DNA of 64,000 bases from positions 1-64,000 of the forward strand of contig JALSPK010000172.1 in the NCBI GenBank assembly GCA_026986005.1, written 5' to 3'. The position numbers and the translations under genes were made by a program. Numbering within the stretch: the first letter of the stretch is position 1; each line of letters begins with the position of its first letter. Source of the stretch: Saprospiraceae bacterium (GTDB taxonomy: Bacteria; Bacteroidota; Bacteroidia; Chitinophagales; Saprospiraceae). Below the pieces are notes generated by a model. That model ran no database searches and was not told the DNA's origin. It saw only the letters and a list, made by a program, of their open reading frames with translations. This document shows positions 1 through 64,000 of the stretch, piece by piece.

Positions 1-3000
1 AAATTCTTTTTTTGTATTTTCCTTTTAATCGCACCATATTGGAATTGAAACTAGGGCATTATGTTTTTGACTTCCCTTAGTCATTCCTCTTTTAATCGCA
101 CCATATTGGAATTGAAACATCACAATACCGTTTTTTCTCTCTCTCAAGAGGTCTTTTAATCGCACCATATTGGAATTGAAACTATAGATGACAACTTACC
201 TGAGCGAACACCGAAAGACTTTTAATCGCACCATATTGGAATTGAAACATAATTAAATTTTTCATGATTTTGTTTTTTTAGTTTAACTTTTAATCGCACC
301 ATATTGGAATTGAAACTCTTTTATTAAAGTGTAAGTTCTTACTTTAAAACTCTTTTAATCGCACCATATTGGAATTGAAACATATCAGAAAAGTTTAAAA
401 AACAATCTTTATCAAAGCTTTTAATCGCACCATATTGGAATTGAAACATGTGTTTTCATAATATTATTTATTATTTTTAAATAGCTTTTAATCGCACCAT
501 ATTGGAATTGAAACAATAACTAGATAAATCTACGCTATTACCGTCCTCCTTTTAATCGCACCATATTGGAATTGAAACTTGGAAGCATTTAGCTTGAAGT
601 CTTGCTTCCTCCTGCTTTTAATCGCACCATATTGGAATTGAAACAATGATATAATCAATAAGCCCTTTTTCTCCGTACCCTTTTAATCGCACCATATTGG
701 AATTGAAACAAAGTACAATATTTGATATAGTTCTGTTTCTGTATCTTTTAATCGCACCATATTGGAATTGAAACAGCTTTACATAATCATCTGCTTCCCA
801 TTTTGGCATTCTTTTAATCGCACCATATTGGAATTGAAACAAATTACATACTATTAGAGAAGATAAGACTAATCGTCTTTTAATCGCACCATATTGGAAT
901 TGAAACAGGCATTATAAACAATTTTTTCTTAGAGAAATATCAGCTTTTAATCGCACCATATTGGAATTGAAACAACGATAACCAAGTCCGGTAGTACAAT
1001 CACACTTAGCTTTTAATCGCACCATATTGGAATTGAAACCCTGATCCATTGATGCTTAAAAACGAATCCTTCTTCCTTTTAATCGCACCATATTGGAATT
1101 GAAACATAAATAATGACTTTCGGTAGCAATAATTTCGTTGCTTCTTTTAATCGCACCATATTGGAATTGAAACGAGTTACCGCTACTAAGAAATTCGACA
1201 TAGCCCTGCTTTTAATCGCACCATATTGGAATTGAAACAGAAAACAAATTTAGCAATGATTTTTATACATTTGCTTTTAATCGCACCATATTGGAATTGA
1301 AACTCGTAATACATCTTGTCTCCCCATTTCTCTAATTTCTTTTAATCGCACCATATTGGAATTGAAACAGCTAGCTTAGAAACTGCAGGGTTTACTAGTA
1401 ATGTTCTTTTAATCGCACCATATTGGAATTGAAACAGGAAAAAAACAATATCTGACAGACGCGGATATTATCTTTTAATCGCACCATATTGGAATTGAAA
1501 CTGTACAAGCCGTCTTCCATGATTTGTCTTGCATTTCTTTTAATCGCACCATATTGGAATTGAAACTAAACAAGCCATCTTCCATTACTTGTCTTGCATT
1601 TTCCTTTTAATCGCACCATATTGGAATTGAAACACAAAAGTGTGTAAATTCGATATTAGCATTGGAGACTTTTAATCGCACCATATTGGAATTGAAACAA
1701 GCAGAGGGGCGTTAAAAGTAAAAAACGAATTTGGCTTTTAATCGCACCATATTGGAATTGAAACAAATATAATGAACGGTTTGGAAGTACACATAAAAAG
1801 GCTTTTAATCGCACCATATTGGAATTGAAACAGATTAGCTTGAGCGTATAACGCATTGAACAACAACTTTTAATCGCACCATATTGGAATTGAAACTATT
1901 TAACCCAGTTGTTACTGATGGCCCAGCTGCTAACTTTTAATCGCACCATATTGGAATTGAAACTTGATTTTATTTTATATTGCTGTATAAAATCCGGGTC
2001 TTTTAATCGCACCATATTGGAATTGAAACCCGTTAATCTTAATAGCCCCTACTCTAACGTACTGACTTTTAATCGCACCATATTGGAATTGAAACTTGGG
2101 AAAATAAAAGGTATAATGACATTACGTTAAAGCTTTTAATCGCACCATATTGGAATTGAAACAATTCAAAAACAAATTGCCGAGCTATACAGGCAAACTT
2201 TTAATCGCACCATATTGGAATTGAAACAAAAGCATTAGAAATATGAATGATGAACTGATTTTACTTTTAATCGCACCATATTGGAATTGAAACGAAATAT
2301 CACTACCGAAATAGAATATTTTCTTTAATTCTTTTAATCGCACCATATTGGAATTGAAACTCAAGTGTCAATACATATTCTTGTGCATGCACAATGCCTT
2401 TTAATCGCACCATATTGGAATTGAAACTTCGTACAAATCTCGCATGAGCGGAATAAGTGCAATCTTTTAATCGCACCATATTGGAATTGAAACTATACAT
2501 ATTCCCCATTTGTTTTAATTGCCCCTACTCCTTTTAATCGCACCATATTGGAATTGAAACAAGGGAGCTATATCTGTCAAATCTCCTGATTTTGCACTTT
2601 TAATCGCACCATATTGGAATTGAAACTGCAAAATTTCGCTGATGGACTGACTAATTATTATTTCTTTTAATCGCACCATATTGGAATTGAAACAAGGTAC
2701 GTTTATACCTTTATTCCCTGCAATATGGCTTTTAATCGCACCATATTGGAATTGAAACGTGTTCGCAGCTCTTACAATGTATTTACTCATCTAATCTTTT
2801 AATCGCACCATATTGGAATTGAAACAAAAATGTTAATGTCTGATTCGTATAAGTTCTAAAGCTTTTAATCGCACCATATTGGAATTGAAACTTTATTGGT
2901 AAGCTGTCACAATGCTCGATTGTGTTCCTTTTAATCGCACCATATTGGAATTGAAACCAGGTACATAGTCCTTAACCTTCAACAATTTTTTAATCTTTTA

Positions 3001-5341
3001 ATCGCACCATATTGGAATTGAAACTGTAATATTTTTGTACACTAGTTTAAAAAATGTTTTCTTTTAATCGCACCATATTGGAATTGAAACATAATAAATA
3101 CAGAATTAGACAATATAGCTTTCTTCCTTTTAATCGCACCATATTGGAATTGAAACTTCAAATCAGCTATTTTATTAATAAGCTCCTCTACAGCTTTTAA
3201 TCGCACCATATTGGAATTGAAACAGGTTTGGCCATTTCTATCGTTGTGTTCCTTTTGTCTTTTAATCGCACCATATTGGAATTGAAACCTGAAACTTTGT
3301 ACAGTGAACCCCTTATTTCCAAATACTTTTAATCGCACCATATTGGAATTGAAACACAAAAGTGTGTTAATTCGATTTTGGCATTAGAAAACTTTTAATC
3401 GCACCATATTGGAATTGAAACCCTGATATTGATATTGCTATAGGTTCCTCTATTTTTCTTTTAATCGCACCATATTGGAATTGAAACCCATTTTGGATTT
3501 TCTTATAAATCTCAACAAAAGTGCTTTTAATCGCACCATATTGGAATTGAAACAGCATAGAAATAATGTCAGTACCTAATTTCACATAACTTTTAATCGC
3601 ACCATATTGGAATTGAAACGATCCAAAAGTTTTGGATTTGATTTCTTACCCGGTCTTTTAATCGCACCATATTGGAATTGAAACGATGCAGCTGCATATT
3701 GATAAGCAGTACCGGTTTCAACTTTTAATCGCACCATATTGGAATTGAAACTATCGAATTACATAATTACTCATAAACGTTTGATTTCTTTTAATCGCAC
3801 CATATTGGAATTGAAACCAAAATGGAATAAAAATAATTACGCAAAAGGACAGACTTTTAATCGCACCATATTGGAATTGAAACAAGCACAATTACTTCTC
3901 CTCTCTACTCAATCAATCACTTTTAATCGCACCATATTGGAATTGAAACTGAAGAGGATTTGAATCTACTTTTTTCTTTATTTGACTTTTAATCGCACCA
4001 TATTGGAATTGAAACTGTTTTGAATTATTATATATATATCTATCATATCATTCTTTTAATCGCACCATATTGGAATTGAAACAAATTGACATGCTTTTTT
4101 TTGATCCAAATCCACATCCTTTTAATCGCACCATATTGGAATTGAAACTTATTTCCGCCTCTTTGTTTCTCCTTTTCGGTTAAACTTTTAATCGCACCAT
4201 ATTGGAATTGAAACTCGTAAAGTTTCTATCATCCTCTGTCTTAGAGTCTGCTTTTAATCGCACCATATTGGAATTGAAACAATATAATTAAATATCCCAT
4301 ATATATATATATATATATACTTTTAATCGCACCATATTGGAATTGAAACAACTTTTTTATGTGTATCCGTCAAATCACCAATTTTCTTTTAATCGCACCA
4401 TATTGGAATTGAAACTTTACAAAAAAAGGTACGTTTGTCCCTTTGTTGTGCCTTTTAATCGCACCATATTGGAATTGAAACAGCAATTCCAATGCTTTTA
4501 ATTCTTCTGATTTTCCTTCTTTTAATCGCACCATATTGGAATTGAAACAAGGATGCAATTATCTTTTTATCCGTGCCCTTAAACTTTTAATCGCACCATA
4601 TTGGAATTGAAACTATGTGTCTGTTACAACTGTTGTTATTCCTCCATCACCTTTTAATCGCACCATATTGGAATTGAAACCAACAAAAGTGCGTAAATTC
4701 TATACTTGCACTTGAGAAACTTTTAATCGCACCATATTGGAATTGAAACGGGGGTTAAGAGCTGGCACATTGTTGCAGCAGTTTCTTTTAATCGCACCAT
4801 ATTGGAATTGAAACATTGGTAATATAGTTAAAGGATTATTGACTGCTAACTTTTAATCGCACCATATTGGAATTGAAACAAATCAACTCGCAGCGCAAAT
4901 AGGTGTGTCTGCAGCTTTTAATCGCACCATATTGGAATTGAAACTGCATTAGAGTTTCAACAATTTTTTCATTTTCTTGACTTTTAATCGCACCATATTG
5001 GAATTGAAACTCCCAAAATGAAGGGTCGTATCCTTCTTTTTTTATATCTTTTAATCGCACCATATTGGAATTGAAACCTGCTATTTGGATTTGGATTAAA
5101 TAATTTGGCGTACCTTTTAATCGCACCATATTGGAATTGAAACTATAGATGACAATTTACCTGAGCGAACACCGAAAGATCTTTTAATCGCACCATATTG
5201 GAATTGAAACAAAGCATCGGCATTCACTGCTCTTTCTACAAATTTCTTTTAATCGCACCATATTGGAATTGAAACTATTTTAATCCGTATCTTAAAAAAG
5301 CTGGACGAACCTCTTATTCGCACCATTTTTCAAAATCTAAC
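1..5341 (+). CRISPR. CRISPR array, 80 intact repeats, open at left edge
   Basis: Eighty copies of a 30-base repeat beginning CTTTTAATCGCACC and ending GGAATTGAAAC start at 22, 89, 153 and so on to 5246. Spacers are 34-39 bases. I saw no substitution in any of the 80 copies. The ATTGAAAC 3' end is the usual 5' handle of mature crRNAs in type I-A/I-B/III systems, so transcription is inferred to run on the + strand with the leader to the left, outside the window. The only decayed repeat is at the right end (5311), which fits a trailer end. The first 21 bases are part of a spacer, so the array continues leftward. No cas gene is in the window, so the subtype (I-B or III) cannot be decided. Several spacers form families of related sequences; see findings. 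Confidence 0.99.
5311..5341 (+). repeat. Degenerate terminal CRISPR repeat
   Basis: This sequence sits exactly one spacer (35 bases) after the last intact repeat. It keeps the block TTCGCACCAT but differs through its 3' half. Decay of the last repeat is typical of the leader-distal end, and it supports reading the array from left to right. Confidence 0.9.
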
Positions 5342-5607
5342 CCTTTGCGCAAGTATCCGGTGATGACAAGGGGACATTTTTTTGTTTTTTTTTGTTTTCG
5401 GGTCTATGTTCGGTTTCCATTTTTTCAGTTTAGTATCGGTAAAGCCTTTGTTGATAAAAGAATCATCAAAATGCTTGATGGCCTTAGCTCCGGCGAGTAT
5501 TGGAAATTCTTTGTCGAGAAATTGTTTTATACGCTTGAAATGCTTTTAAAAAAGGACATAAATGATAGCTTTTTGACAAAGCCAGAGAAGGTTTTTCACG
5601 TAATTAC

Positions 5608-5638
5608 TTGCAAAGATATAAAAAAAGTTATATATTTG
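5608..5638 (+). promoter_or_regulatory. Bacteroidota-type promoter
   Basis: TTG at 5608-5610 and TATATTTG at 5631-5638 are 20 bases apart, matching the -33/-7 pattern of Bacteroidota sigma-70 promoters. Transcription would begin near 5645 and run into the terminator at 5674-5703, so the predicted transcript is only about 60 bases. Confidence 0.6.
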
Positions 5639-5643
5639 CATTG

Positions 5644-5997
5644 TTAAGTGAGGGCAAACACCCGCACTGCCTCAAGGCTTTCTCCGGAAGGCCTTCTTTT
5701 TTTCAATCTTTCCTGTAAATATATTTTATTGATATTATCTACTTGTATTGCTATTACAAAAGATTTGTTTTTATATATACTATCTCTGAATTGCTTTACC
5801 GCTTTTTTTATAATATTTCTTTTTACATTAGAGATTGAAGTTGTTGATATTTCTTTATACTCTACAATAGTTTTATCATTGATGATCATATCAGGATATT
5901 TTCTACCCGGGATAAAAGTGACCGGCAGAAGTTTTACTTTATATTTTTCTGATAGCAATTTGGCAAATTTTACGTTATTATTAAGTTCTTCGCCCAT
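5644..5997 (-). CDS. Small PD-(D/E)XK / CdiA-CT-like nuclease-fold protein (putative)
   Basis: This is a 117-residue ORF with an ATG start at 5997. Residues about 34-49 read YPDMIINDKTIVEYKE, a PD...ExK arrangement as in PD-(D/E)XK nucleases. The following basic helix (NVKRNIIKKAVKQFRDS) resembles the C-terminal nuclease domains of CdiA-type toxins and of some phage morphogenesis proteins. Activity is inferred from the motif only. The last 20 codons overlap the convergent small-RNA candidate and terminator, so the native C-terminus may have been replaced. The gene stands in a decayed region with no intact neighbour on its strand. It may be a stranded toxin module or the tail of a broken gene. 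Confidence 0.45.
   Translation of the reverse strand: MGEELNNNVKFAKLLSEKYKVKLLPVTFIPGRKYPDMIINDKTIVEYKEISTTSISNVKRNIIKKAVKQFRDSIYKNKSFVIAIQVDNINKIYLQERLKKRRPSGESLEAVRVFALT
5645..5703 (+). ncRNA. Candidate small RNA (promoter plus terminator, no ORF)
   Basis: A well-formed promoter ends at 5638 and an intrinsic terminator ends near 5703. The roughly 58 bases between them have no ORF of useful size. They can fold into one hairpin pairing GAG(G)GCA near 5650 with TGCCTC near 5668-5673, followed by the terminator hairpin. The RNA is antisense to the last codons of the nuclease-like ORF on the minus strand (5644-5997). No known RNA family was recognised. It could instead be a remnant of a lost gene's leader. 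Confidence 0.35.
5674..5703 (+). terminator. Intrinsic terminator
   Basis: AAGGCTTTC and GGAAGGCCTT form a 9-pair stem (one G-T pair) closed by a TCCG tetraloop and followed by CTTTTTTTC. It would end the candidate small RNA and also any transcript reading through from the CRISPR array. Confidence 0.75.
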
Positions 5998-6055
5998 ATG
6001 AGTTATGTGAGCATGAACTATATTACATGTTTGTTTTTAGGATGTTCTTGACTTA

Positions 6056-6599
6056 CTATAGTGCCTGTTTTTCCGTTGTTGATACGAAAGGTAGGCGACA
6101 TTTTTTATTGATTTGAAAATCCTTCAGGATCTTTTTCAGTAGCTTCGACTTGTTGAAGGACATAGCATCTACCGTTCTATCCATTGGGAGGATAATAGAT
6201 GTCCAAGAAGGGGGGTCATCTACTTTTTTGATTGTGCCCATTGAGTAAATGGTGAGAGTGCCTTACTTTACCATCTTCTTGTGTTTTTTATTCTAACCAG
6301 GAAAGTATGTCTTTGTGTTTTTCTATACGCACCTATTTTTTTGCCACTTTTGCAGAAGATAGAGTAGTTTTGCCTTTGAGTTCATTTACTATTTTATATA
6401 TGTTAGAATCCGTTTTGAATGCTGCAAAAGTAAAAGTATTACATCTCATTTTTTGCAGCAATTAAAGTCTATTGTCTTTGTAGGAAAAAGTGTAGAATTT
6501 TGAATCCCAACCTTCTTCCAATCCATTTATAAATGCCTGTGTATTGTGAAGGAATACGGTTTTGCCAAGAAATCTGTCGTTGTTGATAATTTGATTTTA
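6056..6599 (-). pseudogene. Decayed coding remnants, minus strand
   Basis: Three protein-like fragments lie on the minus strand with stops or lost starts between them. 6056-6241 is a 61-residue ORF with motif LPMDRTVDAMSFNKSKLLKK. 6333-6440 is a start-less frame with FAAFKTDSNIYKIVNELKG. 6462-6599 is a start-less frame with TQAFINGLEEGWDSKFYTF, cut at its upstream end exactly where the relic CRISPR repeat at 6594 begins. I do not recognise a family for any of them. They may be parts of one or more genes of an inserted element. Nothing else is evident between 6001 and 6590. Confidence 0.35.
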
Positions 6600-6697
6600 A
6601 TCACACCATATTGGAATTGATACAATATAAAAAAGAAATCTTGTAAATCATGTCAAACAAAATCTTTATTTCACTCCATAATAGAATTAAAAGTAAC
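6594..6697 (+). repeat. Relic CRISPR repeats downstream of the array
   Basis: 6594-6623 matches the array repeat at 27 of 30 positions, with changes C to A at base 1, G to A at base 10 and A to T at base 28. A 40-base spacer-like gap leads to 6664-6697, a much more decayed copy (CTTTATTTCACTCCATAATA and then GAATTAAAAGTAAC). The orientation is the same as in the main array, which ended about 1.25 kb upstream. Nothing else was recognised from 6698 to the rmlA start. Confidence 0.75.
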
Positions 6698-6824
6698 AGA
6701 ATTATATATTACTTTTATCATTAGAAAAATATAACTTTATATGTTTTTTTTATTTAATAATATTTTTTATTTTCGGTATAATTTTTGCTATTATTTATTA
6801 TAGTATTAATACAAATAAATATTT

Positions 6825-7688
6825 ATGAAAGGAATAATTCTTGCAGGCGGATTAGGTACTCGACTTTATCCCCTTACTATTGCTGTAAGTAAACAGCTTA
6901 TGCCTATATATGATAAGCCTATGATTTATTACCCTATTTCAACTCTAATGTGGGCAGGAATAAAAGATATTTTGATAATATCCACTCCCCAAGATTTACC
7001 TAATTTTAAAAAATTACTAGGTAACGGTAATGAAATTGGTTGCAATTTTGAATATATAGAACAACAAAATCCTAATGGTCTTGCACAAGCTTTTGTTTTA
7101 GGTGAAAGTTTTATTAAAGATGATAGTGTTGCGCTTGTATTAGGAGATAATATTTTTCATGGTACCGGTATGTCCAAACAGTTGAAACATAGCTCAAATC
7201 CAGAAGGTGGAATTGTTTTTGCATATAGGGTAAATGATCCTGAACGATATGGCGTTGTTGAATTTGATAATGATTTTAATGCTATTTCTATCGAAGAAAA
7301 ACCTAAAATACCTAAATCAAATTATGCTGTACCTGGCTTATACTTTTACAACAATAGTGTAGTAGATGTTGCTAAAAATTTAAAACCAAGTGCAAGAGGA
7401 GAATATGAAATTACTGATATAAATAAATACTATCTTGAAAAAGGAAAATTAAAAGTAAATGTTTTGGATAGGGGCACTGCTTGGCTGGATACCGGAACTT
7501 TTTCTTCGCTTAATGCTGCTAGTCAATTTATACAAGTTCTCGAAGAACGACAAGGTTTAAAGGTAGGATGTATTGAAGAAATTGCTTATATAAAAGGTTT
7601 TATAAATAAAATTCAACTATCTAAATTGGCTAAAAAATATGAGAAAAGCGGATATGGAAAATATCTTGCTGAAATGCTTTTAGAATAA
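6825..7688 (+). CDS. rmlA: Glucose-1-phosphate thymidylyltransferase
   Basis: RmlA joins dTTP and glucose-1-phosphate to give dTDP-glucose, the first step toward dTDP-L-rhamnose for surface polysaccharides. The 287-residue length is typical. The N-terminal nucleotide-binding motif [11 protein letters not shown] (residues 8-18) is followed by [16 protein letters not shown], and the metal-binding segment VLGDNIFHG is near residue 107. TWLDTG-type substrate residues appear as AWLDTG near residue 220. The ATG start follows an AT-rich leader. The other rml genes are not in this window, so it is a stand-alone copy, 53 bases upstream of tsaE on the same strand. Confidence 0.97.
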
Positions 7689-7741
7689 ATAAATAATATT
7701 GATAACAAAATTCAAATTTTAAAACTTTAAATAAATAATCA

Positions 7742-8176
7742 GTGACAATAAATAAAAAATTCATCATTCATAATATTAATGAACTTGATGAAGTAGCAAA
7801 CTTTATAATTAAAATATCAAAAAACTCTAAAATATTTTATTTAACAGGAGATTTAGGATCAGGAAAGACAACTCTTGTTCAAAAAATATGCAAAATACTT
7901 GGCTCAAAAGATACTATTGTTAGTCCTAGTTTTGCTTTAGTTAATATTTATGATTCAAAAGTTGGTGATATTTATCACATTGATTTGTATCGTTTAAATG
8001 ACATTGAAGAAATAATTAATCTTGGAATTGAAGATTATCTTTATAATAGTAATTATTGTTTTGTTGAATGGCCCCAATTATTAAAAAATATTAGTCCCGA
8101 ATTATATTATGAAATAAATATCAATATAATAGATAATAATTCAAGAAAAATAGAAATTTTATTAAAAGAAAATTAA
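7742..8176 (+). CDS. tsaE: tRNA threonylcarbamoyladenosine biosynthesis ATPase TsaE
   Basis: TsaE is the ATPase that works with TsaB and TsaD to place threonylcarbamoyl on A37 of ANN-decoding tRNAs. The 144-residue protein has Walker A GDLGSGKTT (residues 36-44), the SPSFALVNIY segment near residue 61, HIDLYRL near 80 and the FVEWPQ motif near 106, all typical of the family. It uses a GTG start at 7742; no ATG lies closer. It is followed six bases later by ald, a pairing I believe is common in Bacteroidota. Confidence 0.96.
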   Translation: MTINKKFIIHNINELDEVANFIIKISKNSKIFYLTGDLGSGKTTLVQKICKILGSKDTIVSPSFALVNIYDSKVGDIYHIDLYRLNDIEEIINLGIEDYLYNSNYCFVEWPQLLKNISPELYYEININIIDNNSRKIEILLKEN

Positions 8177-8182
8177 ATAATT

Positions 8183-9406
8183 ATGAATAAACCTGAAGAA
8201 ATATTTTCATCTATTTTTTCTAAAGAACATCTTTTAGTAAAAGAAAGTCCTTTAAAAATACAAAAAGGTAAAAAGAAATTAATAATTGGAATTCCTAAAG
8301 AAGTACAGCATCAAGAAAATAGAATTGCCTTAATTCCAAATTCTGTTCATAATCTTATATTACATGGCCATGAAGTGATAATAGAAGCAGGAGCAGGTGA
8401 AAAATCTTTTTATACAGATAATAACTTTAGCGAAGCAGGCGCAGAAATAACATTTAGTAAAAAAAGAGTTTATGAAGCAGATATTATATTAAAAATATGT
8501 CCTCCGACAATGGATGAATTAAATTTATTTAATTCTGGTCAGGTTTTGATTTCACCTATACAATTACCTACTACATCAAAAGAATATCTAGAAAAATTAC
8601 TACAAAAACGAGTAATTGCTATCGCAATGGAATATATGCAAGCTGAAGATAACTCTTTTCCAATAGTAAAAATAATGGGAGAAATAACAGGAACAGTTGC
8701 AGTCCAAACTGCTGCAGAATATTTAAGCGATCCAAAATTAGGTAAAAGAGTTTTACTAGGAGGAATATCCGGCGTTCCTCCGGCTAAAATAGTAATTATA
8801 GGAGCAGGAAATGTAGGAGAATATGCCACTAAAACAGCTCTTTCCTTAGGAGCTTCTGTTAGAATATTTGATGATGATATCTACAAACTTATGCAATTAA
8901 AATCAAGAATAGGTAGACATCTGCATACATCTACTTTTGATCCTGTTTATTTACAATATCAACTTTTAAGTGCTGACGTTCTTATTACAGCACTACACTC
9001 AGACACAGGCAGAGTCCCTGTTGTAGTTACAGAAGATATGGTTATAAAAATGAAAAAAGGTTCTGTTATAATTGACATTAGTATAGATCAAGGAGGAAGT
9101 GTAGAAACATCTGAAATAACAACACATGATGAACCTATTTTTGTAAAACATGATGTAATTCATTACTGCGTTCCAAATATTCCTTCAAAAGTATCCAGAA
9201 CAGCTTCTAATGCTTTTAGTAATATACTTACTCCTCTTCTATTAAAAACCGGATCAATGAATTCATTTGAATCACTTTTTTATAATAATATAGGTCTTAT
9301 GAATGGTGTTTATACTTATAAAGGTAATCTTACTAATGAATTTTTAGCAAATCATTTTAAAATAAAATATACTTCATTAGATTTACTTTTGACAGCTGGA
9401 TTATAA
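8183..9406 (+). CDS. ald: Alanine dehydrogenase
   Basis: This enzyme interconverts L-alanine and pyruvate plus ammonia using NAD. The 407-residue protein has the N-terminal domain shared with pyridine nucleotide transhydrogenase (GIPKEVQHQENRIALIP, from about residue 36), the Rossmann motif IGAGNVGEYA (near 206) and the late motifs VIIDISIDQGG and VPNIPSKVSRTAS. An N-terminal extension of about 34 residues precedes the usual start. It follows tsaE by six bases and is probably cotranscribed. The palindrome at 9436-9489 just downstream could serve as its terminator as well as a parS site. Confidence 0.93.
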   Translation: MNKPEEIFSSIFSKEHLLVKESPLKIQKGKKKLIIGIPKEVQHQENRIALIPNSVHNLILHGHEVIIEAGAGEKSFYTDNNFSEAGAEITFSKKRVYEADIILKICPPTMDELNLFNSGQVLISPIQLPTTSKEYLEKLLQKRVIAIAMEYMQAEDNSFPIVKIMGEITGTVAVQTAAEYLSDPKLGKRVLLGGISGVPPAKIVIIGAGNVGEYATKTALSLGASVRIFDDDIYKLMQLKSRIGRHLHTSTFDPVYLQYQLLSADVLITALHSDTGRVPVVVTEDMVIKMKKGSVIIDISIDQGGSVETSEITTHDEPIFVKHDVIHYCVPNIPSKVSRTASNAFSNILTPLLLKTGSMNSFESLFYNNIGLMNGVYTYKGNLTNEFLANHFKIKYTSLDLLLTAGL

Positions 9407-9435
9407 AAATTAATTGTTCAAAAATATATTTTATT

Positions 9436-9489
9436 ATTAAAAAAACTTATAATATGTTTCACGTGAAACATATTATAAGTTTTTTTAAT
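9436..9489. promoter_or_regulatory. parS site inside a 54-bp perfect palindrome
   Basis: Bases 9455-9470 read TGTTTCACGTGAAACA, identical to the canonical chromosomal parS sequence bound by ParB. The symmetry extends without mismatch to 9436-9489. The long arms end in A and T runs, so an RNA copy would also behave as a bidirectional terminator for ald. ParB loads at such sites close to the replication origin; neither parA nor parB is in this window. Confidence 0.93.
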
Positions 9490-9493
9490 TAAT

Positions 9494-9509
9494 TGTTCCA
9501 CGTGAAACA
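9494..9509. promoter_or_regulatory. Second parS site (one mismatch)
   Basis: TGTTCCACGTGAAACA differs from canonical parS at one base and lies 23 bases after the end of the first core. Closely spaced parS pairs are usual near chromosome origins. The rest of the gap to pepD (9510-9810) is AT-rich with no gene recognised. Confidence 0.88.
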
Positions 9510-9741
9510 TAATTTTACTAATAAAATATGTAATATTTATCAATAAAATTTAAATTATAAACTTCAATATTTAAATTCGAGCTTTACAAAATTTTTAAAA
9601 TCAAAGATTTCATTTTTATAAATACTAGTTTCAAACCCGAGCATAACAAAGAGCTGATCATAGCAATACATGAATAACTTAAAAAACATTTTAACTTTAT
9701 GAACAAATACAATATTATAAACAGACACTATTAAATATTAA

Positions 9742-9779
9742 AACGTCAGAATAATAATTCATCTTTATTATCTGACGTT
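9742..9779. terminator. Terminator hairpin after pepD
   Basis: AACGTCAGA(A)TAATAA pairs with TTATTATCTGACGTT, a stem of about 15 pairs with one bulge. It is positioned to end the minus-strand pepD transcript. Confidence 0.6.
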
Positions 9780-9810
9780 CTAATTAAAAGTTTTTATAAA
9801 AAATAATTTT

Positions 9811-11274
9811 TTATTTATAAACAGGTATATTAGCTAAGGTATCTTTTAATAATTTCCAAAATTTTTGAACAGATGAAATCTGAACTTTCTCGTCTGGAGA
9901 ATGTGGTCCTCTAATGTTTGGTCCAAAAGATATCATATCACAATCAGGATATTTTTCTTTTATTAATCCACACTCCAATCCTGCATGACAAGCAGTAATA
10001 TGTGGGTCTTCTCCAAAATTATTTTTATATATCTCTTTCATTACTTTATTAATACTAGCATTTACATCAGGTTGCCAGCCGGGATAGCCACCCTCTAATG
10101 AAACAGAATATCCTGCTAATAAAAAAGTACTTTTTATTGTATAAGCCAAATCAAGTTTTTCACTTTCTATTGAACTGCGACTAAGATTTTCAATTCTAAT
10201 CTCTCCACCACCAATTTTAACTCTAGCCAAATTATTAGAAGTTTGAGTCAGTCCTTTTACATCAGGTGACATTCTATATACCCCGTTCCAACAAGAATAA
10301 ATGGAATTCAATAAATTCGTTACTGCTTCTCCTCTCATAACATATCCTTCTAAATCTATTAAAGATAAATCAATTTTTAAATCAGGATCCGTAGTTTTAA
10401 ACTCATTTAATATTTGTGGTATTAAAGCTTTTACTAATCTTTCTAAATCATCCGCTTTAGATTTTATAACACTAATGATAGCTTTAGATTCTCTCGGAAT
10501 AGCATTTCTTAAACTACCTCCATCAATACTTGAAATTCCAATTCCAAATTCATTATTACATTGCCATAAAATTCTATTTATTATCTTATTAGCATTTCCT
10601 CTATATAAATTAATATCCATACCTGAATGACCTCCCGTCAAACCTGAAACAAATAATTCAAATCCAATTTCATTTTCTTCAATATTGTCTTCTAAATAAG
10701 TACTATCAACAACAATATCAATACCTCCGGCACATCCTATAGTCATCTCATCATCATCTTCTGAATCAAGATTAAGCATAATCTTTCCGTTTAATAATCC
10801 GGGTTTCAATTGCATAGCACCTGTCATACCCGTCTCTTCATCCATAGTAAGCAATACTTCTAAAGGCGGATGGGCAATATCTTTAGACATCAAAACTGAC
10901 ATTCCTGCAGCAACTCCAATACCATTATCTGCACCTAAGGTAGTACCTCGTGCCTTTACCCAGTCTCCATCAATATACATATCAATACCATCTTTATCAA
11001 AATCATGTGTAGAATCACTATTTTTTTGTGGCACCATATCCAAATGACCTTGCAAAATTACAGGAGTTCTATCCTCCATTCCCGGAGTTGCTGGCTTTTT
11101 GATAATAACATTTCCTATCTCATCTACAATAGTCTCTAAACCTAAACTGTGACCGAAATTTTTTGCAAACTCTATTGCACGGTGCTCTCTTTTTGAAGGT
11201 CTTGGAATTTCATTAAGATCAGCAAAATTATTCCATAAAACCTTTGGCTCTAAATTTCTAATTTCTTTACTCAT
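9811..11274 (-). CDS. pepD: Aminoacyl-histidine dipeptidase (M20 family)
   Basis: PepD is a cytosolic zinc dipeptidase of broad specificity (Xaa-His and others). The 487-residue length is typical of the family. Metal-site motifs are GHLDMVP (His77, Asp79), LGADNGIG (bridging Asp116) and MDEETGMTGA (catalytic and metal Glu146/Glu147). A dimerisation insert occupies the middle, and HAGLECG near the C-terminus supplies a further ligand. The gene is monocistronic, with the terminator at 9742-9779 downstream and the origin-like AT-rich gap upstream. Confidence 0.96.
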   Translation of the reverse strand: MSKEIRNLEPKVLWNNFADLNEIPRPSKREHRAIEFAKNFGHSLGLETIVDEIGNVIIKKPATPGMEDRTPVILQGHLDMVPQKNSDSTHDFDKDGIDMYIDGDWVKARGTTLGADNGIGVAAGMSVLMSKDIAHPPLEVLLTMDEETGMTGAMQLKPGLLNGKIMLNLDSEDDDEMTIGCAGGIDIVVDSTYLEDNIEENEIGFELFVSGLTGGHSGMDINLYRGNANKIINRILWQCNNEFGIGISSIDGGSLRNAIPRESKAIISVIKSKADDLERLVKALIPQILNEFKTTDPDLKIDLSLIDLEGYVMRGEAVTNLLNSIYSCWNGVYRMSPDVKGLTQTSNNLARVKIGGGEIRIENLSRSSIESEKLDLAYTIKSTFLLAGYSVSLEGGYPGWQPDVNASINKVMKEIYKNNFGEDPHITACHAGLECGLIKEKYPDCDMISFGPNIRGPHSPDEKVQISSVQKFWKLLKDTLANIPVYK

Positions 11275-11456
11275 TTCTTATTTTTTTTATCTCAGTTATA
11301 TGAGATTATTTATTTAAATTATTTAAGTTTGCTAATGTACAATTTTTATATTTTAAATAATAGCTTTAGTACAAAAAAAGATATAATTTATTCTTTTTAA
11401 CATTCTTTATTATTATATATTATTTTAAAATAAAAAAAGAACTCTCATTATTATAT

Positions 11457-11748
11457 GTGTTAATTTGTTTAAAAATAATTTACAAATTATTTTTATTAAC
11501 TAATTTTAAAAGTTATTAATATTTGGTTTTTATTAATTTTTAGTGTGTTATAATAGTTTTAAACATAATGTTGATAACTTAAATGTTAATAATTTGTATA
11601 TAAAAGATTGTTAATAATTATATTTATAAATTATATATATGTTTATTTTAATTATGTTATTAACAGTTTTTATTATATAAATTTAAAATATTAATATAGA
11701 TGTTAATAATTTATATTTTATTAACATTATAATCACAACTTGTTAACA
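11457..11748. other. Candidate replication origin (DnaA-box-like cluster)
   Basis: The 750-base gap 11275-12023 has no gene and is extremely AT-rich. The 9-mer TTATTAACA occurs five times on either strand (11584-11592, 11609-11617, 11657-11665, 11701-11709, 11718-11726). TTATCAACA occurs at 11569-11577, and partial copies flank these. TTATCAACA is one base from the DnaA box TTATCCACA, and TTATTAACA is two bases away. Two parS sites lie 2 kb away, as expected near oriC. dnaA is not adjacent. The assignment is an inference. Confidence 0.45.
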
Positions 11749-11875
11749 TCTGTTTAAAAATTACTTTTAGTAATATAGTGTATTCAATATAGATTTTATT
11801 AAAAATTTTAATTATGAATATTTGTGAATGTATGATATTAATTTAAAAAAGCATCAAAATATCTAAAATATTTAA

Positions 11876-11951
11876 AGTCTGTCTATAAAGTGTTTGATAT
11901 TTAAAAAATAAAGAATATTTTTTAATTTTAATGACTTTATAGACAGACATT
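11876..11951. mobile_element. MITE-like element, 76 bp
   Basis: The ends GTCTGTCTATAAAGT and ACTTTATAGACAGAC are perfect 15-base inverted repeats around a short AT-rich centre. The element belongs to the same family as those at 23049, 39471, 59883 and 60049 and the end at 17739. Confidence 0.75.
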
Positions 11952-11988
11952 ATTTTTTTATAAAAATTCAATTTTATAAGACATGAAT

Positions 11989-12019
11989 AAGAGAAGCTAT
12001 TTTGATACAGCTCCTCTTT
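11989..12019 (-). terminator. Terminator hairpin after the TonB-like gene
   Basis: AAGAG-AGCT pairs with AGCT-CTCTT across one mismatch, with a 10-base loop. It lies just after the stop codon of the minus-strand TonB-like gene. Confidence 0.5.
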
Positions 12020-12023
12020 TGTT

Positions 12024-12722
12024 TTATTTTACATCAAAAATAAAAGTAAACTTTCCGTATTGAATTTTAGGAGCAGTATAATCAGATTCAAATTTATATC
12101 TCAGAATCATTTTCAAAGCTTTTATCAATAAATCACGATCTGTAATCGTACTTTCTTTTTTGTTAATGGCTGCTCCAGAGACTTTTCCTCCACGATTGAT
12201 AGCAATATTTAAGGCTATTCTTCCGTTTTGTTCCGCTATTTTTTTGATTGGAGCATGATAAATAACTTTCCTTCCAAATATACCTTCACCATCAAAATCT
12301 AAAGAACCAAGAGCTGTTCCTGTCAGCATTTTTCCTTCAGTACCATCACCTTCTTTTTCTGAATTTTCATTTTTATCAATATCAGATATATTTTTTGATA
12401 TTTTAACTTTTTTATTATTTACAACAATATCACTTTTTAATTCTTCCAATGGTTCAACTTTTATTACTTTATTTTCAATTGCTCTTGCAGTAGGTTTTTT
12501 AAGGAAAATATTTTCACTGTTTTTCATAGTTGATCCTTTGCCGGAAGATTTATTTGTATTAGTAAACTGAATTTCAATAAAAGTCATTTCATCAAAATCA
12601 TTTGATTTGTTTATTTTATTAACAGTATAGTAAGTAGTCATTGCTGCAATGATGATAGAGATGTGAAATAAAACAGACAGACCAAAAATTCTTTTTTTCA
12701 ATAATATTTCCTTTGCATTCAT
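12024..12722 (-). CDS. TonB-like energy transducer
   Basis: TonB proteins carry inner-membrane proton-motive energy to outer-membrane transporters such as SusC. This one has a single N-terminal membrane anchor (FGLSVLFHISIIIAAMTTYY), a charged linker of about 120 residues, and a C-terminal domain with GRIALNIAINRGGKVSGAAI, the usual TonB C-terminal beta-alpha-beta pattern. I chose the ATG at 12722 (MNAKEILLKKR) because it gives a normal short cytoplasmic tail; an in-frame ATG at 12749 adds nine residues. No exbB or exbD is adjacent. It may instead be an AgmX/PglI-type TonB paralogue. Confidence 0.75.
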   Translation of the reverse strand: MNAKEILLKKRIFGLSVLFHISIIIAAMTTYYTVNKINKSNDFDEMTFIEIQFTNTNKSSGKGSTMKNSENIFLKKPTARAIENKVIKVEPLEELKSDIVVNNKKVKISKNISDIDKNENSEKEGDGTEGKMLTGTALGSLDFDGEGIFGRKVIYHAPIKKIAEQNGRIALNIAINRGGKVSGAAINKKESTITDRDLLIKALKMILRYKFESDYTAPKIQYGKFTFIFDVK

Positions 12723-12913
12723 AATTGTAAATTTTATTTTATAATACATGTTTGACGTATATATGTCGATAAAGTTAAACTTGGATATATTAAGGTTTTC
12801 ATAAAGTTTTATAGAAAATGTTAAAAAATGTTAATTTTTTTTTACTTTTATAAAATGGATTTAAAAAAAATATTCAAGTAGAATGTTTTTTATATAGGGT
12901 AAAGTAGATTTAA

Positions 12914-13462
12914 TTGGATTGGATAAAAGAAATAAAAAGAAACGATAATAAAGCACTTAAGCTTTTTTATAAAACCTACAGAAAAGATGTGCTCTTGTGG
13001 TTGGGGAAGAATTATAATATAGATATGGAAACAGGAGCTGATATATTTCAACAATCAATTGTTTTGTTTTATGATAAAGTAATTCAGAATAAACTAACAG
13101 ATGAGAATGCAAATGTCAAAACATATATATATGGTATTTGTAAAAATAAAGCATTGACACAATTAAGAAAAGACAAAAAAGAAAATTCATTTAAAAAAGA
13201 ATATTCAAGAATGATTAGTACTAAGGAAAATAACGAAAATGATTTTTTAGAAAAAAAAAATGAAACATTAAGTGAAGCTTTAGATAAAATAGGAAATCCA
13301 TGTAAAAAAATATTGGAATTATTTTATTATAAGATGTATAATATAGAGGAAATAAGTACTGTTTTGGGATATAAAAATGCAAATACTACAAAAACACAAA
13401 AATATAAGTGTATTAAAAGGTTACAATTAATGGTTTTAGCAATATATAGGAAAAAGATATAA
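12914..13462 (+). CDS. ECF-type RNA polymerase sigma factor
   Basis: This 182-residue sigma-70 family protein directs RNA polymerase to an unknown regulon. Region 2 covers about residues 14-85 (FQQSIVLFYDKVIQNK, then TYIYGICKNKALTQLRK). Region 4 covers about 120-175, with a helix-turn-helix around YNIEEISTVLGYKNANTTKT. The start is a TTG at 12914, with an in-frame TAA immediately before it; the next ATG would remove most of region 2. It is the first gene of an operon with the membrane TPR protein, two bases downstream, which is the likely anti-sigma factor. Confidence 0.88.
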   Translation: MDWIKEIKRNDNKALKLFYKTYRKDVLLWLGKNYNIDMETGADIFQQSIVLFYDKVIQNKLTDENANVKTYIYGICKNKALTQLRKDKKENSFKKEYSRMISTKENNENDFLEKKNETLSEALDKIGNPCKKILELFYYKMYNIEEISTVLGYKNANTTKTQKYKCIKRLQLMVLAIYRKKI

Positions 13463-13464
13463 TT

Positions 13465-14199
13465 ATGAATAATGAAAGTATAGATCTTGTTTTTATTGAT
13501 GATTATTTGAAGAATGAGTTAAATAATGAGGAAATAAATAATTTTGAGGAAAGGTTAAAATATGATTCAGATTTTAAAGAGTTGTATTTATTTATAAAAT
13601 CTTTGAAAGAAAGTGTTAGAAAAAATGTTCTCAAAGATAAAATAAGCCTTTTAAAAGAATATGAACTTAGCTTGCAAAAACAAAAATTAAACAGAAACAA
13701 AAGTAATAATTTAAGGGTATTATTTGCGGTATCTTCGATAGCTGCTGTATTTCTTCTATTGCTCTTTTTTGTCCCTGATATGATGTATTTTAAGAATAAT
13801 AATCAAATATCTTTGGAACATTTTGAGCCTTATCCTGCTCATATTTTGAAAAGAGGCAATCAAGATAATATTTCTAAGTTAAAAGAAAAAGCATATACTT
13901 TATATGCTATAGCAGATTATAAAAAAGCTTCCCCCCTTCTTGCAGAATTATGTGATTCCGGAGATAAGGAGAGTTGTTTTTATGCTGGAGTTGCATTATT
14001 GGGAGATGGAGAATTTGAGAAAGCATTAACCTTTTTTGAAATGAAAGGCTTGAATATTAATAATAATATTTTATACTGGTACAAAGGACTTTGCTTTTGG
14101 AATAAAGGTAAAAAGGTAAAAGCAAAAGCTATTTGGAAAGAGATTGACAATAAAAGTATTTACAAAAATAAAATTGAAAAAATATTAAACCATGGATAG
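13465..14199 (+). CDS. Membrane-anchored TPR protein, probable anti-sigma factor
   Basis: This 244-residue protein has a cytoplasmic N-terminal part of about 80 residues opening with IDDYLKNELNNEEINNFEERL. That is the short helix pattern seen at the start of many Bacteroidota anti-sigma proteins. One membrane span (about 84-106) follows, then a periplasmic region with TPR-like helices (LYAIADYKKASPLLAELCDSG, GDGEFEKALTFFEMKGL). It follows the sigma gene by two bases and overlaps the next gene by eight. Sigma binding is inferred from order and topology, not from a conserved zinc motif, which is absent. Confidence 0.65.
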   Translation: MNNESIDLVFIDDYLKNELNNEEINNFEERLKYDSDFKELYLFIKSLKESVRKNVLKDKISLLKEYELSLQKQKLNRNKSNNLRVLFAVSSIAAVFLLLLFFVPDMMYFKNNNQISLEHFEPYPAHILKRGNQDNISKLKEKAYTLYAIADYKKASPLLAELCDSGDKESCFYAGVALLGDGEFEKALTFFEMKGLNINNNILYWYKGLCFWNKGKKVKAKAIWKEIDNKSIYKNKIEKILNHG

Positions 14200-14755
14200 C
14201 ACAAAGATATCACAGAATACAGAATGTGATCCAGGTACTCTACTTATTGATCAACAAATTGTTTTAGGTACTATCGTTGCAAAAGCTCTTTCAAACGAGT
14301 TTGGATTAGTGAATTTAAATGGTGAAAACATTGCTTATTTTAATTACAATGGTATATATTCCAATTTCAATTTTGGTGATATGTTGTTTTTCTTTCTAAC
14401 AAAAAAATCAAATGTTGTTATTAATTTAGGAAATGTCATAAAACAATATCCTTCTGGAGTAGATAAACTTGCTTTTAATTTGCATACACCAAAAAAATCT
14501 CTTTCAAAAGATAGTGGACCCCAAAAAAAAGGGACAAAACCTAATTTACCTCCGGCATCCAAACCTCTAAATTATTTCGGATCTGCTTCAGAATTCACAT
14601 ACATTTTTAATGATTGTGGTGATATACTGGTAATGGAAGCAAATAGTAATATGACTTTAGCTTGGGAAAGATGTACTTTATCAGTAGTAAGTAGTAGCAG
14701 TATTCCTATTGTCTATGGTTATGCCGGAATTGATTCTGCTGTATGGATACCTTAA
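14192..14755 (+). CDS. Orphan protein in the sigma / CHAT locus
   Basis: This 187-residue protein matches no family that I recognise. It has no signal peptide or membrane span. The N-terminal 95 residues look beta-rich, a Lys/Pro/Ser-rich linker (about 97-123) follows, then a C-terminal part with a few Cys residues (NDCGD, WERCTL). Its start codon lies inside the last codons of the upstream gene, so translation is probably coupled. From position it could be a substrate or partner of the CHAT protein facing it. Confidence 0.7.
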   Translation: MDSTKISQNTECDPGTLLIDQQIVLGTIVAKALSNEFGLVNLNGENIAYFNYNGIYSNFNFGDMLFFFLTKKSNVVINLGNVIKQYPSGVDKLAFNLHTPKKSLSKDSGPQKKGTKPNLPPASKPLNYFGSASEFTYIFNDCGDILVMEANSNMTLAWERCTLSVVSSSSIPIVYGYAGIDSAVWIP

Positions 14756-14784
14756 TTCAGAACGATAGACCCAATCTGAATTAA
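14752..14784. terminator. Bidirectional terminator between convergent genes
   Basis: TTAATTCAGA and TCTGAATTAA form a perfect 10-pair stem around a 13-base loop. It starts at the stop codon of the 187-residue orphan and separates it from the convergent CHAT gene. Confidence 0.55.
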
Positions 14785-14853
14785 GCTAATCCCGTAATCA
14801 ACATATTTATGTTTTTTTGCTCTGCTACCCTCTGACTATCTATTTCACTGAAA

Positions 14854-17637
14854 CTATTTATAAAGTACCAAATTACCGATAAGGGACATTTTTGCTGAAT
14901 TATATTTTATTGAATTCAGATACTTTAACTTTGATTGTCTTAAAGCTTTTGAATAACTAATACTCTTATTCTTACTAATTATCGAGTAGAAGTTTCTAAA
15001 TATCTTTTTTGAGGCTTCATCATCTAATTCCCAAAGAGAAGAAATAATTTTTTTTGCGCCGCTGGCATAAAAAGCCCTACTTACGCTATACATTGATTCG
15101 TGACCAATAAGTTTACCGTTAGCAGTTTCACAAGCGCTTAACACAAGCAAATCAGGACGAATTCTATATTTCATTAATTCATGAGGATAGAGCTCGGATA
15201 TTTTTTTATATTTTCTAAAATAAATTTTACTTTTAAATCTTGAGTTTTGATCTGATTTACCATGTAAAGCGAGATGAACAATAGAAAAATCATGGGCGTA
15301 TTTAATAAAATTCTCCTTTGTTGCATTGTAACCTGTAAAACATTTACTATCGTTTTTATATATATTCTTTATTGCTTTTGCTTCTATAAAAGAACCCGGA
15401 ATTTCCGATAAGTCGTCTTCCGCATCTCCTAAAATTGTATTTGAATCAGAGTGAGCAAAAACTAAAACTTTATTGTTTTTTGATTGATATTTTTTTGATA
15501 AAAGCAAATTATCAATAGAATATCCATAGGAAATATCAAATTTATTTAATAATATTCCTTCATTAGTTGTGCCAAGTAGCTCAAAAGGAACTTTACAAAG
15601 ATTCTCATCCGGAATAATCACAATAGATTCAATGTTTTCTCTTTCATATTTGTCGATAAAAAACAATAATTTATTATATAGTTTTAATTCTAAGTTTTTG
15701 ACTCTAGAGGTATCTTTTGAGTATGAAGAATAGAGGTAGTACAAACTATCGCATTGGGAATTCAACTCTTGTATATCTGTTATTTGAATTACATTCGAAG
15801 AAAGACCATCTGAAATAAAAATATAACCTAAATCATTTGGACTAATATTATCAGGAATAAAATAATCAATAATGATACATTTGTTTTTAGTACAGTAGTT
15901 TTCGATTTTATCAAGTAGATTATTAGTTTCTCCCGTTTTGTAATTGATAGTTTTCCTTTTACTATAAAATTCTAAATTTTTAAGTGTCCGGTTTAAATTA
16001 TAGTTTAAAGAATCTTTTTTTCCATTTTTTTCTTCAATATTGTACTTTATTTCGTCAACTTTTCTTTTTAACATGAATATTGAGTCGTTAGTACCAAGGT
16101 TAGAGTTATTTAATAGGCGTTCCCTGAGTAGTGCTTTGCCTTTGTACTCATTAAAAACACCAACTATTTCATTTAAGTACTTCCTTTTATTTGATTTTGA
16201 ATATATATTTGAATAAAAAGTCAGTTTTTCATAATAATAATTGTCAAGATCAGATTGATTTGAATTAATAACATCATCATCAAAATGATTGTACGAATAT
16301 ATAATTAAGCTGTCGGTTAAACTATATAGTTTTATCGCTGAAAGCTTGTCTTTTGCATTATTTGTGTCTTTGTATTTATAAGAATATGTTTTCAATAATC
16401 CTGATAAAAAATTAATAGACCTTGGGTCACTTGAAAGTACACTAAAAGAAATACAGCTAGTATCAAAATGCGCATAAATTGCTTTTTTCCCATATTCAAT
16501 AGCTTTATCATATTTTTTTAAACGCCTCAGCACATCGCTATAAAATAAGCATGTTTCTGCATAAAAATACTTGGCATTTAGATTATTAGATTCATATAGT
16601 TTGATTGCTTTTAGATAATTATTTTTCGCCTCTATAAGTTTGTTATGATTTTCGTCAATAGTTGCTTTTAACTTATATGTCAAAGCTATTGTATTAATAT
16701 CACTCGGTTCTATACTATACAATGTGTCTATATATTTATAGCACAATTCTATGGAGTCCATTGCTGTTAATACGTTAATAATACCAACATATAAATTCTT
16801 CTTGACTTTTAGATTGTTATTATTCAAGTATGAGATAGATTTTTTATTGTCTTCAACAGATTGTTTAAACAAATTATATTGATACTCAATGTCAGCTTTC
16901 AAACCATAAGTTAAAGAGAGTCCAGTTGAATCAATATTTTCGTATTGTTCCAATTCCTTTATCGCTAGATTAACATAAGTTAAACTAAGAGAATGGTTTA
17001 GTAGTTTTTTATGAATGTTGGCTTGGATATAATAATTGGAATACATCATTTCATGGTCAACGAAGTCTTTATCAAAAAGATTTTCTTGCTTTTTTAAATA
17101 AAATCTAGCGCTATCCAATTTGCCACCAAAATAAAAATGCGCAATACTCATATCCTTGTAACAGTATAGCAGTTCTTTGCACAAATGCTTACTGCCTTTA
17201 TTATAAATACTAATAGCTTTATTTATATACAGAATAGCAGAATCAAGCTGATAATTATAAGAACAGAAAACACCTTTGGACTCCAAATACTGTGCATTTA
17301 ACAAATCGCTTTGTATTTTATTTTGTTTATACAAAGAGTCATTATATCGGATTAAAATCTTTGCTTTTTTTAAATTGTAGTTGTGGGTGTAGTGTTTTAT
17401 TAATATTGAATTGAAGTATATTTGGGTTTCAATATTTTTTTTACGATAATTAATACAAATACTATCTAAAACATTTTCATTGTTTAACAGAATTATTGAA
17501 TCAAGATATTCTAAAGTATTGTCTTTAGGGATATAAGCGCAAGAAGTAATCTTTTTAGGTGACTTTTTATTTTCACTATGGCAAGACCAAAACAAACCAA
17601 CTAAAAGCAGCAGTTTAAGCAATACTCCATTGTACAT
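14854..17637 (-). CDS. TPR-CHAT domain lipoprotein (caspase-like protease)
   Basis: CHAT domains are caspase/separase-type cysteine peptidases. This 927-residue protein begins with a lipoprotein signal whose lipobox is LFWSC (Cys19), so it should sit in the cell envelope. Helical TPR-like repeats fill about residues 50-500 and a coiled segment about 510-560. The CHAT domain occupies roughly the last 330 residues. The catalytic pair is His792 in LALHG and Cys836 in LSACETA, with AFYASGAKKIISSLWELDD following. The normal family ending is replaced by a short LIGNLVLYK tail. It faces the sigma / membrane-TPR operon. Confidence 0.9.
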   Translation of the reverse strand: MYNGVLLKLLLLVGLFWSCHSENKKSPKKITSCAYIPKDNTLEYLDSIILLNNENVLDSICINYRKKNIETQIYFNSILIKHYTHNYNLKKAKILIRYNDSLYKQNKIQSDLLNAQYLESKGVFCSYNYQLDSAILYINKAISIYNKGSKHLCKELLYCYKDMSIAHFYFGGKLDSARFYLKKQENLFDKDFVDHEMMYSNYYIQANIHKKLLNHSLSLTYVNLAIKELEQYENIDSTGLSLTYGLKADIEYQYNLFKQSVEDNKKSISYLNNNNLKVKKNLYVGIINVLTAMDSIELCYKYIDTLYSIEPSDINTIALTYKLKATIDENHNKLIEAKNNYLKAIKLYESNNLNAKYFYAETCLFYSDVLRRLKKYDKAIEYGKKAIYAHFDTSCISFSVLSSDPRSINFLSGLLKTYSYKYKDTNNAKDKLSAIKLYSLTDSLIIYSYNHFDDDVINSNQSDLDNYYYEKLTFYSNIYSKSNKRKYLNEIVGVFNEYKGKALLRERLLNNSNLGTNDSIFMLKRKVDEIKYNIEEKNGKKDSLNYNLNRTLKNLEFYSKRKTINYKTGETNNLLDKIENYCTKNKCIIIDYFIPDNISPNDLGYIFISDGLSSNVIQITDIQELNSQCDSLYYLYSSYSKDTSRVKNLELKLYNKLLFFIDKYERENIESIVIIPDENLCKVPFELLGTTNEGILLNKFDISYGYSIDNLLLSKKYQSKNNKVLVFAHSDSNTILGDAEDDLSEIPGSFIEAKAIKNIYKNDSKCFTGYNATKENFIKYAHDFSIVHLALHGKSDQNSRFKSKIYFRKYKKISELYPHELMKYRIRPDLLVLSACETANGKLIGHESMYSVSRAFYASGAKKIISSLWELDDEASKKIFRNFYSIISKNKSISYSKALRQSKLKYLNSIKYNSAKMSLIGNLVLYK

Positions 17638-17738
17638 TAAGCAATAATTTTCTATAGTTACAACAAACAGTTTGCAAAATACAAATTTATTTTAAAATCA
17701 AGTACATAAATACAATGTCTGCAAGAAAACTCAGCAAA

Positions 17739-17789
17739 TTGCAAAAAGATTTTTTTTAAATTTTGATGACTTTATGGACAGACACTATA
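17739..17789. mobile_element. MITE-like element, right end
   Basis: The segment from TTGCAAAAAGA to ATGACTTTATGGACAGACACTA matches the right third of the full element at 59883-60046. A left end is only dimly visible near 17713 (AATGTCTGCAAG). It lies in the promoter gap before the phosphoesterase gene. A possible -7 element TACTTTTG follows near 17797. Confidence 0.6.
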
Positions 17790-17831
17790 TAAATTAATGT
17801 ACTTTTGTAATCGTTAAAAACATAAAGCACT

Positions 17832-18566
17832 GTGAGAATTATACAAATAACAGATTTACATATCTATCCAAAAGACGAGATTATTGATGGTGTCAACACC
17901 AGAAACAATTTCATAAAAGTATTGGAAGATATACATAAAATAAACTATGATCTAGTGGTTTTAACAGGAGATTTGTCTATCACAGAAGGAGACGAACCTA
18001 TTTACAAATGGATAAAACAGCAGTTGAATAATAACAATATAAATAATCACTTCGTTATTGGAGGCAATCACGATGATGCAAATACATTGGCAAAAGTATT
18101 TGGTAAAAACTATTATTTAACCGACAATGAACTCTATTATTTTGTAAAACCCAACATCATATTTTTAGATACAATCAAAGGCTATTGCAGCAAAAAGCAA
18201 TTGGATTGGTTTAGACAACAGATTATTGGAATCAAGGACGAAAGCCCGATTATTTTTATGCATCATCCTCCATTTAAATCCGGTGTACCACATATGGATA
18301 AAAAATATGCCTTCCAACAAACAGATGAATTTGTTGAAATCTGTGGGTTGACCAACAATACAAAGTATGTTTTTACAGGACATTATCACAATGAGATTTC
18401 GCTAATGTATAAAAATGTTAGTATGTTTATTACTCCTTCGCTTTATTTGCAAATTGATATGTTTGAAGAGGACTTTAAGACATATCATACCGTTCCAGCC
18501 TATAGAATCATTGATATTGATGGTTCCCAACTAAAAACTACAGTTAGATATGTTTTTGATAAATGA
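17832..18566 (+). CDS. Calcineurin-like metallophosphoesterase (CpdA/GpdQ type)
   Basis: This 244-residue two-metal phosphoesterase carries all the family motifs: DLH (Asp8, His10), TGDLS, GGNHDD, MHHPPF and GHYHN. The closest well-known relatives hydrolyse 3',5'-cAMP (CpdA) or glycerophosphodiesters (GpdQ); the true substrate cannot be told from sequence. It uses a GTG start at 17832. Its 3' end overlaps the DUF3109 gene by 17 bases, so the two are translated from one message that continues into the ABC importer genes. Confidence 0.88.
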   Translation: MRIIQITDLHIYPKDEIIDGVNTRNNFIKVLEDIHKINYDLVVLTGDLSITEGDEPIYKWIKQQLNNNNINNHFVIGGNHDDANTLAKVFGKNYYLTDNELYYFVKPNIIFLDTIKGYCSKKQLDWFRQQIIGIKDESPIIFMHHPPFKSGVPHMDKKYAFQQTDEFVEICGLTNNTKYVFTGHYHNEISLMYKNVSMFITPSLYLQIDMFEEDFKTYHTVPAYRIIDIDGSQLKTTVRYVFDK

Positions 18567-19188
18567 TATATTAATAAGTGACTCTCTTTTTGAAGAGTAT
18601 TTTCAATGCGATATGGAAAAATGCAAGGGAGCTTGCTGTTGGGAGGGAGATTACGGTGCTCCGATGTCTCATGGTGAAATACGTGAAGCAGAAAAAATAT
18701 TGAATCAAGTTTTGCCGCTTTTACCCGTAGAAAACAGAAAGAAAATAGAAAAGGAGGGGTTCTCCAAATATTATGAAATTCCGTCTGATGTGACACTTCA
18801 AAGCGGAAGTGGGGGAGTCGGGGGAGTTGAAAGAGATTTTATTGGTACCAATCTAATGGATGATGGCTCTTGTGTGTTTTTAGTAAAGAACGAACAAGGT
18901 ATTGGTTATTGTGCATTAGAAACATTATATAGGCAAGGAAAGACTGAATGGAAAAAGCCGATATCTTGTGAATTATTTCCGGTCAGAATAAACAAAAGCG
19001 ATATTCAAGGCTTTGAGGCACTCAATTATTATGAATGGGATCTATGTAGTCAAGCCTGTTCTCTTGGTAAAAGAAATAAAATACCGGTTTTTAAATTTGT
19101 TAAAAATGCACTTATCCGTAAATACGGTGAAGAGTTTTACCAAGAAATGGAAATTGCATATGAAGAAAGCCTTAAAACAAACCGATAA
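18550..19188 (+). CDS. DUF3109 family cysteine-rich protein
   Basis: This 212-residue protein is rich in conserved cysteines: CDMEKCKGACCWEGDYG near the N-terminus, then CVF, YCALE, CELFPVR and LCSQAC. That pattern is characteristic of DUF3109, a relative of the YkgJ putative metal-binding proteins. The function is unknown; binding of zinc, iron or an Fe-S cluster is inferred. It overlaps the phosphoesterase upstream and ends one base before the start of the binding-protein gene. Confidence 0.88.
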   Translation: MFLINDILISDSLFEEYFQCDMEKCKGACCWEGDYGAPMSHGEIREAEKILNQVLPLLPVENRKKIEKEGFSKYYEIPSDVTLQSGSGGVGGVERDFIGTNLMDDGSCVFLVKNEQGIGYCALETLYRQGKTEWKKPISCELFPVRINKSDIQGFEALNYYEWDLCSQACSLGKRNKIPVFKFVKNALIRKYGEEFYQEMEIAYEESLKTNR

Positions 19189-19189
19189 C

Positions 19190-20029
19190 ATGAAATATAT
19201 TTTTAATTATATATTTTTATTATTTTTTGTACTGTCCGGTTGTACACATAAAAATGATAACAAACAGGGTAATACAGCAGGTCTAAAAATAGTATCTCTT
19301 GCTGCTTCTATTTCAGATGAATTGGTGGAACTGGGGCTTAAACATAATATTGTTGGAGCTACATCATATTGTAAAATCGCTAAAGATAATAAAGACTTGA
19401 TTGTAGGGTCTGCGCTTGAAACAAATGAAGAAAAAATCATTTTGCTAAAACCGCATATCGTTTGCGCCACAAGATTAACCAAACAATCTACAATAGATAT
19501 TTTGAAAAAAAACGGTATCAATGTTTTTGTGTATAATAAGGCTAATTCATTTAAGTCAATAGCAAATAATTTCGTAAACCTTGGGAAAAAAACAGGAAAA
19601 GAAGATAAAGCAAAAGCCATTGTTAAAAAAGCACAGACAAAAATAGATAGTCTAACAGAATTGATATCAAAACAAAATAAAATGCCGAAAATTCTTTTTC
19701 AACTAGGCTCAAATCCAATTGCTACTGTTATTCCTGATACTTATATGGATGAACTTATAAGGCTTTCGGGTGGAATCAATCTGTTTTATGATATGAATAA
19801 ATATATAGTGAGTAGGGAAAGTGTGCTGCTGCGCAATCCGGATTTTATTTTTATTACTACAATGGGAACATCAGGAGATGATGAAAGGAAAACTTGGCAA
19901 CAATACAAGGATATTTCAGCGGTAAAAAACAATAAAATCTTTTTGATTGATGCAGGGACAGCATCACTTCCTACGGTAACAAACTTTGTAAATACATTGG
20001 AATTTATGATTAAAAAAATGTACTTTTGA
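19190..20029 (+). CDS. ABC importer substrate-binding lipoprotein (BtuF/FecB type)
   Basis: This is the binding protein of the importer encoded by the next two genes. I chose the ATG at 19190 because it gives a lipoprotein signal with lipobox LSGC (Cys18); longer frames read through DUF3109. The mature part has the class III binding-protein pattern: IVSLAASISDELVELGL at the start, GSALETNEEKIILLKPHIV, a long helix near 130-150 and the C-terminal half from MPKILFQLG. Cargo is probably cobalamin or a ferric siderophore; sequence alone does not decide. Confidence 0.9.
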   Translation: MKYIFNYIFLLFFVLSGCTHKNDNKQGNTAGLKIVSLAASISDELVELGLKHNIVGATSYCKIAKDNKDLIVGSALETNEEKIILLKPHIVCATRLTKQSTIDILKKNGINVFVYNKANSFKSIANNFVNLGKKTGKEDKAKAIVKKAQTKIDSLTELISKQNKMPKILFQLGSNPIATVIPDTYMDELIRLSGGINLFYDMNKYIVSRESVLLRNPDFIFITTMGTSGDDERKTWQQYKDISAVKNNKIFLIDAGTASLPTVTNFVNTLEFMIKKMYF

Positions 20030-20030
20030 T

Positions 20031-21032
20031 ATGATGAGAAAAAAGTACTTGAATTGGATTAATATAGTTTTAATTTTGTTGACAATACTTCTTGCTGTTA
20101 TCTTTTTGGCATTGTCACTAGGTGAGATTAACTTTTCCTTTTCGCAAATAATAAATATATTAACAAAAAAAGAAGGTATCGAATATTCAATACTATTAAA
20201 TATAAGAATTCCCCGAATAGTACTAGGTGCTGCTGTTGGTGGCTCTTTGAGTATCTCCGGGTTGGTGCTTCAAGGGATATATCGCAACCCTCTCGTAGAG
20301 CCCTACACGTTAGGTATTTCCGGAGGTGCAGCATTGGGAGTATCACTTGCAATAGTCTTCAATATCCAACAAGTATTTCAAGGTATTACTTTACCTATAT
20401 TCGGAATATTGGGTTCTGTTGCTATGATAATAATTTTATATTTTATCAGTCTAAGAAAACAAAATATCAATATAAATACAGTCCTTCTAACCGGAGTTAT
20501 GATTAGTTTTATGACCTCATCAATCATTATGTTTATAATGGCAACTACAACTTCAGAAAATCTTCAAAGTATTGTTTTTTGGACAATGGGTTCTCTAGAA
20601 GAGCCCAATATTTTTTTAATAAAAATAGTATTCTTTGCATCTTTGATGGGTTTGTTGTTTATATACTTTTTTGCCGGACATCTTAATGCGCTTAGACTCG
20701 GAGAATCTAATGCTAAACATCTGGGAATTGATACAACAACAACAATAAAAATACTATTTGTTTTCGCTTCGGTTATGACGGGAATAAGTGTTTCTGTCGC
20801 AGGAATAATAGGTTTTGTAGGTTTGATTATACCGCATTTGGTTAGATATTTTGTAGGATCTGATTTTAGGATATTAATAATTAGTTCATTTTTGGGTGGA
20901 GCGATTTTTTTGTTATTATCAGATATTTTAGCGAGAATGATCATTGCTCCCAATGAACTACCAATTGGTGTGATAACCGGAATTATAGGAGGAGTAATTT
21001 TTATTATCGCATTGACCAAATCTAGCAAATGA
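20031..21032 (+). CDS. FecCD/BtuC-family ABC importer permease
   Basis: This 333-residue inner-membrane permease has about ten hydrophobic segments. Family signatures are LRIPRIVLGAAVGGSLSISG (close to LRLPR...GAALA.SG), YRNPLVEPYTLGISGGAALG, and the coupling-region motif GFVGLIIPHLVRYFVGSD. It starts two bases after the binding-protein stop codon and ends one base before the ATPase gene, so the three genes are one operon. Confidence 0.95.
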   Translation: MMRKKYLNWINIVLILLTILLAVIFLALSLGEINFSFSQIINILTKKEGIEYSILLNIRIPRIVLGAAVGGSLSISGLVLQGIYRNPLVEPYTLGISGGAALGVSLAIVFNIQQVFQGITLPIFGILGSVAMIIILYFISLRKQNININTVLLTGVMISFMTSSIIMFIMATTTSENLQSIVFWTMGSLEEPNIFLIKIVFFASLMGLLFIYFFAGHLNALRLGESNAKHLGIDTTTTIKILFVFASVMTGISVSVAGIIGFVGLIIPHLVRYFVGSDFRILIISSFLGGAIFLLLSDILARMIIAPNELPIGVITGIIGGVIFIIALTKSSK

Positions 21033-21033
21033 T

Positions 21034-21843
21034 ATGAAAAGGCAATTAGAAATAGAGAATATTGTCTGTGGTTATCCGGGTAAGTTTATGTTAAAGAGCA
21101 TTAATTTTGAGGTAATAAAAGGTAGTTTTACCGGAATAATAGGCCCTAATGGTTCGGGAAAAACCACACTTTTCAGGGGTATAACCGGAGAAATTCCCAT
21201 AAATTCAGGTAATATATATTTTAAGAATAGAAACTTAAAGGAATTTACTATTAAACAAAAAGCTCAAAAATTTGCTATTGTTACTCAGAAAATAGAAACT
21301 CCAAACATTACAGTTGAGGAATATGTTTTGATGGGGAGGTTTCCGTATAAAAAACCATTTCAATTTCTTGAAACTACAGAGGACTTTCGATTAGCCGAGA
21401 AATATATGAAAATGACAGGCGTTTTTAAATACAAGGATACCCTGTTTTCTGAATTGAGCGGTGGTGAACAGCAGTTGATATCAATAGCCAAAGCACTTAC
21501 TCAAGAGCCCGAAATATTGCTTTTAGATGAACCTACCTCACACTTGGATATTGCACATCAAGTACGAATATTAAATCTTTTGCAACGACTAAACAATCAA
21601 TATGACTTAACAGTAATTATGATTATTCACGATTTGAATCTAGCAGGGGAGTATTGTGACAATATTGTTATGATGAATAATGGTCATATTCATAAGTCTG
21701 GGTCAGCAAGCGATGTTTTGAATTATGAAGACATAGAAGAAGTATACAAAACACCTGTTGTAACCCGAGAAAACCCAATTTCAAAAAAACCTGCGATATT
21801 CTTAATTTCAGAAAGAGTGCTACAAGGCAAACAGAAAACCTAG
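21034..21843 (+). CDS. ABC importer ATP-binding protein (BtuD/FecE type)
   Basis: This 269-residue ATPase powers the importer. Motifs are Walker A GPNGSGKTT (near residue 37), Q-loop VTQK, signature LSGGEQQL (near 145), Walker B ILLLDEPTSHLD and switch His in IIHDLNLA. It is the last gene of the operon that starts at 17832. The 140 bases after it hold no gene. Confidence 0.95.
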   Translation: MKRQLEIENIVCGYPGKFMLKSINFEVIKGSFTGIIGPNGSGKTTLFRGITGEIPINSGNIYFKNRNLKEFTIKQKAQKFAIVTQKIETPNITVEEYVLMGRFPYKKPFQFLETTEDFRLAEKYMKMTGVFKYKDTLFSELSGGEQQLISIAKALTQEPEILLLDEPTSHLDIAHQVRILNLLQRLNNQYDLTVIMIIHDLNLAGEYCDNIVMMNNGHIHKSGSASDVLNYEDIEEVYKTPVVTRENPISKKPAIFLISERVLQGKQKT

Positions 21844-21983
21844 GAGACAAAACAAACTGAAGATACTTTCGTAGAATATTGATTTTGCATTTTCGATTGA
21901 TATTATGAAGGCAACGCACTATAATGGCGACATTATATTAAGTAGTAGGCTTATGAAAATATAAATATTGCTAAAAGATTATT

Positions 21984-22460
21984 TTATAAAATTGATAGTG
22001 TAATTATCATCACAATAAAACTATAAATACCAGCTAGAACATCATCAAACATTACGCTCCAATCACTATTCATATTGTCTATTTTCCTAATGTAAAGTGG
22101 TTTCCAAATATCAAAAATTCTAAATAATACTAAACCCATTAAATAATACTTCCAATCAATCGGAACGAGAAATAGTGTTATAAATACACCAACAACCTCA
22201 TCTATCACAATCTTGCCTGAGTCATGTTTCCATTCTTGATGAACTTTCGTTATAGCCCAAACACCAATAATAAAAGTAAAAATTATCAGTACTGTATTGG
22301 ACAAGACAATGATCGTATCATTGTTAGTTATACGGAGCAAAAGAGTATTAAAAATGTAAAATAAGATTACTCCGAATATTGAACCTATAGTGCCGGGAGC
22401 TTTAGGAGCATATCCGCAGCCCAAGGCAGTAGCTATTGTTTTTGCAATTTTTGACAACAT
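21984..22460 (-). CDS. pgpA: Phosphatidylglycerophosphatase A
   Basis: PgpA removes phosphate from phosphatidylglycerophosphate to make phosphatidylglycerol at the inner membrane. The 158-residue protein has the family motifs GYAPKAPGTIGS (residues 16-27), DSGKIVIDEVVG (about 80-91) and FDDVLAGIYS (about 138-147), with four hydrophobic segments. Its first base overlaps the last base of the GreA-like gene, so the two are coupled. Confidence 0.95.
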   Translation of the reverse strand: MLSKIAKTIATALGCGYAPKAPGTIGSIFGVILFYIFNTLLLRITNNDTIIVLSNTVLIIFTFIIGVWAITKVHQEWKHDSGKIVIDEVVGVFITLFLVPIDWKYYLMGLVLFRIFDIWKPLYIRKIDNMNSDWSVMFDDVLAGIYSFIVMIITLSIL

Positions 22461-22918
22461 TATAATATACTTTTTATTGTGATAGGAGTATTACTAAAAA
22501 CAAATGTTTCTCCAATGGATTTTCCTATCATTTTTAATCCAATCGGAGATACTTGTGAAATGCAGTAATATGTTTTATTACCTAAAATTACCCTACCAAT
22601 ACCAATTGTTATAAAAAAATCCCCATTGCTTGTGTTGACCAAACTCCCAACCTCAACTTTTTCATAATCTTTTTCACAATCAATTTTTAATAAATTTTCC
22701 CGTTCTTTGACTACTTCCATATACTGCATTCTGCTCTTTTCCTCTTCCAGGTGCATCATGGTTCTTCCGGTTTCGTGTTTATCACCAACCACACATTTTG
22801 TTTCACTATTTCGAGCTTCAACCATAGCATTAAGCCGTTTCTCAATTGTTGAGATTCTTTTATTAATGTTTTCAAGACAAATTTGGTATAATTGATTTTT
22901 GATATTCACTATATACAA
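22460..22918 (-). CDS. GreA/GreB-family protein
   Basis: This 152-residue protein has an N-terminal helical part (about 1-80, with the SETKCVVGDKHETGRTMMHLEEEKSR stretch seen in Bacteroidota Gre-like proteins) and a C-terminal beta domain (EVGSLVNTSNGDFFITIGIG, then VSPIGLKMIGKSIGE) like the FKBP-type domain of GreA. Gre factors rescue backtracked RNA polymerase; here the acidic fingertip of true GreA is not obvious, so it may be a Gre-like regulator instead. The ATG at 22918 is used; a GTG three codons later is an alternative. Confidence 0.8.
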   Translation of the reverse strand: MYIVNIKNQLYQICLENINKRISTIEKRLNAMVEARNSETKCVVGDKHETGRTMMHLEEEKSRMQYMEVVKERENLLKIDCEKDYEKVEVGSLVNTSNGDFFITIGIGRVILGNKTYYCISQVSPIGLKMIGKSIGETFVFSNTPITIKSIL

Positions 22919-22929
22919 TAAATTTTTAA

Positions 22930-22937
22930 CAAAGGTA
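22930..22937 (-). promoter_or_regulatory. -7 element TACCTTTG for greA-like / pgpA
   Basis: On the minus strand this reads TACCTTTG, matching TAnnTTTG. It is only 11 bases before the annotated ATG, so the message would be nearly leaderless unless the later GTG is the start. No clear -33 TTG was found. Confidence 0.4.
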
Positions 22938-23048
22938 AGAAAAATAAGCCAATGCCCTTTATTTTATTAAACACTACGATAAGTCCGGAAAAATCTTTTT
23001 GATTTTTGATTCAATTATTTTTGACCTGTATAATTATGTAATTCCTAT

Positions 23049-23105
23049 TGTCTGTCTTTAAATTGTTTGATTTTTATATTTTAATGATTTTATGGACAGT
23101 CGCTA
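23049..23105. mobile_element. MITE-like element, 57 bp
   Basis: The ends TGTCTGTCTTTAAATTGTTTGAT and ATGATTTTATGGACAGTCGCTA match the family consensus with a few changes. Its last three bases, read on the minus strand, are the TAG stop codon of the gene at 23103-24257. The remaining gap 22938-23048 holds nothing recognisable. Confidence 0.65.
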
Positions 23106-24257
23106 TTTATTAATATATCCTTTTAGCTTTCGCAAAATAGCTTTCATTTCATTTTTTAAACCCTCGTTTTTTTCGATTCTTACAGCTGCCTCCATATCCG
23201 GAATAGCATCGGTATATTCTGATTCCAATATGTATCGTGCTGCTTTTAGACGTACATCTCTATCTTTGTGGCGCAACAAACCAATTGACCATCTAATAGA
23301 AGGTCGTGACCTAAGACTATGTAGTTTGTCAATAGCACTAAGTATGATCTTTGTATTTTCACTTGACAATTCCCAAAATAGTTTTGATTCCCGTTTACTT
23401 TGTTCTCTATAAAAAAGAACTTCTTTGGTATTAATTTGTGGTCTAATCAAATCATCTTGGTAAGTAACCAGTTTATTATTGCTTACCCATCTTGCCATTC
23501 GGGGGACAATCCACCTCATTCCGGCAGTAGCCTCGGGGTGACCTACCGATACAAATACTTTTCCTTCACCATAATTTTTAGTAAAAAATGCGGGTTTTCC
23601 TTGAGTAAAATTATGCGGATAGCCTTTATGTGTAGCTATATCACTATTAATAGTCCCCAATACACTTAATCCTGTAGTATTTTCAAACATCGGACCATCG
23701 TAATATTGCACATAAAGAGAATCGGTATTCTTTAATTCATAAAAAATCTTTTTGCCTTCTTCATTTAGACTAAAACCAATCAAACCACGCCCTCTATCAT
23801 AATATTTTCTGGTATGCGCAACCCCCAAAACTTTCAAGTTTTCATAGGTTGGTGTTGTGGAAAGTAGATATCCCCCTGCACAGATGCCTACAATACCTTT
23901 ATTTTTCCGCCCTCCAAATTCTTTTACTTTTTCAGCAGCCAATTGACCCATATTGTTGTACTCTTTGCTTCCACTGCCACCCGGAAAAACAATAACATCA
24001 AGCATGTCTAGCTTTCCGGACATAATATCTGCTCCTGATATTTCCACCGGAATAATGCCGGCATCTATTTTCAAGGCTTCCATTGTTTCAATCACACAAA
24101 TCGGACTTGCTCCATTACCGTTAAAAACACCTACATTTATTTTCAAAGATTTTTGATTGTTATTATATTCTTTTTGTGTATAAGACTTATTACAAGATAT
24201 AATAGTTATCAATAGTAATATTGAACCGATAGAATGTATTATATTTTTATATTTCAT
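23103..24257 (-). CDS. Lipoprotein with class I glutamine-amidotransferase-like domain
   Basis: This 384-residue protein starts with a lipoprotein signal (TIISC, Cys22). Residues about 38-260 form a GATase1-like / BPL_N-type domain: VFPGGSGSKEY, nucleophile elbow GIVGICAGGYL (Cys126) and VGHPEATAG. The C-terminal 100 residues look like HEAT-type helices (LGLLRHKDRDVRLKAARYIL). The BPL_N relatives are poorly understood, so hydrolytic activity is only inferred. The stop codon lies in a MITE end; the protein may once have been longer. Confidence 0.75.
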   Translation of the reverse strand: MKYKNIIHSIGSILLLITIISCNKSYTQKEYNNNQKSLKINVGVFNGNGASPICVIETMEALKIDAGIIPVEISGADIMSGKLDMLDVIVFPGGSGSKEYNNMGQLAAEKVKEFGGRKNKGIVGICAGGYLLSTTPTYENLKVLGVAHTRKYYDRGRGLIGFSLNEEGKKIFYELKNTDSLYVQYYDGPMFENTTGLSVLGTINSDIATHKGYPHNFTQGKPAFFTKNYGEGKVFVSVGHPEATAGMRWIVPRMARWVSNNKLVTYQDDLIRPQINTKEVLFYREQSKRESKLFWELSSENTKIILSAIDKLHSLRSRPSIRWSIGLLRHKDRDVRLKAARYILESEYTDAIPDMEAAVRIEKNEGLKNEMKAILRKLKGYINK

Positions 24258-24404
24258 AGTTTAAGTTTTTTATATTGTGACCGCAATTTAATCAAATATC
24301 AAGATAATCCCAAATATTATCCCCGTTAATAGTGTATATACTCGCATCTGAATATAAGGAGGTAAATGTTTTAGGAAATTTCACATTTTTGTTTGGATTC
24401 CATT

Positions 24405-25628
24405 TTAATTTTTAGGAGTTATATCCCAATTCTCCTTGTAAAATACCGGTAATTGGCTATCGATCCATTTATAAAATTCTTTCACTTTAGTATAATCTAT
24501 ATTTTCCCAAGAATTTATCATTTCATCTGCTTTCCGAAAAATCTTATTTTCCATAGGGGTAACAAGTTGAATCAGTCCTGTATTATCAGCATTGAGCAAA
24601 GCATTGACATTTATATAATACTTGTAACTGTAGCCCCATTTGTATGAATAAGCGAATCTTTTTGCTTGTAGTGCCATATTGCACAATGGAGAATCTTTCA
24701 AATTTTCTTGATATTGTACTATTTTGGGTAGTTCTACTTTGTCTGTAAGCCAGAGAGGAATACATACGGAAGCAAGTGGCCAACCAAGAACTGCCCACAT
24801 AACGACATTATTCGTGTTTTCTCCTTTGTTTACCCCCTCAACTACAACTGAAGAAGAAGTTCCTCGTCGAGGGATATAGTCAGTAAAAGAAACATAAGTA
24901 GGATGATTTTCTTTTATATTATCAAAAGAATTCAAATCTACATTTGTCAAAGAATTTGTCATGTTTCTACTGCATTTTTGAATGATAGTTTTTGGAGAAA
25001 GCCTATCTTCTTTTATAGCTTGCATAAATTCTCGATTAGTAGTAACGTATCTGATATAACCACCACCTTTTCCTAAATCACCGGATATTGAATGATTCGT
25101 TCTTATAATATATCCGTAAGGTGCAACAGTGACATCATTTGCATCAAATTTTTTGATAATAAAATTACCTAATTCAAAATATGCAGCACCACCTTGCGCA
25201 TCAATTACTCCAAAATTAGCTTCGAGTCTTGTGGGTTTATCCATAGCTTTGAGCATAGCTTCAAATTCATCAATAGTAGCACATTTTTGTAAAGCCTCTT
25301 TCATGAGCCTTCCTTCTGTTCCCGTTTGAGTGATTGTATCATTGTTCAGGTTGTAGCTGGCACTATTCATTATGGCAAAGCCGGCACTATTGTATCCAAT
25401 CCAAATACTCTTACCCGATTTATCTTTAGAATTGACCAATCCGATATAGCTGTATTTACCATCATTAAATGTCATGATTTTGTTATTTATAGCCCAAGTG
25501 TCTCTGTGCTTCCAAAGCATGGGTCGCCCATTTTTTGTATGTTTACCTGAGATTACGGCAGTAGTACAAGCCATAGATTCTTGAAAGGAAAAAATAATTA
25601 ATCCAATTAATAAGAGTAAATTTTTCAT
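24405..25628 (-). CDS. Secreted N-terminal-nucleophile hydrolase (C45/choloylglycine-hydrolase-like)
   Basis: This 407-residue protein has a signal peptide ending at MA, immediately before Cys21 in CTTAVISGKHTKNGRPMLWKHRDT. In Ntn hydrolases of this superfamily a Cys exposed by cleavage is the nucleophile, followed by a conserved Arg (here HRDT). NSAGFAIMNSASYN and TNHSISGD fit the family core. It probably cleaves a linear amide such as a peptide, acyl-amino acid or bile-salt-like substrate outside the cytoplasm; which one is unknown. The 147-base gap downstream contains nothing recognised. Confidence 0.78.
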   Translation of the reverse strand: MKNLLLLIGLIIFSFQESMACTTAVISGKHTKNGRPMLWKHRDTWAINNKIMTFNDGKYSYIGLVNSKDKSGKSIWIGYNSAGFAIMNSASYNLNNDTITQTGTEGRLMKEALQKCATIDEFEAMLKAMDKPTRLEANFGVIDAQGGAAYFELGNFIIKKFDANDVTVAPYGYIIRTNHSISGDLGKGGGYIRYVTTNREFMQAIKEDRLSPKTIIQKCSRNMTNSLTNVDLNSFDNIKENHPTYVSFTDYIPRRGTSSSVVVEGVNKGENTNNVVMWAVLGWPLASVCIPLWLTDKVELPKIVQYQENLKDSPLCNMALQAKRFAYSYKWGYSYKYYINVNALLNADNTGLIQLVTPMENKIFRKADEMINSWENIDYTKVKEFYKWIDSQLPVFYKENWDITPKN

Positions 25629-25834
25629 ACGTATTGTGTTTATTCTATTTCGTAATTACCACAAAATTTTTTACAAAACTCTGTTGTATATGCAACAAAT
25701 ATAACAAAATAAAAATGACATAAAATAATTTTCATCTGATTCAAAAAGCCATTGGTTTTTATTTGAAACACATCTAAATAACCACTTTGTGATAGTATTT
25801 AACAATATTTTTACCAAAATTGCTTGTTATTAAC

Positions 25835-25842
25835 TATATTTG
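25835..25842 (+). promoter_or_regulatory. -7 element TATATTTG
   Basis: TATATTTG matches TAnnTTTG and would start transcription about 55 bases before the ATG at 25905. The rest of the 275-base gap shows no other feature. Confidence 0.5.
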
Positions 25843-25904
25843 TCTTCACGCTTTTGTTTAAAAGTAAACTGTAAATTAATTTATTCAATAAAAAACAATT
25901 AATT

Positions 25905-27977
25905 ATGAAAAAACTTTACACTATTTTAACAGTTATTTTATTATTTGCTACATTATCAATACAATCACAATCTATATTGTTGGTAAATGATAACGGGAAA
26001 AATCCGGAAAGGGCAGATGCATTGAAAACAGCCTTAAATGATTTGGGCTTGCCTTTTTCTTATTTCAATACTGTAGATAAGAATGCTTCTCCTACTGCTG
26101 ATTTTATGGATGATTTTGATGTTGTGATATGGTATACAGGCAATGATAGTGGTGGACTATATTTGTGGAATGCTTCAGATACGGTAAATACCGAATTAAA
26201 AACATATTTAGATAATGGGGGTATGTTGTGGTTACAAGGGTTGGATTTTCTTTATGACCTTTATAAAGGAGCTCCGGATACGTTTAGTGTTGGAGATTTT
26301 GTTTATGACTATCTTGGTATTTCTACTTATGTAGCTCAATCACATAAAGATGACGGTGTTTATTCGGATGGCGTTCCTTTCTTTGAAGTAGATACTGCAA
26401 ATGGAATATTCTCTTTGGATACTTTAAAATGGCATTGGGCAACTATGTATTTTGCTGATGCTATGATTCCAACAGATAGCGCTAAAGCTTTGTATAAAAT
26501 GGGACCTGCAGAATATGACTTGGGAGGGTATGCTGGAGCAATTTATAATGAATCCGGAGAAGCAAAGATTATGACTTTTGCTACTGAAACCGGCAAGCTT
26601 GATGCTCAATGGAGATTGGATACTTTGTATGCACAAGGATTGAGATATTTCAAACAATTTGCAAAAAAAGAAACTAAATTTGTTGAAAGTATTACTTTGT
26701 CAACCGACGGGAACAAAACTACAATAGATACAAAAGGCGGTTCACTTCAGTTTAGTACCACCGTTCTTCCTGATGACGCAACAGATAAAAATGTAGTATG
26801 GAGTTTGGAAAATAATACCTGTTTTGCTGCAATAGATCAAAATGGTCTATTGACTACCAGTCCTGTTAGTTTTGGTAATGGTACAGTAACAGTTGTTGCT
26901 ACAGCTTCCGACGGTTCAGGTGTTAAGGCATCAATGGATATCACTATTAGTAATCAAGGTGATGCTTCAGATTTTGAAGTGCTTTTAGTTGCAGATGGCA
27001 ATTGGTCAGGTAAGGGTGGATTAACAAGGTATTTGGAACTGGACACTGCTCTTATAAATAATAACATAAACAAATTGGTTTATAGAACAGTTGAAACAGA
27101 CGATATCCCGACTTTGGATATGTTGCAGGCTTTTGATGTGGTAATTTGGTACACAAGCAATGATCAAACGAACTTGAAAATATGGGATGTTTCCGATTCT
27201 TCCAATATTAAATTTAATGCGCCGTTGATGACTTATCTTGACAATGGTGGTTTGTTGTGGGTGCAGGGAACAGATTATCTATATGACATTTATGGAAATC
27301 CTCCTGTAGCTGACTTCAAAGTAGGTGATTTTGTTTACGATTATCTGGGCATAAAGACTTATGTTGCCAAATCTCATACTGATGCTGATAGCAAAAAAGG
27401 TGTTCCCCAGTTAGATGTAGTTCTTGATAACGGTATATGTGAACTAGACCCAATTGAATGGTCTTATTCAAAATTGTGGCGTGTCGATGCTTATGCATTG
27501 ACTGATGATGCTCTTGGAATATACAAATTAGGACCATCTGATTATATTTTAAATCCATTTTACGCTATGGTTTACAAAAAGAATGGAAAGTCCAGAATTA
27601 TAACTTCTGCATTTGAAACAGCAAGATTGGACGACCAAGACAATCTTGATCAGTTATTTCAAGAAGTTTTGGCATTTTTTGAAAGTATAACTAATGATGT
27701 AAACGAAATCAAAGGGTATGTAAGTGATATTGAAATTTATCCGAATCCCGTTCAAAATCACACAATCCTTTCTTACGACTTAGCTAAAAAAGCTAATGTG
27801 AAACTTTTAATCTATTCTATTGATGGGCAAATTGTGTACAATAGAGATCTTGGCAGTCAGATTCAAGGTAAATACAGTATTGATATATCAACGAACGGAT
27901 TAAAAAACGGTACTTATTTATGTGCTTTTAAAGTAGATGATAAACAAATCACTAAAAAGATTTTAGTTGTAAAATAA
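25905..27977 (+). CDS. T9SS-secreted protein with two duplicated domains and a BIG2 domain
   Basis: This 690-residue secreted protein has a signal peptide (about 1-22). Module 1 (about 24-258) and module 2 (about 357-600) are clear duplicates: both contain DVVIWYT.ND, TYLDNGG.LW.QG, VGDFVYDYLGI.TYVA.SH and a final F.TETGKLDAQ / F.TARLDDQ segment. The fold looks flavodoxin/GATase-like, but no catalytic residue is evident. A bacterial Ig-like BIG2 domain lies between them. The C-terminus (from IEIYPNPVQNH) is a type A T9SS sorting domain ending in KKILVVK. Its role is unknown; surface or secreted location is well supported. Confidence 0.85.
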   Translation: MKKLYTILTVILLFATLSIQSQSILLVNDNGKNPERADALKTALNDLGLPFSYFNTVDKNASPTADFMDDFDVVIWYTGNDSGGLYLWNASDTVNTELKTYLDNGGMLWLQGLDFLYDLYKGAPDTFSVGDFVYDYLGISTYVAQSHKDDGVYSDGVPFFEVDTANGIFSLDTLKWHWATMYFADAMIPTDSAKALYKMGPAEYDLGGYAGAIYNESGEAKIMTFATETGKLDAQWRLDTLYAQGLRYFKQFAKKETKFVESITLSTDGNKTTIDTKGGSLQFSTTVLPDDATDKNVVWSLENNTCFAAIDQNGLLTTSPVSFGNGTVTVVATASDGSGVKASMDITISNQGDASDFEVLLVADGNWSGKGGLTRYLELDTALINNNINKLVYRTVETDDIPTLDMLQAFDVVIWYTSNDQTNLKIWDVSDSSNIKFNAPLMTYLDNGGLLWVQGTDYLYDIYGNPPVADFKVGDFVYDYLGIKTYVAKSHTDADSKKGVPQLDVVLDNGICELDPIEWSYSKLWRVDAYALTDDALGIYKLGPSDYILNPFYAMVYKKNGKSRIITSAFETARLDDQDNLDQLFQEVLAFFESITNDVNEIKGYVSDIEIYPNPVQNHTILSYDLAKKANVKLLIYSIDGQIVYNRDLGSQIQGKYSIDISTNGLKNGTYLCAFKVDDKQITKKILVVK

Positions 27978-27988
27978 ATGTATTTTGT

Positions 27989-28020
27989 AAAAGTGCATCT
28001 AGCTATTTAGATGCACTTTT
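27989..28020 (+). terminator. Intrinsic terminator
   Basis: AAAAGTGCATCTA and TAGATGCACTTTT form a perfect 13-pair stem with a 6-base loop just after the T9SS gene. Confidence 0.8.
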
Positions 28021-28088
28021 ATTATATTTGCCGGTTTGTTTTTTTTGTATAATTTTCAAGATTTATACAGGATTATTTTCACACTAAT

Positions 28089-29717
28089 ATGAGAAGGAAT
28101 ATGAAATTCACTAGTTTTATTCAATTTAGTCGCATTTCGTTTTTAATTATTGCTTTTTTCTTTTCAAAATCAATAATAACCGGACAGGTTTTTTCAGAAT
28201 ACAAAGCAAGTAGTATTGCAGAAAATTTTGTAAACCATTATTCTAATAATATTGCCAATTATAATATAAAAGGAGCTAAATTAATAGATTTAGGTGAAAA
28301 TAATTCCGTATACTTATTTCAACTAAATCCTATCGGCTTCCTGTTAGTTTCAGCTAATAACTTTGATGTTATAGGCTTTTCTTTTGAAAATAATTTTTCC
28401 CTGAAAGAATCTAAGCTTAAACTTGTATCTTCTTTTCTGAATGAAGAAAAAAACACACATAGACAAACGGATTTATTTAGAAATCCAAATAACCGGACAG
28501 TAGGTCCTTTAGTGAAATCTCTGTACGGACAGGTAAATTGCTATGATAACGACGATAAACTTATAAATGTCTCTAATCTATTTACTCCAAATAATTATGC
28601 TCCGGGATGTGTAGCGGTCTCACTTTCTACATTACTTCAATATTATCAATGGCCAATAAAAGGAATGGGAAAACACAAGTATTCTGACAATAAAGGTTCG
28701 TCAAATGGCACATATCAGGTTGATTACGGTAAGACAGAATATGAATGGGAGAATATTTTAGATAGATACAACTATAAAAACACGAGCTTAAAGCAACGCG
28801 AAGCCCTTGGCGAATTGGTATATCATTCGGCGGTAGCACTTGACATGGATTTTGAGTTTAATGGCTCTACTTCAAATGTAAATAGAATACCTAAAGCAGG
28901 AAAAAATTACTTTAGGTTTATTGCCAGAGAAGTGCCTGCATCTTCATTTATATTTTGGAAAACAGTAGACAGTAATCTGGTTCATAAAACTCCTGTAATT
29001 TTTTCCATAAGTGCGAGTAATGGAGCAGGACATTCAATAGTATGTGATGGATTCAAATACGACAATGGTTCTGAATATCATCATGTCAACATGGGATGGT
29101 GGGGAACGTCCAATGGATGGTACAAAATACGAAATGGGTTTAAAGTAGGTGGTTACAATAAAATAGACCACGGGATTATTGATTTTATTCCTACACCAAT
29201 GCTAAATGAACTTCAAATAAATAATGATTCAACAGAGTTTTCAATTACTTGGAATGTGAGCAAAGTCTTACTACCGGAAACATTTGAATTGCAATATAAA
29301 ACTGACGAATCAGGATGGACAAAAATATCTGATACATTAACAGCTCATTATTTTAGTATGGATATTGATCCCGAAATTAAAGAGTATACTTTTAGAGTAA
29401 AAGCAAAAGTCAATGGAAAGTGGTATACAGACAGCTGGTCAAATACCGTAAAATACATAAGACATAGTACAGCTAATGATGATGTATTTGTGGGGAAAGC
29501 AGATTTTTATCCGAATCCTTTCCACAATCAAATCAATATTAAACTCAATGGGGAATACACAATTAGTTTATATTCATCTGAAGGAAGATTAATATACAGT
29601 AAAATAGAGTCAGGTATGTGTATCGTGAAGACCAACAACTTACCTAAAGGGATGTACATTTTGAAACTTCAAAACAAATCAAAATTGTTTGTTTCAAAGC
29701 TTATTAAACCGGATTAA
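28089..29717 (+). CDS. C10 family peptidase (streptopain type), T9SS-secreted
   Basis: This 542-residue cysteine protease follows the SpeB plan: signal peptide, propeptide to about residue 135, then the catalytic domain with GQVNCYDN, Cys174 in PGCVAVS, His315 in GAGHSIVCDG and the HHVNMGWWGTSNGWY segment. An FN3-like domain (about 385-460) and a T9SS type A sorting domain (ADFYPNPFHNQ to the end) follow. An in-frame ATG at 28101, preceded by GAGAAGG, is an alternative start. It heads an operon with SusC, SusD, LamG and a second C10 gene; gaps are 12-74 bases. Confidence 0.93.
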   Translation: MRRNMKFTSFIQFSRISFLIIAFFFSKSIITGQVFSEYKASSIAENFVNHYSNNIANYNIKGAKLIDLGENNSVYLFQLNPIGFLLVSANNFDVIGFSFENNFSLKESKLKLVSSFLNEEKNTHRQTDLFRNPNNRTVGPLVKSLYGQVNCYDNDDKLINVSNLFTPNNYAPGCVAVSLSTLLQYYQWPIKGMGKHKYSDNKGSSNGTYQVDYGKTEYEWENILDRYNYKNTSLKQREALGELVYHSAVALDMDFEFNGSTSNVNRIPKAGKNYFRFIAREVPASSFIFWKTVDSNLVHKTPVIFSISASNGAGHSIVCDGFKYDNGSEYHHVNMGWWGTSNGWYKIRNGFKVGGYNKIDHGIIDFIPTPMLNELQINNDSTEFSITWNVSKVLLPETFELQYKTDESGWTKISDTLTAHYFSMDIDPEIKEYTFRVKAKVNGKWYTDSWSNTVKYIRHSTANDDVFVGKADFYPNPFHNQINIKLNGEYTISLYSSEGRLIYSKIESGMCIVKTNNLPKGMYILKLQNKSKLFVSKLIKPD

Positions 29718-29751
29718 TAAAGAATATTTTTTAACAACAAAGCAAAAACAT

Positions 29752-32700
29752 ATGAAATTCCAAAATTTAATAAAGAATTTTTTAATTGCAGCTTTGCTTT
29801 TGGTTAGTGTAACCAAATCTAATGCGATTGCTGAAAAACACGACATATTGCAACAAACCTCTCTTAACACTATTAAAGGAAAGGTGCTAGATAAACAAGA
29901 CAATTCTCCTTTGATTGGTGTTAGTGTTGTGGTTAAAGGGACAACTAGAGGGACTATTACTGACATTGACGGAAATTTTTCATTTAATCTTGAAAAAGGA
30001 GACAAAACACTTGTTTTTAGCTATATAGGTATGAAAACACAAGAGCTTGATATCGAAGGAAATAAAGAACTATTGATTTACATGGATAGTGACTCCTATG
30101 GATTGGATGAAGTGATTATTTCCGGAGTTGCTTCTGCTACACCAAAGAAAAAATTAACGGTTAGTGTAGTAAGTGTCAATGGAGATGATTTGAAAGAAGC
30201 TCATTCTTCTTCAGCAGCAGGCGCTTTACAGAGCAAAGTAGCCGGCTTAAAGGTTATTCATGCAAATGGACTTCCCGGTAGTGGTTCTACAATGAGACTT
30301 CGGGGTTCTACATCATTAACCGGCAACCAGTCTCCAATGATTATATTGGATGGGAGTATAATCAGTACAAATCTAGCAGATATCAATTTGGATGACATCG
30401 AATCATTTGAAGTGGTAAAAGGTGCAGCTGCAGCTGCATTGTACGGCTCCAAAGCCGGAAATGGAGTTATCGTACTTGTATCTAAGAGAGGAAAAAAGAA
30501 TGATGCTGGAGCATCAACAATAACATTTAGATCTGAAATGGGATATCAAAAGATCTCAAAAAAACTTGAACTTGCTACCCATCATCCTTATGTTTTGGAT
30601 ACCGCTTGGCAAAAATATCCATATACCAGATATGACGGAGTATATTATTACAATGACATAAAAATAAGTGGCAGTAGGTCATTAACAGAAAACTCATATG
30701 CAGACCAACCATATGCAAGATTATATGACAATCAAGATTTATTTTTCAAAAATGGATTATACCATACTGAATATATCGGAATTACCGGAAATGAGGAAAA
30801 GACAAATTTTTTGATTTCATTTGAAAACAATAACCAAGAGGGTATTATTTTTAACACTAAAGGTTATCAAAGAAATAATATTAAAGTAAATATGGATAGA
30901 TTTATTTCAGACAAATTAAAGATATCTACATCCAATCTAATAATAAAAACAAAATCAAATAACCCCGGATCTTACAAGTCTTTTCAGGATGTATTATTTA
31001 TGTCACCGGATATTGATTTGAGAGCAAAAAACTCCGACAGTACCGATTATAAAATCTTACCTGATGATTGGTTTATTGCCGAAAATCCATTATATCCTCT
31101 TGCATATAAAAAGAAAGAAGAAAATAGATTTAGTGTCGTAGGAAATGTAAAATTAAATTATTATTTGACTAATTGGTTGACTGCTGATGCCAAATACACC
31201 TACGAATTTAGAAACAAAGATTGGACTACTATTACCCCAAAAGGATATTTGGTCAATAACAAAAGCGATTTTGACGGTAAATTATATAAAAGAAATTATA
31301 GAGAGTTTAATAAGAATACCCAATTGACCTTAAATGCAAATAAAAGATTTGGTGAGTTTACTACAAAATTAAAACTGAGTTACTTGTATGAAAACACACA
31401 TTATACTAATGAGACAGTAACAGGGAAAGGTTTTATTTTTAGTGGAGTACCACATTTGAATAATACTGATCAAACCAAAGCTTCTCTCAATTCATATAAA
31501 GGAGATATTGTTTCGATCAATTATTTTGGCATTACTGATTTTGATTATAAAGATAAGTACCTCTTTTCAGCTTTGTATCGGATCGATGGTTCATCATTAT
31601 TTGGTGAAAATGTAAGATGGAATCCGTATTATAGGATTTCAACAGCATATAGATTGACAGAAGATATTAAAATCAAGGGTATTGATGAATTAAAGATAAG
31701 AGCAGCGATTGGTACTTCCGGTCAACGTCCAGAATATTCCAATCAATACGAAACTTGGGATATTTATAATGGAAAAGCAACCAAACGTAGTGTCGGAAAT
31801 AAAAACTTAAAACCATCAAACACAAAAGAATTTGAATTAGGATTTTACATGGATTTCTTAAACAGATTCTCCTTTGAAACTATTTATTCTAACTCTGTAA
31901 CTAAAAACGCTATTGACAAAGCACCCCTACCATCACATTATGGAGGATATGAATATCAATGGCAAAATATAGGTACAATTGGGAGTAACGCTATCGAAGC
32001 TAATCTGAAAATGGATATTATAAAACAAAAAGATTTCATATGGAAAGCCAATTTGATATTTGATAGAATAAGACAAAAAATATTAAAACTTGATGTACCG
32101 CCATATAAAAAAGGTCCTAAAAAAGCATTCTTCTACAAAGAAGGAGAAACTTTTGGAATGATGTACGGTTACAAATGGGTGACAACGCTTGAACAAATGA
32201 AGGAACAATTACCTGAAGGTAAAACCATAGATGATTATGAGGTTAATTCAGATGGTTATGTAGTACCAAAAGGTAGTCAGGGGACTGTTGATGAAATTCC
32301 GATTAATTTCGACAAAGACAATGACGGATTAGCAGATAAAGTAGCTATTGGTTCAGGAGGAGCAGACTTCAACCTATCCTTAGGAAATACTATAAATTTT
32401 AAGGGGCTCAATCTATATTTTTTAATAGCATGGAAAAATGGCGGTGATGTATATAACAACACAAGGCAATATTCCTACAGAGATTTAAGAGCTAAAGAAT
32501 TTGACCAAAGTGAAAAAGCAGAAGGCGAAAAGAAAACAATTAATTATTATAGCACTTTCTATAAAAATACGGCAGTAAACTCGTATTTTATCGAAGATGG
32601 TTCGTTTGTAAAATTGAGAGAAGTAGCATTGAGTTATAATTTGAATAAATCAATACTAAAAAGTATTTTTAGAGGATATATCCGAGGTATTAAAATAGGT

Positions 32701-32850
32701 ATAGAGGCGAGGAACTTGTTAACAATAACGGATTATAAAGGATATGATCCTGAGGTTGCCTCCGGTTCGGATTTGTCCAATTATCCATTTGATGATTTTG
32801 GCTATCCAAATTTCAGAACTTATTCCGCTTCAATTAAATTGACCTTTTAA
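29752..32850 (+). CDS. SusC/RagA-type TonB-dependent outer-membrane transporter
   Basis: This 1032-residue transporter imports oligomers bound by its SusD partner, using TonB energy. A signal peptide is followed by a carboxypeptidase-like beta domain (IKGKVLDKQDNSPLIGVSV...), then the plug (VAGLKVIHANGLPGSGSTMRLRG, SPMIILDG) and a beta-barrel ending in an aromatic residue (SIKLTF). I chose the ATG at 29752 because it begins the signal peptide; an ATG 63 bases upstream lies inside the protease gene. SusD follows after 12 bases. Confidence 0.96.
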   Translation: MKFQNLIKNFLIAALLLVSVTKSNAIAEKHDILQQTSLNTIKGKVLDKQDNSPLIGVSVVVKGTTRGTITDIDGNFSFNLEKGDKTLVFSYIGMKTQELDIEGNKELLIYMDSDSYGLDEVIISGVASATPKKKLTVSVVSVNGDDLKEAHSSSAAGALQSKVAGLKVIHANGLPGSGSTMRLRGSTSLTGNQSPMIILDGSIISTNLADINLDDIESFEVVKGAAAAALYGSKAGNGVIVLVSKRGKKNDAGASTITFRSEMGYQKISKKLELATHHPYVLDTAWQKYPYTRYDGVYYYNDIKISGSRSLTENSYADQPYARLYDNQDLFFKNGLYHTEYIGITGNEEKTNFLISFENNNQEGIIFNTKGYQRNNIKVNMDRFISDKLKISTSNLIIKTKSNNPGSYKSFQDVLFMSPDIDLRAKNSDSTDYKILPDDWFIAENPLYPLAYKKKEENRFSVVGNVKLNYYLTNWLTADAKYTYEFRNKDWTTITPKGYLVNNKSDFDGKLYKRNYREFNKNTQLTLNANKRFGEFTTKLKLSYLYENTHYTNETVTGKGFIFSGVPHLNNTDQTKASLNSYKGDIVSINYFGITDFDYKDKYLFSALYRIDGSSLFGENVRWNPYYRISTAYRLTEDIKIKGIDELKIRAAIGTSGQRPEYSNQYETWDIYNGKATKRSVGNKNLKPSNTKEFELGFYMDFLNRFSFETIYSNSVTKNAIDKAPLPSHYGGYEYQWQNIGTIGSNAIEANLKMDIIKQKDFIWKANLIFDRIRQKILKLDVPPYKKGPKKAFFYKEGETFGMMYGYKWVTTLEQMKEQLPEGKTIDDYEVNSDGYVVPKGSQGTVDEIPINFDKDNDGLADKVAIGSGGADFNLSLGNTINFKGLNLYFLIAWKNGGDVYNNTRQYSYRDLRAKEFDQSEKAEGEKKTINYYSTFYKNTAVNSYFIEDGSFVKLREVALSYNLNKSILKSIFRGYIRGIKIGIEARNLLTITDYKGYDPEVASGSDLSNYPFDDFGYPNFRTYSASIKLTF

Positions 32851-32862
32851 AATTATAAAAAA

Positions 32863-34341
32863 ATGAAAACAAGTATAAAATTTTTATCATCCTTACTATT
32901 GATTACAGGGTTTTTATTATTTTCATCATGCCACAAAGATTTGAACGTAGAATATGACAATTTACCTGATTATGATAAAGCTCTAAAAAATCCGGAAGAT
33001 GTGGCAAATATTGCAAAAGCCGGTTTTTACAATTGGTTTATGGCTATGAACTCCAGTTTATCTCCTAGAATGGCAATGTGGGTAGCAGCAGATCAAGGCA
33101 CTTGCTCATGGGCTAATAGCGGTATGTATCATTTGTCCGATGAACCGAGAAAAGCTTTCAATAATGATGTATCATACACTTATGCCAATATTTTTGAAAA
33201 GTATTATTCAAGTATGCACGCTACAAATAGCCAGATGAATGATGTTTTGAAAAAGATTAACGAAGGGATGAAACTGGGAAATAATGGGAGAGATACAAAA
33301 ATGATAACCGCTTATGCTAAATTTATTCAGGGTGTAACACTTGGTTATATGGGCTTGGTTTATGACAAAACATTTATCGTCACAGAATATTCTGATCCTA
33401 AAACAGTAGAACTTTCAGATTATACTGAAGTGATAGATTCTGCTATTGCTAAATTGGATGAAGCAATTGCTATTTGCAAAAAGAAAAATTTTAAAATCCC
33501 TTATGATTGGATAAACGGTAGAGAGTATAAATCTAAAGAATTAGCAAAAATAGCAAATAGTTATGTTGCAAGGCTTTTGGTTAGTGCACCGAGAAATAAA
33601 GCTGAAAACGAAAATATAGATTGGAACAGAGTAATGAAATATGCAAATAATGGTTTTGACGAAGACTTTACGGTTTATATGGACGATGTTAATTGGGTAA
33701 GTTATTTCAGGTATTATACAGTACGTCCCGGATGGGCAAGAATTGATTGTAGGATTATAAATCTGATGGATACGGATTATCCAAGTAGATTTCCAGCAGA
33801 TGGACAAAATCCTCCGGCAGCAGAATCAGATGATGCTCGCTTAGCTTCCGATTTCTCATTCAATGCTTCTAACAATATGAAACCCGAAAGAGGTTATGTG
33901 CATTATTCCAATTACGAATATACACGTTACCCGTATAAAGTATCAGTTCATACAGGCGATGTTCCGATTTTTCTTAAAGCTGAATTGGATTTGATTAAGG
34001 CAGAAGCAATGGTTCATTTAGGTGATCTAACCGGAGCAATAGACATAATTAATAACGGAACCAGAGTATCAAGAGGCAATCTTCCGAAATTATCCTCTTC
34101 TTCAAATGAAGAACAAATACTAAAAGCAATATTCTACGAAAGAGATATCGAACTTATACAAACAGGTTTTGGTATTGCATTTTTCGATATGAGAAGAAGA
34201 GACTATTTGCAGGAAGGTACATTATTGCATTTTCCTATTCCAGGTAAAGAATTGGCCGTTTTAGAATTAAAACACTACACTTACGGAGGAGTAGCAAATG
34301 CCGATGGCGTAAATACCTCTAATGGAGGTTGGGATAAGTAA
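32863..34341 (+). CDS. SusD/RagB-type surface lipoprotein
   Basis: This 492-residue lipoprotein (lipobox FSSC, Cys23) is the lid and binding subunit of the SusC channel encoded just upstream. It has SusD-type TPR helices (KFIQGVTLGYMGLVYDKTF, ELAKIANSYVARLLVSAPRNK) and the late family motif LKAIFYERDIEL...GFGIAFFDMRR. It is shorter than many glycan-binding SusD proteins. With proteases on both sides the ligand may be peptide rather than glycan, as in RagAB. Confidence 0.95.
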   Translation: MKTSIKFLSSLLLITGFLLFSSCHKDLNVEYDNLPDYDKALKNPEDVANIAKAGFYNWFMAMNSSLSPRMAMWVAADQGTCSWANSGMYHLSDEPRKAFNNDVSYTYANIFEKYYSSMHATNSQMNDVLKKINEGMKLGNNGRDTKMITAYAKFIQGVTLGYMGLVYDKTFIVTEYSDPKTVELSDYTEVIDSAIAKLDEAIAICKKKNFKIPYDWINGREYKSKELAKIANSYVARLLVSAPRNKAENENIDWNRVMKYANNGFDEDFTVYMDDVNWVSYFRYYTVRPGWARIDCRIINLMDTDYPSRFPADGQNPPAAESDDARLASDFSFNASNNMKPERGYVHYSNYEYTRYPYKVSVHTGDVPIFLKAELDLIKAEAMVHLGDLTGAIDIINNGTRVSRGNLPKLSSSSNEEQILKAIFYERDIELIQTGFGIAFFDMRRRDYLQEGTLLHFPIPGKELAVLELKHYTYGGVANADGVNTSNGGWDK

Positions 34342-34371
34342 TTTTTTTTAAAAAACTAAATTAAAACCAAA

Positions 34372-35592
34372 ATGAGATTAATTATTAACAAATTGTTTGT
34401 GATTTTTGTAACTATTTTATGCTTTCAAAGCATGATAGTGGCACAAAATAACGTGAGCACACTAAAATTTGACGGGGTCAATGATTATGTAAAGTATGCT
34501 GATGATGTCTTGGTAAATGCATCTAATTATACTATTGAAGCTTGGGTTAATTTACCCGGGGGAGCAAATACTGGAGGTAGGATAGTTCAAAGATTTGGTT
34601 GCTATATGCTTTACTACGGAACTTCAAACAATAAACTTTCGTTTGGGATTTATCAAGCGAGTAATTCACAGTGGTATTATTATCATTCCAACAACAATGT
34701 TTTGCCTGATGATTTTGAATGGCATCATGTAGCAGTTATAAGAAAATCAAGCCCTGCTTCATTAAAATTATATGTGGATGGGATTGATGTTACAAGTACG
34801 TCATATTCTGGAAAAACATTAAGAAATATATCGGGAAGAAATTTGTATATAGGAAATGACGGAGGAGGAGACCACTATTTCAAAGGTAAAATAGATGAGA
34901 TTAGATTAAAAAATGTTGCTGAAGATATTTCTGGTCTTAATACTGATAAAAATGATTCTGAATATACTGTTGATGCAAACACCGAAGCACTATTCCACTT
35001 CAACGAAGCTTCAGGTACAACTACAGCTAATGAAGCAGGTGGATCTGCAACTATTCACGGAGCAACGTGGGGTACAATTGGAGATCTATGGTTTCCAATT
35101 GAACTTGCGGATTTTAATGCTAAAAGAGCGAATGGAAATATATTTTTGAACTGGGTCACTTTTTCTGAAATAAATAATAAGGGTTTTGAAGTACAGCGTA
35201 GCATTGATGGGATTACTTGGAAAACATTAGGTTTTGTAGAAGGGCATGGAACATCCAGAGATAGGATAAATTACGAATTTGTCGATAAAAACCCTGAAAA
35301 TTTGAATTATTACAGATTAAAGCAAATGGATTATGATGGAGGAAGTACCTATTCTAATATTATTTCTATTGTTTTTTCAAAAAATAATAGTATAACACTT
35401 TATCCAAATCCAACTAATAATATAGTTAATATTGCAGGTTTAAATACCGAAAGTGAATATACTATTTACAACAAATCGGGTATGGTAATACAAAAAGGAA
35501 TAACAAATAAAAATATAGATATCAAAGATTTTAAAACAGGATTGTACTATCTGAAAATTAAATGTAAAGTGCATAAGTTCGTGAAATTGTAA
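34372..35592 (+). CDS. LamG-domain T9SS-secreted protein
   Basis: This 406-residue protein has a signal peptide to about residue 25 and a LamG/concanavalin-like jelly-roll domain (LKFDGVNDYVKYADD, TIEAWVNLPGG, WHHVAVIRK, KGKIDEIRLKN; about 30-215). A T9SS-associated beta region (ELADFNAKRANGNIFLNWVTFSE, GFEVQRSIDG) follows. It ends with a sorting domain from ITLYPNPTNN to KFVKL. LamG domains bind carbohydrate or protein. The same fold occurs in the protein downstream. Confidence 0.9.
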   Translation: MRLIINKLFVIFVTILCFQSMIVAQNNVSTLKFDGVNDYVKYADDVLVNASNYTIEAWVNLPGGANTGGRIVQRFGCYMLYYGTSNNKLSFGIYQASNSQWYYYHSNNNVLPDDFEWHHVAVIRKSSPASLKLYVDGIDVTSTSYSGKTLRNISGRNLYIGNDGGGDHYFKGKIDEIRLKNVAEDISGLNTDKNDSEYTVDANTEALFHFNEASGTTTANEAGGSATIHGATWGTIGDLWFPIELADFNAKRANGNIFLNWVTFSEINNKGFEVQRSIDGITWKTLGFVEGHGTSRDRINYEFVDKNPENLNYYRLKQMDYDGGSTYSNIISIVFSKNNSITLYPNPTNNIVNIAGLNTESEYTIYNKSGMVIQKGITNKNIDIKDFKTGLYYLKIKCKVHKFVKL

Positions 35593-35666
35593 ATCCAAGT
35601 AATCTGTGTGAGAAGAACTGTGCAATCAATAGTTACTATTAATTTTTATATTTTAATAAATCAAAG

Positions 35667-38600
35667 ATGAAGTATTTTTTATCTATAAGTTTTGTGATCT
35701 TTTTTTTATTTTGTTCCTATGCTCAAATAAGTAATAGGGAAATAAGGCTTGTTGCAAACAATTACTTACTATCATTTAATAGAGATTTAAGTATTGATAA
35801 ATATATAAAACCTCTGACAAAAGACGATACTGTTATAGCATATGTAGTAGAGTTAAACCCCAAAGGATTTATGGTTTTTACCGCTAATAAGAGCCTATAT
35901 CCTCTGCTTGCATATTCTTTTGACAGTGATTTCATTTTCGAAGAGTCGCCCTACAACACATTACTCAATATGATTCGAGATGACATGAGTCACCAATTAC
36001 TCCTTATAAAAGCCACCAATAATAAAAAGCTGCTAAAACTATATGAAGTAAACAGAACTAAATGGAAAAACAGTACACTCTCTACACGATCTTTTGACAA
36101 GCTGTACGGACCTCTTTTACCTGATATCTGGGGACAGGTAAATTGTAAAGACGAAGATAGTACATATATCAATGTTACCAATTTTTATACACCCAATCAC
36201 TATGCAGGCGGATGTGTTGCTTTGTCATTGAGCCAGATATTGCACTACTATCGATGGCCATTGCACGGGCAAGGATCTCATACAAATAATGACAATAGCG
36301 GTGCTTCTCAAGGATCGTATTTTGCAGATTTTGGCAAGACCTATTACGACTGGAGCAATATGCTTAATGAATATATGTACAAACAATCGGATACCATAGA
36401 AAGGCAAGCAGTTGGTAGATTGGTATATCAAGTAGGGACAGCTCTGGATATGGATTATGAATTTGACGGCTCTACCTCCAATATCAATAAGACCCCCGGA
36501 GTTCTCAATGATTATTTTAGGTCATCGGGGCATTATCACACGAAAAGTTGGTCATCTTTTTGGGATAGGTTTGATAAAAATATTGAACACGGACATCCTT
36601 TGCAATTGGATATCGGTGGAGCAGGTTCTATCGGTCATGCTCCTGTATGCGATGGATATGGAGTACTGGATAATGATCCAGATATCAATAACAGGTATTA
36701 TCACTTAAACATGAATTGGTGGGGAGCAAGTAATGCTTGGTATAGGCTTAGAGGTACTTTCAATGCAGGAGGATATACCTCACTGGATGCAGCGGTTTTT
36801 GATATACTTCCTGACCCTGAATTTGAAGCAATGGAAGTTCAAAATTCCAATATTTATACATTGCAATGGAATATAGCAGACAATTTGGTTTGTGATAGTT
36901 TTCAGTTGCAAAAGTATATTGGCGGAACTTGGACGACTATTTTAAAAACGACTAAACAATATTATACAGATACCGCTAGTCAATGCGGCAATTATCAATA
37001 TAGAGTTAGGGCTAAAGTTGATAGCGCTTGGTATGCTAATAGCTATTCCGAATCTATAACTGTGTTTGTAGAAGGAGATATCACATCACTGGAATTTGAC
37101 GGCAATGATTCATACTTTGTAAATGAAAATAACAACCTATTGGATGTCAATGGTAGTGACTGGACTATTGAGGCCTGGATTTATCCTACTACAGTACCTT
37201 CAAGTGGTTCATTTCCCGCTATTATTAGTAGAAAATACTCATTTGAATTGTATTTTAGGAGAACTTCAGGAAATCTTGGAGTTGGTTTTTTAGCTTTTGA
37301 TGGTTTCGGAGCAGGCTTTGATATTGAAGGCAGTTTCAATTCGGGAAGCAACACTTTAAGCCTTGATGAATGGCATCATGTGGCAGTATCGCATAATGGA
37401 AATACCACTAAAATGTATTTTGACGGTCAAGAAGTTGGTAGTTCAACTGATATTGATTTTGATCTTGACGCATCTATTGCAGCTATCAATTTCGGTGCGA
37501 GATATGATGGAAGCTATGTTAGATATATCAATGATTGCAGAATGGACGAGATTAGATATTCAAAAGCAGCAAAATACACGTCAAACTTCAATCCTCATCA
37601 TTATGATGATATAGCGGCTGATAGTGATGATATATTGCTTATGCATTTGGACGAAGGTCAAGGCTACGACATTATTGATGCAAGCGGCAATTTTCAAAAT
37701 ATAGAATTGAGAAAAAGTCCAAACAGTCCCAATTGGGAATGCGATGCAAATTACAAAGCATATTTTGTGGATGCTACCAATGGTAATGATGCGAATCCCG
37801 GAACAGAAGCTTCTCCTTGGCAAACCATTAATAAAATCAATAATGCAGTCTTTGAACCAGGAGATCATATAAAATTTAAAAAAGGTGAGGTATGGAGTGA
37901 GTTTTTGTATTTCGATCAATCAAAAAACGGAACGAGTAAAGCCCCCATCACCTTGGAATCTTACGGTACAGGTACAAAACCAAAAATAGCACACATTGAT
38001 CAAGGGGCGATATTTACCGGAAGTTCAAATATAGTGATGAAAGATTTTAGTATTACAAGTGATATTGGCATAATGATAAAAGACGATTCGGGCAATAATC
38101 CATCAGAAGGAATAAATATTGTAGAAAACAGCATAAATGACACCAATAATAACGGCACAAAAGCTGTTGGAATTTACTTGTCGGATGGTGCCAATAACTG
38201 TCATATTGATAATAATGAAATCCAAAACCACCAAGTAGGAATTTGGGGTGGAATAGATAATAACAATTATCAACTTGGTTGCAACAATGTTTTTTCAAAA
38301 AATGATATACATGATAATGTACAAAACGGTATCGCTTTTGATAAAAGTGATTGTTCTATCGGCGAGGAGACAATAATAGCAGATAATAGTGTTTACAATA
38401 ATGGATATCACGGAATTGAATTAAGTGCAAGGTATTATATTATTGAAAACAATATTTTTTATAACAATGGAGTGGACGGTATAGGAGGAGCAAGTGGTAT
38501 TCATGCTTATTCCAGAGCATCAGATGAACCTATGTCGGAGGACAGGGGAGGAGACCATAATATAATCCGGTACAATACCATCAACGGGACAAAGGATGAT

Positions 38601-39464
38601 ACAGGGACGAGAACTGATGGTAATGGCATACAAATGGACATGTGGTGTGATTCCAATCTTATATACAATAATGTAATTTACAACAATGATGGAGCGGGAA
38701 TCATATTATACGGAGCAAGTGGCAATGAAGTTTACAACAATACTATGTACGGTAATGGTCAAGACTTAGGAGTGAGATATGGTCAATATGAAATGACAAT
38801 AATAGCAGCTCAATTAGCGGGCTCTAATGGTAATGGATGGTTGCATTCCGAAAATAATATTGTAAAAAACAATATAGCCATGGCTGTTGGAAGCGAAACT
38901 ACACGATTTGGTGTAAGTATTTGCGACACTTCTATTTTGGATAATAATATTTTTAGTAATAATGATTGGTACAACAATTACGGTGTAAGGCATACAGGAA
39001 TAGTAGATTTGATAAATCATATTACAAATACAAAAACAATATCGGAATGGAATGCATATTCTTGGGCAAGTGATGAATTTGCAGCAGATCCGCTATTTAT
39101 TGATGCATCAAATAATGATTTTTCTTTGGATCACACTTCACCGGCAATAGATAAAGGTATTGATTTGAACACAAAAGGTATAACAGACGATTTTGATAAA
39201 AAAAATCGTCCGCTTTTGGGTGGATATGATGCAGGAGCGTATGAGCATGGCATTTATTGGATAGGTAAGTACAGTTCATCTTGGGCTAACGGTAAAAATT
39301 GGAGTAATAGTATCGTGCCCGATGTTTCGAGTTGTATTACTATTTTATTACCATATACATATAAACCTATTGTTTACAAAAATCATAATGTTCATAAGAT
39401 ATTTATTAATGCTAATTCCAAATTGACAATAATGCAAGGCAATACATTGAAGGTATTTGAGTAG
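35667..39464 (+). CDS. C10 peptidase fused to LamG and parallel beta-helix domains
   Basis: The product is 1265 residues. A signal peptide ends near residue 19. A C10 propeptide and catalytic domain follow, with Cys183 in GGCVALS, His324 in SIGHAPVCDG and LNMNWWGASNAWY. A LamG domain spans about 470-690 (LEFDGNDSYFVNE, TIEAWIYPT, WHHVAVSHNG). Then comes a right-handed beta-helix from YFVDATNGNDANPGTEASPW (about 700) to about 1190, with many NNxI turns. The last 70 residues (YWIGKYSSSWANGKNWSNS...) resemble the domain that normally precedes a T9SS sorting tail, but none follows. It is the last gene of the protease-SusCD operon. Confidence 0.9.
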   Translation: MKYFLSISFVIFFLFCSYAQISNREIRLVANNYLLSFNRDLSIDKYIKPLTKDDTVIAYVVELNPKGFMVFTANKSLYPLLAYSFDSDFIFEESPYNTLLNMIRDDMSHQLLLIKATNNKKLLKLYEVNRTKWKNSTLSTRSFDKLYGPLLPDIWGQVNCKDEDSTYINVTNFYTPNHYAGGCVALSLSQILHYYRWPLHGQGSHTNNDNSGASQGSYFADFGKTYYDWSNMLNEYMYKQSDTIERQAVGRLVYQVGTALDMDYEFDGSTSNINKTPGVLNDYFRSSGHYHTKSWSSFWDRFDKNIEHGHPLQLDIGGAGSIGHAPVCDGYGVLDNDPDINNRYYHLNMNWWGASNAWYRLRGTFNAGGYTSLDAAVFDILPDPEFEAMEVQNSNIYTLQWNIADNLVCDSFQLQKYIGGTWTTILKTTKQYYTDTASQCGNYQYRVRAKVDSAWYANSYSESITVFVEGDITSLEFDGNDSYFVNENNNLLDVNGSDWTIEAWIYPTTVPSSGSFPAIISRKYSFELYFRRTSGNLGVGFLAFDGFGAGFDIEGSFNSGSNTLSLDEWHHVAVSHNGNTTKMYFDGQEVGSSTDIDFDLDASIAAINFGARYDGSYVRYINDCRMDEIRYSKAAKYTSNFNPHHYDDIAADSDDILLMHLDEGQGYDIIDASGNFQNIELRKSPNSPNWECDANYKAYFVDATNGNDANPGTEASPWQTINKINNAVFEPGDHIKFKKGEVWSEFLYFDQSKNGTSKAPITLESYGTGTKPKIAHIDQGAIFTGSSNIVMKDFSITSDIGIMIKDDSGNNPSEGINIVENSINDTNNNGTKAVGIYLSDGANNCHIDNNEIQNHQVGIWGGIDNNNYQLGCNNVFSKNDIHDNVQNGIAFDKSDCSIGEETIIADNSVYNNGYHGIELSARYYIIENNIFYNNGVDGIGGASGIHAYSRASDEPMSEDRGGDHNIIRYNTINGTKDDTGTRTDGNGIQMDMWCDSNLIYNNVIYNNDGAGIILYGASGNEVYNNTMYGNGQDLGVRYGQYEMTIIAAQLAGSNGNGWLHSENNIVKNNIAMAVGSETTRFGVSICDTSILDNNIFSNNDWYNNYGVRHTGIVDLINHITNTKTISEWNAYSWASDEFAADPLFIDASNNDFSLDHTSPAIDKGIDLNTKGITDDFDKKNRPLLGGYDAGAYEHGIYWIGKYSSSWANGKNWSNSIVPDVSSCITILLPYTYKPIVYKNHNVHKIFINANSKLTIMQGNTLKVFE

Positions 39465-39470
39465 TAGTAT

Positions 39471-39546
39471 AATGTCTGTTTCAAATACTTCACAAGCTAC
39501 GAACTCGAATAATATTATTCAGAGCATTGACTTTATAGATAGATAT
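39471..39546. mobile_element. Decayed MITE-like element
   Basis: The left part AATGTCTGTTTCAAAT and right part TTGACTTTATAGATAGATAT resemble the family ends with several changes. The length (76 bp) equals that of the copy at 11876. It lies immediately after the fused C10 protease gene. Confidence 0.45.
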
Positions 39547-39560
39547 TTCTTGGTGTTAAT

Positions 39561-39601
39561 TTATGTGTCATAATTTATGTGTCATAAATTATGTGTCATA
39601 A
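39561..39601. promoter_or_regulatory. Three tandem 13-base repeats, operator-like
   Basis: TTATGTGTCATAA occurs at 39561, 39575 and 39589, a 14-base period. The third copy ends one base before the -33 TTG of the promoter below. Each unit is close to an inverted repeat (TTATG...CATAA). This placement suits a regulator of the ATPase gene. Confidence 0.6.
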
Positions 39602-39602
39602 C

Positions 39603-39633
39603 TTGTGAGTTATTTATAAAAATATTATATTTG
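39603..39633 (+). promoter_or_regulatory. Promoter of the P-loop ATPase gene
   Basis: TTG at 39603-39605 and TATATTTG at 39626-39633 are 20 bases apart, the same geometry as the promoter at 5608. The ATG follows 16 bases later. Confidence 0.65.
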
Positions 39634-39649
39634 CATAAAAATAATTATA

Positions 39650-40798
39650 ATGGGAAAATTAAAAGATACTTTCAATCCTTTTCCGACTACTAAATATATT
39701 GACCCCCGATATTTTTGTGATAGGGAAACAGAGTTGGAAATGCTAAAATCTGCGTATAAAAACGACAGACCGATAACAATTTTCTCTATGCGGAGGATGG
39801 GAAAAACCGGTTTGATAAAGCATTTTCAAACGCATCTAAATTCTTCTAAAAAAAATCTTTGTATATATGTAGATATGTTTAGTACAAATTCTGACGAGGA
39901 GTTTGTAGAAAAATTAGTAAATGCATCGATTCTTGCATTGAATAATAACAAAAAGGGTTTTTTATCGGAAATAATTGAAGTATTCGGAAATTACAAGCCA
40001 AAATTCACATTGGATCCATTGACAGGAGCTCCCGGTTTGGAATTGGATATAAGGAATAAATCTGATGTTAAAATGAGTTTGGCTGCATTATTTACTTTGC
40101 TGGGAAGTCAGAAGAAAAGAATACATTTAGCAATAGATGAATTTCAACAAATAGCCAATTATGAAAATTCCACCAATATACCATCTACTATACGGGAATA
40201 TATGCAAGACACTAAAAATATCAGATTTCTATTTAGCGGAAGTCAAAGGCATTTGTTGTTAGAATTGTTTAATAATCCTAAACAGCCACTTTTCAGAATG
40301 GTTGACCAATTGATTTTGGAAGAAATTGATTCAAAAAAATACAAGGAGTTTATTATTAGTCAATTTGACAAAGCAAACAGAGTGATTCAACCGGAAGTGG
40401 TTGAAGACCTATTGAATTGGGCAAGAAGCCATACGTTTTATGTACAAGTAATATGCAATAAGTTATTTTCCTTGCCTAAAAAGATTATTGAAAATACGGA
40501 TTTGAAGCAGATAAAATATTCGATCAAAAAAGAGCTTGAAATGAATTTTATAGCATATAAAAATTTGCTTTCTAAAAATCAGTATAAAACCCTTAAAGGA
40601 ATAGCAAAAGAGAACATTGTAAAGTCGGTGAGGACAAAGTATTTCACCAATAAATATAATTTGGCGGCATCTACAGCTAATCAATCTTTAAAATACCTCG
40701 TAGATGCCGAAATAGTCTATGAACAAAACACAAAAAAAGGCAGAGAATATAAGGTTTACGATGTATTTTTTTACAGATGGCTTCAGGAAGAAGGATAA
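39650..40798 (+). CDS. P-loop ATPase (archaeal ATPase / STAND-like)
   Basis: This 382-residue protein has an N-terminal FCDRETELEMLKSAY lead-in, Walker A RRMGKTGL (about residue 47), Walker B HLAIDEFQQI (about 160), sensor FLFSGSQRHLL and a C-terminal winged-helix-like region. That is the pattern of the ATP_bind_2 (archaeal ATPase) family, common in Bacteroidota and often found singly. Its function is unknown; relatives belong to the STAND/AAA+ group and are thought to act as switches. It lies alone behind a promoter with operator-like repeats and is not obviously linked to the neighbouring protease operon. Confidence 0.85.
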   Translation: MGKLKDTFNPFPTTKYIDPRYFCDRETELEMLKSAYKNDRPITIFSMRRMGKTGLIKHFQTHLNSSKKNLCIYVDMFSTNSDEEFVEKLVNASILALNNNKKGFLSEIIEVFGNYKPKFTLDPLTGAPGLELDIRNKSDVKMSLAALFTLLGSQKKRIHLAIDEFQQIANYENSTNIPSTIREYMQDTKNIRFLFSGSQRHLLLELFNNPKQPLFRMVDQLILEEIDSKKYKEFIISQFDKANRVIQPEVVEDLLNWARSHTFYVQVICNKLFSLPKKIIENTDLKQIKYSIKKELEMNFIAYKNLLSKNQYKTLKGIAKENIVKSVRTKYFTNKYNLAASTANQSLKYLVDAEIVYEQNTKKGREYKVYDVFFYRWLQEEG

Positions 40799-40935
40799 AA
40801 TATTATAATTCCAACCAAAAACAAGCCGGATAAATAACATTTGAAAACAAATATAAGAAAGTTGATTGATTTTGCAAAATACACATACAAATCATATCTA
40901 CACTAATCCATATGATAATATAAGGATAAAAAGCC

Positions 40936-40943
40936 TATATTTG
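40936..40943 (+). promoter_or_regulatory. -7 element TATATTTG just before the sensor kinase
   Basis: TATATTTG lies six bases before the ATG at 40950. Transcription would start at about the A of the ATG, implying a leaderless message. No good -33 TTG was found. Confidence 0.35.
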
Positions 40944-40949
40944 TGATAT

Positions 40950-43900
40950 ATGAAGGTATTAAATGGAAAATTACTATTGTCTTTTATATTACTAATTAGT
41001 TTTTTAAATTCATTTGCACAAAAGAATGAATTTAGAATTGTAGAATATGGAAAGGAAGATGGACTTCACAATACGGAAGTTTATGATATTGTCAAAGATG
41101 ATCTTGGCTTTATGTGGTTAGCAACAGCCAAAGGATTGGAACGGTTTGACGGTTCTTCATTTGAATATTTTATAGATGACTCCAATCTTCTTATGACTTT
41201 AAAGGGTAAAAATTTCTTGTCCTTATTTAAAGATAGTCATGGTTATATTTGGGTAGGAACCCTTAGAAACGGTGTAAATGTAATAAATCCTAAATCAAAT
41301 AATATTTGGCATTATAGTTTTGACAATACAGATTCAACTAGTTTATCTACCGGTAAAATAAAATGCATTTTTGAGGACAATAATAATAACGTATGGGTGT
41401 GTTCAACAGGAAGTGGTCTCAATAGGTTTAATCGAAAGGACTCTACTTTTACCAGAGTAAAAACGTATTCAAACACAAAAGAGATGAAGAAATACAATTC
41501 ATTTCAACTCAATTATCAAAAAGCAAAAGCTGATAGAAATGATACTGATATAGTTTGGATTGCGACAGGGAGGGGATTGTGCAAATTCAACACAAAAACT
41601 TTTGATTCAAAATACTATTTTCCGGAGAAGGAAAAATCGGGTTACGACATATTTTTTTTAGATTTAGTCATTGATGATAATAATGATATCTGGCTTTCAT
41701 CTTGGGCAGCAGGATTATTCAAATTTGACAAAAAAACAGAATCTTTTGAAAACATAAAATGCAACTACGACAATAATATTTCTCGCTATTCAACCTGTTT
41801 AAATATCCAAGGCATAACAGAATTTGATAACGACAATTTACTATTATTGACAAGAAAAAAAGGACTGTGGATTTACAATAAGAAAGATTTGTCTTTTAGA
41901 CAACCAAGAGAGAGATTAGATCATAAATTGCTTCGCGGATGTTATTTGGATAACAAAAACAATTTATGGATTAGTACAGGTCAATTTGGCGATGGCTTTT
42001 ATTGTTTAAAACGAAATGATTTATTTAAAAAAATACATTTAAAAGGGAATATTTTAAAAATAATAAAACATCCCTACCTAAATGAGCAATATGCGATAAA
42101 CTCAAGAGGAATCTTGTACATACTTGATTCAACAAACAATATTATAAATAAATATAGCATCAACAACCCTAGAATGCCAAATTTTCATGGATTTATGGAT
42201 ATGGCTTTTGACAAAAATGCAAATTTATGGGTGTTGGGTAGAAATGATTTGTTTTATTTGGATAAAACCAAAGACAAATTAAGAAAAGTTCTTTGGAATG
42301 CCTGGAAGAAAAAGAGAGATGGTTTTGGGTATTATTGGTCAATGGTTTTTGACAAAAACAATAAATTGTGGGTCTCTGCACAATCAGGTGGAATTGCTGA
42401 AATAGACATAATTAAAAAAACAGTTCAATTATACAATTACGAAGAAGGAAACCCTTATTCACTTAAAAACAATTATAGTATTGGTAGTTTTTATCTTGAT
42501 AGTCTCAACAATATTTGGGGATGGGGTCATGGTGCATTTTATTATTCCAACAAAGAAAAACATTTTATTAATTATCCGACAAATTTAAAGGCATCTGATG
42601 GTAAAATGCCACTTTCAGAAACCGGGAAATTTGTATCATTGAATAAAGAAAAAATGTTAATTGCATCAATGATTAACAGAATAGGTACAGTAAACTTAAA
42701 AGATACCATTGATAAGACTTGGCAAATTATTGATATGGATCTGAAATTACCAACGGTAAGAGTAAATAGTGTTGTGAAAGATAAAGAAGATAATATATGG
42801 ATGACTTCAGATAAAGGACTTACAAAAGTAAATCCAAATTCAGGTAAAACAATAAATTATGGAAAATCATACGGCTTAGAGGATTTGAATTATCTAACAA
42901 TTGATAGAAACAACAATATATGGGTAGGAGCATATAATGGCTTTTATTGTTTCACTCCTGACTCAATTAATCCGGTAGTTCTTGATGTTAAAGCATTAAT
43001 AACTAGTTTTAATATTTTCGACAAACCATATAAAAATGGTAAGAATCCTGATATGATTTCTGATGTTAACCTGGATTATACTCAAAATTTCTTTTCATTT
43101 GAATTTTCTTCACTTGATTTTGATTCTAAAGAGCAAAAGCAATATGCATATATGCTTGAAGGAATAGATGAATATTGGACAATAGTAAATAAGCGAAAAT
43201 ATGCCGGGTATACCAATATCCAAGGAGGGGATTATACATTTAAAGTAAAATCAAAAAGAGCTGATAGCGATTGGAGTAAAAATATAGCAAAAATAAATAT
43301 ACATATCTCTCCCCCATTCTGGAAAAGATGGTGGTTTTGGTTTATTGTAGCTTTAATAATTAGCAGTTTGATATTGTATTTGAATAAACTTAAAATAAAT
43401 AGCATAAGAAAAGAAGAAAAACGAAAAACTGCATTTAATAAAAAACTTGCTGAAGTTGAAATGAAAGCTTTAAGAGCTCAAATGAATCCACATTTTCTAT
43501 TCAATTCATTGAACGCAATAAAATTGTATGTTTTGAAAAGGGATAAAGAAAAAGCAGCCGATTATCTTACTGATTTCTCAAGGTTAATACGAATGATACT
43601 AAATAATTCTTCTGAGAAAAAAATACCATTATCTCAGGAGATAGAAACTTTGAATTTGTACGTTTCTATTGAAAAAATGAGATTTGATGAAAGTTTTGAT
43701 TTTACAATTAGTATTGAGGATAAATTGAGTATAGACAGTTTTTTTGTTCCACCTCTTTTATTTCAACCTTATGTTGAAAATGCAATATGGCATGGTTTGA
43801 TGCACAAGAAAAACGGCAAAGGCCTATTGGAAATATGTTTTAGTAAAATAGACAAAGGCTTTAGATGTATGATCAAAGATAATGGTGTAGGGCGCAAAGC

Positions 43901-44087
43901 TGCCTTTGCAGCAAAAAGTCGATCTGCACAAAAAAGAAAATCAAAAGGAATGAAAATAACAAAAAGCCGTATGGATTTGGACATGATGTTTAGTGATTTT
44001 TACTACACAGTAAAAATAGAAGATTTATACGATATAAAATCTAATGCTTTAGGAACAAAAGTAGTAATAGATATAGTTTTAAAATAG
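40950..44087 (+). CDS. LytS-type sensor histidine kinase with beta-propeller sensor
   Basis: The product is 1045 residues. A signal peptide is followed by about 700 residues of two-component-regulator propeller repeats (many blades with DxxGxxWVGT- and NNIWV-like strands). A Y_Y_Y domain (about 700-780) and one membrane span (WWFWFIVALIISSLILYL) come next. The kinase is of the His_kinase (PF06580) type, with phospho-acceptor His848 in MNPHFLFNSLNAIK, PPLLFQPYVENAIWHG and GVGRK. The sensor is periplasmic. It signals to the LytTR regulator 30 bases downstream. The ligand may be a product of the surface proteases, given the neighbourhood. Confidence 0.93.
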   Translation: MKVLNGKLLLSFILLISFLNSFAQKNEFRIVEYGKEDGLHNTEVYDIVKDDLGFMWLATAKGLERFDGSSFEYFIDDSNLLMTLKGKNFLSLFKDSHGYIWVGTLRNGVNVINPKSNNIWHYSFDNTDSTSLSTGKIKCIFEDNNNNVWVCSTGSGLNRFNRKDSTFTRVKTYSNTKEMKKYNSFQLNYQKAKADRNDTDIVWIATGRGLCKFNTKTFDSKYYFPEKEKSGYDIFFLDLVIDDNNDIWLSSWAAGLFKFDKKTESFENIKCNYDNNISRYSTCLNIQGITEFDNDNLLLLTRKKGLWIYNKKDLSFRQPRERLDHKLLRGCYLDNKNNLWISTGQFGDGFYCLKRNDLFKKIHLKGNILKIIKHPYLNEQYAINSRGILYILDSTNNIINKYSINNPRMPNFHGFMDMAFDKNANLWVLGRNDLFYLDKTKDKLRKVLWNAWKKKRDGFGYYWSMVFDKNNKLWVSAQSGGIAEIDIIKKTVQLYNYEEGNPYSLKNNYSIGSFYLDSLNNIWGWGHGAFYYSNKEKHFINYPTNLKASDGKMPLSETGKFVSLNKEKMLIASMINRIGTVNLKDTIDKTWQIIDMDLKLPTVRVNSVVKDKEDNIWMTSDKGLTKVNPNSGKTINYGKSYGLEDLNYLTIDRNNNIWVGAYNGFYCFTPDSINPVVLDVKALITSFNIFDKPYKNGKNPDMISDVNLDYTQNFFSFEFSSLDFDSKEQKQYAYMLEGIDEYWTIVNKRKYAGYTNIQGGDYTFKVKSKRADSDWSKNIAKINIHISPPFWKRWWFWFIVALIISSLILYLNKLKINSIRKEEKRKTAFNKKLAEVEMKALRAQMNPHFLFNSLNAIKLYVLKRDKEKAADYLTDFSRLIRMILNNSSEKKIPLSQEIETLNLYVSIEKMRFDESFDFTISIEDKLSIDSFFVPPLLFQPYVENAIWHGLMHKKNGKGLLEICFSKIDKGFRCMIKDNGVGRKAAFAAKSRSAQKRKSKGMKITKSRMDLDMMFSDFYYTVKIEDLYDIKSNALGTKVVIDIVLK

Positions 44088-44117
44088 CCATATACACGAA
44101 CAATAAACTTATAACAG

Positions 44118-44882
44118 ATGAAAAAAATGATTAGAGCGTTAATAATTGATGATGAAAAATTTGCTATTGAAACTCTGCAATATGAAATCGAAAGAAATTG
44201 TCCCGAAGTCGAAATTGTAAAAGTTTGTCAAGGAGGAAACGAAGGTTTAGAGGCTATTAACCGATATCAGCCTGATATTGTTTTTTTAGATATCGAAATG
44301 CCTTATATGAACGCATTTGAAATGTTGGCAGAACTAGATAAAATAGATTTTAAAATAATTTTTACTACAGCTTATGACCAGTTTGCAATTAAAGCTATAA
44401 AGGTAAATGCTTTGGATTATTTGCTTAAACCTATTGGTAAAGAAGAATTGATTAATGCTGTTTCAAAAGCAAAGAGCACTCTTGAAACACCAGTAAAAGA
44501 AAGTAATATAATGAACCTATTGACTCAAATGCTAGAAGATCAAAACAATATCAAAAAAATAGGTTTACCAACGATAGATGGTATTGAAATGATAAGAGTT
44601 GATCATATAATATGTGTAAAAGCAGATTCAAACTACTCAACTTTCACCCTTCTAGACGGAAAAAGAATTATTATTTCTAAAACACTTAAATATGTAGAGG
44701 AAAAGTATTTCAAAGATTGCAAAGTTTTTTTTAGAGTTCACCAGTCATACTTAATCAATTTAACCCATGTTGATAAGTATTCCAGAGGTGCAGGAGGTAC
44801 AATACACATGTGCAATTCTAAAATAATTCCGGTATCAAGAGTAAAAAAAGAAGAATTGATAACCAGATTAAATATAGTATAA
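44118..44882 (+). CDS. LytTR-family response regulator
   Basis: This 254-residue regulator has a receiver domain (IIDDE acidic pocket, phospho-acceptor Asp58 in IVFLDIEMP, switch TTAYDQFA, Lys in LLKPI) and a LytTR DNA-binding domain (from about 150: MIRVDHIICVKADSNYSTFTL, FFRVHQSYLINL, IIPVSRVKK). It is the partner of the LytS-type kinase upstream. The ATG at 44118 is used; a second ATG three codons later is an alternative start. Confidence 0.95.
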   Translation: MKKMIRALIIDDEKFAIETLQYEIERNCPEVEIVKVCQGGNEGLEAINRYQPDIVFLDIEMPYMNAFEMLAELDKIDFKIIFTTAYDQFAIKAIKVNALDYLLKPIGKEELINAVSKAKSTLETPVKESNIMNLLTQMLEDQNNIKKIGLPTIDGIEMIRVDHIICVKADSNYSTFTLLDGKRIIISKTLKYVEEKYFKDCKVFFRVHQSYLINLTHVDKYSRGAGGTIHMCNSKIIPVSRVKKEELITRLNIV

Positions 44883-44884
44883 AA

Positions 44885-44913
44885 AAAGGGTGTGAAATTT
44901 ATCCACACCCTTT
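44885..44913. terminator. Bidirectional terminator between convergent genes
   Basis: AAAGGGTGTG and CACACCCTTT form a perfect 10-pair stem with a 9-base loop, flanked by A and T runs. It separates the LytTR gene from the SprB-repeat gene. Confidence 0.8.
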
Positions 44914-44923
44914 AAAAACCAAC

Positions 44924-47900
44924 TTAATTTGAAACAACTATTTTTCTAAAGGAAGTATTATTATTTGACTTTATCATTACTATATATACTCCATTTTGTA
45001 ACATTGAAATATCTAATTCCATTTTTTGAGATAGGAACAACTTCCTTTTTAATCTTATACCGGAGATATTGGTAAGAATTATTTCGCCGGCATTGATAGT
45101 CGTTTTACTAAAATCAAAATATAGAATACCTCTGACTGGATTTGGATAGATTTTAATGTGTTGAGCATTGGTATCAATAGCATAAATTCCTGTAGACTCC
45201 AAGCAGATAGTCGTATCCTTTGTACATCCTAATTCATCCGTTACTACGAGAGTATAACATCCTTTTTTAAGTTCATCAATATCTTTTGAGTTAGAGTTGA
45301 AACCATCAGGACCGGTCCAAGAATATGTGTGGCTATTATCATTAGTATGCAAAATAATTGTACCTCCAGCATTTCCATTTGGGTTGACTATTGAATCAAC
45401 TATAATTACTATTTCCTGAGCTTGTGTAATATTGTAAGATTTAATAACAGTACATTTAGATATTTTATCTGTTATTGTAACAACATATGAGCCTTCACAA
45501 AGATTCTCAAGTTCATTTAGAGTAGATCCATTACTCCAACTATATGAAATAGATCCTGTACTATTTGTGACTCCCATTATGTTAATTACTCCATCACATT
45601 CACCAAAACAAGAAGCATTTTTAATCGTATCTTCGATTACTAAATCAGGGCATATAAATTTTTCTATCGCAATAGTGTCCGCTATTGAACACCCATTAAT
45701 ATCTGTTATAACCACATCGTATTGTCCCGGCGAAAGATTATTTATTCCTGCTGTAGTCATCCCGTTACTCCATAAATATTGGTATGGTGCAGTTCCTCCT
45801 GTCGGACTTGCAGTTGCTGTACCATCATTGCATCCAAGACAAGATTCATCTGTTTTTGTTACAGATTCATCCAATAGTTGAGGTTGAACAACAACATAAG
45901 TTTTTATTGTAATACAATTTGTTTCGTTATCAGTAACTGTTACCGAATATGAACCGGCGCATAGTTGTGATATCCCATTCTCATTTGATCCTGTACTCCA
46001 TAAATAGGTCACATTACCTGAAGAATTAGATATTCCGTCTATTGAAATTATCCCATCACAATTTCCATAACAAGAAATATTTTGAAGACTATCATCAAAA
46101 ACCATTTCTTCACATCCATATTTACCAACAGAAACTGTTTGGGTAGAAGAACATTCGTTTACATCCCCTACTGTTACAGTGTAATTACCGGGAGCAAGGC
46201 CTGTTATACTTTGTGTTGTAGCATTATTACTCCAAGTATACCAATACGGTGGTGTCCCACCGGTAGGATTTGCAGTTGCCGTACCGTCATTGCATCCATT
46301 ACATGTCTCAGAAGTTGAACCTGCATTTGGAACAATTTGAGAAAACTCATTAATAGTATAGCTTTTAGTTACAGTACAGTTATTTGCATCTGTTACTGTT
46401 ACAGAATATTCACCTGAACATAAATCACTAATACCGCTAGTGGTAGCTTCATTACTCCATAAATAAGTGTAAGGCTCAACACCATTTGTGACCTCTAATA
46501 CCTGAATGTTACCGCTACAAATACCAAAACAAGTATTAATCTTGCTATCTACTAAAGTCAAGCTAGGACAATCGAAAGCTACTACAGTAATTGTTTGTTC
46601 TGCAAAACATTCATTTTCATCATAAACTGTGACTGTATATTCTCCCGGTTCTAAATTTGCAATTGACTGTGATGTTGCGCCTGTATTCCACAAATATGTG
46701 TATGTTCCCGTTCCTCCTGAAGGGTTTGCTGCTGCCGAACCGTCGTTGCATCCTGAACAAGATTCATTATTTGACGTCACATTTGGAGAGATAGCATCAG
46801 GTTGGGTTATTGTAATTGTATTGGAAATAACCGAACAATTATTTGCATCTGTAACAGTAACAGTATAAGCTCCTGCAACTAGATTAACTGCTGTTTGAGA
46901 AGTTTGACCATTGCTCCAAGCATATACAAATGGTGGTACTCCGTTAACCACGTTTGTAATTGTTATTTCTCCATCAGATGAACCAAAACAACTATCATCT
47001 GTCTTTGTTGATTCTATTGATAAATCAGGACAACCAAACTGATTTACAGTTACTGTTTCTTCAGAAGTACATTCATTTAGGTCACCAACAGTTACTGTAT
47101 AATCACCCGGAGCCAAACCTGTAATAGTTTGAGTAGTTTCTCCATTGCTCCATTCATACCAATAATCGGGATTTCCTCCGGTTGGGTTTGCTGTTGCCGA
47201 ACCATTATTGCAGCCGTTACACGATTCATCAGAAGCTTCTGCATTAGGAACAATCTGAGGTAATTCATCAACAATAAAATCTTTATCTACTACGCAATTA
47301 TTTGCATCTGTGACTGTTACTGAATAATCTCCAGTACACAAGTTGTCGATAGATGAGGTTGTCGCTCCATTGCTCCATTCATATGTATACGGCATTTCCC
47401 CGTTTGTTACACTTTCTACTGAAAGATAGCCGGTACAAGTACCAAAACACGGATCTTGTTGAAAGTTAACAATTGTTAATGTCGGACATTCGAATGCTGC
47501 TACAGTTACAGTTTCTTCAGAAGTACATTCATTTAGGTCACCAACAGTTACTGTATAATCACCCGGAGCCAAACCTGTAATAGTTTGAGTAGTTTCTCCA
47601 TTGCTCCATTCATACCAATAATCGGGATTTCCTCCGGTTGGGTTTGCTGTTGCCGAACCATTATTGCAGCCGTTGCATGATTCATCAGAAGCTTCTGCAT
47701 TAGGAACAATCTGAGGTAATTCACTTAAATTATATGTTTTTTCGACGGTACAACTGTTAGCGTCAGTAACAATTACCGTATAACTATCTGCACACAAATC
47801 AGAGATACTGCTGGTGGTTTCACCATTACTCCATGCATAAGAGAAGGGAGCTTCTCCATTTGTCACATCATCAATGGAGATGATTCCATTGCAAACGCCA

Positions 47901-48523
47901 AAGCACGGTTCAATATAAGTATCTACAATAGTCAAATCCGGACATTCAAATGCTGCTACTGTTACTGTTTGAGTCTCTGAACACTCCACTTGGTCACCAA
48001 CAGTCACGGTATAATCACCCGGAGCTAAATTAACAATTGTTTGAACAAACTCTCCATTGCTCCATTCATACCAATATCCGGATTCTCCTCCTGTTGGGTT
48101 TGTAGTTGCAGTTCCGTCATTGCAAGATGGACAAGTCTCATCAGTAGCAGATGCATTAGGGATAATTTGGCTGTATCCTACAAGACTATAATCCTTATCA
48201 ACAGTACAGTCATTAGCATCGGTGACAGTAACAGAGTAACTCCCTTCACAAAGATTTTCTATCCATTGCGTAGTTTCCCCGTTACTCCAAAGATACGTAT
48301 AGGGAGGAACACCATTAGTAACTTCATCAACAGATATATATCCATTGCACATATCATAACAAGGTTTATTATTAGAATCAACAATTGTAAGTTGAGGGCA
48401 ATCAAAACTTACTTTATCAATAGGTCTTTTTTCAGTATGATGAGTACCTGCAATAGATTCAGAGAGACCAATTGCTAAAAACAAGGTTATCAACATCAAT
48501 TTTAAAGTATTATAATTTTTCAT
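44924..48523 (-). CDS. SprB-repeat surface protein with T9SS sorting domain
   Basis: This 1199-residue secreted protein is built of SprB-type modules of about 75 residues. Two kinds alternate: A modules (CP.LTIVD, PYTYLWSNG, SYSVTVTDANNC) and B modules (SC.GCNDGTATANPTGG, YWYEWSNG, GDYTVTVGD). I count seven A and six B modules plus one divergent last module. Most carry a Cys-x2-Cys or Cys-x3-Cys pair. The C-terminus (KIYPNPVRGIL to KIVVSN) is a T9SS type A sorting domain. SprB of Flavobacterium is a gliding adhesin; here an adhesive or structural role is inferred. It is the last gene of the surface-protein operon. Confidence 0.93.
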   Translation of the reverse strand: MKNYNTLKLMLITLFLAIGLSESIAGTHHTEKRPIDKVSFDCPQLTIVDSNNKPCYDMCNGYISVDEVTNGVPPYTYLWSNGETTQWIENLCEGSYSVTVTDANDCTVDKDYSLVGYSQIIPNASATDETCPSCNDGTATTNPTGGESGYWYEWSNGEFVQTIVNLAPGDYTVTVGDQVECSETQTVTVAAFECPDLTIVDTYIEPCFGVCNGIISIDDVTNGEAPFSYAWSNGETTSSISDLCADSYTVIVTDANSCTVEKTYNLSELPQIVPNAEASDESCNGCNNGSATANPTGGNPDYWYEWSNGETTQTITGLAPGDYTVTVGDLNECTSEETVTVAAFECPTLTIVNFQQDPCFGTCTGYLSVESVTNGEMPYTYEWSNGATTSSIDNLCTGDYSVTVTDANNCVVDKDFIVDELPQIVPNAEASDESCNGCNNGSATANPTGGNPDYWYEWSNGETTQTITGLAPGDYTVTVGDLNECTSEETVTVNQFGCPDLSIESTKTDDSCFGSSDGEITITNVVNGVPPFVYAWSNGQTSQTAVNLVAGAYTVTVTDANNCSVISNTITITQPDAISPNVTSNNESCSGCNDGSAAANPSGGTGTYTYLWNTGATSQSIANLEPGEYTVTVYDENECFAEQTITVVAFDCPSLTLVDSKINTCFGICSGNIQVLEVTNGVEPYTYLWSNEATTSGISDLCSGEYSVTVTDANNCTVTKSYTINEFSQIVPNAGSTSETCNGCNDGTATANPTGGTPPYWYTWSNNATTQSITGLAPGNYTVTVGDVNECSSTQTVSVGKYGCEEMVFDDSLQNISCYGNCDGIISIDGISNSSGNVTYLWSTGSNENGISQLCAGSYSVTVTDNETNCITIKTYVVVQPQLLDESVTKTDESCLGCNDGTATASPTGGTAPYQYLWSNGMTTAGINNLSPGQYDVVITDINGCSIADTIAIEKFICPDLVIEDTIKNASCFGECDGVINIMGVTNSTGSISYSWSNGSTLNELENLCEGSYVVTITDKISKCTVIKSYNITQAQEIVIIVDSIVNPNGNAGGTIILHTNDNSHTYSWTGPDGFNSNSKDIDELKKGCYTLVVTDELGCTKDTTICLESTGIYAIDTNAQHIKIYPNPVRGILYFDFSKTTINAGEIILTNISGIRLKRKLFLSQKMELDISMLQNGVYIVMIKSNNNTSFRKIVVSN
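47055..47267 (-). repeat. Direct repeat copy 1 (SprB module duplication)
   Basis: This 213-bp segment matches 47511-47723 with two base differences by eye. Copies are 456 bp (152 codons) apart, so the reading frame is kept. The encoded B modules are identical across the duplicated stretch. Confidence 0.9.
47511..47723 (-). repeat. Direct repeat copy 2 (SprB module duplication)
   Basis: This is the second copy of the 213-bp segment. The differences are GTTACACG versus GTTGCATG. The near-identity contrasts with the other modules of the gene, which differ widely, so this is a recent duplication or gene conversion. Confidence 0.9.
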
Positions 48524-48579
48524 AATTTATTTTTTTGTGTTAAATAGGAAATTTTAAAAATAGATTGCGAGAAGTATTG

Positions 48580-50694
48580 TTATTCTTTTATATTTATTAA
48601 ATTGACTTTAGCAATAGGGCTAAAACCGCTTTCTTTTTTGTTTTTATCTTTTACTTGAATCACATATTCATAAGTATTACCTGTACGTATATCAGTATCA
48701 ATCACTTCATTTAATGATAGATCTACCTGTTTTACAAATTCAAAACTTCCTTTACCTATTGCTTTAAAAAGCATAGCTGAAAAATCCCCTTGTTTTGCGT
48801 AATTCCAACTGATTTTGATGGTATTGCTTTCTTTGTTATATTTAGCATAAATATCTTTTACAGGTATCAGATCTTTAAAATCAATGGCTGTTAGTTGGAT
48901 TGTGAAACTTAATTCTGAGAATAACCCATCATCATCTTGCGCTAAAATCTTATACTCATATTCCTTGTTGGGTATAGTTCCGTCATCTATGTACGCATTT
49001 TTATTTTCTCTATAAATCAAATCCCATCTTTCAGTCTCAACCTCTCTTCTATACAGGTAATGCATCACGACGTCATGCGAAGTACTCATTGCCCATTTCA
49101 ATTTAATTCCTTTTTCTGTTACTTTGTAGTCAATAAATACCGGAGATTCCGGTGCTACGATATCAGGTTTTTTTAATTTTATGGTTTTAGAAAAACCAGA
49201 AGTATTACCAACCATATCGACAGCTACAACTTTATAATAAATATCTTCTGTCAATACATTCAATGGTATAGAATCGGTAAAAACAGTATCCCTGATAGGA
49301 ATGTTATTTACATTCATGTACACGTGGTCGTCTTGGTTAGCAAAGAATAATTTGTATCCCGAAATATCTTTTTCACTACCTAGATTCCATTTAATATTTA
49401 CTACACCATTTGAATCAATTGTACCTGATAGCCCTTGTGGTGGAGCTGGAGGAATACTATCTATTATAGAGCCGTATTCCGGAAATGCTACATTTGCATT
49501 CCCTGCAGTATCAACAGCATATACTAAGTACCAGTTATTGATTGTTTCATCATAACTTGTATCTATAAATGACCTTGTATCCTTAGATAAAAAATCATTT
49601 GTTAAGGCTACCTCCTCTCCGCGTATTCCTTCGCTTCTCGATATGAGGAATCCTTTGATATCATCGGAGGTATCATAATATTGCCATGATATTAACATTT
49701 TTTGTTTTCCTATTTCTTCAGCTTTTATATTTTGTGGAGCATCTGGCGGGGTTCTGTCTCTACCCATTGCCGTTATCACTTTAGATGGACTACTATACTC
49801 CGCAAAAGTATTGATTCCTACGATACGATATTGGTGTTTAATATAATTTTTACCAACAGAGTCTATATATGTGTTAAACTCTTCTGATACATTATTATCT
49901 TCAGTTTTACTATCTATGAAAGGACTTTCATTCAATCTATAAAAACTCTGACCCCCATTGTCCGATTTTTCAATAAAGTATCCTGAAAAATATTCATTAA
50001 AACCTCTTTTCCATAAAATTTCTATTGCATTTTCTGATTCTTTGAAAGTACTTATCTCAAGGGGTATTGCAATTTCTTTATTTATTGGTTTTATATAAAA
50101 TACTGCTGTATCAATCGGATAATCAATAGAACCGGCAAGACTACTCAATCTGTAAATATATGTTTTGCCGATATCAATATTGCTATCTTCATATCTCAAC
50201 CCGGAAGCTAACGCGGCATTTGCTGAATAATCAGCAGACAAAAGACACATACCGTACAGATTTTCTAACTCATTTGATTTTTCCCAGAAACTAGCATCGA
50301 TATTTTTTGGATCTGATTTATTTCTCTTTCCCCAAATGGTTTGTGCAGCAATAGCAGCATACCTATCTCCTGACTCTTTGTTTGCTATCGTCTCCCAATC
50401 TGCCAATGGCCATGGCTTAATAGCTGCACTTGTCATATTTTTAAATCCATTTTCAAAAAAATCCGTGCTATCGGTAAATTCAAGCCTCTCCAGCTTATAA
50501 CCCTGAGTATTTGACATATGCCATGTGCCTGCGTCTCCTGGAGCCCATCTTAAAATGATTTTTTCACCATCGTATTTACCTGTCAAAAAAAGTTTATTTA
50601 CAATTGTATCTTGAGCAAAAGAAGAACTTATGCCAAGCAATAAAACAAAATATAATAATATAGCTTTTTTCATTTTTTTCATTTTTTTCAACAT
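48580..50694 (-). CDS. Secreted fibronectin type III repeat protein
   Basis: This 704-residue protein has a signal peptide (KKAILLYFVLLLGISSSFAQ) and four or five fibronectin III-like domains from about residue 205 onward, with repeats such as PPDAPQNIKAEEIGKQKMLISWQY, PPAPPQGLSGTIDSNGVVNIKW and APESPVFIDYKVTEKGIKLKW. The N-terminal 190 residues show no known domain. There is no T9SS sorting tail; the chain ends FSPIAKVNLINIKE. Three closely spaced in-frame ATGs (MLKKMKKMKK) make the exact start uncertain. It lies between the giant protein and the SprB protein in one operon. Confidence 0.85.
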   Translation of the reverse strand: MLKKMKKMKKAILLYFVLLLGISSSFAQDTIVNKLFLTGKYDGEKIILRWAPGDAGTWHMSNTQGYKLERLEFTDSTDFFENGFKNMTSAAIKPWPLADWETIANKESGDRYAAIAAQTIWGKRNKSDPKNIDASFWEKSNELENLYGMCLLSADYSANAALASGLRYEDSNIDIGKTYIYRLSSLAGSIDYPIDTAVFYIKPINKEIAIPLEISTFKESENAIEILWKRGFNEYFSGYFIEKSDNGGQSFYRLNESPFIDSKTEDNNVSEEFNTYIDSVGKNYIKHQYRIVGINTFAEYSSPSKVITAMGRDRTPPDAPQNIKAEEIGKQKMLISWQYYDTSDDIKGFLISRSEGIRGEEVALTNDFLSKDTRSFIDTSYDETINNWYLVYAVDTAGNANVAFPEYGSIIDSIPPAPPQGLSGTIDSNGVVNIKWNLGSEKDISGYKLFFANQDDHVYMNVNNIPIRDTVFTDSIPLNVLTEDIYYKVVAVDMVGNTSGFSKTIKLKKPDIVAPESPVFIDYKVTEKGIKLKWAMSTSHDVVMHYLYRREVETERWDLIYRENKNAYIDDGTIPNKEYEYKILAQDDDGLFSELSFTIQLTAIDFKDLIPVKDIYAKYNKESNTIKISWNYAKQGDFSAMLFKAIGKGSFEFVKQVDLSLNEVIDTDIRTGNTYEYVIQVKDKNKKESGFSPIAKVNLINIKE

Positions 50695-50725
50695 TTCTAA
50701 ATATTAATAATTATTGCTTTTAGTG

Positions 50726-53700
50726 CTATGGATTAGATTTGAACTTAACACGGATATTAGTACCTTTTTTTAGGTTAGATTTGACTTTTTTCCCGGTTTT
50801 ATACATTTTATATGATTTTTTGACCGGGTATTGATATTGAATTATAAAAGAACTTTCCTTTGTGTTTTGCATTTCATTCTGATCCAAACCCAAAAAATGA
50901 GGGACGTATGATTTAAATCTTGATTTATCTTTTATAAATTTTCCTATTGTTATCATACTCAATTCCATTTTCTCACTTATCATGTACTTATTATATGTTG
51001 TAGCCCAAGCATCATAATCTATTAGATACGGACTCAAATTAGTTCTCCTTATATTTTTATAGTACGACAACCACCAATGATTCCTTTTTATATGATATTT
51101 AGTATAATAATTGTTGACTTTAGTCTCAGTAGTAAATGCAATATGCTTGGACATAACTTTAGATATGAAATTTTGTCCTTCTTTTAAGTACACCATACCA
51201 AACAATTTGGCAGCATACCTAATTGATAAGGTGTTATTAGGAACAAATCCACCCATTGTTACATTAGTATCACTTCCACCGGATAGAACACCTCCCAATA
51301 TACCACCTGAAGTTCCGTTATTATTTCCATTGATATTTCCTACAAAACCATCATTTTTAGGTTTTGGGTTATTATTGAGAGACAATTCAGTTTTATCAAT
51401 TGGATTGGAGTATTGAGTTTCTTCTGACAGAATATGAATAAAATTTCTCATTTTTAGATCTCGCATCATACCAAAACCATAAATTCTTTTATATTTCAAA
51501 TAATCAGTAATCTTTTTTACTGGAAATCTAACATGCAAATTAACTCTGTCCTTTATATAATCATTGACCGGATATTTTTTATCATAATATGTGTGCTCGA
51601 ATATATCATCGTTTAAATAAACAGTTACTAAAGGATCAACTTTGTATTCATTTTTAATATAACCTTTTACATCAAATTGATCCAATGCTTCATCTAAATT
51701 TGCGTTTAAATCATAAATAGCATTTTTAGTAAAGAATGTTTTAGATTTTTTATTCCAATTTTTTCCTGCAATTTTTTGTTTGAATGTATTATATTTACTT
51801 GTTTTAAAATAAAATTGATATATAATTCTTTCTCCGGTTTTTTTGCTTGTTCCCGGCAATTCTCTATGCTTAATCTCTTTGGATACCATTGTGCTTTTTG
51901 ATCCTTTCAATAAGCTCACACTTGTTTCTTTTACCGGTATAAGAGGTTTGTTGCCATCGTCAACTGTCAAATTATTCAAATCTGAATTATTACTTTCCTC
52001 TCCGAGAAGCACGAACTTAATTGGTTGTTTTTCGATTATTTGCATAGAATAAAACTTATCATTCTCTAATTTTGAGATATCAAAATTTACTATTCTATGA
52101 TAATCCTCGAAAGATATTTCTGTTTCAAAAGAATAGTCGCTGCCATCTACTCTTGTGAATCTTGCTACAAATATATTTTCGTTATTAAAAAGTCCCGGCA
52201 CTCCTTTCTTTTGGACAATGTACCCCGTGTTATTATCAGTTTCTCCTTTTAAAAATGACCTCTGATATTCAAATGGATATGTGTACAGCACATTTTTATC
52301 TACAATGACATTAGGAGCTTTATCTGTTTCAAAAGTATAATTCCTTTTCTCATTCCATGCAGTACCGTTTTTGTCTTTAATAGCAATCCACATACCATTA
52401 GTTAATTTTTCTTTAGCCCTAATTTCTATTTCTTGCTTAAATTTGCTTTTACCACTCAACATAACTTTAGGACTCAAGGTTGCCAATACATGTTTGCTAT
52501 CAAAGAAAATATCTTCGGTAGGTACTGTTTTTCCATCATTGTCCTCTAATGTCCATTTATAAATATAAGGCACTATTATTTTAATTTTACCTTCTTCTAC
52601 CGGTATCTTCATTGTTTTATTTACAGGTAGAGCAAATGCGGCTGTGCATTCAGAAAACGCATCTACTTTTTTATCTTTATCTCCGGGCTTTATACTTTGA
52701 ATGAAATCCATTTGTGCTAACTGCCCAAAAGAACTCGAAACAACCGTACATTTATTACCTACATCAAATTGAAAATGATATTGCCCTTCGACCAATCCAT
52801 TCAAAACATTATAGTGCAGATCGCCCTCTCCATAAGCCCAGTTTGGATTTGGAAATCCTCCTTTGAGAAGTACGGTAGCAGCACCCTTAAAAATAGAGAC
52901 TTGTTTATCTATAAAAAACAGCTTTACATGAAGTCCGAAATCTGCAGCCAACCCTGCGTATAACTGCCCTGTTGCGTACCAGAAATTGTCTCCCGGATGC
53001 AAACCACTTTCAAGACATGTTCTGTTTTCATCTCTTGTGTAATTAATATCAAAACCAATTGCTGCATCTACATTGATATAAAATGGAACAGGTTCAGCAT
53101 TAAAGTGCAAATTTGCAGCAGCTCCAAATGCAAAGCCAACACCCAACCCTTTATACGGCTCTCTTTTCTTACCACTTGTTAATTCATCAACCTTTCCCCC
53201 TGACAAATCTTTTGTCTTCCCACTTGAGGAACCTTTCTTAGCTTTTTTAAGTATTTCAAGAAATGCCTTACTAGGTGGGGGTAATGTTCCCGGAACATCA
53301 TGACCCGCCATTATATAACAGGAGAATGCTACATCAATTAAAGGCTTTTTGGTTTTCTTCTTTTTCTCTTTTTTCTTTTCCTTTTTCTTTTTGTCCTCTT
53401 TTTTATCGCCTTTTTTACTATCCCCCTTTTTTTTGTCTTTCTTCTTATCTTTTATTGCTGCAAAATCTACTTTCAGCACACCTCTTTTTGAAGGTGTTCC
53501 CATATTAAAGAACCAATATCCTTCTTCATTAGGAGAGGAATTTTTCTTTTCTTCTTTTTTCTTTTCTTTCTTTTCTTTCTTTTTATCCACGCGGGAATAA
53601 AATGTTGCCATTACCATTTTCCCTTTACTATCCATCCCTCCTTTTACTGCTCCAAGGTTTGCGGTAATGGAGAGTTTTGCATGTACAAAGGATTCATCTT

Positions 53701-56700
53701 TTCCTTTTCTACTTTCAATCGGGCTTATCCCTTTGTCAACATATTCCAAATCTAAATCGCCTATTATTTTAGAAGCTTTATCATTCATGCTTTTATTCAT
53801 CATATGCAATTTTCCAATGAACATAAACTTTTTCATGCCCCAATCCTTAGTGAATTCTGCACTAATTTTGGTATCACAAACAAATGCTTTTCCTTGGTCA
53901 GTAGACCCTATTGTGCCCTCAAATTGTAAGCCCAAGCTTGTTCTGAAGTCTTCTGCATATTCATATTTACCCTTTTTAAATGTAGAAGTCATGTGGTAAT
54001 ATACACCACCACCAAGTTTATATAGTGACACTCCTGAAAAAATAGGAACTCCCTTACCAAGTCCAACTTTACCGTAAATCCTCCAATAGCTATACCACTT
54101 ATCTGTGTTAAACTGTTTTGTTTTTTTATAAAAAATTGTGCCAAATTCTCCATCCAATTCAACATTTATATTGGAAGGCAAACTCAATTTCATTCTGCCT
54201 TTAAACCCCTTTCTATTGTAATCTTTTTTGTTTGAATCTTTTTTTGTTTCGTCATAAAACACTAACATTCCTTGAAACTTAATAGAGCTTACTTGTGCTT
54301 TTATATCAATGGAATCCAGCTTAACTTTTACGATTTTAAAATTTTTAATTTTAGCCAAACTTAGGTTATTTAACTCTAGCTGAGTAAGGATAGATAATTT
54401 GGTGACCACAGCAATACTATTTGCATTTTTTTTTGTCTTTGACATAAGGTTCAAACCAACATCGAAAGTCACTTTTGGATTATTTCCCTCTGATAGTTTA
54501 AAGTTTTTCAAGCTAAGAGGAAATCCCGCCATAAATTTTTGAGGGCTAGCCAATGAAAACTTAAAGTCTTTGCTTACTATTCCTTTTGTACTATTGTATC
54601 TAAGATTTTGAATTTTTATTCCCTTCATTTTCAATCCAACATTTGCCAATATTTCAATCCCTTTTTTGGCATCATCACTCAGAGAGTCCGTATTAATATT
54701 AGCTGCTGCATTGATATTGACATCAATATAGCTCTTTTTCCCTATTGACATTTTGAATGTAGAAGATTGTTTTATATCCAATTTAGCAAATGCCAGAATG
54801 GGAATACTAATATTCTTTTGTGGATAAAGTGAAAAATCAAATGCAGTTTCATTCTTTGATTTACCCTTTTTACTATCAATAACGCCTCGATATTTAAGAT
54901 AATCTCTTTTATCGGTAATTGCCAGTCCAATCTTTCCTGATATTCCGGCTCTTACCAAATTATTTTGCAAGACATCTGCATAAAGTGAATCTATTGACAA
55001 GGCACAACCATCTACAGATTTTGTATCCTTCGTGATTTTTTCTTCCCATTTTATCAAATCGCGTACTAAAAATGATGCTGTAAACCCGGATTTGTCAATA
55101 ATCATATTGTCTATTGATATTTTTGTGTTACGGTTATTTTTATCTACATTTCCTATATACATTGGCAGCTTGACTTCCATTTTCTTCAACCAAAACCCTC
55201 TCCACATATTCCCTAGCCTTACGTCTTTATTGCCCAGAGTGCTACTTTTATAGTTTTTTGGTAGATTTGCTAATAGCCCATCAGGATTGCTTTTATTGGA
55301 AAGGTCAATGTACGCATCCTTGACTTCAAATGCATATCCTTTGAGCTTTTCAAAAGGCAATTGAAAACTTTCCATCGTAACCTTACCCATGATATTCATT
55401 CCGTTTTTTACCTTGATTGCTGCTTTAGCAATGACTCTTCCTTTATCATTTTCATCATCAGGAATAATGGTTTTTCGAGAAAACTTATACTCAAATGCCA
55501 TATTTAGTTGCTTAAATCCGTGGCAATCCCATTGAACATACGTACTATTTTCTAAGTTATTTGCGTTGCTATCCCTGCTTTTTATTATTATTTCATCTGC
55601 GTCGGCATTATTGTCTTTGCTCAAAACAAAATTCAAATCAAAAGCTAACAATGCTTTGCCTTCCGTCCCAAGACCAGAGGGCGAAAAACTTATATCTTCT
55701 GTACTTAAAACCATATATTTGTCAAGATCAAAATCTAATCCGGGAATCTTAACATTTATCAGCCCGTTCATCACTGCATTCCTTGGTGTAAACGTCATTT
55801 CTGCAATAGAAATAACAAATGTATTACCATCAAAAGTTTTATCTAAACCTACTGGTAACCCCGTTGTTTTACCCATTAATGAACGAACAAGTCTGTCTGA
55901 TGATTTTGCAAGTACTTCAAGTTCATTGGCCAGTTCTAAAGATGTCTTCTTAAATAACTTTTTTGTTTTATTTAATCCTAGGACGGCTCCTTTTTTTGCA
56001 AATTGAATATACTTATTGTACTTAGTGAAGAATTGACTGTTTTTAGTGTTTTTTACAGCTTTTACTTCTCCGGCGAATATTTGATTAGCTTTATTCTTTT
56101 TTATGTTTTTAAATTCAACTTCCATTTTTAGCTTATTCAGAAATTTAATTACAATTTCGCCTTTACCACTAAAAACATTGTTTTTTGAACTTGTTATTTC
56201 TGTTACTTTTAGATTGAATAAACCTATTTTTAAGACTTGATTTTTTTTCAGATCTTTAGTTTCTTTTTTGTCCTTTATTTCCTCTGCAATGCTATTTGAT
56301 ATACAATCTCCTTCAGGTGACGAATCATCATTGTTCTTTGCTCCAACATGAAACTTTTTTAATGAAGAAGCGTGATAAATATTGGACTCACTAACACTTG
56401 AAGCAGCAAGATCAGGATTAATCATCCAAACAACTCTCCACCAATAGTCTCCTTTTTTAGTGATATTTATATCTGCTGTTATTTCTTTCCCCAGTTCATT
56501 TAATATCGAATTTCCATTATAAGAATGAGAAGTTTTATCATAATAATCATCAGGATCAATATCAATTTTACCGTCTTTTGAAGCTATTCGTTTTTGATAG
56601 TCTATTTTATTTGTTGAAAAAACTTGAATAACCCAATGTTCATTAACTTTGGAAATTATTGATTCAGGATGTTTTTTCTTCTTATCCATGGCACTTAAAT

Positions 56701-58063
56701 TCATAACTTTATAATCAGGCAAAATTTTCTTTTGCCTCATTATGGGTTTCCATGTAAATGATATATTGCCAGCTCCAACTTTTTCGTTGGCAGCTGGAGA
56801 CTCCAATATCGGTTTTGGCATACCTACCACAAAGCCAACGCTATCGATATTAAACCCATATGTTCCACCTTTATTGGTTTTAACAGTTGACTCTGCTCCC
56901 CACGAATACTTGCGCCCTCTTTTAAAAGTTTTCTGAATCATTTGCATTTTTGATCCCATCCCCCATCTAATGCTTTTATCTTTTAAATTAGTTTGCATAT
57001 ACTCAAGAGCTCCTTTTTTCCATTTAACACGTACCTTTTTTAGTTTCTTTTTGTTTATTGAAAACACATAATATAATTGCCTATACTGATCACATTGCGG
57101 CGTCATTTCAGATATAATAGGTAAGTTAAAAAAGGGTAACGTATCGCCTTCCATCGGATAATGTGGTTTCAAAATAAATGATCCCATATTACTACAGTCA
57201 TTTTCTATTGTATTGTATTTAAAAACAATAATTTTACTATGTCCTGCATTTTTGAAAAACACTTTATCATTTGGATCCTGAGCAGTGACCCGTACAGCAT
57301 ATTGATATCCGTTTTTAAAATTTTCATTCAACAAAACTTTTGAAAATCCCCTTATATTATCTTCTTCATAAAAGGGTGGTTTACCGGGATTATTCATTTC
57401 TTGGTATATATCACTTATTTTTAAACTCGGTAATTCTATTATTTTTAGCGAATAATCAAATGGTGCCCCAATTACCTGATGAGTCCAATTAAATGCAACC
57501 ATTGAAGGTGTGTGTGACGGGATAACCGCATTAACTGTAGGATTAATAATGTTTGGAGGATCACCATATATGACCTCAAATGAAAAACATCCTTCATTTT
57601 TAGAAGAAAGAGGTATTTTACCTGATTTATCAACAGCTTGGATACAAACTTGGTAGTTTCCTTCACGAAAAGCTCTATTCTTTAATATAAATTTTCGCTC
57701 ATCTTCTGGAAATATATCTTCAAATTTAAGATTAACATCATATGTTTCCCAGTCATTTCCTTTAATGTTTACACTTAGATGTGACCCAAGATTTAATTCG
57801 GAATCCAATGCTTTCTGCTTATAAACTGTAAATCCATTAGGTCCTGTTATAGAAATATTTAGATTTACATCAATCTCCTTTGAAGATATATTAGAAATAT
57901 TGACAAAAACTTTATTTAATACATTATCCCAATCTTCAAAACCGGTAGGATATGGAGGCTTAACAAAAGTAGTTACATTTATAGGATAAGATTGTGAAAA
58001 TAGAGTATTTGATACAAATAGAGTAAGTAGCAACCCAAGTAAAATATTTTTGCGTTTCATCAA
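50726..58063 (-). CDS. Giant 2445-residue surface protein, TANFOR-like
   Basis: After a signal peptide the N-terminal domain begins YPINVTTFVKPPYPTGFEDW and continues with short beta strands, like the TANFOR-domain proteins I know of from Tannerella and related Bacteroidota. FN3-like domains (FNWTHQVIGAPFDYSL, FTWKPIM) fill the first 600 residues. The middle (600-1480) is a long run of beta-rich repeats. A Lys/Glu-rich low-complexity stretch lies at about 1490-1575. A region from about 1620 (GLGVGFAFGAAANLHFN) looks like membrane-type beta strands. The rest, to residue 2445, is unassigned. No T9SS tail was seen. A beta-barrel gene precedes it by 31 bases and an FN3 gene follows by 31. Confidence 0.8.
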   Translation of the reverse strand: MMKRKNILLGLLLTLFVSNTLFSQSYPINVTTFVKPPYPTGFEDWDNVLNKVFVNISNISSKEIDVNLNISITGPNGFTVYKQKALDSELNLGSHLSVNIKGNDWETYDVNLKFEDIFPEDERKFILKNRAFREGNYQVCIQAVDKSGKIPLSSKNEGCFSFEVIYGDPPNIINPTVNAVIPSHTPSMVAFNWTHQVIGAPFDYSLKIIELPSLKISDIYQEMNNPGKPPFYEEDNIRGFSKVLLNENFKNGYQYAVRVTAQDPNDKVFFKNAGHSKIIVFKYNTIENDCSNMGSFILKPHYPMEGDTLPFFNLPIISEMTPQCDQYRQLYYVFSINKKKLKKVRVKWKKGALEYMQTNLKDKSIRWGMGSKMQMIQKTFKRGRKYSWGAESTVKTNKGGTYGFNIDSVGFVVGMPKPILESPAANEKVGAGNISFTWKPIMRQKKILPDYKVMNLSAMDKKKKHPESIISKVNEHWVIQVFSTNKIDYQKRIASKDGKIDIDPDDYYDKTSHSYNGNSILNELGKEITADINITKKGDYWWRVVWMINPDLAASSVSESNIYHASSLKKFHVGAKNNDDSSPEGDCISNSIAEEIKDKKETKDLKKNQVLKIGLFNLKVTEITSSKNNVFSGKGEIVIKFLNKLKMEVEFKNIKKNKANQIFAGEVKAVKNTKNSQFFTKYNKYIQFAKKGAVLGLNKTKKLFKKTSLELANELEVLAKSSDRLVRSLMGKTTGLPVGLDKTFDGNTFVISIAEMTFTPRNAVMNGLINVKIPGLDFDLDKYMVLSTEDISFSPSGLGTEGKALLAFDLNFVLSKDNNADADEIIIKSRDSNANNLENSTYVQWDCHGFKQLNMAFEYKFSRKTIIPDDENDKGRVIAKAAIKVKNGMNIMGKVTMESFQLPFEKLKGYAFEVKDAYIDLSNKSNPDGLLANLPKNYKSSTLGNKDVRLGNMWRGFWLKKMEVKLPMYIGNVDKNNRNTKISIDNMIIDKSGFTASFLVRDLIKWEEKITKDTKSVDGCALSIDSLYADVLQNNLVRAGISGKIGLAITDKRDYLKYRGVIDSKKGKSKNETAFDFSLYPQKNISIPILAFAKLDIKQSSTFKMSIGKKSYIDVNINAAANINTDSLSDDAKKGIEILANVGLKMKGIKIQNLRYNSTKGIVSKDFKFSLASPQKFMAGFPLSLKNFKLSEGNNPKVTFDVGLNLMSKTKKNANSIAVVTKLSILTQLELNNLSLAKIKNFKIVKVKLDSIDIKAQVSSIKFQGMLVFYDETKKDSNKKDYNRKGFKGRMKLSLPSNINVELDGEFGTIFYKKTKQFNTDKWYSYWRIYGKVGLGKGVPIFSGVSLYKLGGGVYYHMTSTFKKGKYEYAEDFRTSLGLQFEGTIGSTDQGKAFVCDTKISAEFTKDWGMKKFMFIGKLHMMNKSMNDKASKIIGDLDLEYVDKGISPIESRKGKDESFVHAKLSITANLGAVKGGMDSKGKMVMATFYSRVDKKKEKKEKKKEEKKNSSPNEEGYWFFNMGTPSKRGVLKVDFAAIKDKKKDKKKGDSKKGDKKEDKKKKEKKKEKKKKTKKPLIDVAFSCYIMAGHDVPGTLPPPSKAFLEILKKAKKGSSSGKTKDLSGGKVDELTSGKKREPYKGLGVGFAFGAAANLHFNAEPVPFYINVDAAIGFDINYTRDENRTCLESGLHPGDNFWYATGQLYAGLAADFGLHVKLFFIDKQVSIFKGAATVLLKGGFPNPNWAYGEGDLHYNVLNGLVEGQYHFQFDVGNKCTVVSSSFGQLAQMDFIQSIKPGDKDKKVDAFSECTAAFALPVNKTMKIPVEEGKIKIIVPYIYKWTLEDNDGKTVPTEDIFFDSKHVLATLSPKVMLSGKSKFKQEIEIRAKEKLTNGMWIAIKDKNGTAWNEKRNYTFETDKAPNVIVDKNVLYTYPFEYQRSFLKGETDNNTGYIVQKKGVPGLFNNENIFVARFTRVDGSDYSFETEISFEDYHRIVNFDISKLENDKFYSMQIIEKQPIKFVLLGEESNNSDLNNLTVDDGNKPLIPVKETSVSLLKGSKSTMVSKEIKHRELPGTSKKTGERIIYQFYFKTSKYNTFKQKIAGKNWNKKSKTFFTKNAIYDLNANLDEALDQFDVKGYIKNEYKVDPLVTVYLNDDIFEHTYYDKKYPVNDYIKDRVNLHVRFPVKKITDYLKYKRIYGFGMMRDLKMRNFIHILSEETQYSNPIDKTELSLNNNPKPKNDGFVGNINGNNNGTSGGILGGVLSGGSDTNVTMGGFVPNNTLSIRYAAKLFGMVYLKEGQNFISKVMSKHIAFTTETKVNNYYTKYHIKRNHWWLSYYKNIRRTNLSPYLIDYDAWATTYNKYMISEKMELSMITIGKFIKDKSRFKSYVPHFLGLDQNEMQNTKESSFIIQYQYPVKKSYKMYKTGKKVKSNLKKGTNIRVKFKSNP

Positions 58064-58094
58064 TATAAGTTTATATTATTAAAATATTATTGTT

Positions 58095-59789
58095 TCAAAA
58101 TGTCAAGCCATAATTTAAGCTTGATCTTAGTTCATTTATATTTCTTCTATGCAATCCTGTTCTGTTCATCCATATTATACCAAAGGATATATTTTGATTT
58201 TTTGTGATTTTATAGCTTATTGTGTTTCGCGTGCTCAAAGAATAACCATCACTTTCACTATTGTACGTGTTTTTGTTCCAAGAACCATTCACTCTTATAT
58301 TTAATCGGTTTTTAAACAACCTTTTACTTACTCCCAAATTCAATCCAATCTGATTTTCTACATTATCTCCTGATGCAAGTGAAAAGTAATTTATTCCAAG
58401 ATTATAATTGGTTTTGGCCGGTGTACTTAAATTGTAATTTAAAGAAATATTATAGTTTTTATCATTCACCAAACTCAGTTTTCTAAATTGATTTATATCC
58501 TTAAATTTTTGATAACTAATGCTTGCATTTATAGAATGATTATTTTTCCCTTTCTTCCAGGAATAACTAGGAGAAAACATAGCCATTTCATTCACTAAAG
58601 CCAATTTTAAGGAATCATTTACCTTGACATATCCGGCTGTTTGATCTGTCTGGTAGTTGCTGTAATTAGCGACTAAACTAAGCCCACCAGGAGAAAAATA
58701 ACTGAGGCTTACAGATCCTATTTTCCTTAAATCTGTGCTTTGTTTTAATTTTGATAAATTGTTCTTTTGAAAACCACCGGTAATTCGTAGCTGTACTTTA
58801 TTTTTAAATAATCCGAAACTTAAATTTCCTGCATAATTCTCAAAGTCCGTATTCATATAATACAAACCCAATGACTTATAAAAAGGGTCAACCCTATGGT
58901 AAGTAGCCCCTATTCCAAATCCCCTATGTTTGTATTGTAACCCTGTTTTGCCGGCAAATCCCCATCTTGTAGAGGCATTAAGTTCTATTAAGTTTTTGAT
59001 TTTTTTTGCTAATTTAGCTATATCTTTATCTTCTATTTCTATATCTGCTCTTTGGTTAGCAGTATGTAGCGATGCTGCTGTCTCAATGAAAAATTGAAAG
59101 TTTTTGAATAATGTAAAGCTCGTGTTAAGCCCTAAAACCAAATTATCTTCGGGCAATAAATAATTATTGTCTGCTTCCTTAATTGCTAGATTATTATCTT
59201 TATCACGTACTTTTACATACATAAAATCTATCTTGTTTCTACTACCATAACCTATTTTGACCCCATTAATCATTCTCTCATAGGTATCTATTATATTTGT
59301 ACCGAATGTCAATGTATCCCTTTGTGCATACAGGTCTTTTAATTTACCGTATAATGCTTTAAATCTGAATTTTCCGGGATTCAGTTCTATACCTGAGCCA
59401 TAAAACTGTTTTCCGGACATAACCAATGAAGAAAAATTCATACCTCTATATCCAAGATGTATCTGAGCCCACTTGTATCTTGGACTCACTCCATATATAT
59501 TGAATGGTTGTGAATAACTAAATTGTTGATCGCTAAATGAAAAATCAAAAGGTAGCGATATACCGTAGATTGTCAATACCGGTGAGCCTATTATTGCGTA
59601 GGAATAAGGGCTTCTTCGCAATGGACTATTTTCAAAATTGGAGTAGCTGTCACCACTCAAATACAAGCTGCCGGAAAATGCAAAAGGCTTGCTTTTTACA
59701 ATTTGAGAAATATCCTGTGCCCCGATATAAGAACAGGATAATAAAACAATTATAATTGTGTACATTAACCGGCTAATTATAAATTTCAT
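58095..59789 (-). CDS. Predicted outer-membrane beta-barrel protein
   Basis: This 564-residue protein has a signal peptide (MYTIIIVLLSCSYIGAQ) followed by amphipathic strands throughout (GSLYLSGDSYSNF, WAQIHLGYRGMNFSSLV, GLSLVANYSNYQTD, INLGVSKRLFKNRLNIRVNGSW). It ends with the aromatic residue expected of barrel proteins (LNYGLTF). I know of no assigned family. It is the first gene of the surface operon, so it may anchor or export the giant protein that follows. Confidence 0.8.
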   Translation of the reverse strand: MKFIISRLMYTIIIVLLSCSYIGAQDISQIVKSKPFAFSGSLYLSGDSYSNFENSPLRRSPYSYAIIGSPVLTIYGISLPFDFSFSDQQFSYSQPFNIYGVSPRYKWAQIHLGYRGMNFSSLVMSGKQFYGSGIELNPGKFRFKALYGKLKDLYAQRDTLTFGTNIIDTYERMINGVKIGYGSRNKIDFMYVKVRDKDNNLAIKEADNNYLLPEDNLVLGLNTSFTLFKNFQFFIETAASLHTANQRADIEIEDKDIAKLAKKIKNLIELNASTRWGFAGKTGLQYKHRGFGIGATYHRVDPFYKSLGLYYMNTDFENYAGNLSFGLFKNKVQLRITGGFQKNNLSKLKQSTDLRKIGSVSLSYFSPGGLSLVANYSNYQTDQTAGYVKVNDSLKLALVNEMAMFSPSYSWKKGKNNHSINASISYQKFKDINQFRKLSLVNDKNYNISLNYNLSTPAKTNYNLGINYFSLASGDNVENQIGLNLGVSKRLFKNRLNIRVNGSWNKNTYNSESDGYSLSTRNTISYKITKNQNISFGIIWMNRTGLHRRNINELRSSLNYGLTF

Positions 59790-59823
59790 CTCTAAATTTA
59801 TTTGAATTTAAAATTGTATTTTG

Positions 59824-59831
59824 CAAAAGTA
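59824..59831 (-). promoter_or_regulatory. -7 element TACTTTTG of the surface-protein operon
   Basis: On the minus strand this reads TACTTTTG, matching TAnnTTTG, 34 bases before the ATG of the barrel gene. No clear -33 TTG is present. The nearest MITE end is about 50 bases further upstream. Confidence 0.5.
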
Positions 59832-59882
59832 AGTCATATAGACTTGTTATTCTGTTCAAATGATTGTACGGTAAGTTTTAAT

Positions 59883-60046
59883 TAGTGTCTGTCCATAAAG
59901 TGCTTGATTTTTGAAAAACAAAGGTTTTTGATGAGATTTTTGTCTTTCTGAGAATTAGTGATGCCTTAGCATCAGTAATTTGAATAAAGTAAAAATATCG
60001 CAAAAAGATTATTTTTCAATTTTAATGACTTTGTGGACAGATACTA
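59883..60046. mobile_element. MITE-like element, full-length copy, 164 bp
   Basis: The left end TAGTGTCTGTCCATAAAGT and right end ACTTTGTGGACAGATACTA are imperfect inverted repeats. The interior has no ORF. An internal small palindrome GATGCCTTAGCATC is present. The terminal TA at both ends fits a TA target site, as for Tc1/mariner-type (IS630) transposition; no transposase is in the window. Confidence 0.8.
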
Positions 60047-60048
60047 AA

Positions 60049-60110
60049 TAGTGTCTGTCCATAAAGTGCTTGATTTTTGAAAAACAAAGGTTTTTGCACA
60101 TATTTTTTGT
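60049..60110. mobile_element. MITE-like element, left-end fragment in tandem
   Basis: This segment repeats the first 54 bases of the element at 59883, through AAAACAAAGGTTTTTG, almost without change and then diverges. It starts two bases after that element ends, so one copy may have inserted beside the other or the pair arose by unequal recombination. The rest of the gap to 60219 holds nothing recognised. Confidence 0.7.
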
Positions 60111-60219
60111 ATGTTTTACATAAAATAATCAAAATTTATTTTACTTTTACCTAGGTTTTGGAAAGTATTGAATCATAACCCGAATGAAATACAAGATAAA
60201 AATCATTTAATATTATTCA

Positions 60220-61059
60220 ATGAAGAGAAGTACAGTAATTATCCTTTTATTTCTATCTATTTTAACGATATTAGGATATACTGTATTGAATAATCATGAA
60301 AATTATGACTACAAGGAAATTCCGGAAAAAGAAATAATCAATAGCAAAAAGATTGAAAAATATCGTCTGCGAAAACACAGACATGTAACTGCTTTTTATC
60401 AAATGCTTTCTGAAAAAGTAACTGAAACCTGTATGAAGGACAATATTCCTCCGGCTGCTCTGTTGGCAATTGCAGGTCTTGAGTCCGGTTGGAATAGTGG
60501 ATATGTAGGTAAAATTACCGGCAACATACTTGCTTTGGGTGCCAATAAAGGAGATACTACTTTGCCCTCTTTATTTTTACCACGTATAAAAAAAACCGGA
60601 GAGATATTATTTGACTCTTTGGAAATATTAAAATACGATAAAAAAGACCTTATTTGGGAAAAAAGACCTAAAAGTTGGAAAAAAGACTATAGACCCCAAG
60701 AAATTGCCGGTTCAAAATACAATCTCGCTTACTTCAAATATCATCCAAAGGAGAAAAGTGAAGCAATCGCTAAAAACATTGATGATTTTATATCGGTATT
60801 TATTTCAAAAGACAGTAATATAAAAGCATTTAGGGAAACTAAAGAACTAATGAATAAACTCGTAAAAGAAAAGGGTAAAAATATACTACTGAAACTCGAA
60901 ACTACTTATGTTTTTCTAAATGGTATTGGTGGCAAAAAAAACTCTTACAATCACCGCAAAAGCTGGCTAAGAAAAGTGAAAAGTATAATAAAGCACGCCG
61001 GTCTGATAGAACTCGCAAAAGATCTAAATTCAGGAAAAGATTTTGAGGAAACTTGGTAG
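60220..61059 (+). CDS. Glucosaminidase (GH73-like) domain protein
   Basis: This 279-residue protein has an N-terminal membrane segment or signal (VIILLFLSILTILGYTVL) and a domain at about 60-170 with PPAALLAIAGLESGWNSG (catalytic Glu in LESGW) and a following NILALGANKGD. This is the arrangement of N-acetylglucosaminidases that cut peptidoglycan. It would act in the periplasm in wall turnover. It stands alone between the MITE tandem and a TPR gene. Confidence 0.85.
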   Translation: MKRSTVIILLFLSILTILGYTVLNNHENYDYKEIPEKEIINSKKIEKYRLRKHRHVTAFYQMLSEKVTETCMKDNIPPAALLAIAGLESGWNSGYVGKITGNILALGANKGDTTLPSLFLPRIKKTGEILFDSLEILKYDKKDLIWEKRPKSWKKDYRPQEIAGSKYNLAYFKYHPKEKSEAIAKNIDDFISVFISKDSNIKAFRETKELMNKLVKEKGKNILLKLETTYVFLNGIGGKKNSYNHRKSWLRKVKSIIKHAGLIELAKDLNSGKDFEETW

Positions 61060-61150
61060 GATACATTTTAGTTGTTAAAAAAATGTGATTTTATTATTTA
61101 TTTATACCAAAGTATAGGCTAATTGGGTTAGAGTATTAAATATTTTACCT

Positions 61151-61855
61151 ATGCAAAAAACATATTACATTTTCTTTATTATCTTTCTTATCGCTTTTGA
61201 ATCAAATGCTCAAACTATTGAGAATCCAGTAGTAGATATGAAGAGCCATCCTACCCTCAATATTGAGAAAATAGAGAAAACAGATAATTTCACTATTCTT
61301 TTTATGAGCTTAAAAAACGAGATAGAAAACGGAGCATTTTGTGTAAACAGCGATGTTTTTATTTCACTACCCGATAAGAGAATCAAATTTGACATGATAA
61401 AATCAGAGGGTATAGAAAACTGCCCAAATATGCATAAATTCACAGCTCCGGGACAAGTACTAAACTTTAAATTGTATTTCCCGTTGATAAATGATACAAT
61501 AAAGTTATTGGACTTGGTAGAAAACTGTACTGATAATTGTTTCTATATTCGCGGTATTCATTTAGATAAAGTTTTTAATGAAGAAACACGTAATTTCGAT
61601 ATAGGTATTAATTATTACAGAAAGGGAAATGTTCAACACGCTTTACCTTATTTCTTGGATATTGTCAATAAGTCACAATACAAAAAAAGCAAGCATTATG
61701 CTTATTCAATGTATATAGTTCCTATTATCTATGAAAAAATAGGTTATCTGGATGATGCAAAAGAAGCTTTCGATAAATTAGTAGATTCAGATATTGTCGA
61801 GAAAAAATATTTTTTAAAAAAGATAAGAGAAATAGCATATTTTAAGGATAAATAA
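61151..61855 (+). CDS. Secreted TPR-containing protein of unknown function
   Basis: This 234-residue protein has a signal peptide ending at SNAQ (about residue 20). Residues 25-130 form a beta-rich domain that I do not recognise. The C-terminal 90 residues carry TPR-like helices (FDIGINYYRKGNVQHALPYFLDI, YEKIGYLDDAKEAFDKLVDS). It ends four bases before the AsmA-like gene, so the two are probably cotranscribed. Confidence 0.75.
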   Translation: MQKTYYIFFIIFLIAFESNAQTIENPVVDMKSHPTLNIEKIEKTDNFTILFMSLKNEIENGAFCVNSDVFISLPDKRIKFDMIKSEGIENCPNMHKFTAPGQVLNFKLYFPLINDTIKLLDLVENCTDNCFYIRGIHLDKVFNEETRNFDIGINYYRKGNVQHALPYFLDIVNKSQYKKSKHYAYSMYIVPIIYEKIGYLDDAKEAFDKLVDSDIVEKKYFLKKIREIAYFKDK

Positions 61856-61859
61856 TCAG

Positions 61860-64000
61860 ATGAAAAAAATAGTGAAGAAAAAGAAAAAATCATTTTTCAG
61901 AAAGATAGTTATGTTCATAAGTATCATTTTTTTGTTGCTGTTGCTGGGATTGTTTACTGTTCCCTATTTCTTCAAAGATGACATCAAAACGTATATAAAT
62001 AAAGAAATAAATGAAAAACTAAATGCAACAGTTGAATTTAAGAATATAGATATTTCTTTTTTTTCAGAATTCCCCAATTTAGGCACTAAAATAACAGATA
62101 TTCTGGTCAAAGGTCTTGAAGAGTTTAAAAATGATAGTTTGTTTTATGCCAAAGAGATTAATCTGGAAATGGATATATGGTCTCTTTTTTCAAAAAAAAT
62201 AGAGATAGTAGATTTTTCAATTATAAATCCGGATATTAATATACTTATTCTTCCGGATGGTAGAGCTAATTACAATATTGCGAAAAAAGACAAATCCGGA
62301 CAAAGCGAGGACAAAACAGATATTAAAGATATTAAATTGAAACACTATGCTGTTGTTGATGCTAATATCACTTATTCAGACGTAAAAACGAATAAAAGGA
62401 TACTAATCTCAAAACTCAATCACGAAGGAAAAGGTGATTTTAAGGATATTGTATTTGCACTTAGTACAAATACTAAAATAGAAGAAATCTCCTTTTTGTC
62501 GGATAAAATAGCATATCTTAAAAAGGCTAAAATTGACTGGGACATTGATTTTATTGCTGATTTGAATAATATGAGATTTGATATTAAAGAAAATATACTC
62601 AAACTTAACGACCTGAATCTTGTATCCAAAGGACAATTTCAAATTACAGAAAAATATGCAGATATAGATTTTAATTTAAAAGCTCCAGGCAATAATTTTA
62701 AAGAAATTTTTTCTGTTATCCCAAATGCATTTACCAAAGATTACAGCAAAGTCCAAGCTAAAGGAAATTTTAGCCTTTATGCCTCCATCAAGGGGAAATT
62801 AAAATTTGAAGAGGAGGGATATCCTGATTTTCATGTCAAAATAAATGCCGCTGACGGATTCGTTAAATATCCAAATATGCCCCTACCCATAGAGTCTATA
62901 AATACAAATATAAATATTGACAAAAAAGGAAATTCGCTAAATAATACGACCATAAAAATCAACCCTTTGGCTTTTTCAATACACGACGAAAAAATGCAGA
63001 TGTCAATTGAGGTTAAAAATCTATTAAGTGATCCTCTTAGTAAAGGTAAATTTCTAGGAATATTGAATTTGGATAATTTATCTAAAGCTTTTCCTATTGA
63101 CGATTTCAAAGAGTTGACCGGAAAAATTAAAACTGATGTTAAATTTAAATTTAATCAATCGCTCACACAACAAGAATTAGCCGGATTTGCTGATATTGAC
63201 AATATCTCCGTGATATATTCAGAGTATCCTAGAATCAATATCAATGATGCAAAAATCGACTTTAATACCAAAAAGATAAATATAAAAGAACTAAAATTGA
63301 ATGCCGGTAAATCCGATATTACCGGACAAATTATCGTGTCAAATCCCCTGCATTATCTCGCTAAAAACAAAACTACTGATATCAATATAATCGGGAAAAG
63401 CAATCTGTTTGATGCAAATGAATGGATAAATAATGAAGCCGGTACAGATGGAGAAGAATCCAAAACCGATAATAGTATTTATACGTTTTTGAAAGACAGA
63501 TTGAGCGTAAGCCTCAAATATGAAATAGACAAACTAAAATATGAAGATTATGATATTGAGAATATGATTATAAATGGTAAATACGGAAAAAATGAACTAG
63601 CAATAATCAACCAAAGCCTAAATTTATCTGGCAGCAATCTCAATATCAAAGGAAAACTTAATAATATTCTCTCCTGGTTAATGCAAAACAAAACCCTCAA
63701 CGGAACATTAAGTATATTTTCTCCACATTTTGATCTTGATAAATTTATGGATGAGGATTCAGGAAATAAAGATACCAAACAAAAAAAAGAATTATTTAGT
63801 TTGCCTGATAAAATGAATTTGACCTTCAACACTAATATTACAAAAGTAAATTATACCGGAAAAGACCTAAGAGACCTATCCGGAAAGTTATCGATGAAAA
63901 ATCAGAAACTTGTATTCAATAGTTTTAAAGCTCAAGGTATGGGAGGTACGATGATTTTAAATGGAAATATCTCCACTCCAATAGGTAAAAAGCCTGAATT
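61860..64000 (+). CDS. AsmA-family protein, 5' part (cut by window edge)
   Basis: The frame is open from the ATG at 61860 to the window end, 713 codons. A basic cytoplasmic N-terminus and one membrane anchor (MFISIIFLLLLLGLFTVPYF) lead into a long periplasmic beta-rich part. It opens with INEKLNATVEFKNIDISFFSEFPNLG, the usual AsmA start, and continues with repeated strands such as INADGFVKYPN-like segments. AsmA-like bridges move or control lipid between the membranes. The 3' end lies outside the window. Confidence 0.85.
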   Translation, partial: MKKIVKKKKKSFFRKIVMFISIIFLLLLLGLFTVPYFFKDDIKTYINKEINEKLNATVEFKNIDISFFSEFPNLGTKITDILVKGLEEFKNDSLFYAKEINLEMDIWSLFSKKIEIVDFSIINPDINILILPDGRANYNIAKKDKSGQSEDKTDIKDIKLKHYAVVDANITYSDVKTNKRILISKLNHEGKGDFKDIVFALSTNTKIEEISFLSDKIAYLKKAKIDWDIDFIADLNNMRFDIKENILKLNDLNLVSKGQFQITEKYADIDFNLKAPGNNFKEIFSVIPNAFTKDYSKVQAKGNFSLYASIKGKLKFEEEGYPDFHVKINAADGFVKYPNMPLPIESINTNINIDKKGNSLNNTTIKINPLAFSIHDEKMQMSIEVKNLLSDPLSKGKFLGILNLDNLSKAFPIDDFKELTGKIKTDVKFKFNQSLTQQELAGFADIDNISVIYSEYPRININDAKIDFNTKKINIKELKLNAGKSDITGQIIVSNPLHYLAKNKTTDINIIGKSNLFDANEWINNEAGTDGEESKTDNSIYTFLKDRLSVSLKYEIDKLKYEDYDIENMIINGKYGKNELAIINQSLNLSGSNLNIKGKLNNILSWLMQNKTLNGTLSIFSPHFDLDKFMDEDSGNKDTKQKKELFSLPDKMNLTFNTNITKVNYTGKDLRDLSGKLSMKNQKLVFNSFKAQGMGGTMILNGNISTPIGKKPE

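Follow-up and report, generated by a model that had tools for sequence, protein, structure and literature searches.

The CRISPR array and its orientation

An 80.9-kb contig, one of 220 in an assembly that is 96.9% complete, supplies the stretch of DNA analysed here (the window, its first 64 kb), which opens with a long CRISPR array:

22-5275, + strand: CRISPR array; CTTTTAATCGCACCATATTGGAATTGAAAC occurs in 80 intact copies, separated by 79 spacers of 34-39 nt

All 80 repeats, of 30 nt each, are identical while the spacers between them differ, so that the locus has the identical direct repeats and the unique spacers of near-constant length by which a CRISPR array is recognised. The window starts inside the array, and the leader side, on the left, has been lost at the contig end. 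In two relatives that carry the same repeat family (L030 and L032), cas1 is followed by the array in the same orientation as in the window. From this order we infer the direction of the array and the age order of its spacers from the leader side: the leader is expected to the left, past the contig end, and the spacers would become older rightward. The array overall is of the ordinary kind, with a neat record of one site sampled repeatedly.

Directly after the last intact repeat lies a decayed stretch, TTATTCGCACCATTTTTC, and a degenerate repeat copy (27/30) was found at 6594-6623, 1.3 kb past the array end. In a small ORF just past the array (5644-5997) the CdiA C-terminal domain (PF18451) was matched only weakly, below the cutoff. 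About half of the spacer at 4281-4319 is a TA dinucleotide run, which is odd for a specific guide.

Three spacers encode the same peptide

The original prediction had drawn attention to four stretches of the array, at 1634-1668, 3356-3391, 3488-3523 and 4681-4719, each of which proved to coincide exactly with a spacer. Three of these were also correctly described as related:

1634-1668, + strand: spacer 25, encodes QKCVNSILALE on the + strand
3356-3391, + strand: spacer 51, encodes QKCVNSILALE, with the same 5' register as spacer 25
4681-4719, + strand: spacer 71, encodes QQKCVNSILALEK and starts 2 nt further upstream

Local alignment scores were 23 for spacers 25 and 51, 20 for 25 and 71 and 14 for 51 and 71, and in five shuffles of the spacers the best chance score was 16 and the remainder were 13.5 or less. 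Over 35 columns the pairwise differences number 5, 6 and 9. When the three spacers are read on the + strand, an identical peptide of 11 residues, QKCVNSILALE, is obtained from all of them, and the score for such identical peptides (54) was well above the shuffled maximum of 33. The spellings vary silently (TGT/TGC, GTA/GTT, TCG/TCT, ATA/ATT, TTA/TTG/CTT, TTG/TTA/CTT and GAG/GAA): summed over the three pairs, 16 codon differences are synonymous and none is non-synonymous, and in simulations of random substitution an open frame with no amino-acid change arose in 0 of 20,000 runs. The three spacers thus carry the same peptide in one frame and differ by synonymous changes. The suggestion that the variation respects codons is therefore borne out by the simulations, and that of purifying selection on one conserved coding site by a codon model in which omega was near 0. 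These results indicate that spacers were acquired on three or more occasions from one conserved protein-coding site, as carried by diverged relatives of the same invader.

Strand of the targeted gene

Reverse-complementing the spacers, as the original prediction did, gives a frame that ends in the peptide IEFTHFC. This antisense frame has no stop in any of the three spacers, but it contains 7 non-synonymous codon differences beside 10 synonymous ones, against 0 non-synonymous differences in the + frame, and the invariant peptide QKCVNSILALE is read from the + frame. A codon substitution model on a star tree gave lnL -68.96 and omega 0.007 for the + frame and lnL -79.58 and omega 0.103 for the antisense frame, which is 10.6 log units worse. 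In a simpler simulation, in which the antisense frame was made to keep all of its observed residues, the + peptide was left unchanged in 3.5% of runs, whereas the opposite simulation, with the + frame constrained, yielded, in 63% of runs, antisense variation like that observed, so that the + strand was favoured by about 18 to 1. Host codon usage did not discriminate between the two strands. Because the third positions of both frames coincide, the third-position bias of the antisense frame is a shadow of that in the + frame. A preference for the coding strand has been reported for type III and I-B systems (PMC8482600); with this strand preference allowed for, the + strand is about ten times likelier or better. 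Since the peptide reads on the + strand, the crRNAs of spacers 25, 51 and 71 would share the sense of the gene's mRNA.

The fourth spacer was thought to extend the same site to a gene end:

3488-3523, + strand: spacer 53, possible upstream neighbour, HFGFSYKSQQK; 11-nt overlap with spacer 71

The shared bases (CAACAAAAGTG, 11 nt) do exist; what is lost is their value as evidence, since 11-12 shared bases are equally frequent among unrelated spacer pairs of the array, which leaves the link of spacer 53 to the others unproven. On the + strand spacer 53 is open in the matching frame, giving HFGFSYKSQQK, which overlaps QQKCVNSILALEK. Accordingly, of the four spacers proposed to hit one gene three are confirmed and the fourth is possible, the overlap by itself being at chance level. 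The proposed gene end (a TGA after THFC) ahead of a new ATG is without support, because both codons lie only on the - strand and the + frame is open through spacer 53.

Other spacers with possible common sites

Further pairs of related spacers were present in the array:

183-218, + strand: spacer 3, pairs with spacer 78; the 1 difference is synonymous in IDDNLPERTPK (+) or SFGVRSGKLSSI (-)
5144-5180, + strand: spacer 78, partner of spacer 3, 5' register common to both
1502-1536, + strand: spacer 23, pairs with the adjoining spacer 24; best frame NARQ(I/V)MEDGL(Y/F), - strand
1567-1603, + strand: spacer 24, partner of spacer 23, 5' register common to both
2494-2530, + strand: spacer 38, weaker relative of spacer 31 (2030-2065), offset 12; VGAIK(I/T)N on the - strand
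2694-2728, + strand: spacer 41, weaker relative of spacer 67 (4416-4451), offset 10

For the pair 23/24 both the codon comparison and the model fitted the - strand frame best, but weakly, and the scores of the weak pairs 31/38, 39/66 and 41/67 were near the chance range. Similar pairs were found in a relative with the same repeat family (G123). Two adjoining spacers there, at 9517 and 9583 (L031; G123:C50), encode an identical peptide, HTIFVNIRCDS, in the sole open frame, with synonymous changes only and a shared 5' register; a second pair from this genome encodes TAA(T/N)ANATQREQ, and both pairs read on the - strand.

The clear pairs, in this array and in those of the relatives, start at the same base, with the exception of spacer 71, which is shifted by two. 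This shared 5' register would fit an acquisition step that is fixed on the 5' side, as by a PAM. No PAM was readable: where related spacers overlap, the bases that precede the spacer start vary (TCC, ACT, AAA, TCT). A coincidence estimate showed that the observed number of same-site pairs could be reached if a single lineage, offering no more than about 800 usable sites, had supplied nearly all of the spacers, and consequently a hotspot is not required. A reading that is unlikely, though worth stating, is that this repeat family takes the identical protospacer again each time that a known invader comes back as a diverged variant, updating an old memory at a fixed site, driven by either a strong sequence-defined hotspot or priming from a partly matching old spacer.

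Search for the target

Neither IMG/VR, INPHARED and PLSDB nor some 85,000 genomes of prokaryotes yielded a protospacer, and none was found in the host assembly, which was searched piecewise. When 78 of the 79 spacers were compared with phages by BLASTN, all matches were of E about 1; the joined peptides had no tblastn match among phages or plasmids, and Pfam, PHROGs and PDB held nothing for the spacer peptides. Within IMG/VR, QKCVNSILA, NARQ(I/V)MEDG and DDNLPERTP each gave 0 matches; the joined peptides gave 2 pattern matches, 0 of them confirmed, GTF(I/V)PLF gave 17, none convincing, and VGAIKxNGxY gave 2, both in unrelated genes. The scan of the approximately 85,000 genomes returned two short non-genes only. 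The antisense peptide, which was expected to mark the end of a viral gene, fared no better: it had 2 chance matches in IMG/VR, which fell only on part of an unrelated gene, in antisense and with a stop-interrupted frame. A loosened pattern, KCVNS..LE, had 6 matches in IMG/VR, one of which, KCVNTLFELENY (L046), lies in a gene resembling the terminase large subunit. It resembles QKCVNSILALEK, but it was picked by the pattern itself and is only a lead.

As the protospacer was absent from all of the collections searched, we infer, and do not observe, that the invader is a virus and the target a phage gene. Spacers commonly lack a match: on average about 7% of them have one in the databases, the remainder being attributed to unsampled host-specific viruses (PMC7308287). 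The array is like those 'dark matter' arrays in that its spacers are unmatched and best explained by unsampled viruses that are relatives of known ones yet too diverged to cross-match; it differs in that the array itself displays the divergence, in three spellings of one peptide.

Effector machinery

The repeat family is present in 17 of 298 genomes of the Saprospiraceae family. In one of these (G176) the array lies beside Cas6b, Cas5b, Cas3b, Cas8b, Cas7b, Cas4b and Cas1b, a type I-B set. G176 and the window share one repeat family, with two mismatches over the 29 nt of core that were searched, and one array orientation, but Cas1 was not found in the 96.9% complete assembly and neither were homologues of the G176 Cas7 and Cas3, the searches for the last two having been run without a positive control and with the array flank missing. 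For these reasons the array was not filed as type I-B.

The array's own contig ends inside the array, and the cas genes seen in the assembly are on another contig (C10 of G000, L076), where positions 2-4649 hold a Cas10/Csm1 gene that runs off the contig end, followed by genes for an ADP-ribosylglycohydrolase (PF03747), a 199-aa protein and Cas6. The best subtype-specific match of this Cas10 was to Cas10a (E 7.6e-115); it has Csm1_B and palm2 domains and an HD domain, and GGDD is visible in its sequence, which identifies it as a type III-A Cas10/Csm1. The ADP-ribosylglycohydrolase is an unusual neighbour to find between cas10 and cas6. No match to the Csm RAMP subunits was obtained in the assembly, and the array contig and C10 both end toward a missing segment. 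Thus, although Cas10/Csm1 and Cas6 at the end of C10 give the assembly a likeness to type III-A (Csm) systems, these genes are not linked to the array, the RAMPs were not found, and the set of three spacers has the wrong sense for RNA recognition of its gene. A type III effector requires a crRNA that is complementary to the transcript. Because crRNAs of mRNA sense could pair with the template DNA strand and not with that transcript, spacers 25, 51 and 71 would, judged by their sequences, be a better fit to a DNA-targeting, type I-B-like effector than to an RNA-activated type III-A one.

Origin of the three spacers

Very probably, the three spacers derive from separate acquisitions at a single site in one conserved gene, made on different occasions from diverged members of a family that is most likely viral and has yet to be sequenced. 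By the age order of the array and the inferred leader side, spacer 71 would be the oldest, followed by 51 and then 25. Each diverged variant may have escaped the older spacer through accumulated silent changes, after which the adaptation machinery would have re-taken the same, probably PAM-defined, site.

The main alternative is that the gene runs antisense and ends in ...IE(F/L)THFC-stop before another gene start, with four spacers whose crRNAs are complementary to its RNA. Such an arrangement would suit the type III-A effector and agree with the preference for the coding strand that has been reported for type III and I-B systems (PMC8482600), the frame is open in the three spacers and biased to third positions (10 synonymous, 7 non-synonymous), and both of the G123 pairs and the pair 23/24 do read on the - strand. 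We nevertheless regard it as improbable: it lies 10.6 log units below the + frame, its third-position bias follows from the coincidence of third positions in the two frames, and its stop and start depend on the chance-level overlap of 11 nt.

Multiplication of a single spacer within the array, followed by drift of the copies, has a precedent in that rearrangement occurs in this repeat family, where identical spacer pairs were found, seven in the G176 array and two in G204. The distances between the duplicated spacers of the G176 array (L068, G176:C11) are irregular, which points to rearrangement or duplication there. Drift would ignore codons, however, which none of the 20,000 simulations reconciled with the observed differences, and copy-and-drift is further argued against by 80 identical repeats standing between spacers that differ at 5-9 of 35 bases. 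For spacers 25, 51 and 71 it is therefore refuted and can be given very little credence, but duplication may still explain the pair at 183 and 5144, with its one-base difference. Resemblance by chance among AT-rich spacers might account for the weak pairs 31/38, 39/66 and 41/67, which score near the chance range, but as an origin of the three spacers it is the most improbable of all: scores of 23 and 20 stand against a shuffled maximum of 16, and identical peptides scoring 54 against one of 33. Chance is likewise refuted for the pairs 23/24 and 3/78.

Repeated sampling of one site of a diverging gene thus remains the preferred reading, in which differently spelled spacers with an identical peptide are the record of a single invader family whose diverged relatives were met repeatedly. 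Spacer variants that respect codons in this way make it possible to deduce, for a gene of an unsequenced virus, which strand and frame it is read in and that it is under purifying selection. They also show which DNA strand is addressable by the crRNA, which bears on the use of type I versus type III effectors. Where homologous spacers from different genomes share a 5' register, the preference for particular sites during natural adaptation would become open to direct testing.
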